From positions 1 through 55,084 of the forward strand of contig WQVH01000007.1 of NCBI GenBank assembly GCA_009781695.1: a DNA stretch of 55,084 bases, written 5' to 3'. Position 1 is the first letter of the stretch; each line of letters starts with the position of its first letter. The position numbers and the translations under genes were made by a program. Below are positions 1 to 55,084 of the stretch, one piece after another. The notes beneath the pieces are model-generated. The model saw nothing but the letters and a program-made list of their open reading frames with translations, was not told where the DNA came from and did no database searches. This stretch comes from Oscillospiraceae bacterium (GTDB lineage: Bacteria > Bacillota > Clostridia > Oscillospirales > Oscillospiraceae).

Positions 1-1
1 C

Positions 2-118
2 CGTCTGACTTCGTTAAAAAACCTTGAAAGACCAGTGGTATTCCCGCAGTTTTTTGCCTTGCCAGACGAAAAAACCTACCACAATCTTTGCAAACTTATT
101 TCAAGAATGAAGTACTAG
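2..118 (+). CDS. possible C-terminal end of an unidentified protein, cut by the window edge
   Basis: One frame is open from base 2 to a TAG at 116-118, giving 38 residues that end in KLISRMKY. The composition (hydrophobic stretch VVFPQFFAL, then a charged tail) looks like a protein end, but 38 open codons at an edge can occur by chance. I do not recognise a family. It would converge on the minus-strand dehydrogenase pair, with the hairpin at 168-202 between them. Confidence 0.3.
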   Translation, partial: RLTSLKNLERPVVFPQFFALPDEKTYHNLCKLISRMKY

Positions 119-167
119 TAAATAGGGAAAGCGGAGGAATCATTGTCTCCTGACTACGCAATAGTAA

Positions 168-202
168 TTGAGGTTTTACGCCACTTGAGCGTAAAACCTC
201 AA
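168..202 (-). terminator. 13-bp perfect hairpin after the dehydrogenase pair
   Basis: The arms 168-180 and 190-202 are perfectly complementary (TTGAGGTTTTACG and its complement) around a 9-base loop. It lies just beyond the stop of the minus-strand dehydrogenase at 216. There is no long T-run on either strand, so termination is inferred from position and stem strength. It may serve both directions. Confidence 0.55.
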
Positions 203-215
203 ATTAGTCATCCCC

Positions 216-1031
216 TTATCCTGCAGGATCTGTGCGCAAGGCACGAGCTTTCTGCCAACGTCTGTCAATGACTCCTGCGATAAGCGCTCTGGGCAGTAGC
301 TTTCCGACCACTCCGAATGCGCTGTTGAGTGCACCCGGAATGTATGTGCGCCTACCTCTAAGCACTTTGCTTATTGTCCGTCTTGCAATAGTCTCCACAG
401 GACTGGTGGTCAGTTCCCCCCATAATCCCTGTGCGGCTATTCCTGCTATGGACTCCTCGTTTGTCTGAAGCCCTCCGGGGCACAGAGTCGTTACGTTTAC
501 ACCTTGTGGCTTAAGCTCACTGCCTAATGCATAAGCAAAGTCATAAAGAAATCTCTTCGATGCTGCATAGGCTGCCTTAAGCGGCATGGGATAGAGCGAG
601 GCAAGACTCGAAACAAACACTATATAAAATGGCTTTAACGCCCCTTTTGCACACTGTGTGCGACGCTCCAAAACCTCATGCGTGAGATTTATGGTCGCCC
701 CGATGTTGATATCTATCATCGAATTGAGTTCATGTGCACCGCATTGCGTGAATGCACCTTCACAATCTACCCCTGCAACATTGAGCAGCATATCGAATGC
801 GATTCCACGTGCTTGCGCATTGTCGAGCAATGTCCGAACCGATCCGGGCACAGTCAGATCGCAGGCCATTATCTGAACATTTACATCATAGCCGCGGGTT
901 ATTCCTAAGCTTATCGCTTGAAGTGACGGCGCACTTATATCCGTTAAGAAGAGATTATATCCTCGCCTTGCGCAATCCATTGCCATTGCTCTGCCAAGAC
1001 CACCACTTGCGCCTGTTATCAGTACATTCAT
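216..1031 (-). CDS. short-chain dehydrogenase/reductase (SDR), 271 aa
   Basis: Classical SDR that should oxidise or reduce an alcohol/carbonyl group with NAD(P); the substrate cannot be told. It has the Rossmann cofactor motif TGASGGLG near residue 7, a catalytic Ser in VSSLAS and the YAASK (YxxxK) pair, and normal family length. The start chosen is ATG at 1031, preceded by CAGGAGAAAGAGAAA; an in-frame upstream ATG at 1052 lacks a better site. It is the second gene after another SDR on the same strand, and its first 77 bases overlap the end of that gene in another frame. The hairpin at 168-202 follows it. Confidence 0.85.
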   Translation of the reverse strand: MNVLITGASGGLGRAMAMDCARRGYNLFLTDISAPSLQAISLGITRGYDVNVQIMACDLTVPGSVRTLLDNAQARGIAFDMLLNVAGVDCEGAFTQCGAHELNSMIDINIGATINLTHEVLERRTQCAKGALKPFYIVFVSSLASLYPMPLKAAYAASKRFLYDFAYALGSELKPQGVNVTTLCPGGLQTNEESIAGIAAQGLWGELTTSPVETIARRTISKVLRGRRTYIPGALNSAFGVVGKLLPRALIAGVIDRRWQKARALRTDPAG

Positions 1032-1968
1032 TTTCTCTTTCTCCTGTTTCATTATTGGGCATCACTTTATTAATCATCTTATTTTCCGATTCCGTCTGCA
1101 TTCCGCAAAGCTTGAGACTTATATCATATAGTCTTTTTGCATTTTCATGATTGACTTGCCTATTTTGCCGCAATTGCTTGGCTTCGTTTCCAAAGTTTCC
1201 ATTTTCAATTTCCAGTCTCCCATTTGTACCTTTGCGCAAGCCATAGTAAAGACCGGTAAATCCGTTTTCACAGAGGGATAGATAAATCTGCGCTGACTGT
1301 TCCGGTGAGATGCCCTGCTTTTTCCTGAGATTCCATATAAAATTAACTATACCGGACGTGTTTTTACCGCCAATGTCTGTATTGACCAATCCCGGATGTA
1401 CCCCACATGCACGCACTCCAAGTTCTCTGAGCCGATGTGCAAAAAGCATATTGCAGAGTTTGGATTGCTTGTATGCCCGGAGCGGCCTGTAGCCCTTTTG
1501 AAACATGAGATCATTCCAGTTCATGCGCATCATTTTGTGTGATGTGCTGCTTGTGTTGATGACTGTGGCATTATCACGTTTTATGAGCGGCATGAGCTGC
1601 TCAGTGAGCAAAAATCCGGCAAGATGATTGAGTGCAAATTGTTGCTCATATCCTTCTGCTGTTGTCATATATCTACTGCGCACACAACCTGCATTGTTTA
1701 TCAGTGCATGGATGCGGCGGTCTGTGCCCGCTAGGCATTCTTTTATCGCTTTTGCAGCACGGATCACTTCCGACTGCTGCATCAAATCAGCGGCGATGAA
1801 ATGCGTCTGCACATATGGGCGGCACTCAGCCAGTTTCTGTCTGGCTTCGTTGCAACTTGACTCGCTCCTGCCTATCCCTATTATGGGATACCCTGCATCA
1901 ATTAATGTCTCACAAATGGCGTAACCTATACCGGATGTTGCACCTGTTATGATTACTGTATTTTTCAT
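955..1968 (-). CDS. short-chain dehydrogenase/reductase, retinol-dehydrogenase-like, 337 aa
   Basis: SDR oxidoreductase with TGATSGIG near residue 8, NNAG, a Ser in NTSST and YKQSK as the catalytic Tyr-Lys pair. The layout resembles the RDH/WW-domain-oxidoreductase group. The start is ATG at 1968 behind AAAGGGAAG; longer upstream reading lacks a ribosome site. The SDR fold should end near residue 300; the last 30 or so residues (rich in Asn, Glu, Arg, Trp) are read through the start of the next SDR gene in another frame. That tail may be real but dispensable, or a small frameshift may have removed an earlier stop. It is transcribed from a promoter overlapping that of the divergent glycyl radical enzyme, so the two may act on the same pathway. 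Confidence 0.82.
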   Translation of the reverse strand: MKNTVIITGATSGIGYAICETLIDAGYPIIGIGRSESSCNEARQKLAECRPYVQTHFIAADLMQQSEVIRAAKAIKECLAGTDRRIHALINNAGCVRSRYMTTAEGYEQQFALNHLAGFLLTEQLMPLIKRDNATVINTSSTSHKMMRMNWNDLMFQKGYRPLRAYKQSKLCNMLFAHRLRELGVRACGVHPGLVNTDIGGKNTSGIVNFIWNLRKKQGISPEQSAQIYLSLCENGFTGLYYGLRKGTNGRLEIENGNFGNEAKQLRQNRQVNHENAKRLYDISLKLCGMQTESENKMINKVMPNNETGERENECTDNRRKWWSWQSNGNGLRKARI

Positions 1969-2005
1969 TATACTTCCCTTTCTGTTGACAGACTTTTTGA
2001 TGTTC

Positions 2006-2034
2006 AATATGCAGTAATGCATGATCTTTGTCAA
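2006..2034 (-). promoter_or_regulatory. promoter for the SDR pair
   Basis: On the minus strand TTGACA (complement of 2029-2034) is followed after 17 bases by CATATT (complement of 2006-2011), about 40 bases before the ATG at 1968. Its -35 box lies on the same bases as the -35 of the divergent plus-strand promoter, so the two RNA polymerase sites are mutually exclusive. Confidence 0.65.
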
Positions 2035-2055
2035 TGGCCTTTACTCATTTATAAT
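2028..2055 (+). promoter_or_regulatory. promoter for the glycyl radical enzyme
   Basis: TTGTCA at 2028-2033, a 16-base spacer and a perfect TATAAT at 2050-2055 predict a start near 2062 and a leader of about 105 bases before the ATG at 2169. The -35 box overlaps the divergent SDR promoter, a layout that allows one regulator or polymerase competition to set both directions. Confidence 0.7.
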
Positions 2056-2168
2056 CCGGTTTATATTCAAGTTTTCAACATTTATAGACATTTTTAATGT
2101 TCACGATTGCTAATCCGATTTTTTTAATGTATGCTATTGCAAAAGCCGTTGAAAACAGGAGGTATACC

Positions 2169-4619
2169 ATGCACAATCAAGCACCTATTTCTGACCGCAT
2201 TGCACACATGCGAGAGCTGATCCGTGACAGAGTGGTCCGAAATGACGCAGAAAGAGCCTTGATCATGACGGAGGCGTACAAAAAACATGAGCATGTCCTC
2301 CCTGTGATTAAGAAGCCTCTGGCCATGTACGAATATTGCTCAAAAAAAGTCGTCAGAGTCGAAGACTTTGAGATAATCGTCGGAAACAGAGGGCAATATT
2401 TCCTTGGAAACACAAGCCTTGTTGAGTGGCAGGGCATCTATGAGGACAAGTACACCAACAACAAAAGCCCTGACGCATGGACGTTGGGCGGTGATGGACT
2501 CTATCACAATCCGGAAGAAGATCTGGTCAGGCTGTCCATATCTCCGGAAGATGTGGACAAGCTGCTCAGCGTAAAAGACTATTGGAAAGAAAGAACTTTG
2601 ACCCGAATTGCCGATGCTTGGCAGCCGGATGGATATGACGAACTGTGCAGACTCCATTGCACAAAAAATGTGCCGGGCTCACCACTGATCATGATGCAGT
2701 CCGGACACCTTTCACCGGGTTATAAAAAAATAATCAATACCGGCATCAGCGCCATACGAAAACAGGCGCAAGATTGGATTGAGGCAAACAATGGCAACCT
2801 CATGGGCGACAAACCCAAGAAATATATGTTTTATAAGTCCGTAGTCATCACCTGTGATGCTTTATCTCTTTTAATAAAACGCTATGGCGAAGAATGTTAC
2901 CGAAAAGCGGATGAGTGCCAAGATAACACACGCAAAAAAGAGTTACAGCAGATGGGTGATGGGCTGATTTGGATATCACAGAACCCTGCCCGAACATTCT
3001 GGGAAGCGCTCCAACTGACGATGCTGTATCAGCTTTATCTATATTCAGAAACCAGTTTCCCCGGGCCTGCGCTCGGACGTGTAGATCAGTATACCTGGCC
3101 GTTTTTAAAGGCCGATCTCGAAGCTGCACGTATAGACATGGACACAGCGCAGGAGTATATGGATGCTTTTTTCCTCAAGGCCAATTGCTACTACGCCGGA
3201 GGTACCGGCAAGCTCACAGAAACAACCGGTGTCGGCAACACATATCAGCATACCACGATCGGCGGAGTCGATCCACAAACAGGCGCAGATGCCACAAATC
3301 CGGTCACTTACATGGTGCTTGAGTCCATCAGCAGGCTGCATCTGCATGATCCGACAATCTCTTTGCGCATCAACGAAAACACCCCAACCGAACTTTGGAA
3401 CATGGCTATTGAAACCACCAAAATCTGCGGAGGGCTTCCGCTGTTCCAAAATGATGATGTGATCATTCCGGGGCTGATGCGTGAGCTTGATTTCTCACTT
3501 GAAGATGCACGTGATTACTGCATCATCGGATGCCAAGAGATTGTTGGCAGCGGAAATGATTATCCGGCGGCCAATGGAGTTTCGCCGCCATATGCTAGCG
3601 TCCATCATGGGGTGGTGTTCGATATGGCTATAAACAATGGCATCAATCCATTTAATGGCGAGCAGTGCAAAATCCAATGCGGCTATTTGTATGAGATGAC
3701 CGATATTGAGCAAGTAAAACAAGCATATAGAGATACGCTTGAATATATCTTGAAGCTCCAAGTCAGTGTAGATAATTATGTTGAATATATCATACAGCAC
3801 TATGCGCCCGAAGCGGGGCTTTCTATTTCCATGGAGGGCTGTATGGAGTCAGGAGCGGACTGCACATGGGGTGGATGTAAGTACAATTCCTATGGTGGAA
3901 CGGCTTCGGGTCTTGCGACGATTGCAGATTCACTTTCAACAATACAGTATATGGTGTTTGACAAGAAGCTCTGTACCGGAAAGGAATTGTTAGATGCGGT
4001 GCTGGCCAATTGGGAAGGTTATGAAAACTTGCGCACTCAGATACTTAATGAAGTTCCGCACTTTGGTAATGCAGACCCTTATGCCGATGAGTTTATGAAG
4101 TGGGTGTGCGATACTTATTACGATATTTGCAAAGAGTGTTATAGTGAGCGTGCCAAAGTGTACAAGGCAGGGCTTTACAGCGCAAACGACCATGTTTGTC
4201 AGGGGTATACCACATGGGCAACTCCTGATGGCAGGCGCACAGGTGAGCCGATTGCCGATGCGGCTTCTCCTGCGCAGGGGCGAGATAAAAATGGGCCGAC
4301 TGCGGTTTGTGCGTCTGCGATTTGTTATGATCATAGCAAGTTTATGGATGGTATTGCGGTTAATTTGCGTATGCATCCGACTGTTTTAAATGGGGATGGT
4401 AAGGATAAGCTCATACAGTTGACTCAGGCGTACTTCGATAGTGGTGGTCTTGAGGTGCAGTACAATATTGTCAGCAGTGAGACTATGCGTGCTGCGCAGG
4501 CTGATCCTCAGACGTATCGGGATTTGGTGGTGAGAATAGCAGGGTATTCTGCTTATTTTACAGAGCTGAGCCTCAATGCGCAAAATGATTTGATTAGCCG
4601 GACAGAAAATGGGTTGTAA
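2169..4619 (+). CDS. glycyl radical enzyme of the pyruvate formate-lyase superfamily (GCxE type), 816 aa
   Basis: Oxygen-sensitive radical enzyme. The PFL-like domain fills most of the protein and a C-terminal glycyl radical domain carries RIAGYSAYF, with the radical Gly at residue 792. The active-site loop reads CIIGCQE: thiyl Cys455 and Glu457. This GCxE signature is that of the eliminase/decarboxylase branch (diol or glycerol dehydratases, choline and isethionate lyases, arylacetate decarboxylases), not of true pyruvate formate-lyase, which has two adjacent Cys. The start is the ATG at 2169 with ACAGGAGGTATACC before it; the longer frame from 2097 has no ribosome site. No radical-SAM activating enzyme is adjacent or anywhere in the window, which is unusual. 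Substrate unknown; divergent SDRs could process a carbonyl product (inference). Confidence 0.92.
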   Translation: MHNQAPISDRIAHMRELIRDRVVRNDAERALIMTEAYKKHEHVLPVIKKPLAMYEYCSKKVVRVEDFEIIVGNRGQYFLGNTSLVEWQGIYEDKYTNNKSPDAWTLGGDGLYHNPEEDLVRLSISPEDVDKLLSVKDYWKERTLTRIADAWQPDGYDELCRLHCTKNVPGSPLIMMQSGHLSPGYKKIINTGISAIRKQAQDWIEANNGNLMGDKPKKYMFYKSVVITCDALSLLIKRYGEECYRKADECQDNTRKKELQQMGDGLIWISQNPARTFWEALQLTMLYQLYLYSETSFPGPALGRVDQYTWPFLKADLEAARIDMDTAQEYMDAFFLKANCYYAGGTGKLTETTGVGNTYQHTTIGGVDPQTGADATNPVTYMVLESISRLHLHDPTISLRINENTPTELWNMAIETTKICGGLPLFQNDDVIIPGLMRELDFSLEDARDYCIIGCQEIVGSGNDYPAANGVSPPYASVHHGVVFDMAINNGINPFNGEQCKIQCGYLYEMTDIEQVKQAYRDTLEYILKLQVSVDNYVEYIIQHYAPEAGLSISMEGCMESGADCTWGGCKYNSYGGTASGLATIADSLSTIQYMVFDKKLCTGKELLDAVLANWEGYENLRTQILNEVPHFGNADPYADEFMKWVCDTYYDICKECYSERAKVYKAGLYSANDHVCQGYTTWATPDGRRTGEPIADAASPAQGRDKNGPTAVCASAICYDHSKFMDGIAVNLRMHPTVLNGDGKDKLIQLTQAYFDSGGLEVQYNIVSSETMRAAQADPQTYRDLVVRIAGYSAYFTELSLNAQNDLISRTENGL

Positions 4620-4711
4620 GATGTCTCAGTTATATTGCAATTTATTCTTGGCAGACCAAAATAGCGACTCTACCACCATGATTCCCTACCAAGAGTCGTG
4701 CCATATCCATT

Positions 4712-5614
4712 TTATAATGCAAAGTTAATGGCAGACAAATCAACTCGAAATCCTATTTCGTTCGACCATTCAATGGGATCAATATAAAGTATGTCGATAT
4801 CTTCGGCTTCACACATACTCATAACCCTTATGCTCGGCGCTGTCAGAGTAACCGTGGCATATACTATTATAGCGTCCATTTGCTGGTTCAGTAGATTGAT
4901 GTCTGATATACTCAAATCCCGCTCAAGAAGCTGCTCAACATTATGGTGATTTACCGTAATGCCACACTCGCCAACCTCAGTGTCTACGTATATAATTACC
5001 TCGCCAAGTATCTCGTAAAGCTTATATAGATTAAAAAATTGTATTTTTCTTATCACACGAATATTAGAGCCACACTGGATATAGTCATCCCTTATGACAA
5101 ATACAAGGACACCATCAGAAACCGCCGTCAACTCTTTAAAATTAAGTGGAACACAACTTAGCGAATCCACAAGTTCTATCTCATAGAAAATCAGCCGATG
5201 CTCAGGTACTATTTTTCCATCTGAAGACAACATAAAATGCGAAGTCACCGGAACAAACCCGATCGGCCCATCTGATATAACATGTATATTCAAAGGCACA
5301 TTGTACTGACCGCGTGGCAACTCTTGCGGCCCCAATGGTGGTAGATTTTCGCCGTTCGCCCAAGGCATTCGCCATGGAATTATCGGCGCCACAATGGTGA
5401 TTGTTTTTACTTCATTTCCGTCATCTTTACATAGTCGATCAATGGACGATGTATTTTCACTTGCTCCATCATGCCCATAATGTATCACATCGGAGACTGA
5501 CATTGCAATTTCTGCATGCCCTGCACATGAAGATGTTAAACCAAGTATTAGAAAAACGACCGCCATCAAGAAATGGTATAAGTTCACCTTTCTGAACATA
5601 CTTGATATACACAC
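4712..5614 (-). CDS. secreted or lipid-anchored protein of unknown function, 300 aa
   Basis: Not recognised. A hydrophobic segment near residues 13-30 followed by LTSSCAGHAE looks like a signal sequence, possibly a lipoprotein one, though the lipobox is imperfect. The start chosen is GTG at 5614, seven bases after AAAGGAGG; a TTG at 5620 is too close to that site. The mature part has alternating hydrophobic segments typical of beta-rich exported proteins. It shares the motif ELVDSL..VP......V.DG with the next upstream protein (5822-6532), so the two are probably diverged paralogues. It may be read by leak-through of the hairpin at 5687-5724, since I see no clear promoter of its own. A weak hairpin (4665-4671 with 4692-4698) lies between it and the convergent glycyl radical enzyme. 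Confidence 0.6.
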   Translation of the reverse strand: MCISSMFRKVNLYHFLMAVVFLILGLTSSCAGHAEIAMSVSDVIHYGHDGASENTSSIDRLCKDDGNEVKTITIVAPIIPWRMPWANGENLPPLGPQELPRGQYNVPLNIHVISDGPIGFVPVTSHFMLSSDGKIVPEHRLIFYEIELVDSLSCVPLNFKELTAVSDGVLVFVIRDDYIQCGSNIRVIRKIQFFNLYKLYEILGEVIIYVDTEVGECGITVNHHNVEQLLERDLSISDINLLNQQMDAIIVYATVTLTAPSIRVMSMCEAEDIDILYIDPIEWSNEIGFRVDLSAINFAL

Positions 5615-5686
5615 ATCCAAACCTCCTTTAAGTCAGTGCAGGTGACAAAATCACGAACCCACTCAATTATTGAAGATCAGCTTCCT

Positions 5687-5724
5687 AAAAAACAAGTGTG
5701 TATCTGTTAAACTTACTTGTTTTT
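5687..5724 (-). terminator. hairpin with U-rich 3' side after the secreted protein gene
   Basis: Arms 5688-5697 and 5715-5724 are perfect 10-base complements. Read on the minus strand the second arm ends in ACTTGTTTTTT, as expected for an intrinsic terminator of the gene at 5822-6532. The loop is 17 bases, so it may be leaky and feed the gene at 4712-5614. A further 10-base complement (5642-5651 with 5758-5767) encloses it. Confidence 0.5.
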
Positions 5725-5821
5725 AGACGCCTCTCAAAACATTTTAGAAGGATGGTTATTTTGTCACACTACACAAGTCACTAGAGTCATTGTATTGCAG
5801 TACTGCTCTTAGCACAAACTC

Positions 5822-6532
5822 CTATGCAGGCCACGTGTTCGGATTCCTAATTGTGTGAACATCGAATGACATCCCTATTCCTCCACCCCTAGATCCTCCG
5901 CTAGGCAAACTCACGTTAAATGCCGATTCCACCCTTACTACACCATTTCTGAAAGAAAAGTGACGAGAACCAGCTTCCCTAAAATTACTACCAGGGACAC
6001 TGCTCCAAAAACCCATATAGTGAAGATGAGCATTAAGAATGCTCCTAGGAATTACTGTTTCTTGCCCTAGCACTTGCATCAGTACAGAACCAAGTATCGT
6101 TGCTGTGGGAAGATACCAAACACGTGCATTTCCCGAAGCAGTAAAAGGGAGGATGTTTCGATCAGTCCTGATACTATCCATAGTATATTCGTGCTCTATT
6201 TCAAAGTCAATGATATATAAGAATTCGCCATCGGTAACAACCCTTCTCTCTCCCGGACTAAAAGGAACTGCCATTAGCGAATCTACAAGCTCAACTTTGA
6301 CCGTATATTGTGATGTCATCACCTCACGTAGTGCATTCTCACTCGCTTCAAGAGCGCGTAGTTCAGATTCCTTATCCCATGGGTTAAATGGAAGCTCAAG
6401 CGTAACCGTGCGTTTTTCTTGCTCCATTGATATTTGGTCACTTTCTGTTCGGGCATATGCCTGAGTACTCACTAACCCAAAAACCATTACTAATGCCAAA
6501 CACAGAGAACAGATCTTCTTCAATTTACTCAT
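5822..6532 (-). CDS. secreted protein of unknown function under a predicted BlaI-type operator, 236 aa
   Basis: Residues 1-28 form a clear Sec signal peptide (basic start MSKLKK, hydrophobic core, cleavage after AYA). The rest is a soluble exported protein with a glycine-rich stretch near the end; no catalytic motif was seen. It shares ELVDSL..VP and V.DG with the downstream protein 4712-5614. The start is ATG at 6532 after GCGAAAGGAATT; the longer frame lacks a signal-like start. The promoter at 6651-6680 carries the same operator as the blaI-like gene, so its expression should follow that repressor. Function unknown; an envelope stress product is an inference from this regulation. Confidence 0.7.
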   Translation of the reverse strand: MSKLKKICSLCLALVMVFGLVSTQAYARTESDQISMEQEKRTVTLELPFNPWDKESELRALEASENALREVMTSQYTVKVELVDSLMAVPFSPGERRVVTDGEFLYIIDFEIEHEYTMDSIRTDRNILPFTASGNARVWYLPTATILGSVLMQVLGQETVIPRSILNAHLHYMGFWSSVPGSNFREAGSRHFSFRNGVVRVESAFNVSLPSGGSRGGGIGMSFDVHTIRNPNTWPA

Positions 6533-6650
6533 AGAACTAAATTCCTTTCGCAAATAATTTGTTATATCAAACAACTTAGTGTTATGTGCACCCAATATTA
6601 AATTGCAGGATATCTTGGCAAACATGACCAGACCATGCTTTATGCTAATT

Positions 6651-6690
6651 ATTTTACTTGAAGCATATTATTTGTGTCAACGCAAATAAT
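6651..6690 (-). promoter_or_regulatory. promoter with 24-bp palindromic operator (site A) for the secreted protein
   Basis: On the minus strand TTGACA (complement of 6675-6680) is followed by an 18-base spacer and TAAAAT (complement of 6651-6656). A near-perfect palindrome at 6667-6690, half-site ATTATTTGyGT, covers the -35 box. The same operator with 20 of 24 identical bases and the same 18-base spacing to TAAAAT lies before the blaI-like gene (8596-8635). Confidence 0.7.
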
Positions 6691-6728
6691 GTGTGTTTGC
6701 GCAATTTTGTAGTTGTCCACAAACTGCA

Positions 6729-6762
6729 CCGATCTTTATTGTGCGATTTCAACAAAGATCGG
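6729..6762 (-). terminator. 9-bp hairpin after the BlaI-BlaR1-secreted protein operon
   Basis: CCGATCTTT at 6729-6737 pairs perfectly with 6754-6762. It lies 28 bases beyond the stop of the small secreted protein gene. The T-run after the stem is weak, so termination is inferred from placement. Confidence 0.4.
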
Positions 6763-6789
6763 CATGAGTCATAATTCAAAATTGGTTTA

Positions 6790-7041
6790 TTAATTCGCTC
6801 GCATCCATTCCGTAATCCAAATTCCACGTGTGATAGAGAACAGGCGCATCTCCAAAACTCCATTATTATTTCTAAAATGCCATTGAGTTTGCTCCATGCG
6901 TTGCGAGCCGTCCATCACCGTTTCCGCATATTTCTCTAATTGACCCTCAACATTTGCATCAAACGCATGTACAGAAAGCGTAAGTGCAAAGATCATAATA
7001 AATAATAAGGCTACCGAAACTATTTTTGCTTTTTTCTTCAT
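6790..7041 (-). CDS. small secreted protein of the BlaI/BlaR1-like operon, 83 aa
   Basis: Residues 1-26 form a signal peptide (MKKKAK, hydrophobic core, cleavage near VHAF). The mature part is about 57 residues with many Glu, Gln, Trp and Arg and no Cys or known motif. Its ATG overlaps the stop of the BlaR1-like gene by four bases (ATGA type), so translation is coupled and the three genes form one operon. I do not recognise a family. It could be a ligand, inhibitor or partner for the extracellular end of the BlaR1-like protein; that is inference. Confidence 0.7.
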   Translation of the reverse strand: MKKKAKIVSVALLFIMIFALTLSVHAFDANVEGQLEKYAETVMDGSQRMEQTQWHFRNNNGVLEMRLFSITRGIWITEWMRAN

Positions 7042-8168
7042 GTTATTTCCTCCTCATAAACGATTGTTAATATGTCTCCAAATACTTCAAGCACAACTCC
7101 ATCTTCGTCTAGTTCAATCCTGTCGAGACCATCAATATGTAACCAAAATCTACCATCCGGCGCAATAACAATATGCGCATTTTCAGGACTAATGGTAAAA
7201 TAATCATAATCCGCCGGTACTTCATGCGCAGGTTGAATAGTTACGAAGTATGATGCAAAAAACAAAGCCACCACTACTACCACAGAAGCCATTCGCATCC
7301 TTTTTGACTTTAGCTCTCCACTGTTTAGGATTATCTCAATTCGCTGATCCATAAATCCGGGTTGTCCGGACTTGACCAGTGCCAAGGCATTTCCCTCAGC
7401 CACAGGCTTTTCGTGAAAAGTGTGCGTCACTACCGACGCAAGCGCCTCCAAATAGAGCGTCTTTTCTTCTTCATTCATCGTCGCCAGAAGTGCCATATCA
7501 CAGCGAATTTCAAGTAGTTTGTCAAGTTCTCTTTGGAAAGTATGCACAATTGGATTCCACCAAAACAAAACTGATAGCACAAAGTAAAACACCTTTATCA
7601 TCAGGTCATGCAATTTAAAATGTTGATATTCATGCCTCAGTATTACCTCTAAAACATCATCAGACATTTCCATATTCGGCAGGTAAATCCGAGCCTTAAA
7701 TAGCCCAGTGACAAATGGCACACCAACATCCGGAGATACAATCACCTCAGCCCATTCGAGTTGCAATTTTTCCACCATTTTCTTAACTTGCGCACTCTCA
7801 ACAAGGGCATACTTGCTCCTTTGCTCATATACTTTGCAAAGCATAATAACTGTCCGGACAAGCATTATTGCTGACCCAACACCCCACACCAAAAGTATTA
7901 CACGCTGTGTCGTAAGCATCCCGCCTGCCCATAGTGGTCTATCCAAAGCAGCCACAATCGCAGGGTAAATGCGAAACGACTGGATAACATATGTGAATGG
8001 AAAGCTCATGGGTATTACCATGCGCAACACGCCAAGTAGCGCAAGTACAACCAATGTGAGTGTGCTGTACTTTACAAGGTAATTCGTTCTGCGTCGCATA
8101 ATCGCTATAATGATTATAGATAAGTTAAATAAGATAATCGCAATAATTATCGAATATCGGCTAATCAT
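7038..8168 (-). CDS. BlaR1/MecR1-like membrane metallopeptidase (M56) without a penicillin sensor, 376 aa
   Basis: Membrane zinc peptidase that in the BlaR1/MecR1 family relays an outside signal and leads to loss of its BlaI partner. About five hydrophobic segments are visible: residues 3-20, near 40-58, near 85-110, near 190-210 flanking WWNP, and near 295-312. The zinc motif HEYQH is at residues 179-183 with a downstream RELDKLLEIRCD as in M56. Classical BlaR1 has a roughly 250-residue penicillin-binding sensor after the last segment; here only about 60 residues follow, rich in Asp, Ile and Val. The signal is therefore not expected to be a beta-lactam. Its ATG overlaps the blaI-like stop by one base (TAATG) and its stop overlaps the small secreted protein. 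Confidence 0.9.
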   Translation of the reverse strand: MISRYSIIIAIILFNLSIIIIAIMRRRTNYLVKYSTLTLVVLALLGVLRMVIPMSFPFTYVIQSFRIYPAIVAALDRPLWAGGMLTTQRVILLVWGVGSAIMLVRTVIMLCKVYEQRSKYALVESAQVKKMVEKLQLEWAEVIVSPDVGVPFVTGLFKARIYLPNMEMSDDVLEVILRHEYQHFKLHDLMIKVFYFVLSVLFWWNPIVHTFQRELDKLLEIRCDMALLATMNEEEKTLYLEALASVVTHTFHEKPVAEGNALALVKSGQPGFMDQRIEIILNSGELKSKRMRMASVVVVVALFFASYFVTIQPAHEVPADYDYFTISPENAHIVIAPDGRFWLHIDGLDRIELDEDGVVLEVFGDILTIVYEEEIT

Positions 8169-8545
8169 TACAACGCTCCTGCTCGCCTTTTCCGTATGAT
8201 CTCTTCCAACTTATCCATCGTCTCATCATCGCAGTCTGTGTCTCTGAGCAGTGCAGAGAAAATCATGGGGATTTCTGTTTCTTTGCAGTCACTAAAAACT
8301 TCGTTTCGATAGTAGTCTTCTTTGGTCATAGTTGGAATATAGGTTTGCAAGAAAAATTTCTTACCTTTCGTAAATCCTTCTTCAACAACTGCACCTTTTT
8401 TTAAGAGTCTCTTCAAAATTGTATGCAATGATGCATCCGACCATGTCTTGTCAACAGAAAGTTCAAGTATTTCGTTTGCAACAAGCGGTTTTCCCGCAGT
8501 CCAGAGCACATTCATGAATTGTAGCTCATTTTTTGTTAACTCCAT
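8168..8545 (-). CDS. BlaI/MecI/CopY-family winged-helix repressor, 125 aa
   Basis: Transcriptional repressor. The family pattern LTKNELQFMNVLWTAGKPL, then TWSDASLHTILKRLLKKGAV as the recognition wing-helix region and a C-terminal dimer segment, matches BlaI/MecI at the usual length of about 125 residues. The start is ATG at 8545 after AAGGGGTGATAAAG; a GTG at 8554 would sit inside that site. It is the first gene of the operon with the BlaR1-like peptidase. The palindrome over its own promoter (8612-8635), repeated before the secreted gene at 5822-6532, is the obvious candidate binding site. Confidence 0.92.
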   Translation of the reverse strand: MELTKNELQFMNVLWTAGKPLVANEILELSVDKTWSDASLHTILKRLLKKGAVVEEGFTKGKKFFLQTYIPTMTKEDYYRNEVFSDCKETEIPMIFSALLRDTDCDDETMDKLEEIIRKRRAGAL

Positions 8546-8595
8546 CTTTATCACCCCTTCATTCTTCGCACTAATTTTTACATCTCACACCACAC

Positions 8596-8635
8596 ATTTT
8601 AACACACACGCATTACTTGCGTCAATGCAATTAAT
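8596..8635 (-). promoter_or_regulatory. promoter with 24-bp palindromic operator (site B) for the blaI-like operon
   Basis: On the minus strand TTGACG (complement of 8620-8625), an 18-base spacer and TAAAAT (complement of 8596-8601) form the promoter. The palindrome 8612-8635 covers the -35 box; on the plus strand its left half reads ATTACTTGCGTC, and it matches site A (6667-6690) at 20 of 24 bases. Autoregulation is inferred. Confidence 0.7.
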
Positions 8636-8659
8636 GCAAAAAAGATTTTTGCATTAATT
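8629..8659. repeat. 14-bp perfect inverted repeat next to the blaI-like operator
   Basis: Arms 8629-8642 and 8646-8659 (AATTAATGCAAAAA and its complement) are separated by three bases and share the TTAATGCA core with the operator they overlap. It may be an extra repressor site, or part of a terminator for the LytTR gene ending at 8733. Confidence 0.5.
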
Positions 8660-8732
8660 AAGCAGAAATATTGAGCTACAAAAAACCAAAGAGAATAACG
8701 CCATTGCAAAGTCTTTAATACGTCTCAAATGA

Positions 8733-9536
8733 TTAACCAATCTCCTCCAGTAACAGCGCAGATTTGGTCTTACGTATCGGAACAAGGGCATTTTCGGAAT
8801 GCAGTAACTTGGCTTTTAGTCCATTGATGCTACGCACTGCAATGGGCGCAGCTTCACCGGTAATCATTTCGAGCACTTTGTTTGTTTTATCCAAGCGGGC
8901 GATATTTCTGATATTTACAATGCAGGATTGATGACATCTATAAAAGTCCGGGCCGATATCTTCAATTTCGCCTATGGTACAGCGGAATTCTACTTGACTG
9001 CTCTTCATGTGTACAATCATTTTATTCCGGGCTGTGGGATGCGTCCTGAAAAAGAGTATATCATCGATCAGAACATTCCACACTTCACCCTTTGCCTCAA
9101 TACTGAAATATTTGAGTTTAGAATGCTTTTCATCCAAATGGCGTTTATATGCCACCGTGAGGCATTCTATCATGCTTTTTTCCAGACTGAGTTGCATCCC
9201 TTTGACAATGTAATCAAGCGCTTCTATTTTGTATTTAAAGATGAGGCCTACAGGATCTCTGTGCGAGGTAACGAATACGATTTTTGCATTGACATCACTG
9301 TTGCGGATCAGAGCCGCCAATTCAATGCCATTAATGTCGTGCTGCAACTCTACGTCGATAAAATAGAGCGCACCTTTTTCTGTGCGTTCATTCAAGCGAC
9401 GCACAACCTCTATCGGGTTGCCGGTCGATAATGCGAGTTTGATATGAAGACCTTCAGCACAGATAAATTTCCTGACAATTTCCTCAAGATGCACTCGGTG
9501 GGTCGGGTTATCATCGCAAATAACCACGTGAAGCAT
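8733..9536 (-). CDS. LytTR-type response regulator (AgrA/ComE class), 267 aa
   Basis: Two-part DNA-binding regulator. A receiver domain (residues 1-125) has the acidic pair D8-D9, phospho-acceptor D61 in FIDVEL and a Lys in YIVKG. A LytTR DNA-binding domain (about 150-250) has the typical DILFFRT and FYRCHQSCIVNI stretches. The start is ATG at 9536 behind ATCGGAGGAACTGAAT. No histidine kinase or peptide gene was found next to it, so it is an orphan here. Family members control peptide signalling, bacteriocins or virulence genes. The gene-less region upstream carries a strong promoter pointing away (9870-9898), a layout that recalls agr-type loci with a divergent RNA, although no such link can be shown. 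Confidence 0.9.
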   Translation of the reverse strand: MLHVVICDDNPTHRVHLEEIVRKFICAEGLHIKLALSTGNPIEVVRRLNERTEKGALYFIDVELQHDINGIELAALIRNSDVNAKIVFVTSHRDPVGLIFKYKIEALDYIVKGMQLSLEKSMIECLTVAYKRHLDEKHSKLKYFSIEAKGEVWNVLIDDILFFRTHPTARNKMIVHMKSSQVEFRCTIGEIEDIGPDFYRCHQSCIVNIRNIARLDKTNKVLEMITGEAAPIAVRSINGLKAKLLHSENALVPIRKTKSALLLEEIG

Positions 9537-9869
9537 ATTCAGTTCCTCCGATTTCAAAATTTCGCTACAGTCTTTATAGAATATGTCGATGATTTCCATC
9601 AACTATTATCTTAAGCTAACAGCAGTCGAACGCCAACTTAACGACAGTGCTCTAGCGGCACTTCGTAATCTCTGCCACACCTGCATATTAAATATTACCA
9701 AAAATTTGGCTCCAGAACGCAAAAACTTCCCAATAGGCCAATAAAACGCCCTGAAAGGGCAGAAATGGCAATTTCGTAAGGGATTCCGTGACGTTCTTGC
9801 GTGCAAATACACATCTTTGTCTATTTTGCTGATTTGTTCAGCACTTTGTACATATTGCATAAAATCCGA
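9537..9869. other. intergenic stretch upstream of the LytTR gene
   Basis: No convincing gene here. An open frame of 103 codons on the minus strand has no ribosome site and an Arg/Cys/Trp-rich composition unlike neighbouring proteins. A small hairpin GCCCTGAAAGGGC lies near 9748-9760. The LytTR promoter is probably within the left part. Confidence 0.5.
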
Positions 9870-9898
9870 TTGACATCTATTGCAATTTATTGTATATT
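9870..9898 (+). promoter_or_regulatory. consensus promoter with no gene behind it
   Basis: TTGACA at 9870-9875, a 17-base spacer and TATATT at 9893-9898 make one of the best promoters in the window. The predicted start is near 9905. No coding frame with a start and ribosome site follows before the terminator at 10120-10160. Confidence 0.75.
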
Positions 9899-9904
9899 TT
9901 AGAT

Positions 9905-10160
9905 GCAGACGGATCAAGCTTAGTTCACGAGAACAACGAGTCCAAGGCAGACAGGATCATTGGATCGGTTAGCACAACTGCGGATAAGACCGCCAGTATT
10001 CACGCTTCATTTGAAGTTATGGTGTGCATGGGCTGCATCGGAGACATGATGTTAAGGGAACAAGCGAGATCTGAAATGAAAGGTGGTTTGATTAATTGAT
10101 TTTTGAAAACCACAAGTAACCCCGCATTCGCACTGGACGAATGCGGGGATTTGCTTTTTT
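9905..10160 (+). ncRNA. candidate small RNA of about 255 nt, family unknown
   Basis: The stretch lies between a consensus promoter (9870-9898) and a strong intrinsic terminator (10120-10160). It can form local stems: ACTGCGG with CCGCCAGT around 9977-9997, CTTCATTTGAAG near 10006-10017, and GTGGTTT with AAACCAC just before the terminator. The one open frame through it has its first start inside the -10 box and otherwise only an internal ATG without a ribosome site. I could not match it to tmRNA, RNase P RNA, SRP RNA or 6S RNA by eye. Ends are approximate. Confidence 0.5.
10120..10160 (+). terminator. strong intrinsic terminator
   Basis: CCCCGCATTCG at 10120-10130 pairs perfectly with 10138-10148 around a 7-base loop and is followed by ATTTGCTTTTTT. 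It ends the candidate RNA from 9905; there is no plus-strand gene for it to serve. Read on the other strand it could weakly stop transcripts coming from the ATPase gene. Confidence 0.85.
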
Positions 10161-10239
10161 ACAGGAACTTTTATCAAAAATGAGTGAATGCCTTCAAACA
10201 TTGCAATCCTGCGAGCTCCCGAGGGCATCCACATATTTA

Positions 10240-12612
10240 TTATTTCTTTTTACCTGCCAAAAGACTCAGCCCGAAAAACACCGGAACAGTTGACAGACAT
10301 GTAAGAATAAGTGTCCAAATATCTCCACCGTAAATCGGTGTAAGCAGCCCAATTGAGTAAAGCACAATGGCACCGACTGTGAATCCCACAATCATCGTTA
10401 CAATCAGCGCAATGCGCAAGGTATTTAATGGCCTACTAAGCTTATAAAGCATCTGAAATCCGACAAATGCAATGACAATCAGTGACATCGTTGACAGTTC
10501 GGCATCTGCTACGCCCCTCGACTGCCCGATAAACATCAGGGCAACCATCGCAAAAAAGCTGGTAAATCCTGCCGGTAGAGCATTGCGCAATACATTTATG
10601 ATAAACTTACCGCGCACGATTTTCTTATTCGACTCCATAGCAAGCACAAATGACGGAATCCCTATAAGCATCACATTAAAAAGCGTAAATTGCGCCGGTA
10701 CCAGTGGAAAGGGAAACGCCAAGCCAATGGTCATGATTGTAGCAAACAAGAACGAGAAAATATTCTTCGTTATAAAAAGCGCCGCCGAACGTTCGATATT
10801 GTTAATGACTCTGCGCCCTTCCATAACCACATGGGGCATTGCCGAAAAATCAGAATCCAGCAAAACGATATCGGACACCTGACTCGCCACTTCGCTTCCG
10901 GAGGCCATTGCAATACTGCAATCGGCATCTTTGAGTGCTAAAACATCATTCACGCCGTCTCCGGTCATGGCAACCGTATGTCCTGCACCCTTTAACGCTC
11001 TGACCAGCTTTCGTTTCTGATCCGGCGTGACACGTCCGAATACAACATACTCTCCGACCGCACGTTTGATTTGCCTGTCCGTCACAAGTGTTGCTGCATC
11101 AACAAACTTCTCTGCACCCTCTATCCCCGCTTCGCATGATATCTGTGAAACCGTCATCGGATTGTCTCCTGAAATGACAATGATCCTTACACCCTGCTGC
11201 GCAAAAAACTTAAAAGTACCCGGCGCTTCGGGACGCACTTTGTTCGATAGCAGGATCAGCGCAAGCGGTAAAACTCTGCCTCCATTTATTTTCCCTGTTA
11301 TGTCGTCATCGCACAAAGCCAGTAACAAAACTCTATATCCTTGAGCAGAATATTTTTCGATTTCCGGCCTGTACCGCTCGTAATTTGTCTGCAAAATCCG
11401 CTCAGGAGCACCAAGTAAGTAAGCCTCTTCTTCATGAAATGATACGCCGCTATATTTTGTCGCCGAAGAAAATGGCATACTCATGCGTGCCCGCCTTGTG
11501 GACTGCTGATTAAAATACGCTTGGACAGCAGTCATGGTTTCGTTATCGGCATGCATATTGCCCACATAGTCAGCCATTATTTGGCCTATATCTTGACTAT
11601 TGAATCGGTCTGCACACAAAAGCACAGTGTCTTTGACTTCCATGTTCGTCTCTGTTATCGTTCCTGTCTTATCCACACAAAACACATCAACCCGCGCCAG
11701 TGTCTCCACACAATTTCTTTCCTGAACCAGTGTCTTTTTACGTGCAAGACGCAAAACACTGACCGTAAGCGCCATCGAAACCAGAAGATAAAGGCCATCC
11801 GGAATCATACCTACGAGCGCACCGACCGTCGCCTCAGTTGCCGACGCGATTGTAATGTGTGGCTGACGAAATTGCTGAAAAAACATGGCAATTCCAACCG
11901 GAATAATTACAATGCCTATAACCTGTACCAATCTCTTTAATGCCGAGACCATTCCTACCGTGAGCTTTCCATGTGTTTTCTTTGCTTCCAGCGTGAGTTG
12001 GGCGACAAAAGAGTCACGTCCGACCTTATCCAGTCTGGCGGCACATTCTCCGGACACAACGAAACTCCCGGAAAGTAATACATCTCCGGGTTGCTTGGTT
12101 ATTTCATCAGATTCTCCGGTCACAAGTGCTTCATTGGCATGACATTCACCGCCTATGACAACGGCATCTGCATAAATCTGTTGTCCGGCTGTAAATATGG
12201 CGATATCATCCAGCACTGTTTCATCGGTGGGTATCGTCATCCGCACGCCATCACGAATTACGGTTGCATTAGGGGCTGCTATGAATGAGAGTTTTGCAAG
12301 CGCTCGTTTGCTGCGCAATTCTTGAATTATACCAATCGTTGTATTGATAAATACAACGGGCATGAACACCAAGTTTTGGTACGAGCCCACCAATACGATA
12401 CATAATCCAAGTATCGTGAGCACGAGATTGAGGTATGTAAATATATTGTCTTTAAATATCTGTCCTACAGTTTTTTCAGCAGAGTCGGGCTTTGTGTTTG
12501 CATATCCATTTTCCAACCGCTCTTTCGCCTGCTGTGTGGTCAGCCCTTGGTCTGCATACGCCTCCACTCTGGGTAAGACTTTATTTAAGCGAACAGCTTG
12601 CTTTTTTGCCAT
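10240..12612 (-). CDS. P-type cation ATPase, CtpE-like, 790 aa
   Basis: ATP-driven cation pump in the cytoplasmic membrane. Visible in order: two N-terminal membrane segments, the actuator with LVTGESDEITKQPG, a membrane pair with GMIPDGLYLL where most P2 pumps have PEGLP, phosphorylation site DKTGTIT with Asp314, nucleotide domain, the hinge MTGDGVNDVLALKDAD, and a C-terminal set of about six membrane segments. The length and the GMIPDGL motif fit the CtpE-like group; mycobacterial CtpE has been linked to calcium uptake, so a divalent cation is likely but unproven. The start is ATG at 12612 after GGAGTACAAGT. It follows htrA and rsmE on the same strand with a gap of about 70 bases. Confidence 0.9.
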   Translation of the reverse strand: MAKKQAVRLNKVLPRVEAYADQGLTTQQAKERLENGYANTKPDSAEKTVGQIFKDNIFTYLNLVLTILGLCIVLVGSYQNLVFMPVVFINTTIGIIQELRSKRALAKLSFIAAPNATVIRDGVRMTIPTDETVLDDIAIFTAGQQIYADAVVIGGECHANEALVTGESDEITKQPGDVLLSGSFVVSGECAARLDKVGRDSFVAQLTLEAKKTHGKLTVGMVSALKRLVQVIGIVIIPVGIAMFFQQFRQPHITIASATEATVGALVGMIPDGLYLLVSMALTVSVLRLARKKTLVQERNCVETLARVDVFCVDKTGTITETNMEVKDTVLLCADRFNSQDIGQIMADYVGNMHADNETMTAVQAYFNQQSTRRARMSMPFSSATKYSGVSFHEEEAYLLGAPERILQTNYERYRPEIEKYSAQGYRVLLLALCDDDITGKINGGRVLPLALILLSNKVRPEAPGTFKFFAQQGVRIIVISGDNPMTVSQISCEAGIEGAEKFVDAATLVTDRQIKRAVGEYVVFGRVTPDQKRKLVRALKGAGHTVAMTGDGVNDVLALKDADCSIAMASGSEVASQVSDIVLLDSDFSAMPHVVMEGRRVINNIERSAALFITKNIFSFLFATIMTIGLAFPFPLVPAQFTLFNVMLIGIPSFVLAMESNKKIVRGKFIINVLRNALPAGFTSFFAMVALMFIGQSRGVADAELSTMSLIVIAFVGFQMLYKLSRPLNTLRIALIVTMIVGFTVGAIVLYSIGLLTPIYGGDIWTLILTCLSTVPVFFGLSLLAGKKK

Positions 12613-12679
12613 ACTTGTACTCCATAATTTTTGTGTGATCATTCAGTATAGCAAATAAACACTCATAATACAATTGACT

Positions 12680-13444
12680 TTATGACAAATTTCCTGTGTG
12701 AAACATAAGCGCTGCAAGCGCAGCGGCAGGTGCAGTTTCGCATCTGAGTATCCGAGGACCCAGCGTGGCGACAAGCATACCTTTGGATATCGCTAAGTTT
12801 ACTTCATGTGGTTCAAATCCACCTTCCGGCCCGGTAAGGATGGAAATTGAGTGCGGTGTATCCGGGGAGGAATGTTCAAGCAACTGACCAAGGGCACCTT
12901 TTAAGTCCTGCTTTTCTTCACATTCATAGAAAAACAGAGGCAATTTCGCCTGCGATGCCTGTCTGATTGCAGAGTCAAATGAATCCAGTATTGTCACTTG
13001 CGGGATAATCCCTCGACCACACTGTTTGGCAGTTTCAGTGGCAATCTTTTGAAGTCTGATCGTTTTCTTGTCCGCATCCTTTGGGATCGCAATGCAACGA
13101 TTGGAAGGAAATAACTTTATCTCGTGCGCTCCAAGCTCGACAGACTTTTGCACCGCATAATCCATCCGATCTCCTTTGGCAAGCCCAATAAAAACACTGC
13201 ACTTTACATTGGGTTCACCCTTTGATGGACAGGCCTTTATGATCTTTGCAATGGATTCTTGACCGGACAAAGCATGCCCTTCTACCTTGCTTAGCGTGCA
13301 TATATAGTCTGTACCCTCACCATCACAGACTATAAATCGTTCATCAGGGCGCAAGCGCAATGAGCGAATGTGGGAAAAATCATCTGCCGTAAGATATATC
13401 AAATCACCTGATATCGCCGACGATTCGGCAAAGAAACGTATCAT
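12680..13444 (-). CDS. rsmE: 16S rRNA (uracil-1498-N3)-methyltransferase RsmE, 254 aa
   Basis: SAM-dependent SPOUT methyltransferase that makes m3U1498 in the decoding region of 16S rRNA. The N-terminal PUA-like part (residues 1-70) starts with the family-typical MIRFFAE and HIRSLRL. The knotted C-terminal part has KCSVFIGLAKGDRMD, LTGPEGGF and LGPRILRCETAP, which form the SAM pocket. Length is normal. The start is ATG at 13444 behind GAGGAATAATGCT. It sits between htrA and the ATPase, all on the minus strand; many Firmicutes have rsmE next to prmA, which is not the case here. Confidence 0.95.
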   Translation of the reverse strand: MIRFFAESSAISGDLIYLTADDFSHIRSLRLRPDERFIVCDGEGTDYICTLSKVEGHALSGQESIAKIIKACPSKGEPNVKCSVFIGLAKGDRMDYAVQKSVELGAHEIKLFPSNRCIAIPKDADKKTIRLQKIATETAKQCGRGIIPQVTILDSFDSAIRQASQAKLPLFFYECEEKQDLKGALGQLLEHSSPDTPHSISILTGPEGGFEPHEVNLAISKGMLVATLGPRILRCETAPAAALAALMFHTGNLS

Positions 13445-13516
13445 AGCATTATTCCTCGATTTTCATAAGAGCATCACAATGAGCCGGGGCAGGCAATGGA
13501 TTCTACACCTATCAGC

Positions 13517-14869
13517 CTATGGTATCCACTCTACAAGCGTTACTGCAACCGTTACTTCATTCCCGCCGCGGATTACTGTCAGACTTATGGTTTCGCCAAC
13601 TTCCCGATGACGTAAGAGTGCATTGAAGCTGAGCTGATTTGTAATTTCTCTATTGTCCATGGCAACAATTCTGTCGCCTCTTAATAAACTTTCGTTTTCA
13701 GAACCGAGAATATATAAACCCAACTGGTTGACACCATATTGCCGCGCCAGTTGTGTCGTACTGATATCCACAAGCGAGACACCCACATCCGCCCGTCCTC
13801 TGACATGTCCATAAGCAATTAAATCTCCGGCTACTTGTTGTGCTGTATTTGATGGTATGGCAAACCCCAAGCCCTCAACGTTTATCCCACCGGATTTGGC
13901 AACGACAACCCCGATAAGCTCTCCACGCATGTTAAACAATCCTCCGCCGGAATTTCCGGGGTTTACTGCTGCGTCTGTCTGTAATAGCGTCATAATTTCA
14001 CCATCAAGCGCAATGTCGCGATGCGTTGCCGAAATGATGCCACTGGTCACCGTTCCACCCAGCTCTCCGAGCGGATTACCCACCGCCAATGCACCTTCTC
14101 CAACCGCAAGCTTGTCTGAATCACCAAATACCGCCGGAGTAAGATCGGTTGCATCAATTTTTATGATTGCAGTATCTGTTCTGACATCGGTGGCGATGAG
14201 CCGGGCTTCAAATTCTCTGCCATCTGTCAGCCTGACTGAAATATTGGCGGCTCCATTTATAACATGGTCATTGGTGATGATATAACCGTCATCACTTATG
14301 ATTACACCACTACCGGCACCTACATTGGTTCGCTGACCGCCCCATAGTCCGGCGGTCACTGTTTCGGTCTTTATCTCAACGACAGAATGTCTCACCACCG
14401 CAGCAACTTCCGCAGTGTTCATATCTAATCGGTTAAATGCGCTTAAAAGTCTGGAGATTTCCGCAGCCTGATTATCCTCTTGGCCATCTTCAGCTTCAGC
14501 GCTCATATGCGCCGGAATAGATGCACCGACCAGTTCGTCAAGGTGAGACCGGTGTTCCAACGGGCTTTCTATATGATTCGATTCCGATCCATAAAGGGTC
14601 ATAGGTACTCCATATGCAGTTTGATCTAACCTCATAGATGTCGCCAAATACCCACCGACAAAACCGGCCGAAGCTGCAAATATCAGGCAAAACAAACATA
14701 ACAAAATCGCACGCATATTGCCTCGTCTGCGCTTGCGTCGAGGCGCTTTTAGCGGTGTGATTTCCTGTGCTTGCAGCGTTTGCGGTTGCTGCAGTGGTTG
14801 TGGCTGTATCTGCATCAACTCATATGTATCTTGCGGGTCATGTTTGTTCCATTCGTTGTTATCGTACAT
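13517..14869 (-). CDS. HtrA/DegP-type membrane-anchored serine protease with PDZ domain, 450 aa
   Basis: Envelope quality-control protease. A cytoplasmic Gln/Pro-rich N-terminus (residues 1-55) and basic stretch RRKRRRGN lead to one membrane segment (about 62-85); the rest is outside the cell. The trypsin-like domain shows the triad His202 (TNDHVI), Asp232 (RTDTAI) and Ser307 (GNSGGG). A single PDZ domain follows (about 355-445; YILGSENESLLRGDRIVAMD). The architecture matches Firmicute HtrA/YyxA. The start is ATG at 14869 behind TAAGGAGGTTTGAG. It is the first gene of a minus-strand run with rsmE and the ATPase; a 560-base gene-free region separates it from the divergent flippase. Confidence 0.94.
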   Translation of the reverse strand: MYDNNEWNKHDPQDTYELMQIQPQPLQQPQTLQAQEITPLKAPRRKRRRGNMRAILLCLFCLIFAASAGFVGGYLATSMRLDQTAYGVPMTLYGSESNHIESPLEHRSHLDELVGASIPAHMSAEAEDGQEDNQAAEISRLLSAFNRLDMNTAEVAAVVRHSVVEIKTETVTAGLWGGQRTNVGAGSGVIISDDGYIITNDHVINGAANISVRLTDGREFEARLIATDVRTDTAIIKIDATDLTPAVFGDSDKLAVGEGALAVGNPLGELGGTVTSGIISATHRDIALDGEIMTLLQTDAAVNPGNSGGGLFNMRGELIGVVVAKSGGINVEGLGFAIPSNTAQQVAGDLIAYGHVRGRADVGVSLVDISTTQLARQYGVNQLGLYILGSENESLLRGDRIVAMDNREITNQLSFNALLRHREVGETISLTVIRGGNEVTVAVTLVEWIP

Positions 14870-15186
14870 CTCAAACCTCCTTAGAATATTTTTTATATGC
14901 ACATACTATCAGGCGCATGTTACAAAGTTGTATTATATATTGTCAGAAAAATCTTTCAAAGAAATACTGTTGCACTGTTTTTCACAAAAAGTCATAATTT
15001 CAGCCCCGAATATGGATTATACGTGAATTATTTTTTGCATTTTTGTAAACAAAATGTCGTTTAATCATTTTTTTCAGACTTTCATCTTCTTATTCATCAT
15101 TTTATGAATATTTTATAGTTTACCATAAATTAAGTGTCAGGGGTATCTCATATGATTTTTTACTACGTTATCAGGGTTTTTGCACA

Positions 15187-15207
15187 TTGTCCACACACTT
15201 ATCCACA
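15187..15207 (+). promoter_or_regulatory. two adjacent DnaA-box-like sequences
   Basis: TTGTCCACA (15187-15195) and TTATCCACA (15199-15207) lie in the same direction 12 bases apart. The second is a perfect DnaA box and the first differs at one base. AT-rich sequence lies on the left side. Chance occurrence is possible; dnaA, dnaN and rpmH are not in the window. Confidence 0.4.
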
Positions 15208-15319
15208 TGAGTTATGTAAACAGCGTTTTCCGTATTATTCATTTTAGCATAGGATACATATTTGATGTCATGGTGCGGCGTGTAACCCAACCTGTGATTT
15301 TGGACTGCACATTGCGCCT

Positions 15320-15352
15320 TAAGCTGGCGAGAGTCGAACTCCCGCCAGCTTA
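15320..15352 (-). other. 33-nt foldback with a T-arm-like tip
   Basis: The outer 10 bases (TAAGCTGGCG) pair perfectly with 15343-15352; on the minus strand a G-T wobble and GAG/CTC extend the stem to 14 pairs around the loop TTCGA. The apex GAGTTCGACTC looks like a tRNA T-arm, but no other tRNA part is present. The wobble favours an RNA read on the minus strand. It lies upstream of both flanking genes, so a terminator role would imply an unseen transcript. Confidence 0.5.
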
Positions 15353-15368
15353 ACTATTACACATCATA

Positions 15369-15397
15369 TTGCTTTTATTGCCCAATGGGTGTAAAAT
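15369..15397 (+). promoter_or_regulatory. likely promoter for the flippase-mazG run
   Basis: TTGCTT at 15369-15374, a 17-base spacer and TAAAAT at 15392-15397 lie about 35 bases before the start codon. Confidence 0.5.
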
Positions 15398-15431
15398 GAA
15401 GCGGCGTGAGTTTCTCCAAAAATGAGGTGTA

Positions 15432-17057
15432 GTGTTGCCTGATAGCAGAAGTCAAAATTATCTTAAAGGCGCAGCGATTTTAGCAGCGGCTTCGATTCTT
15501 GCCAAAGTAATCAGTGTTGTATACAAAATACCACTATTCCAAATCATGGATGCAGCAGGGCGCGGAACGTTCCAAGTCACATACAATGTGTTTGCACTCA
15601 TCTTGGCCATTTCAACTGCCGGCATTCCCGCCGCACTCTCAAGGATGGTCTCCTCTGCCAATGCAAGCGATAACAACAAGCTCGCAAGGCGCTATTTTTC
15701 AGTAGCTCTGCCTGCGTTTATCATCATTGGCGCTGTGGCAATGCTCGTGATGTTCTTTTTCGCCGACTACTTCGCCATGCAGATGAACAATTCATTGGCG
15801 GCACCGGGTATCCGTGTTTTGTCTCCCGCCGTCTTCTTTGCATGTATTATAGCAGTTTACCGCGGTTATGCACAAGGCCACGGAAATATGATCCCGACAG
15901 CGATTTCTCAAATTGTCGAGGTGATCTGCAAGGCCATCATAGGTATTGCCGCAGCACTTTGGCTGGTTCACCTCGGTTATGGGACAGGCATCGTTTCTGC
16001 CGGGGCAATCACAGGCGTAACCATAGGCTTGGGCATCAGCGTTCCTTTACTTGTGTGGTATAAGCAGAAGCTTGACCGAAATATCTCGAATTCCGATCAC
16101 TGTACAACAGAAAGTCAAACACCGCTGAATATTTTCGGCCGCATCATGAAAGTCAGTCTGCCCATTACCCTGAGTGCGGCAACGATGTCAACGATGGTGG
16201 TCATTGATAGCGCCATTGTGCTTGGCAGGTTACAATCTGTGTTGGGATATACAGAAATACAAGCCAGCGAACTGTTTGGTATCTATGCGCTCGGTCTGCC
16301 TGTATACAATCTTCCACCTGCCATCGTTGTTCCTGTCTCCATGAGCATCATCCCGGCAATTGCCGCCGCTATAGCACGCGGACGCACCGAAGAGGCCGGT
16401 GTCATTATGCAATCATCATTAAAACTCGCCAATTTAATTGCCATGCCCGCCTCAGCAGGGCTCATGATTCTGGCTACACCAATACTCATGGCACTTTACG
16501 GTTATGACATTCCTCTGGCCACAGCCATTTTGACTGTCTTGGGCGCTGCTTCATTTTTTTCTTGTTTACAATACATCACCACTGCTATTTTGCAAGCAAA
16601 CGGACATGAACGCGTGGCATTGGTGACCGTTCCGATTGGCGCAATCATCAAGATCCTTACCGCATATTTTCTCTCAGGAAATCCGAACATCGGAATTCTC
16701 GCCTCGCCCATCGGAACGCTGGCTTGTTTTGTCGTCATTTCAGCACTGAACATATGCTTTATCATCGCAAAAATCAAAGAAAAACCAAAATTCAACAAAG
16801 CTTTTATTCGCCCGCTGCTTTGTACAATTTTCATGGCAATGGCAACATATTTAGCATATACAGGTTTGCTGCGCTTCGGTTCAGAGATTATGGGAACGGG
16901 CCGATATGCAGTGACCGCTTTCTTGATACTCTCGATCATCGTTGGTATTTCCGTGTACGGAATACTCATCATCGTAACACGCACTATAACCATGGAGGAT
17001 ATGAAACTCGTACCCAAGGGTGCAAAATTAGCAAGACTCTTGCGCATTAGGAGTTAG
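15432..17057 (+). CDS. MATE-like/MurJ-superfamily lipid flippase, SpoVB/YabM/YtgP type, 541 aa
   Basis: Integral membrane protein with about 14 hydrophobic segments and the family start LKGAAILAAASILAKVISVVYKIPL. This group moves lipid-linked cell wall or polysaccharide precursors across the membrane; Bacillus relatives are YtgP, YabM and SpoVB. Start codons GTG at 15432 or TTG at 15435 both follow GAGGTG; TTG gives the better spacing. The downstream order mazG, HU, rqcP matches the yabM-yabN-yabO region of Bacillus and the equivalent clostridial block, so this copy is most likely the YabM-like one. A role in sporulation or peptidoglycan assembly is inferred from that. Confidence 0.9.
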   Translation: MLPDSRSQNYLKGAAILAAASILAKVISVVYKIPLFQIMDAAGRGTFQVTYNVFALILAISTAGIPAALSRMVSSANASDNNKLARRYFSVALPAFIIIGAVAMLVMFFFADYFAMQMNNSLAAPGIRVLSPAVFFACIIAVYRGYAQGHGNMIPTAISQIVEVICKAIIGIAAALWLVHLGYGTGIVSAGAITGVTIGLGISVPLLVWYKQKLDRNISNSDHCTTESQTPLNIFGRIMKVSLPITLSAATMSTMVVIDSAIVLGRLQSVLGYTEIQASELFGIYALGLPVYNLPPAIVVPVSMSIIPAIAAAIARGRTEEAGVIMQSSLKLANLIAMPASAGLMILATPILMALYGYDIPLATAILTVLGAASFFSCLQYITTAILQANGHERVALVTVPIGAIIKILTAYFLSGNPNIGILASPIGTLACFVVISALNICFIIAKIKEKPKFNKAFIRPLLCTIFMAMATYLAYTGLLRFGSEIMGTGRYAVTAFLILSIIVGISVYGILIIVTRTITMEDMKLVPKGAKLARLLRIRS

Positions 17058-17165
17058 CCGCACCCCAAAAACACTGTATGATACATCAAAAAGGTCTCAT
17101 TTAGTGCAAAATTCAACCCTTTTAGGCAAAAAATTAAAAAACTGTCTTGCGGAAAGTGAAAAAGT

Positions 17166-17957
17166 ATGGTAGATTTTGAAAACAAACTCAGATATGATGT
17201 TTCTGACCTTAGAGATCTCATGAGATTATTGCGTAGTCCTGATGGCTGTCCGTGGGATGCTGAGCAGACACACGAAAGCATCCGGCGCAATCTGCTAGAG
17301 GAGGCCTATGAGGCTGCTGAAGCGATTGACTCAGGCGATACGGAACATTTGATTGAAGAATTGGGCGATGTTTTAATGCAGGTCGTGTTTCACGCCGACA
17401 TTGCACAATCATCTCAGCGATTTGATCTTGACAGTATCGCAGATGCGACTTGTAAGAAACTCATACGCCGCCATCCGCATGTATTTGGTGATGTCAAGGC
17501 AAAGGACGGTAGCGAGTCGCTTTTGTTCTGGGAAGACATAAAGCGTGCGGAAAAACAGCATGAATCAGTCTCTGAAGCCATGAGCGATGTGGCAGCCAGC
17601 CTTCCGGCCTTATGGCGAGCTGAAAAAATTCAAAAAAAAGCGGCCAAGGTAGGGTTCGATTGGCCTGACTACAACGGGTCAATTGATGCCATACATGCTG
17701 AGACCGCGGAACTTATTTCCGCAATTGAGTCCGGTGGCGATATTGAAGAAGAACTCGGCGATTTATTGTTTTCAGCAGTTAATGCCGCACGTTTTTTTGA
17801 AATTGATCCGGAAAAAGCGCTGGGACGTGCCAGCGAAAAATTCATGTTGCGTTTTTCTAAGCTCGAAAAAATGGCGCATGCACAAGAGCGTAATCTGTCA
17901 GATATGACACTTGATGAGATGGAGGCGCTCTACCAAAAAGTGAAGTTAGAGAGGTAA
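17166..17957 (+). CDS. mazG: nucleoside triphosphate pyrophosphohydrolase MazG, 263 aa
   Basis: Hydrolyses NTPs or dNTPs to the monophosphate and pyrophosphate, a house-cleaning function. Two MazG-like helical domains are present: the first has the conserved CPWDAEQTHESIRRNLLEEA and the metal-binding EEAYE...EELGD pattern; the second (about 150-240) has HAETAELISAIE and EELGDLLF. Length is that of E. coli MazG. Bacillus YabN carries an extra N-terminal methylase-like domain that is absent here. The gene lies about 110 bases after the flippase and before HU, a conserved Firmicute order. Confidence 0.95.
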   Translation: MVDFENKLRYDVSDLRDLMRLLRSPDGCPWDAEQTHESIRRNLLEEAYEAAEAIDSGDTEHLIEELGDVLMQVVFHADIAQSSQRFDLDSIADATCKKLIRRHPHVFGDVKAKDGSESLLFWEDIKRAEKQHESVSEAMSDVAASLPALWRAEKIQKKAAKVGFDWPDYNGSIDAIHAETAELISAIESGGDIEEELGDLLFSAVNAARFFEIDPEKALGRASEKFMLRFSKLEKMAHAQERNLSDMTLDEMEALYQKVKLER

Positions 17958-18020
17958 ATATTACTTCTTTAATATATAAGCGATTATAATCAATGTTAAA
18001 TTTCAGGAGGACAGATTCTA

Positions 18021-18296
18021 ATGAACAAAACAGAACTCATCAATGCTATCGCAGCAAATTCCGGCTTGTCAAAAAAAGACAGTGAAAAAGCCCTAACCGC
18101 AACGATCGACGCAATTACAACCGCACTCGTCTCCGGCGACAAAGTTCAACTCGTAGGTTTTGGAATATTCGATGTTAAGGATCGTGCTGCACGTACGGGT
18201 CGTAATCCTAAGACAAAAGAGCCCATCAATATCCCGGCAACCAGAACTCCCCAGTTCAAAGCAGGTAAAGCACTTAAGGATTCCGTCGCAAAATAG
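18021..18296 (+). CDS. hup: HU-family nucleoid DNA-binding protein, 91 aa
   Basis: Small dimeric histone-like protein that bends DNA. It begins MNKTELINAIA, as in most HU proteins, and contains GFGIFDVKDRAARTGRNPKT, the arm-forming signature, ending FKAGKALKDSVAK. Start at 18021 after AGGAGGACAGATTCTA. It lies between mazG and rqcP as in many Clostridia. The hairpin at 18340-18375 follows. Confidence 0.97.
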   Translation: MNKTELINAIAANSGLSKKDSEKALTATIDAITTALVSGDKVQLVGFGIFDVKDRAARTGRNPKTKEPINIPATRTPQFKAGKALKDSVAK

Positions 18297-18339
18297 TGCA
18301 TCCGTTCGTGTAATTTTAGTTTTTATATGGTACAATGTT

Positions 18340-18375
18340 TGGCGCAGGGATTTCCTGCGCCATTGTTGTTTTTTG
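18340..18375 (+). terminator. intrinsic terminator between HU and rqcP
   Basis: TGGCGCAGG at 18340-18348 pairs with 18354-18362 around five bases, followed by TTGTTGTTTTTTG. It should end most HU transcripts, giving high HU relative to rqcP; rqcP then relies on read-through. Confidence 0.85.
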
Positions 18376-18403
18376 TATAATTTGCGATAGGGAGTATTAC
18401 ATT

Positions 18404-18652
18404 ATGAGATTAGATAAATTTTTGAAAGTTTCCAGACTCATCAAGCGCCGCTCTGTTGCCAATGAAGCTTGCGATGGCGCACGTATTAACGTCAATGGAC
18501 GCCCGGCCAAAGCATCTTACGCTGTTAAGGTCGGTGATATTATTGAGATTTGCTTTGGGCAAAGGGTGCTCAAAGTTGAGGTGCAGAGCATTTCAGAACA
18601 CGCAACTAAGGCTGATGCCCCGGCGATGTACAAGGAGGTACAGGTGTCGTAG
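18404..18652 (+). CDS. rqcP: RqcP/YabO, S4-domain ribosome quality-control protein, 82 aa
   Basis: Small RNA-binding S4 protein (MRLDKFLKVSRLIKRRSVANEAC, then RINVNGRPAKASYAVKVGDIIEI), a YabO/Hsp15 homologue. In Bacillus RqcP works with RqcH on split 50S subunits to add alanine tails to stalled chains. The start is ATG at 18404 after GGGAG; the longer frame begins inside the HU terminator. Its position after mazG and HU matches yabO. Its last 47 bases overlap the end of the convergent radical SAM gene. Confidence 0.92.
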   Translation: MRLDKFLKVSRLIKRRSVANEACDGARINVNGRPAKASYAVKVGDIIEICFGQRVLKVEVQSISEHATKADAPAMYKEVQVS

Positions 18653-20228
18653 GTAAAGTGCGCACCTCATATAACCCGGTGACCGGATTGCGGACTCTAC
18701 TGTCCACATATATGACGCCTCCGGAACGCAAAACGGCTGCCTCATCACGCCGAATCTTTCGCCCGAGATACGCTTCTACCTCACTAACCACTTGATTTCG
18801 CTTGATATCCGGATTTTTGAGCCTATCCGGCATATTCTTCCCTTTGACCATTCCCAGCCAGTCATATACCATTGAGTCCAGAAGTGTTCGCTCATCCACA
18901 TGAGGCAAATTCAGACAAATATCCAGTATTTCAATTGCGTATGCAGACAAGTCTGTGCCATGGTTTGGAGCAGAAGCCCCGATTGTGTAAAACAGATCAA
19001 ATGGTCTAAGCTTTGTTACTTTGAGCACATATTCAATGGAGGTTATGAATCGACCTTTATTGTATGTGTGTTGCAGCGCATTTTCCGCATGCTTTAAGAT
19101 TTGAATGTCTTCCATGCTCAGCCATGGCGAACTGATGATTTCATACGGCGGATGCTCATTGAAGACAATACCCAATTCTGAAGCCTGTTTGCGGAGCGCA
19201 CTGCCATGCAATAGTTTCAAAAATCCCAGTTGCAAGATATGTGCTCTGAGTGAAAATGCGGCGTTAAAGCTATTTTTAAAATCCCCGAGTGTCTCGTGCG
19301 GCAATCCAGCAATCAAGTCCACATGCATATGGATATTGCCTGCGCTTAAAAGCGCTTTGATATTTTGTGCGACCCGGTCAAGTGATGTCTTTCTCGATGA
19401 TGCGTTGAGTGCAGGTTCAAAAAAGCTTTGAAGTCCAGCTTCAAGTTGTATGCGCCCCGGCGGTGCAGATTGTAGTAGCGCTATAGTTCGGTCATCAAAC
19501 AGATCGGCTGCGACTTCAAAGTGAAAGCAACAATCTGTTTCCAGACTGATCATATAGTCAAATATCTCATAAGCACGTTGAGCATTGCAGTTAAATGTCC
19601 TGTCTACAAGTTTGATTGTCCGTGCATCGGATTTTGAAAGTTTTAATAGTTGCGCTTTTACGGTCTCCATTGGGAAATATTGCACATGAGTACCAGCAGA
19701 AAGACAAAATGCACACGTAAATGGACAACCCCGGGATGTTTCAAGATATGCCAGTCTGCCTTGGAGGGTGCTGAAATATTCATCGGTATATGGATCGACA
19801 GGGATCACATCTGTCTTCGAAATATGGCACGTTTCTTGCTCCATTTGGTTAAGAAAAGCAGGAAATGTGTATTCCCCTTCGCCGTGCAGCACAAAGTCTG
19901 CACCATTTTTCAGCCAATATCGTTCATTATATACCGCTTCCGGTCCGCCGAGTATGCATTGTGCAGAGGGTAATTTCTCCTTGAGTAAGCTTAATATTCC
20001 AGGCAGTTTCGAGGCATTCCAGATATATGCCGATATACTTACAATGTCGGGTGCATAGGCTGCGATCCTGTTTGCTATTTCGGCATTATCGTTGTGGATT
20101 GTGGCTTCGACGATTTGTATGTCATGGTGATTATGGGCATACTTCGATATGCCTGCGGCGATGACCCATGCAGCCAGTGACGAGTGGACGTATTTTGCAT
20201 TTATTGCAACGATGACTATTTTGCTCAT
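18606..20228 (-). CDS. B12-binding radical SAM protein, 540 aa
   Basis: An N-terminal cobalamin-binding fold (residues 1-140; ILGGPEAV, VLHGEGEYTFP) is followed by a radical SAM domain with the cluster motif CPFTCAFC (Cys168, Cys172, Cys175) and a C-terminal region of the DUF4080-like type. Such proteins perform radical methylations or related chemistry; the substrate is unknown. The B12 part has no DxHxxG motif, as is usual for this class. No ribosome site precedes the ATG at 20228, while a TTGACA (complement of 20257-20262) lies so close that transcription could begin at the ATG itself. Its end overlaps convergent rqcP by 47 bases. Confidence 0.88.
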   Translation of the reverse strand: MSKIVIVAINAKYVHSSLAAWVIAAGISKYAHNHHDIQIVEATIHNDNAEIANRIAAYAPDIVSISAYIWNASKLPGILSLLKEKLPSAQCILGGPEAVYNERYWLKNGADFVLHGEGEYTFPAFLNQMEQETCHISKTDVIPVDPYTDEYFSTLQGRLAYLETSRGCPFTCAFCLSAGTHVQYFPMETVKAQLLKLSKSDARTIKLVDRTFNCNAQRAYEIFDYMISLETDCCFHFEVAADLFDDRTIALLQSAPPGRIQLEAGLQSFFEPALNASSRKTSLDRVAQNIKALLSAGNIHMHVDLIAGLPHETLGDFKNSFNAAFSLRAHILQLGFLKLLHGSALRKQASELGIVFNEHPPYEIISSPWLSMEDIQILKHAENALQHTYNKGRFITSIEYVLKVTKLRPFDLFYTIGASAPNHGTDLSAYAIEILDICLNLPHVDERTLLDSMVYDWLGMVKGKNMPDRLKNPDIKRNQVVSEVEAYLGRKIRRDEAAVLRSGGVIYVDSRVRNPVTGLYEVRTLPTTPVPPCTSPGHQP

Positions 20229-20302
20229 ATGAGTATTTTGGCATTATTTTTGACTTTGTCAAGCTTTACTGATAAACTTACTTAAAAATGCTGGTGGGAA
20301 GA

Positions 20303-20429
20303 TTACTGTACACACCCAATGTCATCCTGAGCGTAGCGAAGGATCTTCTCCCATGCATTTGCATCATTTTAAGATTCGGGCAATAAATGCCCTCTTAAAT
20401 GACAAAATGGGGTCATGTCTGTACAGTAA
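20303..20429. repeat. small inverted-repeat element with a REP-like core
   Basis: TTACTGTACA at 20303-20312 pairs exactly with 20420-20429. Inside lies TGTCATCCTGAGCGTAGCGA, resembling a dispersed repeat found in many unrelated bacterial genomes. GGGAAG flanks both sides (20296-20301 and 20433-20438), as a target duplication would. No coding capacity; a non-autonomous MITE-like element is the best reading. Confidence 0.5.
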
Positions 20430-20432
20430 CGC

Positions 20433-20557
20433 GGGAAGTGGACGATTGTTTGGGAATGCCTGTACTTATTGATGCCCTGTCAAAGTCGTTTAGCCAGAGT
20501 GATATGGAGAAGATTTGCTATGGCAATGCACTTCGGCTGTTTCGGGAGCATTTTTAA
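20433..20557 (+). pseudogene. C-terminal remnant of a membrane-dipeptidase-like (M19) gene
   Basis: The frame ending TAA at 20555-20557 encodes CLGMPVLIDALSKSFS...DMEKICYGNALRLFREHF, which resembles the C-terminus of peptidase M19 dipeptidases (DIEKIxxGNxLRVF pattern). Only about 40 codons remain. Upstream the frame meets the inverted-repeat element and, across it, a TAA. The gene was probably deleted, leaving this end. Confidence 0.5.
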
Positions 20558-20592
20558 ATTCATGCTGCTATGCAATAGGAGATTAAAATACA

Positions 20593-21366
20593 ATGATAAT
20601 AGAACAAATATATAATTACCTAGATACAATCGCACCGTTTAAAAATCAAGATAAGTTTGACAATTCAGGACTAATTGTCGGTGACTACAACGCCGAGGCC
20701 AAAAAAGTCCTCGTATGCCTTGACGTAACACGCAAGGTTGTTGCCGAAGCGATTGAGAAAGAAATTGACTTAATCATTTCCCATCACCCGCTTATATTTC
20801 TCCCCATCTCAAAAATCACAACGAACGACCCGCTTTACGCACTCGTGCAAAATAATATCAACCTCATCGCTGCACATACAAATCTTGATGTTGCGGTGGG
20901 TGGCATCTCCGATTTAATGCTCGCTAAATTAGGCTTTCCAAAAAGTGAAACGGTACTCCTCCCCATAAACTCCGATGGAACTGGCTATGGCAGAGTCGTT
21001 GTGTTGGATACACCTATTTCTGCTGAGCATTTGGCTGAAAAATGCAAGGCAGCGTTCGATTGCACGGCAGTTCGTTATGTCGATTCCGGCAAAGCGCTTT
21101 CCAAAATAGGTGTGAGTTCCGGCAGCGCCAAAGAATCCGTTGAAATAGCGCTCAATGCCGGATGTGACGCGTTTATTTGCGGCGAAGTAAGTCATGATCG
21201 AATGGTTTTTGCTGCAAATTATGGTCTGACCCTCATTGAGGCAGGTCATTTTCACACTGAAAATATTTTTTGTGCGAATTTGGTCGATCGGTTGAGCTTA
21301 CAATTTAGGGAATTAAAAATTGAAATATCTGCAAATAGCACAGATGTTTGTAGTTATGTTTTATAG
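20593..21366 (+). CDS. Nif3-like dinuclear metal centre protein (YqfO type), 257 aa
   Basis: Ring-forming protein with a two-metal site. Family motifs: FDNSGLIVGD near residue 24, IISHHPLIF with the metal-binding His pair, AAHTNLDVA, and near the C-terminus EAGHFHTE with further metal ligands. Length is the short Nif3 form without the PII-like insert. Members are often named GTP cyclohydrolase I type 2, but the true role is unsettled; in Firmicutes they usually sit after sigA-trmK, which is not seen here. Start at 20593 preceded by AATAGGAGATTAAAATACA. Confidence 0.92.
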   Translation: MIIEQIYNYLDTIAPFKNQDKFDNSGLIVGDYNAEAKKVLVCLDVTRKVVAEAIEKEIDLIISHHPLIFLPISKITTNDPLYALVQNNINLIAAHTNLDVAVGGISDLMLAKLGFPKSETVLLPINSDGTGYGRVVVLDTPISAEHLAEKCKAAFDCTAVRYVDSGKALSKIGVSSGSAKESVEIALNAGCDAFICGEVSHDRMVFAANYGLTLIEAGHFHTENIFCANLVDRLSLQFRELKIEISANSTDVCSYVL

Positions 21367-21442
21367 GGATGCCGCGCCCTACGAGAAACAGTGGTTGCAC
21401 AGAAATTATACAGTATATCAGATACACTGCGAACTGTAGCCC

Positions 21443-21600
21443 CCGCTCCGTTACACTTCACTGGGTATCTGAAAACACAGGTTGGTTACAGCCAAGGCAC
21501 GTCTACGTATACTAAATTTGTATCATATCCAAAGATTGTGTGCTCAGTGACTGTAACCATTGCGAGTTTTCAGATACCCAGTGAAGTGTTACACCGCTCC
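21443..21600. mobile_element. MITE-like element with 27-bp terminal inverted repeats and 7-bp target duplication
   Basis: The arms 21450-21476 and 21566-21592 match at 26 of 27 bases; they begin GTTACACTTC and GTAACACTTC. A nested 9-base pair (21483-21491 with 21551-21559) lets the whole unit fold back. CCGCTCC flanks it on both sides (21443-21449 and 21594-21600), a clear target site duplication. No transposase is encoded, so a full-length relative elsewhere would have to mobilise it. Confidence 0.8.
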
Positions 21601-21623
21601 AAACTGTCTGAGATTGGTAATTT

Positions 21624-21651
21624 TTCACAATTGACAATGTAAAAGTATTAT
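21624..21651 (+). promoter_or_regulatory. promoter-like pair before the candidate RNA
   Basis: TTCACA (21624-21629), 16 bases and TATTAT (21646-21651) form one possible promoter. An alternative is TTGACA (21631-21636), 17 bases and TAACCT. Either gives a start near 21658-21666. Confidence 0.5.
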
Positions 21652-21657
21652 GTTAAC

Positions 21658-21819
21658 CTGAGGACGATATATTAGTTAAGAAAGTGTGGAATGACTTGTG
21701 AGGGTTCGTCAATAAGGCAGCGATTTGCATCACAGTAGCGGGATTTACCTGCTCGGTTTTGTGTGTCCAAATGCCTTATACGACAACCGGAGAAGTGTTT
21801 ATCTGACACATTCTTTTTT
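21658..21819 (+). ncRNA. candidate structured RNA or mutS2 leader, about 160 nt
   Basis: ATAAGGCA and ATTTG on the left (about 21711-21730) pair with CAAAT and TGCCTTAT on the right (about 21767-21780), leaving small internal loops. Inside, AGCGGG and CCTGCT form a hairpin with loop ATTTA, and CACA pairs with TGTG. The rod-like fold ends in a terminator (21792-21819). There is no coding frame with a ribosome site. It is either a free small RNA or an attenuating leader, because the MutS2-like gene starts about 107 bases after the first terminator. No known family was recognised by eye. Confidence 0.45.
21792..21819 (+). terminator. terminator of the candidate RNA
   Basis: GAAGTGT at 21792-21798 pairs with ACAC and TTC (21806-21813, one bulged A), then six T. 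Confidence 0.65.
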
Positions 21820-21830
21820 GTTTGTCTTGT

Positions 21831-21860
21831 AGCGCAGTGGGTCACTGCGCTTTTTTGTTT
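21831..21860 (+). terminator. second, stronger intrinsic terminator before the MutS2-like gene
   Basis: AGCGCAGTG at 21831-21839 pairs perfectly with 21843-21851 around a 3-base loop, followed by TTTTTTG. Two terminators in series 70-100 bases before a gene suggest either a fail-safe stop for the RNA or attenuation. Confidence 0.8.
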
Positions 21861-21926
21861 GCCTAAAAGCTGTAAATAGTTTAGTAGATACATTTGTTTT
21901 ACGAAAGTACGAAAGGATAAGACCAT

Positions 21927-23846
21927 TTGAACAACCATTATTTTTCACTCGAATTTAATACCATTATAGATAAACTGAAAGAACATGCCCTATCCCAAAA
22001 CGCAAAAGGCGCACTCGCCGCACTGTCCCCTTATCTGAATGAAAGTATGTGTGTGCGCAAAATGGCAGAAACCACTTCTGCCAAAAAACTACTGGATATA
22101 ATCGGCACACCTCCTTTGCCCACCATGGACGGCTTAAACGAAATCATTACATTAGCAGACGCAGACGGCATGCTGATTCCGGAACAACTCGAACGTATTT
22201 CCAAATTTGCCGAGTCCTGCAAACGTATGACGATATACTTAGCAAAAGGTAAGACCACAGAAGAAGCCATTGCCATGTACGGACAAAGTATTGAGAATCT
22301 GTCAGACCTGCGCACCGAAATCGAATTGTGCATCAAAGACATCAAACTGTGTGACGATGCCAGCCCCAGCTTGCGGAATATCCGCCGAAAAAAAGACCAT
22401 GTGGACGCACAAATTAAGGAAAAGTTAAATCACATATTGAAAAGCCGCAAGCAATATCTGGCAGATGGATATGTCACCATCCGCCAAGGCCGCCATGTGC
22501 TGCCTGTACAGAGAAAGTTTCAGGCACAATTTGGCGGAACGGTGATTGAAGTTTCCGGAAAAGGCGCTACCGTCTTCATGGAGCCAACTGCTATAGAAAA
22601 GCACCAAACAGAGCTAAGTGCATTAAGCGTTGAGGAAGATGCCGAGGAAAGGCGTATCCTTTACACACTCACAGCCATGGTTGTAACATATGCCCCGATG
22701 CTGCGCCGAAATATGGAAGCGATGGAGATTTTGGACGTGCTGTTCGCCAAAGCCAAACTCAGCGCCCAAATGAACGCCGTACCCGTGGAGATCGGCGGGG
22801 CGCGAAAGCTGGACATCAGAAAAGGCCGCCATCCATTGTTGGATGCGGACTCCTGTATCCCATTGGATTTCGAGATGGACGCGCATACAAACGGCGTGAT
22901 CATCACCGGCCCCAACACAGGCGGCAAAACCGTCGCAGTAAAGACCGTGGGTTTGCTCTCTCTGATGGCACAGTGCGGACTTCACATTCCTTGCGCAGAG
23001 GGCAGCTATATTGCCATGCAAGATAACTACTGGTGTGATATCGGAGACAGTCAGAACATTTCACAAAACCTGTCTACCTTTTCCGGCCACATGACCAATA
23101 TCATCAATATTTTGGAAAACGCCAGCCGAGACAGTCTCGTGTTGTTAGACGAGCTGGGCAGCGGCACCGACCCTGCCGAGGGTATGGGCATCGCTGTAGC
23201 GGTACTCGACGAGCTGCGGCAACGCGGTTGCATGTTCTTGGTGACAACGCACTACGCACAGGTTAAGACCTATGCGCAACAGTCAGACGGTGTACAAAGC
23301 GCACGGATGGCCTTTGACCGCGAAAACCTCCGCCCACTCTACAAATTGGAGATGGGTATGTCCGGAGAAAGTTGCGCACTACACATTGCACAGCAGCTTG
23401 GCCTCGCCCCTCATCTGTTGGAACGGGCGCATCATGAGGTTTACGGCGGACAAAAGCAAGAGCATACGCCCAAGCAAACCGCAATGAAATCCCCCAAGAG
23501 CACGCTTGTACGCATTCAGGCCGAAAAGGCTGTTACCGACTTATCAGACAAGTTCAGTATGGGTGACAGCGTAACCATATTGCAAACAGGGGAAACAGGT
23601 ATCGTATATCGCCCGGTGAGCGAACAAGGAGACGTGATTGTGCAGGTAAAAGGCGTAAAAAAGACCATGAAGCACAATCGGATCAAGCTCAAAGTACCGG
23701 CCGCAGAGCTATATCCCCCGGATTACGACTTTTCTATTATCTTTGACACGGTTGAAAACCGGAAAGCGCGTCACCAGATGGGAAGGAAATTTGACCCCAC
23801 ATTAAGCATCACTCATGATGCATATGATTTTCAAAATGATGCCTGA
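21927..23846 (+). CDS. MutS2-like ATPase lacking the Smr domain, 639 aa
   Basis: DNA-binding ABC-type ATPase of the MutS family. A core/clamp region (residues 1-300, coiled in the middle) precedes Walker A GPNTGGKT (328-335), the SxxS-like FSGHMTNI, Walker B LVLLDELGSGTDP and the switch His in VTTHYAQVK. No N-terminal mismatch-recognition domain is present, so it is MutS2- rather than MutS1-type. The protein stops about 140 residues short of typical MutS2 (about 785) and has no Smr nuclease or RNA-binding end. Bacillus MutS2 rescues collided ribosomes through its Smr and KOW parts; this short form may do something else. The start is TTG at 21927 after AAAGGATAAGACCAT. Its end overlaps convergent udp by 16 bases. 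Confidence 0.9.
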   Translation: MNNHYFSLEFNTIIDKLKEHALSQNAKGALAALSPYLNESMCVRKMAETTSAKKLLDIIGTPPLPTMDGLNEIITLADADGMLIPEQLERISKFAESCKRMTIYLAKGKTTEEAIAMYGQSIENLSDLRTEIELCIKDIKLCDDASPSLRNIRRKKDHVDAQIKEKLNHILKSRKQYLADGYVTIRQGRHVLPVQRKFQAQFGGTVIEVSGKGATVFMEPTAIEKHQTELSALSVEEDAEERRILYTLTAMVVTYAPMLRRNMEAMEILDVLFAKAKLSAQMNAVPVEIGGARKLDIRKGRHPLLDADSCIPLDFEMDAHTNGVIITGPNTGGKTVAVKTVGLLSLMAQCGLHIPCAEGSYIAMQDNYWCDIGDSQNISQNLSTFSGHMTNIINILENASRDSLVLLDELGSGTDPAEGMGIAVAVLDELRQRGCMFLVTTHYAQVKTYAQQSDGVQSARMAFDRENLRPLYKLEMGMSGESCALHIAQQLGLAPHLLERAHHEVYGGQKQEHTPKQTAMKSPKSTLVRIQAEKAVTDLSDKFSMGDSVTILQTGETGIVYRPVSEQGDVIVQVKGVKKTMKHNRIKLKVPAAELYPPDYDFSIIFDTVENRKARHQMGRKFDPTLSITHDAYDFQNDA

Positions 23847-24619
23847 TTTATCAGCATTTTAGTAGCATTGACGGCACATTTTATAGCTCGTTCGTTGCTG
23901 AGATATTGTGTTTGGGCAACTCCGGCCTTGTGGAGTTCAGGATTCCAAATGGCGGTCAAGACACATCCGACCCGAACTCGGCGAACAAGACCTACAGTAT
24001 ATAGGGCGGCTGCTTCCATCTCTGATGCGAGGCAGCCCGCTTTTATATATGCATCCCATTTACTCTTTAGGATGTCTCCAATCGGCATGGTGTCCGGTTC
24101 GGTTTGTCCATAAAAATTATCTTTGCTATGAACCACACCGGTATGGTGGCGTAATCCGGCATCTTCGGCGCTTTGCCGCAATGCGTTGGTTATGGTGATG
24201 TCCGCACACGCCGGGTAGCCTTGGGGCAGATATTCATAGCTTGTGCCTTCGGAGCGAATCACTGCCTGTGCGATAACCAAGTCACCCGGAAGGACTTCCG
24301 GCTGCATTCCTCCGCAGGTGCCTATTCTGATGAATGTGTGCACGCCGCATTTTATCAGTTCTTCAATACCTATGGCCGCCGATGGTCCGCCGATTCCTGT
24401 AGACATGACGATGACCTTTTGTCCGGCGAGTGCACCTGCAAAAGTTCTGTATTCTCTTTTTTCTGCGACAAACACAGGGTTTTCCAGATATTGCGCTATT
24501 TCTTCGACACGCCCTGGGTCTCCGGGTAAAATGGCATACGCACCCACTTGCTCAGGCGTGAGGTCAATGTGGTATTGTCTGTGTTGTATGTTTGCTCCAA
24601 GAGCCATATTTTCTGACAT
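23831..24619 (-). CDS. udp: uridine phosphorylase, 262 aa
   Basis: Nucleoside phosphorylase of the NP-I family: uridine plus phosphate gives uracil and ribose-1-phosphate (pyrimidine salvage). Visible are ILPGDPGRVEEIAQYL, the phosphate-binding MSTGIGGPSAAI, RIGTCGGMQ and the substrate-binding stretch ASEMEAAALY, all typical of Udp. The start is ATG at 24619 (MSENMALG); the longer frame runs into the intergenic part. It follows the ArsC/Spx-like gene by 50 bases on the same strand. Confidence 0.92.
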   Translation of the reverse strand: MSENMALGANIQHRQYHIDLTPEQVGAYAILPGDPGRVEEIAQYLENPVFVAEKREYRTFAGALAGQKVIVMSTGIGGPSAAIGIEELIKCGVHTFIRIGTCGGMQPEVLPGDLVIAQAVIRSEGTSYEYLPQGYPACADITITNALRQSAEDAGLRHHTGVVHSKDNFYGQTEPDTMPIGDILKSKWDAYIKAGCLASEMEAAALYTVGLVRRVRVGCVLTAIWNPELHKAGVAQTQYLSNERAIKCAVNATKMLINQASF

Positions 24620-24669
24620 GGTTTCTCTTTTCCTTTCGCACAAGTCTAATTTTGAGCATAGGGTACCGA

Positions 24670-25002
24670 TCATTCCCATTGTTTCCATATGTCCGGGCAG
24701 TAGCCTATGGTCGCTTTTTTTCCATTTCTCACGATGGGCGTTTTTATGAGCGCCGGGTTTTCAAATAGTTTTTCTTCTTTGTCTGAGTCATAGGCAAGGT
24801 AAGCTAAGATTTCAGCACCGGCGGCGTTTTCATCAATCATGCTTGTCAGTCCGACAGCGCTTTTTACACTTGCAAATTCACCTCGGCTCATACCAAACTG
24901 CACCAAATCAATGCGCTGGTATTTAATCCGGTGCTCTTTGAAGTAGCGCTCGGCTTTTTTTGTGTCAAAACATTTTGACTTTCCAAAAATTTGAATATTC
25001 AT
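24670..25002 (-). CDS. ArsC/Spx-family thioredoxin-fold protein, 110 aa
   Basis: Residues 1-110 match the ArsC/Spx/YffB fold: MNIQIFGKSKCFDTKKAERYFKEH at the N-terminus with a single Cys11 in place of the Spx CxxC, and a C-terminal PIVRNGKKATIGYCPDIW. Members are redox-responsive RNA polymerase partners (Spx, MgsR) or glutaredoxin-coupled arsenate reductases. The Cys followed by non-Cys at +3 makes a classical Spx switch unlikely, and no other ars gene is near, so the function is open. It is followed by udp. Confidence 0.8.
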   Translation of the reverse strand: MNIQIFGKSKCFDTKKAERYFKEHRIKYQRIDLVQFGMSRGEFASVKSAVGLTSMIDENAAGAEILAYLAYDSDKEEKLFENPALIKTPIVRNGKKATIGYCPDIWKQWE

Positions 25003-25060
25003 CCACCGATTTTCCCCTCTGAATTTGCGTTAATATTAGTCATTGTTCTGTTTAAGCACC

Positions 25061-25086
25061 AAGCTCCCTCGCGAGCAAGGGAGCTT
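25061..25086 (-). terminator. hairpin after rnj
   Basis: AAGCTCCCT at 25061-25069 pairs perfectly with 25078-25086. It lies 20 bases past the rnj stop. The U-run is weak. Confidence 0.55.
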
Positions 25087-25105
25087 AGGCCAATTTGTGA
25101 TCACC

Positions 25106-26764
25106 CTATATCTCCGTAATTACCGGAAGAATCATAGGTTTGCGCTTGGTTTTTCTATAAAGGTATTCTGACAGTGACCGTTTTATTGAACTTCTCAGTG
25201 CAGCCCAATCCGAGACATTTTCAAGCAAATATTCGTCAATGGTCTCCATAACCACGTCTTTGAGTTCCCGCATAAGCTCTTCTGATTCTTTGACATAGAT
25301 AAATCCGCGCGTGAGAATGTCCGGGCTGGTCACAAGGCTGCCGTCTTCACTCGATAAATTGATAATCACAACCACCATACCGTCTTGAGCCAGATGCTTT
25401 CTGTCCCGAAGCACAACCGAACCGACATCACCGACACCGGTTCCATCTACAAGCACTTTACCCGACGGTACGGTTCCATTTCTGCTGATACTCTTACCGG
25501 TCAGCTCAACTACATGCCCAATATCCGAGACCATTATATTCTTCGGCGCAATACCCATTTGCTTCGCTATTTTCGCATGGGTGCATAAATGCCTCTGCTC
25601 ACCGTGTACCGGCATAAAAAACTTTGGTTTGACCAGCGCCATAATCATTTTGAGTTCTTCTTGATAGGCATGACCTGAAACGTGTAGATCTGAGGTTTTA
25701 TCATAGATCACGTCCGCACCCCTGCGGAACAACTCATCAATCACCCGGCTTACCATGCGCTCATTTCCGGGTACCGCTGATGAGGATATAATGACTCTAT
25801 CCCCGGACTTTATTTCAATTTGACGGTGTCCTGCAAATGCCATTCGATACAGCGCACTCATTGGTTCACCTTGACTGCCTGTTGTTATGATGACTATTTT
25901 TTCAGGCGGCAGATTTTTGATTTGATTGAGATCCATAAATAGCCCATCCGGAACCTTTATGCTCTCCAGTTCCATGGAAACACGCATGGCATTTTCCATG
26001 CTGCGCCCCGTCACGGCAACATGTCTGCCGTATTTTGCGGCACAATCTATAACTTGTTGTACCCGATGGACGTTTGATGCAAATGTCGTGACAATGATCC
26101 GCTGAGTACAGCCATTGAAAAGCTCATCCAACCGCTCACCCACATTGCGTTCAGAATGAGAGTATCCCGGTTTTTCTACATTCGTTGAATCGGAGAGCAG
26201 CGCAAGTACGCCTCTTTGACCCAGATCACCAAAGCGGGCGATATTGATCATGCCGCCTGAGACCGGAGTCGTATCTATTTTAAAGTCAGAAGTGTGAATA
26301 ATCATTCCGACAGGGGTTTTTATTGCAAGTGCCACTGCATCGGGAATACTATGGTTGACGTGGATAAATTCAATTTTGAAGCAGCCGAGTGAAATTTTTT
26401 CACCCGGTTTTCTTACTTCAATTTGTGTTTTTTCCAGCAGCCCATGTTCGCTTAATTTTATCTGTATCAGGCCCGCTGTGAGCGGGGTAGCAAATACAGG
26501 GGCTTTTATCTCGCGCATGACATATGGCAGTGCACCGATATGATCCTCATGCCCATGGGTGAGGATGATCCCTCTGATTTTTTGCTGATTCTTCACAAGA
26601 TATGTCACATCGGGTATGACAATGTCAACGCCATACATGTCGTCGTCAGGAAAGCCCAGCCCACAGTCTACTATGATCATGTCTTGACCATATTCGAACA
26701 CTGTGAGATTCTTGCCGACCTCGTTGAGACCACCAAGAGCGATTATTTTCAATTTTTCAGCCAT
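25106..26764 (-). CDS. rnj: ribonuclease J, 552 aa
   Basis: Beta-CASP metallo-beta-lactamase RNase with 5' exonuclease and endonuclease activity, central to mRNA decay and rRNA maturation in Firmicutes. It starts LKIIALGGLNEVGKN and carries the zinc motif HGHEDH at residues 70-75, the second His in HVNHSIPD, the beta-CASP region TGRSMENAMRV, SGHAYQEE and the C-terminal HGEQRH. Length fits RNase J1/J2. Start at 26764 is ATG after TTAAGGAGTATCATAATTC. It follows recR by about 100 bases. Confidence 0.96.
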   Translation of the reverse strand: MAEKLKIIALGGLNEVGKNLTVFEYGQDMIIVDCGLGFPDDDMYGVDIVIPDVTYLVKNQQKIRGIILTHGHEDHIGALPYVMREIKAPVFATPLTAGLIQIKLSEHGLLEKTQIEVRKPGEKISLGCFKIEFIHVNHSIPDAVALAIKTPVGMIIHTSDFKIDTTPVSGGMINIARFGDLGQRGVLALLSDSTNVEKPGYSHSERNVGERLDELFNGCTQRIIVTTFASNVHRVQQVIDCAAKYGRHVAVTGRSMENAMRVSMELESIKVPDGLFMDLNQIKNLPPEKIVIITTGSQGEPMSALYRMAFAGHRQIEIKSGDRVIISSSAVPGNERMVSRVIDELFRRGADVIYDKTSDLHVSGHAYQEELKMIMALVKPKFFMPVHGEQRHLCTHAKIAKQMGIAPKNIMVSDIGHVVELTGKSISRNGTVPSGKVLVDGTGVGDVGSVVLRDRKHLAQDGMVVVIINLSSEDGSLVTSPDILTRGFIYVKESEELMRELKDVVMETIDEYLLENVSDWAALRSSIKRSLSEYLYRKTKRKPMILPVITEI

Positions 26765-26868
26765 GAATTATGATACTCCTTAAAATGTTTGTTGTTTTAT
26801 TTGTTCATATTTTGAAGGACATACGAACACGTCCTTAATACCTTAAGCATTACTGTGCAAAGCGCACA

Positions 26869-27468
26869 TTAAAACTCCATCCGCCCCTCAATCGCACGCA
26901 TGAGCGTGGCATCATCTGCAAATTCCAGACTACCGCCGACGGGGATTCCGTAGGCAAGTCGCGTGACTTTGACCTCAAATGGTTTGAGTAATCGCGAAAT
27001 ATATCTGGCGGTCGTCTCCCCTTCAGTATCGGGGTTTGTTGCCATGATCACCTCTTCAACTCCGCCATCCGCAACACGAGCGATCAGCTCTTTTATTCTT
27101 ATATCATCGGGCCCTACATTGGTCATCGGGGAAATGACACCGTGCAACACATGGTATCTGCCGCGAAATTCATGTGACCGTTCGATTGCCAAAACGCCTT
27201 TCGGGTCTGAAACCACACATATCACACCTGTTTCCCTACGCTCATTTTTGCATACAGCACAAATTTCACCATCTGTCAGGTTGAGACAAATCGCACAGCA
27301 CCGCACACTGCTTTTCGCCATCGTCACCGCTTCGGCAAAGTCCTGCGCTTCACCATCAGGCAACGAAATCACATAAAACGCCAGCCGTTGCGCTGTTTTA
27401 CGTCCGATTCCCGGTAAGGTCGCAAATTTGTCAATAAGGTTTTCCAATGCTGATGGGAAAAAATCCAT
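26869..27468 (-). CDS. recR: recombination protein RecR, 199 aa
   Basis: Helps RecO load RecA on gapped DNA. The helix-hairpin-helix LPGIGRKTAQRLAFY is near residue 18, a four-Cys zinc finger CCAICLNLTDGEICAVC near 57-73, a Toprim domain with VVSDPKGVLAIE and the C-terminal LAYGIPVGGSLEFADDATL. Length is standard. It lies 17 bases after rpe; the frequent partners dnaX and ybaB are not next to it here. Confidence 0.97.
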   Translation of the reverse strand: MDFFPSALENLIDKFATLPGIGRKTAQRLAFYVISLPDGEAQDFAEAVTMAKSSVRCCAICLNLTDGEICAVCKNERRETGVICVVSDPKGVLAIERSHEFRGRYHVLHGVISPMTNVGPDDIRIKELIARVADGGVEEVIMATNPDTEGETTARYISRLLKPFEVKVTRLAYGIPVGGSLEFADDATLMRAIEGRMEF

Positions 27469-27485
27469 GTTTATTACTATACCTC

Positions 27486-28133
27486 TTAAACAGCGCGCAG
27501 TTCGGCAATCCGTCCTGCTCTGTCTGCTTTCTCAAATATATCACTTCCCGCAACCAAGACATTTGCCCCGGCATGCACACAGATTTTTGCGGTTTCTAAA
27601 TTTATACCGCCATCAACTTCAATATCACATTTTAATCCGTGACCATCTATATGTTCTCGAAGCTTGGATATTTTCGGCAGCATTTGCGGCATGAACTTTT
27701 GCCCGCCAAAGCCCGGCTCAACAGTCATTACCAATACCATATCGAGCTTTTCTATGTAAGGGATTACTGCTTCGGCCGAGGTATTTGGTTTTATGGACAA
27801 GCCGACTCTTTTTTTAAGATTGTGCAGTTCATCGATGGCTTTATTTATGTTTTCCGGCGTTTCCGCTTCGACATGAAATACAACGATGTCCGCTCCCGCT
27901 TCGGCAAACCGCGTCGTAAATCTGTACGGCTCGATGATCATGAGATGCACATCGAGCGGCATGTCTGTAATTTTTCGCACAGACTCAAGCACGGGCAACC
28001 CGATAGAGATGTTCGGAACGAATACTCCGTCCATAACGTCAAAATGCAGGTAGTCCGCACCGGATACGCTGTTTATTTCTTGTCCAAGTTTTGTATAATC
28101 CGCCGATAGTATTGACGGCGCTACCTTTATCAC
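27486..28133 (-). CDS. rpe: ribulose-phosphate 3-epimerase, 215 aa
   Basis: Interconverts ribulose-5-phosphate and xylulose-5-phosphate in the pentose phosphate pathway. TIM-barrel motifs: APSILSADYTKLGQE, HFDVMDGVFVPNISIG, DVHLMI, VEPGFGGQKF and EVDGGIN. The start is GTG at 28133 after CGGAGAAGCAT; an ATG at 28135 is out of frame. First gene of the rpe-recR run. Confidence 0.97.
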   Translation of the reverse strand: MIKVAPSILSADYTKLGQEINSVSGADYLHFDVMDGVFVPNISIGLPVLESVRKITDMPLDVHLMIIEPYRFTTRFAEAGADIVVFHVEAETPENINKAIDELHNLKKRVGLSIKPNTSAEAVIPYIEKLDMVLVMTVEPGFGGQKFMPQMLPKISKLREHIDGHGLKCDIEVDGGINLETAKICVHAGANVLVAGSDIFEKADRAGRIAELRAV

Positions 28134-28279
28134 ATGCTTCTCCGTGATTTAATCTGATATAATCTGTATTTAATCCGTATTTTCACAAAATTTAATGTAA
28201 TAATGTGAGTTTGTATAGATTATAATATACCAATAGTATATAATGGTCAACACCTAATGGTAAAAATGGAGAGATACAT

Positions 28280-28906
28280 ATGGTAGAGATCAAGAAAAAA
28301 TCCGTAATACCTATTTACGGTTTTGGGGCTGTATGGGCTTTGTATTGCCTGATTTTCCCGCTCTTTCGCACTTGGCATTTGATTGTGCTTGTGTGCATCG
28401 CAGTGCTTGCTTATATTGTCTTGTCTCGAATTTTTCTCGGAACTGTGGAGCTGATCGAAGTGCCTGTAGCGCCTGAACGTTCAGGTGATGATAAAATTGA
28501 TGCGATGCTCTCAGAGGGCGAACGCGCCGTCGGTGAGATGCGTACGCTTAGAGAGGCTATACCGGGCGAGACCGTGCGTCTCAAACTGGATGAGATCATT
28601 TCGGTCACCAATAGTATTTTCAAAAAACTCCTGATTGAGCCAAATGTTTATCCTCAGGTCAAGCGTTTTGCTGACTTTTATCTGCCGACAACCATAAAGT
28701 TGCTGCACACATACGATAGATTCGGCAAATCCGGTTCAGACGGTGTGCATATCACCGGCACATTAGAGCAAATCGACTCGGCGTTTGATAACATTTTGAC
28801 GAGTTATAAGAAATTCTACGATTCCTTATTTGCCAATCAGGCGCTAGATATCGAAACCGACATCGGCGTTCTGGAAACCATACTGAAAAGAGATGGGTTG
28901 CTCTAA
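28280..28906 (+). CDS. XpaC-family membrane protein, 208 aa
   Basis: Two hydrophobic segments (about residues 11-27 and 32-50) precede a soluble helical domain of the XpaC type (5-bromo-4-chloroindolyl phosphate hydrolysis family). The biochemical role is unknown, but xpaC and telA are paired in many Firmicutes and linked to envelope stress and resistance to cell-wall drugs. Start at 28280 after AATGGAGAGATACAT. It is followed by telA after 39 bases. The upstream region holds several TATAAT-like boxes (for example near 28220-28250). Confidence 0.88.
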   Translation: MVEIKKKSVIPIYGFGAVWALYCLIFPLFRTWHLIVLVCIAVLAYIVLSRIFLGTVELIEVPVAPERSGDDKIDAMLSEGERAVGEMRTLREAIPGETVRLKLDEIISVTNSIFKKLLIEPNVYPQVKRFADFYLPTTIKLLHTYDRFGKSGSDGVHITGTLEQIDSAFDNILTSYKKFYDSLFANQALDIETDIGVLETILKRDGLL

Positions 28907-28945
28907 CCCCAATTTACGTAATTTATGTTTTAAAGGAGATTGATC

Positions 28946-30112
28946 ATGCAAGATACAAATGCTATGGAATACGTACCCAGCCTCACACTCAACCCGGATA
29001 GTGTTGCGGCTGCACCTGCAATACCGGATGTCGATGCCATCCAGCAAAAAACTGCCGATGAAGCGACACAACTTGATATCAAACAGCTCAGCGAGGCTGA
29101 ACAAAAGATAGTTCTGGAATTTGCTTCAAAAATTGACATTAGAGACACCAATGCCGTCCTGACTTATGGCGCAGCATCTCAGCGAAATATTGCTAACTTT
29201 TCAGAAAGCACGCTCAAAAATGTAAAGACAAAAGATATGGGCGAGGTGGGCAATATGCTCTCATCTCTGGTTGTCGAGTTGAGAGGCTTTTCAGCAGATC
29301 AGGATGAGAAAAAGGGCATTTTAGGTTTTAAGCGCAAGGTGCGTAATCGTATTGAAGCCATGAGAACTGAACATGCAAGAGTTTCTGCCAATGTGGACAA
29401 AATCGCCGAAATGCTGGAAAAACACCAGATCATTTTACTTAAGGATACCGCGATGCTTGACAAGATGTATGATGTCAATCAAGCGTATTTTAAAGAATTG
29501 TCTATGTACATCATCGCCGGTAAGCAGAAGCTTCAAGAGTGTATCAATATTGAGCTACCCAAACTACAGACTAAAGCTGCCGAGAGCGGAAAGCCCGAAG
29601 ATGCCCAAGCCGCAAACGACTACGCCAATATGATCAATCGTTTTGAAAAAAAGCTGCATGACCTTGAGCTTACGCGCATGGTTTCAATTCAAATGGCGCC
29701 TCAAATTCGTATGATTCAAAATAACGATACTTTGATGATAGAGAAGATACAGACATCTATTGTCAACACCATTCCGCTTTGGAAAAGTCAGATGGTGCTT
29801 GCGCTCGGTATGTACAATGCGCAAAAAGCCATGGAAGCGCAGCGTGAAGTGACCAATATGACCAATGAGCTTCTGACTAAAAACGCCGAGCAACTCAAGA
29901 TCGGCACCGTTGAGATTGCAAAGGAATCTGAGCGTGGGGTCGTTGATATGGAGACGCTGGTCAATACCAATCAAAAGCTCATAGAGACTCTTGAGGAAGT
30001 CAGGTCAATCCAAGTCGAAGGCTCACAGCGCAGACGCTCCGCCGAGGTTGAATTAGGACGCATTGAGGGTGAGCTGAAACAAAAGCTTTTAGAGATCAAT
30101 AGAGCGCCATAA
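28946..30112 (+). CDS. telA: TelA-family toxic anion resistance protein, 388 aa
   Basis: Cytoplasmic, strongly helical protein of the TelA/YceH family, named for tellurite resistance; members are also tied to envelope-targeting antimicrobials. Long helices with KKGILGFKRKVRN, a QAANDYANMINRFEKKLHDLELTRMVSIQMAPQIR-type core and WKSQMVLALG match the family. The start is ATG at 28946 behind AAAGGAGATTGATC. It lies in an operon xpaC - telA - LemA-like - TPM protein. Confidence 0.93.
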   Translation: MQDTNAMEYVPSLTLNPDSVAAAPAIPDVDAIQQKTADEATQLDIKQLSEAEQKIVLEFASKIDIRDTNAVLTYGAASQRNIANFSESTLKNVKTKDMGEVGNMLSSLVVELRGFSADQDEKKGILGFKRKVRNRIEAMRTEHARVSANVDKIAEMLEKHQIILLKDTAMLDKMYDVNQAYFKELSMYIIAGKQKLQECINIELPKLQTKAAESGKPEDAQAANDYANMINRFEKKLHDLELTRMVSIQMAPQIRMIQNNDTLMIEKIQTSIVNTIPLWKSQMVLALGMYNAQKAMEAQREVTNMTNELLTKNAEQLKIGTVEIAKESERGVVDMETLVNTNQKLIETLEEVRSIQVEGSQRRRSAEVELGRIEGELKQKLLEINRAP

Positions 30113-30209
30113 TCTATATCTTCACATGTGTGGACACTCCACAGATTGATGCATGGATCTGCTTACATAGTAGGTACACGAGCATGACGAAAGGATAAGC
30201 GTTACATAT

Positions 30210-30770
30210 ATGAAATTGCTTAAAAAGCGTAGTATTGCTATACTCATCGTCGCAATTGTTGTGATTGCTGCGACATTAGTCGGTGTATATAGTTCTGCCC
30301 ATCGGGTATCTCGTGAGGCTGAACGCTTGTTCTTCGATGGTCTTGTCCTCGAAGATGGGCGTCCGCAAGCGAGCATTAGCCGTGGACTGCACAACAGCGC
30401 TGATGCTGCACTTTCACTTGCAACATTGATGCGCAGCTATCCTGAACTTGAAAACAGCGCCAATATGTTACTTTCTACCCAACAGGAGCTTATGTCTGCC
30501 GGAAGCATATCGGAAAAAGCCTCTGCCGCAACAGTCATGCGGGAGGCATTTTTCGCTCTTGAGACTGCGGCTGAGCAAGTGAATCTGTCTGAGCGAGATG
30601 AAGAGGCTTTGATGCAATTTTCTGCATCATTTAGCGGCGCGATGACTGCTATAGGCAACGCACAATATAATGCATTTGCCGAAGCCCGACTGTCTGAACA
30701 AAATGCGCTTTTGCGTCAGATGAGCAGATTCTTAGGGGCGCGAACTCCTGAATTATTTTATATGTCCTAA
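30210..30770 (+). CDS. LemA-like membrane-anchored protein, 186 aa
   Basis: One N-terminal membrane segment (about residues 8-28) and an extracytoplasmic helical domain ending AQYNAFAEARLSEQNALLRQM...LGARTPELF. The YN...R...LG pattern and the helical layout resemble the end of LemA proteins, which often come before TPM-domain proteins; similarity is faint. It stands between telA and the TPM gene on the same strand, supporting the call. Function unknown. Confidence 0.6.
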   Translation: MKLLKKRSIAILIVAIVVIAATLVGVYSSAHRVSREAERLFFDGLVLEDGRPQASISRGLHNSADAALSLATLMRSYPELENSANMLLSTQQELMSAGSISEKASAATVMREAFFALETAAEQVNLSERDEEALMQFSASFSGAMTAIGNAQYNAFAEARLSEQNALLRQMSRFLGARTPELFYMS

Positions 30771-30834
30771 GTAACCAGCAAATTCTTGCATAACATTTAT
30801 TTTGCCAACTGATATATAGATTGGAGTGTGTCTA

Positions 30835-31806
30835 TTGAGAAAGTTATTTATTACTATTATTGCGATCTTGATTCTTGCGCTTACTTTAAGTGGTGCTGTT
30901 ATGGCTTTAGAACCCAGTGCGGAGTTCTTCGTCAACGATACCGCCGGAGTGTTGAGTGAAGTCACGAAAAACGACATCATTGATGCCAATATCGGTCTCA
31001 TGGTATTGGGACAAGGTGCTCAAATCGTGGTAGTAACCATTGATTATCTGGATGGTGTATATGCCGATGTTTTTGCTATGCAGCTATTTAATGATTGGCA
31101 AATAGGCGATGCGCAGCAAAATAATGGCATGTTACTCCTGCTCGTTACAGAGGAATACAGCGGAGGGATTGTTCCGGGTGCGGGCATCAGGGGTATTTGG
31201 ACCAGTGACAAAATCAATGAGACTTTAGATGCTCATTTTTGGCCTGAGGTAGACAATCGCAATTTTGATACAGCGGTGCGCAATATTTGTGATGTCCTCT
31301 TCTCGTGGTATGCTGATTTTTATGGCGTTGCAGGAAGCGGCGCTTCTGATGGAGCAGGCCATAATGTTCCTCAGGAGAACATTATCGTGGATCAAAGTGT
31401 TCCTATAGTGGCTTTGCTTATGCCATTTATCATGGTTATGTTCATTGTCGTTATCTTTATTGTTGTTGCAGTTGGTAATGATAGGACACGATATAGACAG
31501 TATCATATGCACATGGGTATTCCTATGCGCCCCTATCACTGGTGGTTTATTATGGGCGCTCGTCCTCACCGTATGTGGCGGCACAATAACTGGCGAGGCC
31601 CTCGCGGACCTCGTGGCCCCGGCGGTCCGGGAGGCTTCGGCGGAGGTGCGGGCGGTCGTCCACCGAGCGGCGGAGGCGGCTTCGGCGGTTTTGGCGGCGG
31701 TTCAAGAGGTGGTTTTGGAGGCTTTGGCGGTCGCGGCGGCGGTGGTGGCTTCGGTGGTGGGCGAGGCGGCGGTGGTTTTGGCGGCGGTTTCGGCGGCAGG
31801 CGGTAA
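30835..31806 (+). CDS. TPM-domain (YgcG-like) membrane protein with a glycine-rich tail, 323 aa
   Basis: Signal or anchor segment (residues 4-24), then a TPM domain (about 30-155: FVNDTAGVLSE, QIVVVTIDYLDG, NNGMLLLLV and DNRNFDTAVRNICDVL), a membrane segment (about 190-215) and a 70-residue tail of Gly, Phe and Arg repeats (GGFGG). In similar proteins this tail is thought to be flexible or to aid surface exposure; the role is not known. The start is TTG at 30835, eight bases after GGAG; a GTG at 30826 lies within that site. It follows the LemA-like gene, a common pair. Confidence 0.88.
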   Translation: MRKLFITIIAILILALTLSGAVMALEPSAEFFVNDTAGVLSEVTKNDIIDANIGLMVLGQGAQIVVVTIDYLDGVYADVFAMQLFNDWQIGDAQQNNGMLLLLVTEEYSGGIVPGAGIRGIWTSDKINETLDAHFWPEVDNRNFDTAVRNICDVLFSWYADFYGVAGSGASDGAGHNVPQENIIVDQSVPIVALLMPFIMVMFIVVIFIVVAVGNDRTRYRQYHMHMGIPMRPYHWWFIMGARPHRMWRHNNWRGPRGPRGPGGPGGFGGGAGGRPPSGGGGFGGFGGGSRGGFGGFGGRGGGGGFGGGRGGGGFGGGFGGRR

Positions 31807-31847
31807 CGCCCAACATTTAATCTCTACTAACTGCCATATCTCAATAA

Positions 31848-31889
31848 ATACTCCTCTCAGAGTAGACTTTTCGTCTCTGAGGGGAGTAT
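31848..31889. terminator. bidirectional hairpin between the TPM and DUF6382-type genes
   Basis: Arms 31848-31862 and 31875-31889 pair over 15 positions with one wobble. It lies between two converging genes. Short T stretches flank it on both strands. Confidence 0.6.
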
Positions 31890-31898
31890 ATCATTTGA

Positions 31899-32774
31899 TT
31901 AATCTTTCCGTCCAAATATCGCCCCGAGTATATTTCCATAGATACGCTCCCTGGGCGCAGTGTCTTCTTCGTTGCGCACTTTCTTTTTTCTGTCTTTTTT
32001 TGCTTTTACTCTTCGTTCCGGAATGTCAATAATAATATCTCCGAAATCAGATTGCGTTGACTCCTGTTTACTGACATACATCGATTCTTTTTTTTGTGTA
32101 AGATGTGTATATACAGGCGCACGAGATTCAGGTAACCGCTTGGTTATCGACATATCCGACAAACCATTTGCGGGTACCTGACCACTGCTAACTTGACTCT
32201 CCGGCAGATATGATCTTTCAGACAGTATATCCGCCTCCGGTATATACGACCGAAGCAACTTTAATATATCTTCCGGGTCGAAGTTCTTCATTATCGCCTT
32301 GAGTAATTTGTTCTCCAAATATGCATCATCAACGGATATCAGCTCCGACACATCCGCAACCAGCTCCTGCACACTGCTTTGATCCGAAGTACAGTGAATC
32401 GAGGGAATATATACAAAGCAGACCGACTTTGTTTCTTGATTATAAAATATATGCTCGGACTTCAATAAAAATCCATCAGACTGCATAAACCAGTCCTTGC
32501 AATCAAATAGTGGGTTTATAATACTCGTCCACAGTTCAATATATTCTTTTTTCTCCCACGCTCCGGTCAAATGTTGCAATTTGCAATGCAGCCCCACTTG
32601 ATAGACGAATCTGACTTCCCCATCTATATGCACATAGTTAAATGGAAGTATGAATTTGGGTGTATCAAAAAGAATCGTATAGAGCGCTTTTTTGTCTAAG
32701 TCACTTTCGCAAATAGTAACGGTCACTGTCTCCCCGGTCAACGTGTCATTCTTACATTCAATCTTATAACTCAT
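31899..32774 (-). CDS. DUF6382-type protein at the end of the Tad locus, 291 aa
   Basis: The N-terminal 170 residues (ILPFNYVHIDGEVRFVYQVGL, SEHIFYN, VCFVYIPSI) resemble the DUF6382 domain found in Clostridia next to Tad pilus genes, often fused to an FHA domain. Here no FHA is seen; instead there is a linker rich in Ser, Pro and Glu and a very basic patch KAKKDRKKKVR near residue 265. No membrane segment is present, so it is probably cytoplasmic. Function unknown; a link to pilus assembly or its control is inferred from position. Last gene of the minus-strand locus. Confidence 0.65.
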   Translation of the reverse strand: MSYKIECKNDTLTGETVTVTICESDLDKKALYTILFDTPKFILPFNYVHIDGEVRFVYQVGLHCKLQHLTGAWEKKEYIELWTSIINPLFDCKDWFMQSDGFLLKSEHIFYNQETKSVCFVYIPSIHCTSDQSSVQELVADVSELISVDDAYLENKLLKAIMKNFDPEDILKLLRSYIPEADILSERSYLPESQVSSGQVPANGLSDMSITKRLPESRAPVYTHLTQKKESMYVSKQESTQSDFGDIIIDIPERRVKAKKDRKKKVRNEEDTAPRERIYGNILGAIFGRKD

Positions 32775-32833
32775 AAACTTCCCCTCGTCTTTCTTTGTGT
32801 CGTCTCGTTTACATAGATATACTACCGTGGCAT

Positions 32834-34132
32834 CTATCTAAATTCCAATAATGTGATAATTTGCCAGCCTCGCTCTGTGCGCACCGGAGCGCGGCCATTC
32901 GAGAAAGTCCTTGCCATTAAGTATTCTGCCGGGATAACCACTTGTCCATACCTGCTGATATATCCCCACCAACCATCAATCTCGACTGCCGCCAGATGCT
33001 GTCCGAAAGAACGCGCATCATCAAAGACAAAATCGATTTTTAACGTACCATCCGTATCAATAAATCCCCATTTCCCATTTCTTTTGACCGCTGCATATCC
33101 CTCATGCGTAAATGGCCACGCATCTTCAAAAGGCTCATCAGCGATTCTCCCATTGGCAATCAGATAAATGCGATCACCCATTCTGGCAAATACAGCACCT
33201 TGCCCAAAGGCACGTCCGAGTTCATCAGTTATAATTCCGTCAAACTCCGGCAAAACAATCCAATCGGTTTCCAATCCGATCACGCCCCATCTACCACCCA
33301 TGCTTGCTGCCGCATATCCCCCGGAATATGTCAAAATTTCGTCAAATGCTACATGACCTATCACAAAATCACCGGTTGACCTCCTCCAACTTCCATCAAT
33401 GAGTATAGAAATTCGATTTTCCGATAGGTTTCCAAAATCCTGCGCATCATCTCTAAGCAATGCAATGCGGTTGTTATTCCTGTCGATTGCGAAAATTTCG
33501 CCATCTTTTCGAACAACGGCTCTATCTACACTGAATGTACTGATCTTTTCATATATCCATGGAATCAGCACAGTTCCGTCAGCTCCGGCAATACCCCACA
33601 TTCCATCGCGCTGCACGCGCACCGTGCCGCCGCTGATCTCCGAAACATACTCAAATGATGTGCGATTCGTTTCAAATGCGTAGCGGTTTGATTCATAGAG
33701 TGCAGCAAGCACAGTGCATTTTGTTCGCTCAATTCCGCTTCTTAGGATTGAAAGTGCTTCGGTAATTCTGGAGTGTTCCAGATGGTGATGAGCAGCTTCC
33801 GCAAAAATGCTTGAGTCTGCATCTCTTCGACTCATCTGTCTTTCCAGCAGACTTGTATATCTTCGGGCAAACCCTCTCGTGTTCATCAGCGCAAGATAGG
33901 CTTCTTTGAGTTTTGTCTCGGCCATTAGTGTATGCGCAGTATTTATTCCCGACGCTTCTTCCAGCAGGGGGACTGCACGTATGTACACACCGATATCCAT
34001 AAGCTCAGCCGCTTGGGCAATCAATGCAAGTTGCCTTTGTGCAGGAGTTTGCACATTGATTGTTATAAGCCAAGTGATGAGCAGCAAGACCGTGCACCCT
34101 GCTCCTATCAAAATCCGGATACCCTTTCGCAA
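32834..34132 (-). CDS. membrane-anchored WG-repeat protein, 432 aa
   Basis: N-terminal membrane segment (residues 5-25), a helical TPR-like region (about 30-150), then at least five WG repeats (about 170-430), seen as GMWGIAGADGTVLIPW, GRWGVIGLETDWIVLPEF, GKWGFIDTDGTLKIDFVFD and GWWGYISRYGQVVIPAEY. WG repeats form beta-propeller-like surfaces for binding, with no enzymatic activity known. The start is TTG at 34132 after AAAGGAGGGGTGCAAAA. It sits between the prepilin peptidase and the DUF6382-type gene, so it may be an external partner of the pilus (inference). Confidence 0.85.
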   Translation of the reverse strand: MRKGIRILIGAGCTVLLLITWLITINVQTPAQRQLALIAQAAELMDIGVYIRAVPLLEEASGINTAHTLMAETKLKEAYLALMNTRGFARRYTSLLERQMSRRDADSSIFAEAAHHHLEHSRITEALSILRSGIERTKCTVLAALYESNRYAFETNRTSFEYVSEISGGTVRVQRDGMWGIAGADGTVLIPWIYEKISTFSVDRAVVRKDGEIFAIDRNNNRIALLRDDAQDFGNLSENRISILIDGSWRRSTGDFVIGHVAFDEILTYSGGYAAASMGGRWGVIGLETDWIVLPEFDGIITDELGRAFGQGAVFARMGDRIYLIANGRIADEPFEDAWPFTHEGYAAVKRNGKWGFIDTDGTLKIDFVFDDARSFGQHLAAVEIDGWWGYISRYGQVVIPAEYLMARTFSNGRAPVRTERGWQIITLLEFR

Positions 34133-34202
34133 TTTTGCACCCCTCCTTTTTCACACTCTATCGACAGGTAAAAGTACGTACTGAATCGCTTTAACTCATT
34201 GC

Positions 34203-34667
34203 TCATTGCAACAAAACAGTAAGCGCAATCCCTATCAGCAAAAATGGTGCAAGCGGAATAGGGTCTTTGCGTCTGATTTTTTTAAATAAGATCAATGTCC
34301 CCCCTGTTATTGCGGCCAATATTGATCCGATAAGTATCACCGAAATCACCCCTCCAAAACCCATATATAATCCAACAACCGCCATGAATTTCACATCCCC
34401 TCCGCCAAGACCCTTGCGGCTGAGAAAATACACCAGTACAAACATACCTCCGCTGACCAGAAGACCCAGAGCTGAACTTTCCAGATACACAAGCGCCGCA
34501 TCTGTATCAAAAACAAGCTTAGGCTTTATGATTAACAGCCATGTGATCAGCATCGCTAACACAAGTTTATTCGGAATTCGCCTTGTTTTCATGTCAAAAA
34601 TTGCTGCAATGCACCCGAATATCAAAACCATCACATATGCAAGCGTCATATCCGGATTACCTCTCAT
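34203..34667 (-). CDS. tadV: prepilin peptidase of the A24 family, TadV/CpaA type, 154 aa
   Basis: Membrane aspartic peptidase that cuts the pilin and pseudopilin leaders. It lacks the N-terminal methylase part, as TadV does. Catalytic Asp residues are in FDMKTRRIPN (near residue 25) and GGGDVKFMA (near 85), with about five hydrophobic segments. The start is ATG at 34667, overlapping the preceding stop by one base (TGATG). Confidence 0.93.
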   Translation of the reverse strand: MRGNPDMTLAYVMVLIFGCIAAIFDMKTRRIPNKLVLAMLITWLLIIKPKLVFDTDAALVYLESSALGLLVSGGMFVLVYFLSRKGLGGGDVKFMAVVGLYMGFGGVISVILIGSILAAITGGTLILFKKIRRKDPIPLAPFLLIGIALTVLLQ

Positions 34668-35404
34668 CACCAATACCCCCTGCCGCTACCATTAAGCCAT
34701 GCTTTTGTAACAGCGGTTTGCGTGATTCTGAGTGTCGGCCGAAATGGCAAAGGCAGCGCTCCGAATGTATATTCAACTTCATATTCAACCGTTAGCTTCA
34801 CATTACCATCCTTGTCAATGAGTACGGAATTTCCCAGCCCCAAATTATTAAATCTATAAAACTCCAGTGCGTCTAACCCGGTCGCTCCTGTGTGTCTGTT
34901 CACAACCCGTACGCTTTGGAGATATTCATCTCCGGTCATATTTCCATTCATCAAGTATCTTCCCACCAGTGGCCTGACCATTAATTCGAAAACCTGATTT
35001 CTCAATTCATTTTGTGAAAAACTGAGCAAAGCGGAAATCACAGCTTGAGGGTCGCTTAAGGCCGCCTCCCCCGACCCATGCACTCTATCCATCGTTTGCC
35101 GCACTCCTGCAAGCGTATCTATGCCGCTTAGCGCAGCACTTAAATCTTCACGTAATTCGCCTACACCTCTTGCGGTGTTGTCAGCTTTGTGCGCTAGTGC
35201 AGTCAGATCATTTGCTACCCCTGTCACTTCCAGCAAATAGCTGTATACAGATAGTGTCTTCGCCGCTTGAGTGAGCGCATTGTGTACACGCGCTTGGAGC
35301 GTCACAATGTTGACAAGGCTTAAAATTGAGATGACCAGAAAAACAAAGGGTATAAATGCGCAAACGGTTTCAACAACGATATATCCTTTTTCATCTTTTC
35401 GCAT
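34667..35404 (-). CDS. TadE/TadG-like pseudopilin, 245 aa
   Basis: Begins RKDEKGYIVVETVCAFIPFVFLVISILSLV: a leader Gly followed by a hydrophobic segment with Glu at about +5, the pattern of type IVb pseudopilins cut by TadV. The outer part (about 200 residues) is mixed helix and strand with no known motif. Minor pilins of this type start or stabilise the pilus. It is placed four bases after the DUF5702-type gene and overlaps tadV, so translation is coupled. Confidence 0.8.
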   Translation of the reverse strand: MRKDEKGYIVVETVCAFIPFVFLVISILSLVNIVTLQARVHNALTQAAKTLSVYSYLLEVTGVANDLTALAHKADNTARGVGELREDLSAALSGIDTLAGVRQTMDRVHGSGEAALSDPQAVISALLSFSQNELRNQVFELMVRPLVGRYLMNGNMTGDEYLQSVRVVNRHTGATGLDALEFYRFNNLGLGNSVLIDKDGNVKLTVEYEVEYTFGALPLPFRPTLRITQTAVTKAWLNGSGRGYW

Positions 35405-35407
35405 AAA

Positions 35408-38002
35408 TCAATATCCCCTATATACTGTGGCGCGTATAGCCATCGCTTGAGGCATCCCAATACCTCTACTGTCCGAGAAATTTTGTGCAAATGCCATGGA
35501 CAAAAACATCATGCGCAGATCGGCTGTAGTGGTTATATTAAAGTCTGTTTTCATCTCAGCCAGCCTGAATCTGCCGGGTTGGTTGAGTGCTGCCGCCATC
35601 AAACTTTCGTCTGCCTTGCTCCCGCTTTTAAAATTTACAATATTCCATTCTATGAGATTGCCGACTCGCCTAGCCAATTGTGTCCCTGCATCCCCATCGC
35701 TGCCCGTGTAAAAGAGCGCTCTTGTCAGAAAGAAAAACTGCATATAGTTTAAATAGGTATGCCCTCTATTGTTTGCAAATACATTGCCATCTACACTTTC
35801 ATTAGAAATCACTCTACTTGCCGCACGAAGTACACCGCTTGGCGTAGCAATCCACTCCCCTGCGGCTATATTTTTAAATAGCGTAACTCTGTGCCCGGTA
35901 CGGAGCGCTGCAACATCAATTACGGATTCTGCTGCGACAAACGCTGCGCGAGCCAACTCCCCTAAAATCAGAGCAAGCGGCGGCGACCATGCAAATGAGG
36001 CTTTTATACTCCCAATGACTGTATTTATCTCACTTACACTAAACACTCTGATGTAATTGCACACCAGCCGCACCAGAAGCAAGAGCCGAGTGATCGCACT
36101 CAGATTGGTTGCGGCATGCTCGCTTCCATTATATAAATACTCAAGTTCTGATTGATAAAAATAGTTTACATGAGGACACATAGGAACACCACTTATAGTA
36201 CTTTCAAGAACATTTCTTTGCAGATTTGCCCTGGTCATACCTATTGTTTCCGGCTTTGACGTTGAATAGTTAGAAAACATAAAGGTACTGTATGTAAGCA
36301 ATAAAACATAATCTGCAACATTTGAAAGTGTACCCAGAGGGTCTCTTATCACATTGAGCACAGGCAGTGTCAGCGCTTGCGGAATCAGCGCAGCGATTTC
36401 TAAAATATTTACACTTTCTGACTCAGGTGCTGCCGCATCACCTATGTACATCGCACCCAACGGCTCGTTTTTAAGCCCATTATAGGCGGTGTTTGCTAAA
36501 GTGAGCAGCTCGTTTATCAGATTACGTTGCTGCTGCTCTGCATCGGCTCCGCCCGCATCTTCCTGACCATCAAACAACTTGACCGGTGGAAGCGTTGGTT
36601 GATTCATCATCGTGTACAGTTCGGCAAAAAATGCCTCATTATCTCCTCCATGTTCAGCAAAACGCAGAAATCCCGGAAGCATCCTGTATGTAACATTATC
36701 CCTTGGAAAACTTACAAACCGCTCCGCTGCGCTTCCGTTATGGATAGAAAATCGACTGTCGTTGCGCACATTAGCAAGTTCTCCAATTGATAAACCTGAT
36801 CCAAATTCATTGAGCCTGTTTCTATAACGCACTTCTTCGAGCATGGGCTTATGTATATCGTCAATATAACTGTATCCACCGTCTCTAAACACAATGGCCA
36901 TTGGCTCAATGTTCCACCTGATGATGTCTCGATAGCGCTGTAGTATTGACTTGGGCGGACTGCCCTGCTCTTGAGTAAATGCAATGCGCAGCTCCTCACT
37001 TATTTCACCGCTGCTTAACTTTTGCTCAAATGTGTCTAATTTCTGTTTTAGTTCAACTTTCATTTCATCAATCTGTCTTGCGAGTGAAACCACCAAGTCA
37101 AATCTGGGTTTAAAATTGTCTGCTTGCGTCATCGCATTTTGTATCGCTTGGGTAAGTCCAACATTGATATTCCCAATAACGACCCACCCTTCATTTGCCC
37201 GAAACGCACGCCGCTGACCACCTTCTACCCACGAGCGAACATTTCCAATAGTCCCATTATAAATTTGAGCAATAAACGCTCTTTCAACCGGACATTCACT
37301 GTTATGGTATTGGGTATTGAGTAACGCCAATGCTTGAAATTCATCATATATAGAGGTCAGAATCGAAGACATATTGCCAAAAGAGCCGCCTGCAATACCA
37401 CCTATAGCTTGGGTGCATCTATCTGCCGCAACGATCGCATCATATAGCGCCTTGTATTTTTCGTAAATATCAACAATGGCAGCGTCTATTTCCACTTTGT
37501 TTTTAATGAGCGCCGCATCTTCAACAATTCTGTTATCCGTGATCCGTTCAATAAATTCTTCGACAAGCAGTATCGGCCCTCGAAACTTCATATATTCTTC
37601 AATTTGCCGCCGCAATATATCCTCATTGCTTAGGTTTTTTCCGGCGGGAAAATATATCTCTTCCATGTGGATATTTGCTCCGTAAAATGGTTGGAGCGTT
37701 CCAAGTGTCCGATCTGTTCCCTGCTCACCGAAAATGGTTACTTTGATGTATTGATCCAGCAAATCCCAGAGGATGGGATCGTCTTGTGCAATACCCATCA
37801 GTCCGTAGATGTCGTATAGTAAAGCGTTGTATTGGGTCAGTACTGTGTTGGCTGCCAATTGATTTGCATTTTGCAATGTGCTTTGTGCTGTATGGATGCG
37901 TGCCAAATCAACGGCAGTTCCGCTGACAAGCATTGCCGGGATCAGGAGTATTGTTATAAACACCGTCACGGCACCGCTTGTGTTTTTTAAAAACTTTTTC
38001 AT
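35408..38002 (-). CDS. large TadG-like/DUF5702-type pilus-associated protein, 864 aa
   Basis: N-terminus MKKFLKNTSGAVTVFITILLIPAMLVSGTAVDLARIHTAQSTLQNA resembles TadG-like proteins (basic leader, one membrane segment, then helices), and the length of about 860 fits the DUF5702 group found in clostridial Tad loci. Most of the chain lies outside the cell, with long helices around 180-350 and further hydrophobic parts near 560-700. Exact function unknown; possible tip or anchor protein. Start at 38002 behind CAGGAAGGTGGAGC. Confidence 0.8.
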   Translation of the reverse strand: MKKFLKNTSGAVTVFITILLIPAMLVSGTAVDLARIHTAQSTLQNANQLAANTVLTQYNALLYDIYGLMGIAQDDPILWDLLDQYIKVTIFGEQGTDRTLGTLQPFYGANIHMEEIYFPAGKNLSNEDILRRQIEEYMKFRGPILLVEEFIERITDNRIVEDAALIKNKVEIDAAIVDIYEKYKALYDAIVAADRCTQAIGGIAGGSFGNMSSILTSIYDEFQALALLNTQYHNSECPVERAFIAQIYNGTIGNVRSWVEGGQRRAFRANEGWVVIGNINVGLTQAIQNAMTQADNFKPRFDLVVSLARQIDEMKVELKQKLDTFEQKLSSGEISEELRIAFTQEQGSPPKSILQRYRDIIRWNIEPMAIVFRDGGYSYIDDIHKPMLEEVRYRNRLNEFGSGLSIGELANVRNDSRFSIHNGSAAERFVSFPRDNVTYRMLPGFLRFAEHGGDNEAFFAELYTMMNQPTLPPVKLFDGQEDAGGADAEQQQRNLINELLTLANTAYNGLKNEPLGAMYIGDAAAPESESVNILEIAALIPQALTLPVLNVIRDPLGTLSNVADYVLLLTYSTFMFSNYSTSKPETIGMTRANLQRNVLESTISGVPMCPHVNYFYQSELEYLYNGSEHAATNLSAITRLLLLVRLVCNYIRVFSVSEINTVIGSIKASFAWSPPLALILGELARAAFVAAESVIDVAALRTGHRVTLFKNIAAGEWIATPSGVLRAASRVISNESVDGNVFANNRGHTYLNYMQFFFLTRALFYTGSDGDAGTQLARRVGNLIEWNIVNFKSGSKADESLMAAALNQPGRFRLAEMKTDFNITTTADLRMMFLSMAFAQNFSDSRGIGMPQAMAIRATVYRGY

Positions 38003-38078
38003 GCTCCACCTTCCTGTATCACCATCGCAATACTCAGACCATGGTTCTTGTACGGCGAGAAGTCACTATTTTTCATCA

Positions 38079-38717
38079 TTACCACCCCAATAGTGATCTC
38101 ACGCGTGTTCCCGCAGATGAGATATTTCCGGATAGGTCTGTCAAGCCAAATCTGTCGGTGATGTACTGAACAAAATCGACGGCCATATCAACTGTCCGCA
38201 CAAATTCAGCACCATTTTTCACGACCGCTGTCGATGTAACTATGATTGAAATCGTCCGAGGAAATTGTATAAATGATAAGTCTATCGGTATGGGAAATTC
38301 CCTTTTGGCTTCTACAACTACTTCTTTGTAAATCACACGGTCAATCACATTTGAGTTCACTGTCAGTGTTCCCGCCTTTGAGCTGAGATTGCGCCCTTCA
38401 ATTTCGGTTACAATCCGCTCACCTATATCTTGAACATCCATGGTCGTAAAAAGTGCAACATATACATTTTCTAAGTTTGATTTGTTGGTCTCCCGGAAAA
38501 ATGACATTGTACTTGCATCGAAAAAAAGCCATGTATCACTTTCCACCACCGCTATTGTTGTTGCCGCATTTTGGGTCGCCCGCTGCAAAGCCCCTCTTGT
38601 GGGCAGGTATATAGAGAGCAACACCAGTGCGGCAAAGATCATGATCATTATAGGAAAGATAATGGCCGCTTCAACAAAGGCCTGTCCTTTTTCATTTTTC
38701 AGCAAAGCGACCACCAT
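38079..38717 (-). CDS. tadE: TadE-family pseudopilin, 212 aa
   Basis: LLKNEKGQAFVEAAIIFPIMIMIFAALVLLSIYL is the TadE signature: cleavage after Gly, Glu at +5, then a membrane helix. The rest is an extracellular domain. Needed with TadF/G-type minor pilins for pilus assembly in Tad systems. Start at 38717 after GGAAGAAAG. It follows the pilin gene by 18 bases. Confidence 0.9.
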   Translation of the reverse strand: MVVALLKNEKGQAFVEAAIIFPIMIMIFAALVLLSIYLPTRGALQRATQNAATTIAVVESDTWLFFDASTMSFFRETNKSNLENVYVALFTTMDVQDIGERIVTEIEGRNLSSKAGTLTVNSNVIDRVIYKEVVVEAKREFPIPIDLSFIQFPRTISIIVTSTAVVKNGAEFVRTVDMAVDFVQYITDRFGLTDLSGNISSAGTRVRSLLGW

Positions 38718-38735
38718 CTTTCTTCCTATACTTGC

Positions 38736-38957
38736 TTACTGAATCTGACCTGCTTGTCCTGTTATTTGCTCCCACAACTCTTGAAGCCATCCACTCAAAA
38801 ATCCCCAAATCAGCACAACCGCCAGCACTGCAATCAGTATCAGGAGAATCGCAACAACCACTCCCGACAATCCCCGCTCATCCTCTTTCAGACGCTGAGC
38901 TGCGCTGAAGGATGTGCAACACACCTGATTCGGCCACTGCATCACCTTTTTAAGCAT
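38736..38957 (-). CDS. small type IVb (Flp-like) pilin candidate, 73 aa
   Basis: A 29-residue leader ends KEDERG, and the mature part begins LSGVVVAILLILIAVLAVVLIWGFLSG, followed by a short tail. Position between tadC and tadE and the size are those of the major Flp pilin. It lacks the Glu at +5 that nearly all type IV pilins use for methylation and assembly. The leader is also long with CC in the middle. Start is ATG at 38957 behind GGGAGGGTAAAGTG. Confidence 0.75.
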   Translation of the reverse strand: MLKKVMQWPNQVCCTSFSAAQRLKEDERGLSGVVVAILLILIAVLAVVLIWGFLSGWLQELWEQITGQAGQIQ

Positions 38958-39009
38958 CACTTTACCCTCCCTTCAATTTAACTTTTTGATCACTTTTTAA
39001 TCTCCCGGT

Positions 39010-40065
39010 TTACAGACCCGAAAAATTCATCGCAACAGGCACCATCAGCATTACTAAAATCGCAAGCAGCAGAAGCATTGTGGGTATCATCAGTTTTGAA
39101 TTTGCCTTTTCGGCGTCTCTTTTTGCCAAATGCCGACGCTCCTGCCAAGCCTCACGAGCCATATCTTTTAACAGTCTTCCCACCTCGGCATTTCCTTTGG
39201 AAATGTTTTGAACAATAGCTGATGCCAGTTTTGATGTTTCTTTTGTATTGCATCTATTGACGAAATTTCCAAACGCGACCTCAGGGCTGACAAGATTGTC
39301 CAGTTCGTCTGTTGTCTTGCGCATTTGCTTATATAGCTCAAGCTCTGCACTATATGCGGTTTCTTTCCATGCTCTATCCATAACCATTCCCGAAGTGACC
39401 AGCAAGGCTAGCTTTGATGCCACATTGGGAAATTGTCTGCTGATCTCCGCTCGGCGTTTTTTTACGCGATCACGAAGTTCGTCATACATGGCATACACAA
39501 TCACTAATACCAATATGCCTCCGATTGCCAAGATTGCAGCGCCTGCAGTGTCACTTCCTATGCCTATAAGCAACGCGCCCAACATAAACGTAACCGCTAT
39601 ACCGATTATCGGATAGGATAACAATCTTGCCAGAAGCTGCTTTGTTTTATATGCTGCATACTTTTTTCCATATAGCTCATAGCAATAAGTCATTATGTTC
39701 TTATGTATACCGCCCTTGCCGATGATTTCGAATTTTCGCTGTAAGACATAACCCGGCATTTCAAACACATGTACAGTTCTTAAATGACCCTGTTGAAGTC
39801 GTATATTGTCTTGCTTTAGCTTATCTGCTTTCTTTAAAGACCCATCCCCGGGCATAACGCGCTTCCACAAGTCGGCAAGCCTTCTGTAGCTTGAATGTGT
39901 TGTCTCACGTATTTTTGCTTTTTCCGAAAGCGCCTCTATCTTCGATAGATTGTCTAAGACCCTGCTGTATGCCGCCAAACGCCAGTCGTCTCCGGTTATT
40001 CTGCTCATCAGCACAAGCCACGCCCCCATGAATACTGTGGAAAGTATCATTATTGCTATTAACAT
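39010..40065 (-). CDS. tadC: TadC, inner platform protein of the Tad system, 351 aa
   Basis: T2SS-F family membrane protein with segments near residues 1-20, 160-200 and 320-348 and the cytoplasmic F domain (SRQFPNVASKLALLVTSGMVMDRAW...AFGNFVNRCN). It forms, with TadB, the platform on which TadA drives pilin in or out. Start at 40065 behind AGGTGAGTAGAT; 10 bases after tadB. Confidence 0.92.
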   Translation of the reverse strand: MLIAIMILSTVFMGAWLVLMSRITGDDWRLAAYSRVLDNLSKIEALSEKAKIRETTHSSYRRLADLWKRVMPGDGSLKKADKLKQDNIRLQQGHLRTVHVFEMPGYVLQRKFEIIGKGGIHKNIMTYCYELYGKKYAAYKTKQLLARLLSYPIIGIAVTFMLGALLIGIGSDTAGAAILAIGGILVLVIVYAMYDELRDRVKKRRAEISRQFPNVASKLALLVTSGMVMDRAWKETAYSAELELYKQMRKTTDELDNLVSPEVAFGNFVNRCNTKETSKLASAIVQNISKGNAEVGRLLKDMAREAWQERRHLAKRDAEKANSKLMIPTMLLLLAILVMLMVPVAMNFSGL

Positions 40066-40075
40066 ATCTACTCAC

Positions 40076-40855
40076 CTAAAGTCTTACGCTGCTGAATTTT
40101 CTCGCCATCACGAAGCTGATCATAAACACAATCAGCCCTCCTGTCGAAACTACACGCCCGACACCGGTTGTATATATTGTATCCATAAATCCGGCACCTG
40201 CATATCCGATGATTCCGAGTATTATTATCGGCATCAGGAGCATCATATTTACCTCAGCTTTTGCTGCGGTCATGAGTGTATCAATCTCCATCTCAATTTC
40301 CATCTTGTCGGCAATTATTTGCTGTGTTTCTTTTATAATCTCGTCTGCCCGCCCCGATTTTCCTTCAATAGTCGCATATATTGTGGCAAAACTTGCAACA
40401 TCTTCAAGTCCGCTGCGCTTGGCAAAGTCAGTAAATGCTTCTGATAACGGCACCGCATTATTAAACTTTCCGATTATTGTGTCCAGCTCAGTTATAATGT
40501 CGCTGGTCTCAGGATAAATCAGAAGCAAATCGGTGCGTGCACCGGCTAAGGCCTTGAGCATTGTGCCGCCCGCTCGCATGGCTACGGACATAGCCTCCAG
40601 CAAATTAAAAAACTGTATGCGCAGCCTGAGTCTTCTGCTCACGATCGCTTTGCGATCAGATGCAAAAATATTGACGACACCAATGACTGCACCGCCTATG
40701 ATTGATAGCAGTGTAAGCCTGTAAAATATAAACAGAATCAAAAATCCTGCTGCACATCCAATCAAAAATGATAACGCATGGTCAAGCGGTGTGGATTGAC
40801 TTTGTTCGTAGTTTTGAACTAATGTACCGGTAAGTTCTTGCGGTCTACTGTCCAT
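40076..40855 (-). CDS. tadB: TadB, inner platform protein of the Tad system, 259 aa
   Basis: T2SS-F family protein: paired membrane segments (about 28-65), F domain (LRIQFFNLLEAMSVAMRAGGTMLKAL...PLSEAFTDFAKRSGLEDVASFATIY) and C-terminal segments. It is shorter than proteobacterial TadB at the N-terminus. It lies after tadA but is separated from it by a 178-base gap with an inverted-repeat element. Confidence 0.92.
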   Translation of the reverse strand: MDSRPQELTGTLVQNYEQSQSTPLDHALSFLIGCAAGFLILFIFYRLTLLSIIGGAVIGVVNIFASDRKAIVSRRLRLRIQFFNLLEAMSVAMRAGGTMLKALAGARTDLLLIYPETSDIITELDTIIGKFNNAVPLSEAFTDFAKRSGLEDVASFATIYATIEGKSGRADEIIKETQQIIADKMEIEMEIDTLMTAAKAEVNMMLLMPIIILGIIGYAGAGFMDTIYTTGVGRVVSTGGLIVFMISFVMARKFSSVRL

Positions 40856-40892
40856 CGGATCATCCCTTTCTTTAGATCCCTGTCAATAGATA

Positions 40893-40998
40893 TCGCAAAA
40901 TTCGCCATGATCGAAATAAGCAGCACACCTATGTGTGAAAAATTTCCCAATTTTTGGCACAGCATAGTGCCTGAAAAAGATTATGGCGAATTTTGCGA
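40893..40998. repeat. 106-bp inverted-repeat element between tadA and tadB
   Basis: TCGCAAAATTCGCCAT (40893-40908) is the exact complement of 40983-40998; with two mismatches the repeats extend to about 22 bases. The interior contains small hairpins (GGCACAGCATAGTGCC, CACACCTATGTGTG). It may be a MITE-like insert or a strong foldback that lowers or processes the downstream message. No target duplication was seen. Confidence 0.65.
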
Positions 40999-41033
40999 CA
41001 CCTACCGAACAAAGATTTTTGTTTCTAAAATAA

Positions 41034-42320
41034 CTATATCAGCCTTTTGATCCCGGCAGTTTCTAGTTTATACGTATTTTTCATGGGATTTGCTGTCCGC
41101 TTAATCTGACCTACAACTTTGTTTTTTGTACTTCGATCCGATTCTTTAAATTCAAAGAGCCTGTTTAATGCAATTTGCCTTTTTTCACTGTCGTAATCCA
41201 GCACTTCAACGATCTCCATAGTCCGGCGGCTCTTATCGCGAAGCCGAGACAAATGAATGATGATGTCCAGAGATGAAGCTATTTGCTGACGAATGGCATC
41301 GAGCGGAAGCCCATCCGCCCCTTGGAGTATCATGGTTTCTAATCGACTGAGCATGTCAAAAGTTGAATTGGCATGACCCGTCGAAAGAGATCCGTAATGT
41401 CCTGTGTTCATCGCTTGGAGCATGTCTAACGCTTCAGCACCCCGAACCTCTCCCACGACAATGCGCTCCGGTCTCATTCTGAGCGCCGATTTTATAAGGT
41501 CACGAATGGTGATTGCACCCTTTCCATTGGTGCTTGCATTTCGTGTCTCAAGCCGCACAAGGTTATCAATATTTCTGATTTGGAGCTCTGCTGAATCTTC
41601 TATCGTTATGATCCGTTCATCATGTGGTATAAAGTTCGAGAGTGCATTGAGAAAGGTCGTTTTTCCGCTGCCGGTTCCTCCGCTAACAAATATATTGTAT
41701 TTTGCCGTGACCAACAGCCGCAAGATCTCTGCAACTTCCGAAGTGATTGAACCAAATGCTACGAGCTTTTCGATGGTCATGGCGTCCTTGGGAAATCTTC
41801 TTATCGTTACAATAGGGCCATTGAGTGCAACCGGAGCCATTACCACATTCACACGAGATCCATCATCGAGCCTAAAGTCTACAATCGGTTCACTTTCATT
41901 TACTGCCCGCCCTGCCCTCGATACAAATTTCGTGATAATGATTTCAAGTTCCCGAGCACTTTCAAACTTCCGCTCACTTTTTAATAATCTTCCATCTTTT
42001 TCAATAAAAATATCTTTATATCCATTGATCATGACTTCTGTAACATCAGGATCAGTGATGATACGTCCCAGTACCCCCAGACCCCTAATGGATTCAAATA
42101 CCGCTACGGTAATTTGCCGCTTCTCCCTAAAATTGAGTGCCGCTAATCCCATATCTGCATCACAGCTTGATAGATTGGCTTTTGCATCTCTGACTTTTTC
42201 CTCTAATGCCTCGGAGACGATGCTTTGAAGCTCCGCATCACTAAAGTTTGTCAAATCTGCATGGTTTTGGATATCTATTTTCAGTGCGCTTACAAGCGCA
42301 TCTCTGTATCGTTCAGTCAT
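41034..42320 (-). CDS. tadA: TadA/CpaF secretion ATPase, 428 aa
   Basis: Hexameric ATPase that powers Tad pilus assembly, and in some species retraction. N-terminal domain (1-100), then the VirB11/PilB-like core: IITDPDVTEVMINGYKDIFIEKDG, Walker A GGTGSGKT at 214-221, the Asp/Glu box TIEDSAELQ, Walker B RPERIVVGEVRG and the His box TGHYGSLSTGHANS. Length and order fit TadA. First ATPase gene after tadZ in the operon. Confidence 0.96.
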   Translation of the reverse strand: MTERYRDALVSALKIDIQNHADLTNFSDAELQSIVSEALEEKVRDAKANLSSCDADMGLAALNFREKRQITVAVFESIRGLGVLGRIITDPDVTEVMINGYKDIFIEKDGRLLKSERKFESARELEIIITKFVSRAGRAVNESEPIVDFRLDDGSRVNVVMAPVALNGPIVTIRRFPKDAMTIEKLVAFGSITSEVAEILRLLVTAKYNIFVSGGTGSGKTTFLNALSNFIPHDERIITIEDSAELQIRNIDNLVRLETRNASTNGKGAITIRDLIKSALRMRPERIVVGEVRGAEALDMLQAMNTGHYGSLSTGHANSTFDMLSRLETMILQGADGLPLDAIRQQIASSLDIIIHLSRLRDKSRRTMEIVEVLDYDSEKRQIALNRLFEFKESDRSTKNKVVGQIKRTANPMKNTYKLETAGIKRLI

Positions 42321-42338
42321 TCATTCACATCCACTTCA

Positions 42339-43361
42339 TCAGATGTCTTCAAAACTTAGTGAAAGCATTTTACATACCTCCATCGGATCGTTTGAGGTAA
42401 TCAGGGGCAAATGTAAAATGGCATTGTCATTGACTTTTTCTGTCGCCGCTCCTTTATTTGCGATAATTGTCAGTTTTTCGCTAATACTCTCAAATACATT
42501 GTGTTGGGATATAAATTGCAAGAGCTTAACTTCTGATGTCACCGATGGGTCTGTGACGATCATGATCTGATCTGCAAGTTCAAATATCTTTCTCGCTTTC
42601 CAGTCGCATGCGCAAGACATATCAATCACGAGTTCTTCTGTTATTCCGGCGCACCCGGAGGTCAGCTCGGCGATGTTATCTGCCGAGAGGGTATGCATAT
42701 CGTCAAAATTCTCCGGCTTGCAAAAATAAGATACGCCCACGCTCTGGTCTTGTTTGCAAATGCTTCTGATGATCATTTTTATATCGCCTTCATCACTTTC
42801 AAGCATTTCAAATACGGTGCTGATACTCTTCCCCGATTCGTAGAAGTATGCCGGAACACTGGAAAAAGTCTCTAAATTGAGATACAGGACTTGCCTTGCT
42901 TCTGCCGATTTTCTTATGGCATATGCCAGCGCCACTGCGGTCTTTCCTACACCGCCGGACGGTGACCAAAAGGCTGTTATATTTGCCTTTCCCGAGATTA
43001 AGTTTCGCGAGTGCTTAGAAATCTTCGCAAGATGCTCAAACAAATCTGCAACAATTGAGGATATGCGTTGGTATTTCCTTATGCCTTTGAGTTCCAATAT
43101 TGGTTTCGTATCTTCTTCCGTATCTCCTATGAGCACAAGCGGCAAAGTGATGACACGCAGATCTGCTTCGGTTGCTTCGAAAATGAAGCTTTGCTCAAGC
43201 AGCGCTGCATCAAATTTGTGATGCGCAAGTGCATCATCCAGACTATTCGAGGTAGAGCACACAATAACATCCATAATGTCTGAATAATGTTGTGAGATAT
43301 AGCTTGACAGGTGCTCCGAATAATCGGTCTCAGAAGTTGCAATAGCTAACTTTATCCTCAT
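42339..43361 (-). CDS. tadZ: TadZ/CpaE-like ATPase, 340 aa
   Basis: ParA/MinD-like protein that places Tad machinery in the cell. An atypical receiver-like domain (1-125) without a clear phospho-acceptor is followed by a P-loop with deviant Walker A SPSGGVGKTAVALAYA near residue 135. Start codon is uncertain: ATG at 43361 gives the natural RIKLAIAT start; ATG at 43373 is also possible. The promoter at 43442-43470 is about 75 bases upstream, making this the first gene of the Tad locus. Confidence 0.88.
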   Translation of the reverse strand: MRIKLAIATSETDYSEHLSSYISQHYSDIMDVIVCSTSNSLDDALAHHKFDAALLEQSFIFEATEADLRVITLPLVLIGDTEEDTKPILELKGIRKYQRISSIVADLFEHLAKISKHSRNLISGKANITAFWSPSGGVGKTAVALAYAIRKSAEARQVLYLNLETFSSVPAYFYESGKSISTVFEMLESDEGDIKMIIRSICKQDQSVGVSYFCKPENFDDMHTLSADNIAELTSGCAGITEELVIDMSCACDWKARKIFELADQIMIVTDPSVTSEVKLLQFISQHNVFESISEKLTIIANKGAATEKVNDNAILHLPLITSNDPMEVCKMLSLSFEDI

Positions 43362-43441
43362 GCTAATGACCATCCCTTTCGTTTGTCCAAGCGCTGCTAT
43401 ATAGCCGATTTTACTACGTTGCAATTTCGTATTGGGTCTTG

Positions 43442-43470
43442 AGTTTACATGATTGATTTGACTTCGTCAA
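43442..43470 (-). promoter_or_regulatory. promoter of the Tad pilus locus
   Basis: On the minus strand TTGACG (complement of 43465-43470), 17 bases and TAAACT (complement of 43442-43447). It precedes tadZ; the gap to the next upstream gene holds nothing else in this direction except the terminator at 43627-43655. Confidence 0.65.
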
Positions 43471-43626
43471 TACATAATTCTCATTATTTTATCTTTTTTT
43501 ATATTTTATGTTGATAATATTTATCGCAATTTTAGCAGCATTTTTCCCACTTTTCGCATTCAAACTTTTAAATACCGCATCAGAAGTTGCCACTTTACAC
43601 GTTTCTTTCGACATTGAAAATTTTTC

Positions 43627-43655
43627 AAAAAAATCGGCTGCGTTTCAGCAGCCGA
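43627..43655 (-). terminator. intrinsic terminator of the rhodanese-TtcA gene
   Basis: Arms 43634-43641 and 43648-43655 (TCGGCTGC) pair perfectly around six bases; on the minus strand the stem is followed by ATTTTTTT. It separates this operon from the Tad promoter. The rest of 43362-43687 is AT-rich and shows nothing else. Confidence 0.85.
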
Positions 43656-43687
43656 CTGGCATTTTGATTTTAATTTCTTTAGCTATA

Positions 43688-44800
43688 CTAATAATCATCC
43701 AGAAAGTGTACTTTTTCCCCATCTTTCTTGTAGGCCAACACAGCCCCCAAATGTACATTTTCAACGCTGCTGAAAATATGACTCTCCACGCCGGGATTTG
43801 TTTTCTTCATTTCTTTAATCAGCTGTTTTATCTCCGTCCGCTTTGAAGTCATACTACCATCCGTACTGCACGTATCCGTAAAGCGACAAGCGCATTGCAA
43901 AAAATGCAAATGATGATAATCCCTAAAACGCTTCACATCCGCTTCCCGCACAAAATACATAGGGCGAATGAGTTCCATTCCTTCAAAGTTCGTACTTTTG
44001 AGCTTGGGCATCATGGTCTGAACCTGCGCACCCCAGAGCATCCCCATCAAAATCGTTTCAATCACATCGTCATAATGATGACCCAGAGCTATTTTATTAC
44101 AGCCTAAAGCTTTAGCTTGACTGTATAAATGCCCCCGACGCATTCGCGCACAGAGATAGCAGGCATTTTTCGGAACACTTGCCACACTATCAAAAATATT
44201 TGTCTCGAATACGGTAATTGGAATCCCCATTGATCTTGCATTTTTTTCTATCAGCGCTCTATTCTCCGGTGCATAGCCCGGATCCATGACCAAAAAGACA
44301 GCCTCAAACGGAGCTTGTCTATGCTTTTGCAGCTCTTGAAATAATTTGGCCATCAGCATAGAGTCTTTTCCACCGGAGATGCAGACTGCAATTTTATCAC
44401 CGGCCTTGATCATCTGATATGTGCTGATTGCTTTTGTAAACTTGCTGAATATCGTCTTACGGAATTTCTTTCGTATGCTTTCATCTATCTGCTGTACGCA
44501 CGCATCTTCTTCCATCTGCCCCATGAGCCATGCGATATAACCTCCGGCTAAATGGAAAGCATTAAGACCCTGTGTACGCAATTCCACCACAACATCAGCG
44601 CTGATGAGTCCTCTTACACAATAGACAATAATCATTTTGTCTTGCGGCAAATCGCATGCTAAGCTTTCTTTCGCTTTCGATATCGCACCCGGTAAACTGC
44701 CATTTTGAAATGCCCGATCCCCACGGATGTCCACAAGCATATAATCTGCCGGATTTAAATTATGTAACTCATCAACTGTTATTTCCATTTTTGATTCCAT
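43688..44800 (-). CDS. rhodanese - TtcA-like PP-loop fusion protein, 370 aa
   Basis: Residues 1-105 are a rhodanese domain with the persulfide Cys61 in YCVRGLIS; residues 115-350 are a TtcA/TilS-type ATP pyrophosphatase with PP-loop SGGKDS (142-147), CYLCARMRRG and LGHHYDDVIETI. Stand-alone TtcA makes 2-thiocytidine in tRNA using an iron-sulfur cluster. The fusion suggests the protein loads its own sulfur. Whether the target is tRNA position 32 or another base is unknown. Start uncertain (ATG at 44800 or 44788), with no clear ribosome site. It follows the HTH gene by 64 bases. Confidence 0.85.
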   Translation of the reverse strand: MESKMEITVDELHNLNPADYMLVDIRGDRAFQNGSLPGAISKAKESLACDLPQDKMIIVYCVRGLISADVVVELRTQGLNAFHLAGGYIAWLMGQMEEDACVQQIDESIRKKFRKTIFSKFTKAISTYQMIKAGDKIAVCISGGKDSMLMAKLFQELQKHRQAPFEAVFLVMDPGYAPENRALIEKNARSMGIPITVFETNIFDSVASVPKNACYLCARMRRGHLYSQAKALGCNKIALGHHYDDVIETILMGMLWGAQVQTMMPKLKSTNFEGMELIRPMYFVREADVKRFRDYHHLHFLQCACRFTDTCSTDGSMTSKRTEIKQLIKEMKKTNPGVESHIFSSVENVHLGAVLAYKKDGEKVHFLDDY

Positions 44801-44864
44801 TTTCTTTGCAACACTTTCATCTTAAATCACTCATTTTCGATTTCATTTTGGAACAGTTGTACGA

Positions 44865-45401
44865 TCAGTTATCTGTCGGCGGTGTAAATATCACGGCCAC
44901 TGAACGCGCTTTTCTTTCAGGAGTCGCTTCATTTTTTGCATAGGATTGAATCAGTTCATGGATTTTCCCGGATAATTCTTTTAATTCATCCACTGTTGCA
45001 AAAAAAGACGCCACTCTAAAGCCTGAACCGTCATTTCGAAGGTCTATTTCCTCTTGCTCCGTATAGGTCTTAAATTCATTGAGTAATCCAATCATAAACT
45101 GCTGAAACATCTGAAAGTAAACTGCTCCGGAATTCTCAGCAATCATTTGGTCAATATGCGCAGTAAGATCAATTGCCGGAGCATAGATTTTTTCTGTAAC
45201 ATTTCTGACTTTACGTTCCTGCACGACTTTTAACACACCATCGGATACCATTTTGTTTAAGTACCGGTACAGTGTCGCTTGCGGCACATTTTTGTTCTTT
45301 TCAGCAAGGACTTTTGCGGTGGTTTGTCCTTGGTTTATGACTTCCAGTAGAAGTCTGTTTTTTATTGGATTAGTAAGGCTTTCAATCAACTGATTATGCA
45401 T
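44865..45401 (-). CDS. helix-turn-helix (ArsR-like) transcriptional regulator, 178 aa
   Basis: Winged-helix domain in residues 5-80 (NPIKNRLLLEVINQGQTTAKVLAEKNKNVPQATLYRYLNKMVSDGVL) and a C-terminal helical part (about 85-178) likely for dimerising or ligand binding. The start is ATG at 45401 (MHNQLIESL), overlapping the end of the hydrolase gene by eight bases. The palindrome at 46365-46385 over the hydrolase promoter is a likely site of action, making the operon self-regulated. Ligand unknown. Confidence 0.82.
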   Translation of the reverse strand: MHNQLIESLTNPIKNRLLLEVINQGQTTAKVLAEKNKNVPQATLYRYLNKMVSDGVLKVVQERKVRNVTEKIYAPAIDLTAHIDQMIAENSGAVYFQMFQQFMIGLLNEFKTYTEQEEIDLRNDGSGFRVASFFATVDELKELSGKIHELIQSYAKNEATPERKARSVAVIFTPPTDN

Positions 45402-46320
45402 GTGCGTTAATCCATTTCGCCATATCGGCAATAACGTAATCTTCTACTTGGCGTTCTTGTTTAAACTCTTTCATAGCTTTGCCGACTTCATTATAGAGCG
45501 CCGGCATGAATGCATGATTTAAATCAGGATAAAATTTGAAAGTCGCATCAGGGTGATCTTTCAGAATATCCTTATATCCATCAAAGTCCTCTTCTGTAGA
45601 CACTTGGAGATCCTTGCCACCATGCATCACCAAGATCGGTTTTGCAAAATTTTCAAGATATTGCGCTGACGACTTCATGCCCCACTCTTTTAGATAGTAA
45701 AGCGATGTGCCACCTGCAAAAGCAACTTTTTTCGCTTCATCATCACTCAATATATAAATTTTGTCAAGTTTTTCCGCATATTTTTTTATTTGTTTACCGG
45801 CAATCCATTTTATTGGCCCCTTTGCCGTTTTCATAAAATTCGCTTGCTGTTCTTTCATGATCTGCTCCAGTTTACGCGGAGAACCGGCCAGTATGATCAG
45901 TCCGGCAAAGTTTCCCCCCTCGGCATCAATGCGTGGAGCCAGCATACCGCCCATGCTGTGGCCGATAATGTATATTTTCTCCGGATTTATACGCGGGTCA
46001 TTTCTCAGAAGATTCGCAGCAAATACGGCGTCTTCAATAGTTTCTTCTCTTACAGTGAGACTTTTGCCGATTGTTTTCATCATTTTTTTGCCATATGTCA
46101 GTGAACGTTTATTATAGCGAACGCTCGCAATGCCAACCGCTGCCAGCCCTTCCGCAATGTCTTTAAAGGGACGAATGCCGTAGATTTTTTCATCCATATC
46201 ATGCGCCCCCGAACCGTGCACCAAAACTACTGCCGGGCACTTATTTTCCGCTTTATCAGGAATTGTGCGCAGCCCATCGAGCGGATATTCATTGCCTATG
46301 ACTATTTTTTCAACAACCAT
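45394..46320 (-). CDS. alpha/beta hydrolase, 308 aa
   Basis: Serine hydrolase with the oxyanion-hole motif HGSG near residue 35, nucleophile elbow GHSMGG near 121, Asp in GGKDLQVS near 254 and His in LNHAFMP near 283; the fold resembles dienelactone hydrolases and BAAT-type esterases. It has no signal peptide, so it is cytoplasmic. Substrate unknown. Start at 46320 behind TTTGGAGGGAAAAT. First gene of hydrolase - HTH regulator - rhodanese-TtcA. Confidence 0.85.
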   Translation of the reverse strand: MVVEKIVIGNEYPLDGLRTIPDKAENKCPAVVLVHGSGAHDMDEKIYGIRPFKDIAEGLAAVGIASVRYNKRSLTYGKKMMKTIGKSLTVREETIEDAVFAANLLRNDPRINPEKIYIIGHSMGGMLAPRIDAEGGNFAGLIILAGSPRKLEQIMKEQQANFMKTAKGPIKWIAGKQIKKYAEKLDKIYILSDDEAKKVAFAGGTSLYYLKEWGMKSSAQYLENFAKPILVMHGGKDLQVSTEEDFDGYKDILKDHPDATFKFYPDLNHAFMPALYNEVGKAMKEFKQERQVEDYVIADMAKWINAHA

Positions 46321-46364
46321 TATATTTTCCCTCCAAACTGTTAGACTTAATTCTATGTTCGATT

Positions 46365-46394
46365 ATATTATCATAATGATAATATCGTTGTCAA
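46365..46394 (-). promoter_or_regulatory. hydrolase promoter with a 21-bp palindromic operator
   Basis: On the minus strand TTGACA (complement of 46389-46394), 16 bases and GATAAT (complement of 46367-46372). The perfect palindrome 46365-46385 (10-base halves ATATTATCAT around one A) covers the -10 and most of the spacer, an ideal repressor position. Confidence 0.65.
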
Positions 46395-46567
46395 GAGATT
46401 CCTCTTCATGCATCACATTTTCTCCACCATTGACGTATGTTTCGCTATGTGGTATATTCCGGCTATAGGTTTACATCCATGACAACCCTGCACACACTAC
46501 CTATTTTTCATCGCTTTCGAGCATTGCAGAATGTCACATATCTTTTGTGGAAGGATTGATTATTTTT

Positions 46568-47032
46568 ATGAAACAATGTCACTCGTGCGGCAAAACGCTC
46601 AACCCTAATATGCAATTTTGTGATGGTTGCGGGGCAGATGTTCGCACTTCCGACTACCAGCAACCACATCATAGCACTACAGAACATCATGCTTATCACG
46701 CACAGCAACACGAATATGTTTCCCCACCTCACCAAAATGCTGCTCATGCGTCTCAAGAACCACAAGGACAAGGATTTGCAATCGCCAGCTTGGTTTTGGG
46801 TATTTTGGCACTCGTACTCCCCATCCCAATACTAGATCTTATCTTAGGTATCCTCGCCATTGTATTTGTCATCATGTCCAGATCCAGAGGTGGACAGGGC
46901 GGACTTTGGGTTACTGCGTTGGTATTTAGCATCATTGGGATAGTCTCCGCATTTTTCTTTACTATCTTTTGGCTATTTCTGGGTGCCGTACTCATGGAAA
47001 TACCGTGGAGTGACATTTTCAATTATTATTAA
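46568..47032 (+). CDS. zinc-ribbon membrane protein (DUF4190-like), 154 aa
   Basis: A short zinc ribbon at the N-terminus (two CxxC knuckles: CHSCGKTLNPNMQFCDGCG), a His/Gln-rich linker and two or three membrane segments (about 72-105 and 118-145) of the DUF4190 type. Function unknown; such proteins are common in Firmicutes. The start is ATG at 46568; the ribosome site GGAAGGA lies rather far upstream. It converges on the SLH gene with the 24-bp hairpin between. Confidence 0.8.
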   Translation: MKQCHSCGKTLNPNMQFCDGCGADVRTSDYQQPHHSTTEHHAYHAQQHEYVSPPHQNAAHASQEPQGQGFAIASLVLGILALVLPIPILDLILGILAIVFVIMSRSRGGQGGLWVTALVFSIIGIVSAFFFTIFWLFLGAVLMEIPWSDIFNYY

Positions 47033-47103
47033 ACTCGCTTAATATTCGGTAAACAAGGCATCATACATCACATAGACCACTTTACAAGCCAATCATAACA
47101 ACG

Positions 47104-47156
47104 AACATGGCGGGAAGTGTTAAGCTGTCTCTCAGCTTAACACTTCCCGCCATGTT
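47104..47156. terminator. 24-bp perfect hairpin between converging genes
   Basis: Arms 47104-47127 and 47133-47156 pair without a mismatch around the loop TCTCT. A bidirectional terminator is the simplest reading since genes converge on it, but the stem is twice the usual length and T-runs are short. Confidence 0.6.
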
Positions 47157-47215
47157 TCTTATAGCTCAGGAGTAGAGTCCGGTTATTTTATAATTTGTAC
47201 ATGCTCATACTTCGT

Positions 47216-48155
47216 TTATCTGCTGAGTATGAGATTCTGGAACCGCACTGCGAGGCTTGCCATTTGGGAACGCGTGAGCTGGTCGTTCGGACCCATGGTT
47301 CCGCCAACATGTCCACGGAAGATTTCGTGGTACACAGTAACTGCAAGCGCTTCTCTTTGAGTCTGTGTTAGTCCTTGCAGATCGGAGAAGTCACTGAGCA
47401 ATGCGTCAATTTCCGATTCCGTAAGTTCAGGTCGCATGCCAAACACTTCGAGTGCATTGGCCAGAAGTTCGGCTGCTTGAATGCGTGTCATCGGAGCTGT
47501 TGGGCTTACATTGCCGCCTATGAGTTCATTGGCAACCGCTGTGTTGAGATACGCCGCAAACCATGCTTCTTGATTCACTCCGGATACCGCCGGGGCATCC
47601 GCATCAGCAGGCATACCCATGGCACGCATGAACATTGTCACTGCCTCAGATGTGAGCACCGTTCTGGTGGGGTCAAAGCGATTGTTGCCCACACCTTGGA
47701 CGATCATTCTGGCTGCTGCTGTGTTTATTTCGTCTTGAACATGCTGTAGCAGCTCATCCATGTCGATGAAGTCAGATCCCACACGCAGCGCTACCAGAGT
47801 TACTGTGTCGGCAATTATGACCGTTACACTGCCGTCGGCATTGAATCTGGCCGGGATGGCTGTAAATGTCAAGTCATCGTTGAGGATCGCCATTGCTGTG
47901 GCTTGACGTGCAGCGCCTTCCGGAAGCTCAATGGTGACTAATGTCAGACCTTCTGCATCTTCGGGCGGCTGAGCTTCTATCGCTCCGGTGACATTCGCAA
48001 CGACTACGCTTGTACCTTCGTTTCTCTCGTTTGTATTTGCAACGGCTTGAGCTACATCATCATAGCCAGCGAGCGGCACTTGCTCTGGTGGGAGTTGTTG
48101 TGTTGGAGGACCGCCTCCCCAATTTCCGCCTGGTGGCGGTGCAACGAATGTCACA
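47216..48155 (-). repeat. SLH cassette, copy 1 of a 0.94-kb direct repeat
   Basis: Encodes the C-terminal roughly 310 residues of the SLH protein: a Pro/Gly/Gln hinge, a domain beginning near VAQAVANTNERNEGTSVVV, and SLH repeats ending FQNLILSR. It is nearly identical in protein and DNA to 53187-54135; differences are scattered substitutions and a short length change in the Pro/Gly hinge. Confidence 0.85.
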
Positions 48156-48952
48156 TGAACTGTCATAAAAAGCGTGTGTTCAGCCACGAAAAATCCAAGT
48201 ACATATTCCCCCACTGTAAGTTTGACAACCCATTCTCCATCTGTAAAACCCCAGTCGTCAAAATCAAGCGAAACAAAGAGTCTTACATCAAGCTCATCCA
48301 TACCGACTAAATTATTGAGATATGTTTCCAAAGCAGCTGTTCTGAGCTCAATCGGCGCATTCTCGCCACCTGCAATGGTTATTCTTATCGGACTCGCATC
48401 AAGGATTAATTCGACCGCTGCCCACAAGTCTGCGAAATCAGGAGGAACTTCCCCCGGATTAACGAATCTCAGAGTAAGAGCTATACCTCTCCACGTCCAC
48501 GCATCACCTCTTGTAACGGTCACCATCCACTGCCGCCCTTCCAAAATCCCGGCAGCAAGTGTTACACCAAGTGCATCCATACCATCAAGATTATTGAGGT
48601 ATTCCAACAGCGCTGCCGTTTTGAGCTCAGCCGACGCATCTTCTCCACCTTCAACTTCTATCACTCTTATAAGCGCTGCTTCAATCAACGCAATCGCAGC
48701 GTCAACCGCTGCACTATCCAAATATGCCGCCGTATCCACTATAAAATATCCATCGTTTTCTGCATCTTCGACAACTTCTAAACCAAAGGCCTCAGCCAGG
48801 AAGCGCAACGGCAGGTACGCCGCAGCATGTTGCTGAACTACACCCAGATTCCCTGTAAGCCCAGCAAACTCTGCTATGTCTACCTCAACCGGAGTCCGCC
48901 ATTTGTGGTAATCGTTGCCGTAAATGACTGTGCCACAGGCACTGTCCACCAT
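47216..48952 (-). CDS. SLH-domain surface anchor part, apparently frameshifted from the M28 peptidase gene, 578 codons open
   Basis: The frame holds the second half of a copper-amine-oxidase-like domain (AAYLPLRFLAEAFGLEVVED, residues 45-65), two copies of a GGE(N/D)A...YLNNL.GMD repeat (about 95-165 and 185-265), a Pro/Gly hinge, an unknown domain (about 300-410) and SLH repeats (about 415-578) that should bind cell-wall polymer. It has no signal peptide and no ribosome site. Its N-terminus continues the domain where the upstream M28 peptidase frame stops, with a 73-base overlap. Restoring one base near 48891-48900 joins both into one protein of about 1,510 residues. Not likely to be translated alone. 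Confidence 0.75.
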   Translation of the reverse strand: MVDSACGTVIYGNDYHKWRTPVEVDIAEFAGLTGNLGVVQQHAAAYLPLRFLAEAFGLEVVEDAENDGYFIVDTAAYLDSAAVDAAIALIEAALIRVIEVEGGEDASAELKTAALLEYLNNLDGMDALGVTLAAGILEGRQWMVTVTRGDAWTWRGIALTLRFVNPGEVPPDFADLWAAVELILDASPIRITIAGGENAPIELRTAALETYLNNLVGMDELDVRLFVSLDFDDWGFTDGEWVVKLTVGEYVLGFFVAEHTLFMTVHVTFVAPPPGGNWGGGPPTQQLPPEQVPLAGYDDVAQAVANTNERNEGTSVVVANVTGAIEAQPPEDAEGLTLVTIELPEGAARQATAMAILNDDLTFTAIPARFNADGSVTVIIADTVTLVALRVGSDFIDMDELLQHVQDEINTAAARMIVQGVGNNRFDPTRTVLTSEAVTMFMRAMGMPADADAPAVSGVNQEAWFAAYLNTAVANELIGGNVSPTAPMTRIQAAELLANALEVFGMRPELTESEIDALLSDFSDLQGLTQTQREALAVTVYHEIFRGHVGGTMGPNDQLTRSQMASLAVRFQNLILSR

Positions 48953-51720
48953 CCGGCATATGTCACACGTGAGGCTGTAGTTGGATCACGCCAACCTTCA
49001 ATCCTAATTTCTATATAGTCTCCGCTCAAATTATAACCACTTATCGTTGTATTACCGTAGATCGTAACTTGATTCATCACGATATGCCAATAATGCTGAC
49101 GGCCTCCGATGAGGTCTGCAAACGCACGGTTGGAAATATAGCCGACTCTGTTTTCACCGCTGCCCACCCACATAAACGGATCACGCACTTCATAACCGAC
49201 AGAATACGCCCTCATGTTTGCATTTATCCATGAACCCTGCGCACGTGATAGCATATGTTCAGCCGTTGGTTCCATGTTTGACACCAATCCGGCACGAAAA
49301 CGCCCATGGGTCACTGCACCGGAAGTATTGTTATTGGTAACAACCGTGGCACCTGTAGCAAACAAGTTTCTGATTCCCACAGGCGAAGTGGTTTCGATGG
49401 GATTGAATTCAAAAGTCGTATCCGGACTTTCAAATACAAATGGGATCGTTCCTCGCCCAACAATGAGCGTACCTTCCACGTGGTCATACGTTTGGAAGAG
49501 TTGCGCTGCATTTACAAGCGTCAGCGTACCTTCTGTCAAATCAACAGTAAATTCAGCACGTCTGGTCACTTCTTGCTCAATCGCCCTGATCATGCCGCGC
49601 GTAATGACTTCCGCAGCCATGCGCAGACGGTTATAGCAGTAATTTTCTTCAAGATTATCTCTTGTATTGTGATACTGAATTTCTAGCCCTGCCGCCATAC
49701 CCGAACCCATGATATCATGATCGCGATACGCTTGAGTAGCCTCTCCCATACCTCCACGGTTTATTGTCACACTATCGCGTGCCCAATATCCCGACGGCAT
49801 ATCGTATGCTGCATTTATAAGCAAATATTGAGCCAAGTTAAATGGTGTGTCCGGCTGCATAGCTACCGTTGGCCTCCAAGACTGTATCGGCCCTCCTATG
49901 TTCAGCGCCGGTAGCGCATTACCTACCGGGTTAAACGCAGGTGAAGTGATCATATCAAAATGGTAGAACAGACCTATTTCGGCCAAACCTTCGTCTGTGA
50001 ATCTTCTGACCATTTCGTCGATAAATACGCTAAATCCTATCCCGCCGGGGAAGAACGCTTCGCTCCCCGCATTATGTCCTGCTTCATGACCGCTTTGCGG
50101 CAGAATCCAAAATTCCACACCGGCACGATCCATACCGGCAATGCGCCGTGCAAGTTCCATCATCGCCGCAGTACTTCCGGCATTATCGCTGACACCTATT
50201 GTGGTCGCTACACTGTCAAAATGCCCGGTCAGGAAAACGACCAATTCCGGATTATCCGGGTCATTTGATGCGGGCAGCCTTAAGAAAGGTGATCTCAGAT
50301 ATGTCCTTTGGTGACGATATATTCTATCAAGATATCCCTCATCATGACGCTCCTGAATGCTCTCCAGATTACAATGTGCCACGAGCACAAATGGTATTTG
50401 CGCTGCCATCTCGTCATGTCCCGGAAGCGCAGGTAACATACCAAAGTTTATTTCGTTGGTTCCCGCATCTTGCGGTCTGTTTATAAATTGCACGGTCATG
50501 GTATTCCATATCGGCCTATCCGTACGATAACGTGCAAGCAATACCAGTTCAATTTCTATATTTTCGTCAACTTCAATTTGTCTGAGCGCAGGCAAGAGTT
50601 GATGCTCCATATGCAAATGCGCCGTGCTGAATCTCACCACAGCAACAATGGCTTCTCCGGCACCAAAGGTCTCTCCCAAAGGCACTTCAAGGTTCGGGAA
50701 TATTCCAAGGTCCACAAGCCTCGGACTATTCAGTGTCGGGAAACTTGAATCGTTAGGCATGGCCATTCCATACCAGTCATGGAGATCATTGGCAAACTGA
50801 AATCTTCCTATGTATGCATGTTCTACACGTGATAGTGCCTCCGGATGCTCCGGCGCTATCATATTGACCGAAACCACTTCAGCTACTGCACCTACTGCAT
50901 TTGCGCCCCCGGCAGCAATCGCTTCGTTAAAGCGATCAACCACATATTCCGCAGCGCGAGTTTGATTCGGTGAGCCCCATAGTCTCGGGCCGGATACATG
51001 CGTCAGTTCTACGATATCTTGCTCCAAATCATTTCTGGGCATAAATTCCCCGCTCATAGCATCTGTAGGAACCCGATTTCTGTTCGTCCAAGAAGCAGGG
51101 GGTGTCAGTGTAAGTTGCGGCACTATTTCGTAGAACAATGGCAAAAAGTATGAATAAGCACCGTCTTGCAGCCACAGTGTTCCCGCCATAATACCGGGCT
51201 CTGTCACTGTCGCACGTTCACCCGAAAAACCTGACATCCACTCAACTGTAACTCCGGGGAATCCATTGTTAGGCACATCTGCCCCTAGCGCTGTACGTAC
51301 TGCATTGAGAATACCATCTCGCATGGTGTTAATATTTTGTTGATTGATCGCAGCAATAGGGCTTGCACCAACATGAGCATCCGCTGCGAGTTGCGCAACC
51401 GATGCTGCTGCATCTAATAATACAGAACTGCTAAGGAGTTCAATTTCCAACAGTTCCAACAGTTCCAACAGTTCCAAATCTTCAACATCTTCCGGGTCTT
51501 CTTCATATTCTTCGTACGCTTCGTACGTCTCATATGTATCGTCCGGATATGCCTCTTCATAATTTGGCTCTGCAGTGGCTTCGGAATCGTCCAATAGGTT
51601 CTCATCAGTTATGCTTTCCGGATAATCTTCCGCCGCAAATGCGTGGGTCATCGGCATCAGACTCAGCGTCAACATCAAAACCAGTAGTAACGATATCCAC
51701 CTCGTTTTCGCTCTGCTCAT
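48880..51720 (-). CDS. secreted M28-family metallopeptidase, C-terminus cut by an apparent frameshift, 946 aa
   Basis: Signal peptide (residues 1-31, ending THAFAA), an acidic linker with the LEL repeat (about 85-95), then a zinc aminopeptidase domain: first metal ligand His500 in LTGHFDSV with Asp502, VSDNAGSTAAMMELA (bridging Asp) and the Glu pair in HEAGHNAGSEAF. After it come a beta-rich region and the start of a copper-amine-oxidase-like domain (VGYISNRAFADLIGG) that stops abruptly at GGLRLR. The remaining half and the SLH anchor lie in the next frame (47216-48952). The start is ATG at 51720 behind ATGGAGGGAATTTT. The peptidase should act on the cell surface if the frames are joined, or be released if not. 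Confidence 0.88.
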   Translation of the reverse strand: MSRAKTRWISLLLVLMLTLSLMPMTHAFAAEDYPESITDENLLDDSEATAEPNYEEAYPDDTYETYEAYEEYEEDPEDVEDLELLELLELLEIELLSSSVLLDAAASVAQLAADAHVGASPIAAINQQNINTMRDGILNAVRTALGADVPNNGFPGVTVEWMSGFSGERATVTEPGIMAGTLWLQDGAYSYFLPLFYEIVPQLTLTPPASWTNRNRVPTDAMSGEFMPRNDLEQDIVELTHVSGPRLWGSPNQTRAAEYVVDRFNEAIAAGGANAVGAVAEVVSVNMIAPEHPEALSRVEHAYIGRFQFANDLHDWYGMAMPNDSSFPTLNSPRLVDLGIFPNLEVPLGETFGAGEAIVAVVRFSTAHLHMEHQLLPALRQIEVDENIEIELVLLARYRTDRPIWNTMTVQFINRPQDAGTNEINFGMLPALPGHDEMAAQIPFVLVAHCNLESIQERHDEGYLDRIYRHQRTYLRSPFLRLPASNDPDNPELVVFLTGHFDSVATTIGVSDNAGSTAAMMELARRIAGMDRAGVEFWILPQSGHEAGHNAGSEAFFPGGIGFSVFIDEMVRRFTDEGLAEIGLFYHFDMITSPAFNPVGNALPALNIGGPIQSWRPTVAMQPDTPFNLAQYLLINAAYDMPSGYWARDSVTINRGGMGEATQAYRDHDIMGSGMAAGLEIQYHNTRDNLEENYCYNRLRMAAEVITRGMIRAIEQEVTRRAEFTVDLTEGTLTLVNAAQLFQTYDHVEGTLIVGRGTIPFVFESPDTTFEFNPIETTSPVGIRNLFATGATVVTNNNTSGAVTHGRFRAGLVSNMEPTAEHMLSRAQGSWINANMRAYSVGYEVRDPFMWVGSGENRVGYISNRAFADLIGGRQHYWHIVMNQVTIYGNTTISGYNLSGDYIEIRIEGWRDPTTASRVTYAGWWTVPVAQSFTATITTNGGLRLR
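48885..48910 (-). other. probable single-base frameshift site
   Basis: On the minus strand AATGGCGGACTCCGG (48889-48903) changes frame best at GGCGGA|CTCC: inserting one base gives ATITTNGGTPVEVDIAEF, which continues both reading frames smoothly. A real deletion or a sequencing or assembly error are both possible; no slippery heptamer is evident. Confidence 0.6.
51445..51477 (-). repeat. 9-bp tandem repeat within the M28 peptidase gene
   Basis: TTCCAACAG repeats three times from 51445 to 51471, then a partial copy. On the coding strand it encodes repeated LEL/LLE units in the acidic linker. Copy number could vary without shifting the frame. Confidence 0.75.
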
Positions 51721-51869
51721 AAAATTCCCTCCATATTGTTTGTTCTTCACCAACAAGATAGTACATTAAATCACAAATGTATTAACTTGTTAAATCGTTT
51801 GAAGATTATATATTACTTTTGACAAATATTCAAGCACCATTATTTCGCATATTCCAATATAATATTTGA

Positions 51870-53033
51870 TCAAGACGCATGGCGAGTCAATATTGTCACA
51901 CTATCCCATATAGCCGGGTTATATGCCAAATGCACTCTCACTGTAAACATCATTTCTCTGCTCCCAACAAAAAGGACACCTCTTTCATCAATATGCGTAT
52001 CCGGCGATATATTTCCAAATGTGCTCCATCGCACTTCATCAGATATACCATTTAGGTTTTCAATTATAGCCTCTAGCTGTATGCGCCCACCAACAGTAAC
52101 ATAGGCCGTACTCGGATAAATTGTTAATCTCGGCCAATCCACAGGCCAACCGGCTTGTTTTATCGTAATGGTTTCTTCAACGCCCCCGACATTCATAGTT
52201 ACTCTTCCTATTCGTTCAGCCGCATCTACATTGGTCTCTATAATAAGCCGAATTGTTGACACACCACCTGATGCTGTTATCCAATCAACATCACTGCTTA
52301 CATTCCACCGACGGTTCGCTGTTATACTTAACCAAATTTCCTCTTCCATAGTTCCTATTTTCAAGTCATTTTGACTTGCTTCCAAAATAATCGGCATTTC
52401 TGCAATGCGCCGCAAGTCTCCCGCTGTTAAAGTAAGATTGTTGCTTGCATTAAAACTTTCTAATACCTGGTTATCATCTAATGCGTCAGTCATCCTCCTC
52501 ACAGGCCGCGGAAATCGATACGCTGCATTACGATAGCCATTCAATGCGGCGGGCATGCCGTCTATGCTTCGGGGGGTGAGAAACAATATGAGATTATCAC
52601 CCACCCTAAATGGTTGCAGCGTAGGATGAATCCAGATTTCATTCCCATAAAATCCTCCCAATTGTGCCACTTCTCTTATATCCCCTATATTCGTGTCTGC
52701 ATCACTTCTGAATATTTCCAAAATTTTGAATCTGTAAATTGTATGTATCATATAAGATGGGTTTGTATATCGAGATTCTCCCAGACGCACATTAAGCTGT
52801 GCTACCCGCACACCTATTATTTCAACTCTGAGCACGTCTGTTGTAGACACCAACATCGCATCAAGGCTGTGATGCACAAGAGGGGCAAAAACACTCATCG
52901 GATACACCGCAATTGCTCTATGTCGTCCTAAATTGCTGCACAATGCTTGAACAGATATACCTAATGCCGCTATGAGCAGCAATAAAAATCTTATCATAGG
53001 TCTGCCCATGATCCACCATACTTTCTCCATCAT
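51870..53033 (-). CDS. secreted BACON-domain and Ig-like protein, 387 aa
   Basis: N-terminal signal peptide (hydrophobic residues 13-30; MIRFLLLLIAALGISV). Residues 40-175 are an unrecognised beta-rich domain (YRFKILEIFRS...RVGDNLILFL). About 225-295 is a BACON domain (LSITANRRWNVSSDVDWITASGG...GVEETITIKQAGW), known as a carbohydrate- or mucin-binding module, followed by a bacterial Ig-like domain (about 298-380; LTIYPSTAYVTVGGRIQLEA). Start codon uncertain (53033, 53030 or 53009). It lies between the M28/SLH gene and another SLH gene, all minus, so it is likely part of the same surface set. Confidence 0.75.
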   Translation of the reverse strand: MMEKVWWIMGRPMIRFLLLLIAALGISVQALCSNLGRHRAIAVYPMSVFAPLVHHSLDAMLVSTTDVLRVEIIGVRVAQLNVRLGESRYTNPSYMIHTIYRFKILEIFRSDADTNIGDIREVAQLGGFYGNEIWIHPTLQPFRVGDNLILFLTPRSIDGMPAALNGYRNAAYRFPRPVRRMTDALDDNQVLESFNASNNLTLTAGDLRRIAEMPIILEASQNDLKIGTMEEEIWLSITANRRWNVSSDVDWITASGGVSTIRLIIETNVDAAERIGRVTMNVGGVEETITIKQAGWPVDWPRLTIYPSTAYVTVGGRIQLEAIIENLNGISDEVRWSTFGNISPDTHIDERGVLFVGSREMMFTVRVHLAYNPAIWDSVTILTRHAS

Positions 53034-53122
53034 AATATCATCTTCATGTCATTTGATGGCAGCGCAAAAAATGACACTTGAGTTAAAGATTACCGGAACG
53101 CTTGATTGGGTTAATGCGCCGA

Positions 53123-53145
53123 AAGCGGCGTGATATACGCCGCTT
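53123..53145 (-). terminator. hairpin after the right-edge SLH gene
   Basis: AAGCGGCGT at 53123-53131 pairs with 53137-53145 around five bases, about 40 bases past the stop. The U-run is weak. Confidence 0.45.
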
Positions 53146-53186
53146 CCGATGTCTGATGGCTATTTATATAATAACCTGTTTTTTGC

Positions 53187-54135
53187 TTACCTACTCAAAA
53201 TAAGGTTTTGAAATCGCACGGCAAGGCTTGCCATCTGGGAACGAGTGAGCTGATCGTTCGGCTCCATTGTTCCACCGACATGTCCGCGGAAGATTTCGTG
53301 GTACACAGTAACTGCAAGCGCTTCTCTTTGAGTCTGAGTTAGTCCCTGTAGATCAGAGAATTCACTGAGCAATGCGTCAATTTCTGATTCCGTAAATTCA
53401 GGTCTCATGCCAAACACTTCGAGTGCATTGGCCAGAAGTTCGGCTGCTTGAATGCGTGTCATCGGATCTGTTGGGCTTACATTGCCGCCTATGAGTTCAT
53501 TGGCAACCGCTGTATTGAGATATGCTGCAAACCATGCTTCTTGATTTACTCCGGATACCGCCGGGGCATCCGCATCAGCAGGCATACCCATGGCGCGCAT
53601 AAACATAGTCACCGCCTCAGAGGTCAGCACTGATCTTGTTGGGTCGAAACGATTGTTACCCACACCTTGGACGATCATCCTGGCTGCTGCTGTGTTTATC
53701 TCATCTTGAACGTGCTGTAGCAGATGATCAATGTCTATGAAATTCGACTCCACGCTCAGAGCCACCAAAGTAACTCCTTCTGCGATAATAACTGTTACAC
53801 TGCCATCAGCATTGAATCTGGCCGGAATGGCTGTGAATGTCAGATCATCGTTGAGGATCGCCATTGCTGTGGCTTGACGTGCAGCACCTGCCGGAAGTTC
53901 AATAGTGACCAGTGTCAAACCTTCAGCATCTTCGGGTGGAGCTGCTTCTATCACTCCGGTAACATTGGAAACAACTACGCTTGTGCCTTCATTGCGCTCG
54001 TTTGTGTTTGCAACGGCTTGCGCTACTCGACCGTAATCAGCAAGCGGTACTTGTTGTTGCGGCAATTGTTGCGTTTGGTCTCCGCCCCAGCTTCCACCAG
54101 TTGACGGTGGCGGAGGTGGCGCAACAAATGTCACT
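53187..54135 (-). repeat. SLH cassette, copy 2 of a 0.94-kb direct repeat
   Basis: Matches 47216-48155 nearly base for base over the SLH repeats and the preceding domain; divergence grows toward the hinge. Two copies 6 kb apart in the same orientation could recombine and delete the genes between. Confidence 0.85.
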
Positions 54136-55082
54136 ACAACGGTCGTGCTGCCCGAAACATTACCTCTTACCGCTGTCACAACCCACTGACCATCAACAAG
54201 TTCAGCGGAAAGCGTTACATCAAATGCATCCATGCCTGTCAGGTTGTTAAGATATGTTACTAGTGCTGTCGCTCTAGCTACAACCGGTGCATTCTCTCCT
54301 CCTGCAATGACTATTTCTATTGGGCTTGCACCATTTATCAAGCCAATCGCATTAGCTAGTGACAAATCAATTTCTTCACCGCTGAGTCTATCACTCTTTG
54401 TCGCATTGGTCTCTGATTGTGCAAATATATCCAAGATATCAGTCGTATTAAACTCTGTGCCGACATGATCAGCGGGAACTCTGATGAATACGTCAAACTC
54501 TATTGTCTCACCGGGTGCGAGGGCAAAGAGATTGTTGAGGATTACAACATCCTGATATCTGGTATGCGCAACATATTCATAGCCACCGGGTGTTGTACGC
54601 ATTACAGGCTGAGCCAAGTCTCCATCTAGTGTAATTCTAACGATATCCGTTGCTGTTGGAGTACCGGTGTGTCTCAGTGCAACTCTTTGCCTTGAAAAAT
54701 TACCCGGAGAGGCCGGCGTTGGAGTACCTACTGTAGTCAGTGAAAGTCCTCCGCCAACAACATATGCATCAGCCACTGTGTTTCTTACGGCTATATCATA
54801 TGATAAGAATGTGCCGTAGTTACCTGCATTGTTGTGTCTTTGAAGAATGTAGAAGTGGAAATTATTATGCTCGTCCACCCACTCATTTACAGTCGCACCC
54901 CAAACACCGGGTCTGTCATCATCCGGCAACCATTTGGGTTCAAGTGCAGCTTCAATATCGTCACCCCATCTTGCGGTGCTCAAAAGCGGATGCTCTGTTC
55001 TGTACATATATGGGTTGTTATGGACACCGGCTCTAAATGCCGATGCGGCCATTTGCATAAAGTTACAATCACTGAACATCCA
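53187..55082 (-). CDS. SLH-domain surface protein, N-terminus beyond the window, at least 631 aa
   Basis: The frame is open to the right edge, so the true start is outside. The visible N-terminal 220 residues (WGDDIEAALEPKWLPDDDRPGVWG, then a beta-rich segment) are not recognised. One copy of the GGENA...YLNNLTGMD repeat follows (about 255-325), then a Pro/Gly hinge, the shared domain and the SLH repeats ending FQNLILSR. The anchor half is nearly the same as in the protein at 47216-48952. Probably bound to the cell wall through the SLH part. Confidence 0.88.
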   Translation of the reverse strand, partial: WMFSDCNFMQMAASAFRAGVHNNPYMYRTEHPLLSTARWGDDIEAALEPKWLPDDDRPGVWGATVNEWVDEHNNFHFYILQRHNNAGNYGTFLSYDIAVRNTVADAYVVGGGLSLTTVGTPTPASPGNFSRQRVALRHTGTPTATDIVRITLDGDLAQPVMRTTPGGYEYVAHTRYQDVVILNNLFALAPGETIEFDVFIRVPADHVGTEFNTTDILDIFAQSETNATKSDRLSGEEIDLSLANAIGLINGASPIEIVIAGGENAPVVARATALVTYLNNLTGMDAFDVTLSAELVDGQWVVTAVRGNVSGSTTVVVTFVAPPPPPSTGGSWGGDQTQQLPQQQVPLADYGRVAQAVANTNERNEGTSVVVSNVTGVIEAAPPEDAEGLTLVTIELPAGAARQATAMAILNDDLTFTAIPARFNADGSVTVIIAEGVTLVALSVESNFIDIDHLLQHVQDEINTAAARMIVQGVGNNRFDPTRSVLTSEAVTMFMRAMGMPADADAPAVSGVNQEAWFAAYLNTAVANELIGGNVSPTDPMTRIQAAELLANALEVFGMRPEFTESEIDALLSEFSDLQGLTQTQREALAVTVYHEIFRGHVGGTMEPNDQLTRSQMASLAVRFQNLILSR

Positions 55083-55084
55083 AG

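Follow-up and report, generated by a model that had tools for sequence, protein, structure and literature searches.

Candidate Local BlaI Regulon Joining a BlaI/M56 Operon and an Adjacent Secreted Protein Gene in an Oscillospiraceae Genome

Analysis of a 55,084-nt stretch of Oscillospiraceae DNA (hereafter the window) led to what is probably a real BlaI regulon that is small, lineage-specific and local. We consider it quite probable that a BlaI-like protein represses both its own blaI-M56-P83 operon and the adjacent unit of the secreted protein S267 via near-identical operators, and that triggering of the M56 protease releases both. Specifically, the BlaI-like protein would sit on two sites and cover both -35 boxes, a binding that comparative anatomy supports. 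The M56 metalloprotease, triggered from outside, would inactivate BlaI, by analogy with BlaR1/BlaI (PMC3305447, available excerpts), and the sensor operon and the S267 output would then be released together. The trigger would probably involve the secreted P83 peptide and/or the short M56 ectodomain, and should not be a beta-lactam on a penicillin-binding domain, since the M56 protein has no such domain.

Gene Content of the Locus

Coordinates are those of the window and (−) marks the reverse strand. The operon begins with a BlaI/MecI-like repressor (8168-8545, −) containing the Penicillinase_R domain (PF03965, E-value = 3.3e-14). The match covers residues 6-121 with 53.6 bits against a cut-off of 22.6, which places the protein in the repressor family, and the solved BlaI/MecI N-domains 1p6r and 1okr are matched as well. 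Its ORF extends to a GTG at 8554, and the start was set at the ATG at 8545 (MELTKNEL), behind AAGGGGTG, by alignment with relatives. This gene is paired with one for a BlaR1/MecR1-like M56 membrane metalloprotease of 376 aa (7038-8168, −; PF05569, E-value = 2.9e-29), which has a short C-terminal tail and whose HExxH core (HEYQH) falls within the PF05569 match. The NCBIfam model blaR1_generic aligns with it over positions 103-331 of 585 only (78.9 bits against a cut-off of 400), and the solved BlaR1 structures 8exs and 8exp match it only over residues 167-304 and 167-298, respectively. A penicillin-binding domain is absent from the M56 protein, which has no further Pfam domain at E ≤ 0.001. A single-sequence structure model of it had a mean pLDDT of 40.4.

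The operon ends with P83 (6790-7041, −), a small secreted peptide of 83 aa bearing the C-terminal motif W(Y/H)xR..NGV.E.RL(W/F)S.T.G.W(L/I)T(D/E)W. The BlaI and M56 genes overlap by 1 nt, and the M56 stop and P83 by 4 nt. Between P83 and the first operator-like site lies a strong RNA hairpin (6728-6763, −), found in the fold of 6700-6790 (z = -4.8; none of 200 shuffles as stable) and not followed by a T-run, which is likely the end of the blaI operon transcript. A tight operon followed by a hairpin before site 1 counts in favour of a regulon with two promoters. Directly upstream of the blaI operon, an AgrA-like LytTR regulator is encoded at 8733-9602. The initial annotation was silent on the P83 gene and on the missing penicillin-binding sensor.

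The gene beyond the first site encodes S267 (5822-6532, −), a secreted protein without known family. Its ORF runs to 6625, and the likely start is MSKLKK, with a signal peptide. S267 had no match in Pfam (E ≤ 0.001), NCBIfam or PHROG (E ≤ 0.1). In 148 other genomes it lacks a full counterpart; the two weak matches there (E-value = 3e-4) span residues 30-90 and 31-83 and include the signal peptide. The single-sequence structure model of S267 had a mean pLDDT of 37.7. The next gene encodes a second exported-looking protein, S302 (4712-5620, −), which has a 30-aa stretch in common with S267 (13/30 identical, E-value = 6e-5 in one pairwise comparison) and is the sole relative recognised for it. 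S302 has no operator copy of its own, and none of the 148 other genomes gave a match to it.

Two Operator-Like Sites and Their Promoters

Site 1 (6667-6690, −; ATTATTTGTGTCAACGCAAATAAT) covers the -35 box of the S267 gene and site 2 (8612-8635, −; ATTACTTGCGTCAATGCAATTAAT) that of the blaI-like operon. The initial annotation had described two palindromes that share 20 of 24 bases, overlap the -35 boxes and stand with an 18-nt spacer before TAAAAT, one preceding the blaI-like operon and the other a secreted-protein gene; all of these elements are present, and the sequence agrees with their placement. The consensus of both sites is ATTAwTTGCrTTGACrCAArTAAT. Both palindromes are imperfect, with 10/12 complementary pairs in site 1 and 9/12 in site 2; of the 55,061 24-mers of the window, 4 have at least 10 such pairs and 25 at least 9. 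A promoter scan of 4400-9800 returned the S267 promoter (TTGACA-18-TAAAAT, 6651-6680, −) with 11/12, the best of 18 matches, and the blaI-like operon promoter (TTGACG-18-TAAAAT, 8596-8625, −) with 10/12. The promoters by themselves are no proof, as the scan total of 18 is close to the chance mean of 15.3.

Additionally, each operator has an extra inverted repeat on its upstream side (6681-6701 and 8629-8659). The former, CGCAAA-N9-TTTGCG, has its left arm in common with site 1 and was given by the promoter/terminator scan as a terminator-like stem on the forward strand; judging from its sequence, it is possibly an extra half-site beside site 1. As RNA, the latter has only modest stability: its 116-nt stretch was equalled in folding by 9 of 200 shuffles.

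The likeness of the two sites was compared with shuffled sequence. Over 80 comparisons, from 40 Markov shuffles of the window, the top match to either site reached 19/24, against 20/24 for the real pair. When a 24-mer was framed from -8 to +16 nt around the start of the blaI -35 box, the second copy matched at 18/24, and 20 shuffles of a 20-kb stretch also peaked at 18/24. In this less favourable frame the second copy merely ties the shuffle maximum, which counts against the regulon reading. When the 106 contigs (2.2 Mb) of the genome were searched at up to 3 mismatches, the degenerate operator pattern found the two sites and one 3-mismatch stray on contig C95; a looser 22-mer pattern added a stray on C5, with one match for the reversed control. 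The 2.2-Mb genome contains no further operator copy at 2 mismatches or fewer, a result that speaks for uniqueness alone, as the search patterns were built from the two sites.

Conservation in Relatives and Second Promoter Copies

The BlaI protein had matches at E ≤ 1e-5 in 42 of 149 genomes and, at E ≤ 1e-12, in 25 of 400 genomes of the family, the window's own included in both counts. We compared 34 stretches, namely the best BlaI matches and three without a BlaI match (tblastn BlaI match in 31). A comparison of the BlaI protein with the genome contigs gave a single weak match, to a Bacteroidales contig and limited to query residues 99-121, which was set aside.

The window operator was not found upstream of blaI relatives in these stretches, nor at 2 mismatches or fewer in any of the 18 other genomes of the genus, of which 4 had 3-mismatch strays and 2 had matches to the reversed control. 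The nearest BlaI found, that of G003, is 51% identical, and its promoter differs, with at most one look-alike half-site: the 11-mer ATTATTTGTGT matches one half-site and was not counted, having no partner arm. The expectation that the half-site ATTAyTTGyGT would recur upstream of homologues fails, since the operator is absent before orthologues (at most 51% identical) even within the genus; judged by the refuting condition of the initial annotation, this weighs against the finding. Other elements cover the blaI -35 box in other clades, of the ACTTGAAT type in G040, G193, G163 and G246, and AGTTGACT in G011, G018, G010 and G004 (two loci). The clade motif AGTTGACTBGANTYG occurs with up to 1 mismatch in 14 of 19 genus genomes, often around control level, and for that reason exact matches alone were used.

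A comparison restricted to the sequence ahead of called ORFs overlooked sites that have long leaders and caught hairpins of the terminator type as well as, in G025, a single palindrome common to blaI and a divergent gene; for these reasons it was replaced by whole-locus tests. An earlier whole-locus null, which kept orthologous blaI promoters, had a 99th percentile of 21.0, and the window, at 16.2, scored higher than every one of the 29 cross values of its query. In the cross-locus test, the 46-nt blaI promoter of each locus was compared with its own locus outside that promoter, all other loci serving as the null. The blaI promoter could be used in 27 of the 32 loci tested, of which 31 came from relatives and one was the initial 20 kb of the window; L040, whose contig begins just before blaI, and L046, whose -35 box lies too near the contig end, were left out, as were L085, L086 and L095 for promoter scores below threshold. 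The 27 loci are not independent, as three come from G004, two from G404 and the BlaI proteins of L041 and L080 are near-identical, and they differ in length.

In the null of 702 cross-locus comparisons, the 99th percentile stood at 14.2 and the highest value was 16.6. An own-locus second copy above 14.2 occurred in 5 of the 27 loci, window included, where about 0.3 would be expected: G004 (22.2), G082 (21.6), G018 (20.0), the window (16.2) and G011 (14.4). Values as high as that of the window made up 1 of the 702 (0.14%) and as high as that of G011 0.85%; taken by itself, the window score is convincing, not extreme. A second site is not a general feature, given that 22 of the 27 loci have no copy above the 99th percentile.

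Concerning the four other pairs, that of G004 has its second copy downstream of M56 and the same TTGAC.-18-TAAAAT shape, both as in the window; this copy precedes the gene for a 455-aa protein with a weak, sub-threshold FliD_C match, and at up to 3 mismatches the genome has exactly these two occurrences, 1.75 kb apart. G011 has its second copy facing a divergently oriented gene whose product is a secreted peptide of 83 aa; in that genome the motif is matched exactly at these two sites and nowhere else, and with 1 mismatch at two more. In G082, whose BlaI is distant (28% identical), the copy stands before the gene for a lipoprotein-like secreted protein. The pair of G018 forms an inverted repeat in a locus with a truncated M56 and without a clear target gene. 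At L046 (G010), a weak reverse-oriented look-alike precedes the gene for a 703-aa secreted protein and was not counted.

The best explanation for pairs that are alike within a genome and unlike between genomes is that a local repressor changes together with its operators. The regulatory link proposed earlier is indirectly backed by same-kind pairs of different sequence at a minority of BlaI loci, and its operator sequence is not conserved: the initial annotation is right on the link, as far as anatomy tells, and wrong on the mode of conservation. If such a paired-operator rule holds true, a blaI promoter that is repeated nearby would allow some BlaI operators, including those of new sequence, to be read from genomes.

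Comparison with Known Systems

BlaI_0696 of Clostridium thermocellum is the closest characterised case found. According to the available excerpts of its description (PMC8457756), it is autoregulated through its own operon, which includes BlaR1 genes, with two inverted-repeat motif matches per promoter; its sites lie at that operon and at two further units, one of them a hypothetical gene, and its operator consists of GTCTAT inverted repeats 5 nt apart. As far as these excerpts go, the window may resemble that regulon: matching sites, here candidate operators, lie at the promoters of the own operon and of a separate unit. It differs in that the second target is adjacent and secreted, the operon carries P83 and the GTCTAT inverted repeat is absent from both sites. 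By analogy, the extra inverted repeats at both window promoters may echo the layout of two motifs per promoter. The window's genome also encodes a second BlaI, on contig C9, with its own GTCTA-type palindrome, so the two BlaIs may read different operators.

In the staphylococcal and Bacillus bla/mec divergons, the operators at which BlaI/MecI acts precede both the regulator operon and the output gene, and a peptidoglycan-fragment coactivator has been described for BlaR1/BlaI as an alternative to cleavage (PMC3305447, available excerpts). The window likewise has a repressor and a membrane BlaR1-type protein. Unlike the divergons as presented there, it has no penicillin-binding sensor domain and no recognisable beta-lactamase or PBP target (S267 and S302, the two proteins checked for a beta-lactamase/PBP2a-like target, match no Pfam family at E ≤ 0.001), and its operator departs from TACA/TGTA, as had been noted before: neither 24-mer contains TACA or TGTA. 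The CopY/CopR copper repressors (PMC7253601, available excerpts) belong to the same repressor family as the window's BlaI, whose top NCBIfam match is CopY_TcrY (51.6 bits against a cut-off of 121.95). Compared with the CopY/CopR of those excerpts, the translated BlaI has no CXC metal motif, the operator RNYKACANNTGTMRNY is absent and the partner is a protease instead of a copper exporter. BlaI/M56 pairs bear the family names of penicillin-resistance regulators, and at this locus and its relatives the label misleads, given the absence of a penicillin-binding sensor and of a recognised resistance gene among the targets, the conserved secreted peptide and the secreted output.

Alternative Explanations

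As BlaI binding at the two sites is something we infer, another transcription factor might read both and co-regulate both units, BlaI having a separate site that went unnoticed. The second BlaI of the genome, with its own GTCTA-type palindrome, and the AgrA-like LytTR regulator directly upstream of the operon would fit this explanation, which we nevertheless hold to be unlikely. LytTR proteins bind direct repeats, and among the 34 stretches a LytTR query had just two matches, one in L045, some 6.6 kb from blaI, and a weak one in L052. Furthermore, the sole two genome sites at 2 mismatches or fewer flank blaI-M56-P83, unlike what a distant regulator would give, and within-genome pairing at other BlaI loci tracks blaI.

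It is slightly less probable still that the S267 promoter arose by duplication of the blaI promoter, their likeness reflecting ancestry and not shared regulation, or that the likeness is due to AT-rich chance raised by the -35 consensus. The similarity in G004 spans 58 nt and extends past the operator, as a duplication would give; -35 boxes inflate matches, and in the -8/+16 framing shuffles equalled the window score. However, the cross-locus null already includes matches of the -35 consensus, and the local match in the window amounts to 25 nt over the operator plus the -10 box. Most of the spacer differs while the operator matches, which suggests selection on the operator. The least probable of these explanations is that BlaI acts on its own operon only, site 1 being weakly bound or decaying. 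This would agree with the 22 of 27 loci without a second site and with BlaI_1845 of C. thermocellum, whose regulon is its own operon only (PMC8457756, available excerpts), but site 1 is the better palindrome (10/12 against 9/12) and has the better -35 box (TTGACA).

The P83 Peptide Family

Peptides of the P83 type adjoin some short M56 genes in at least 3 families. The C-terminal consensus of the family is WYxRxxNGVxExRLWSxTxGxWLTDW (alignments A1 and A2). P83 was matched at 10 of the 31 BlaI loci by tblastn, and L046 has another peptide recognised by eye; the peptide is not obligatory, as other loci bearing M56, e.g., L042, have no peptide match. In the titles and abstract openings of the open-access literature, we recognised no description of an M56-linked secreted peptide family or of this operator.

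The profile searches scored the first 14 or 19 candidates per genome, hence the counts are lower bounds. Profile A2, run on 391 genomes of the class, gave at least 7 matches in 4 genomes outside the family; for 6 of the 7, an M56 gene with HExxH is found immediately upstream (families f52 and f97), and the seventh has an internal stop, with no M56 in the 1.5 kb fetched. Profile A1 matched at least 31 of the 400 genomes of the family. Matches to its C-terminal part came from at least 13 genomes, and 13 of 13 adjoin an M56 gene or, in G003, fall inside one. Ten of these 13 had supplied rows of A1, the independent ones being G225, G186 and G003. The other 18 matches end at profile position 60 or earlier and look like signal-peptide matches.

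Tentatively, BlaI, a short M56 and a secreted P83-type peptide might form a peptide-based envelope sensor unrelated to beta-lactams, a possible reading that we favour less than the regulon itself. M56 would take as its signal either the peptide or its extracellular capture or cleavage, and lineages would copy the operator to plug in their own secreted output, so that operators and outputs turn over and the switch stays. In any case, the M56-linked peptide is a tangible candidate for the input of such sensors, and that it may be the M56 signal is suggested by a natural fusion: in G003, a single open frame encodes an M56 protein whose C-terminus is formed by the P83 motif, which suggests that peptide and protease work together outside the membrane.

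Results and Discussion

An AgrA-like LytTR response regulator is encoded at 8733-9602, directly upstream of the blaI-like operon; its product matches the NCBIfam AgrA model with 153.7 bits, below the cut-off of 400. Between the two lies a 14-bp inverted repeat (AATTAATGCAAAAA / TTTTTGCATTAATT, 8629-8659), which overlaps the outer arm of the operator-like near-palindrome over the operon's -35 box (site 2, 8612-8635) and may either form a structure at the end of the LytTR transcript coming from upstream or serve as a second site for a repressor. The genome possesses a second BlaI on another contig (C9, stretch L001, about 14.3 kb), the promoter of which is overlain by the GTCTA-type palindrome ACCACAGTCTATAAGTGCTAGACTGTGGT, dissimilar to the window operator.

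The gene located directly after the short M56 gene (6790-7041) encodes P83, a member of a secreted-peptide family whose genes are also found immediately 3' of short M56 genes in stretches L039, L041, L044, L046, L047, L079, L082, L084, L088, L091, L093, L143, L144, L167-L169 and L171-L173. In genome G003 (L039), the M56 C-terminus carries the family motif as a fusion. The neighbouring exported-looking proteins S302 (4712-5620) and S267 (5822-6532), both of unassigned function, have in common the stretch ELVDSL..VP...E...V.DG, and a search of 148 other genomes found no full-length relatives of either.

In the relative G025 (L050), a single long near-perfect palindrome separates the blaI-like gene from a divergent 283-aa ORF, and therefore one putative operator could serve both. 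In another relative, G018 (L045), the M56 gene is truncated, and a perfect 20-21-nt inverted repeat is present upstream of blaI on both sides of a tiny signal-peptide-like frame.
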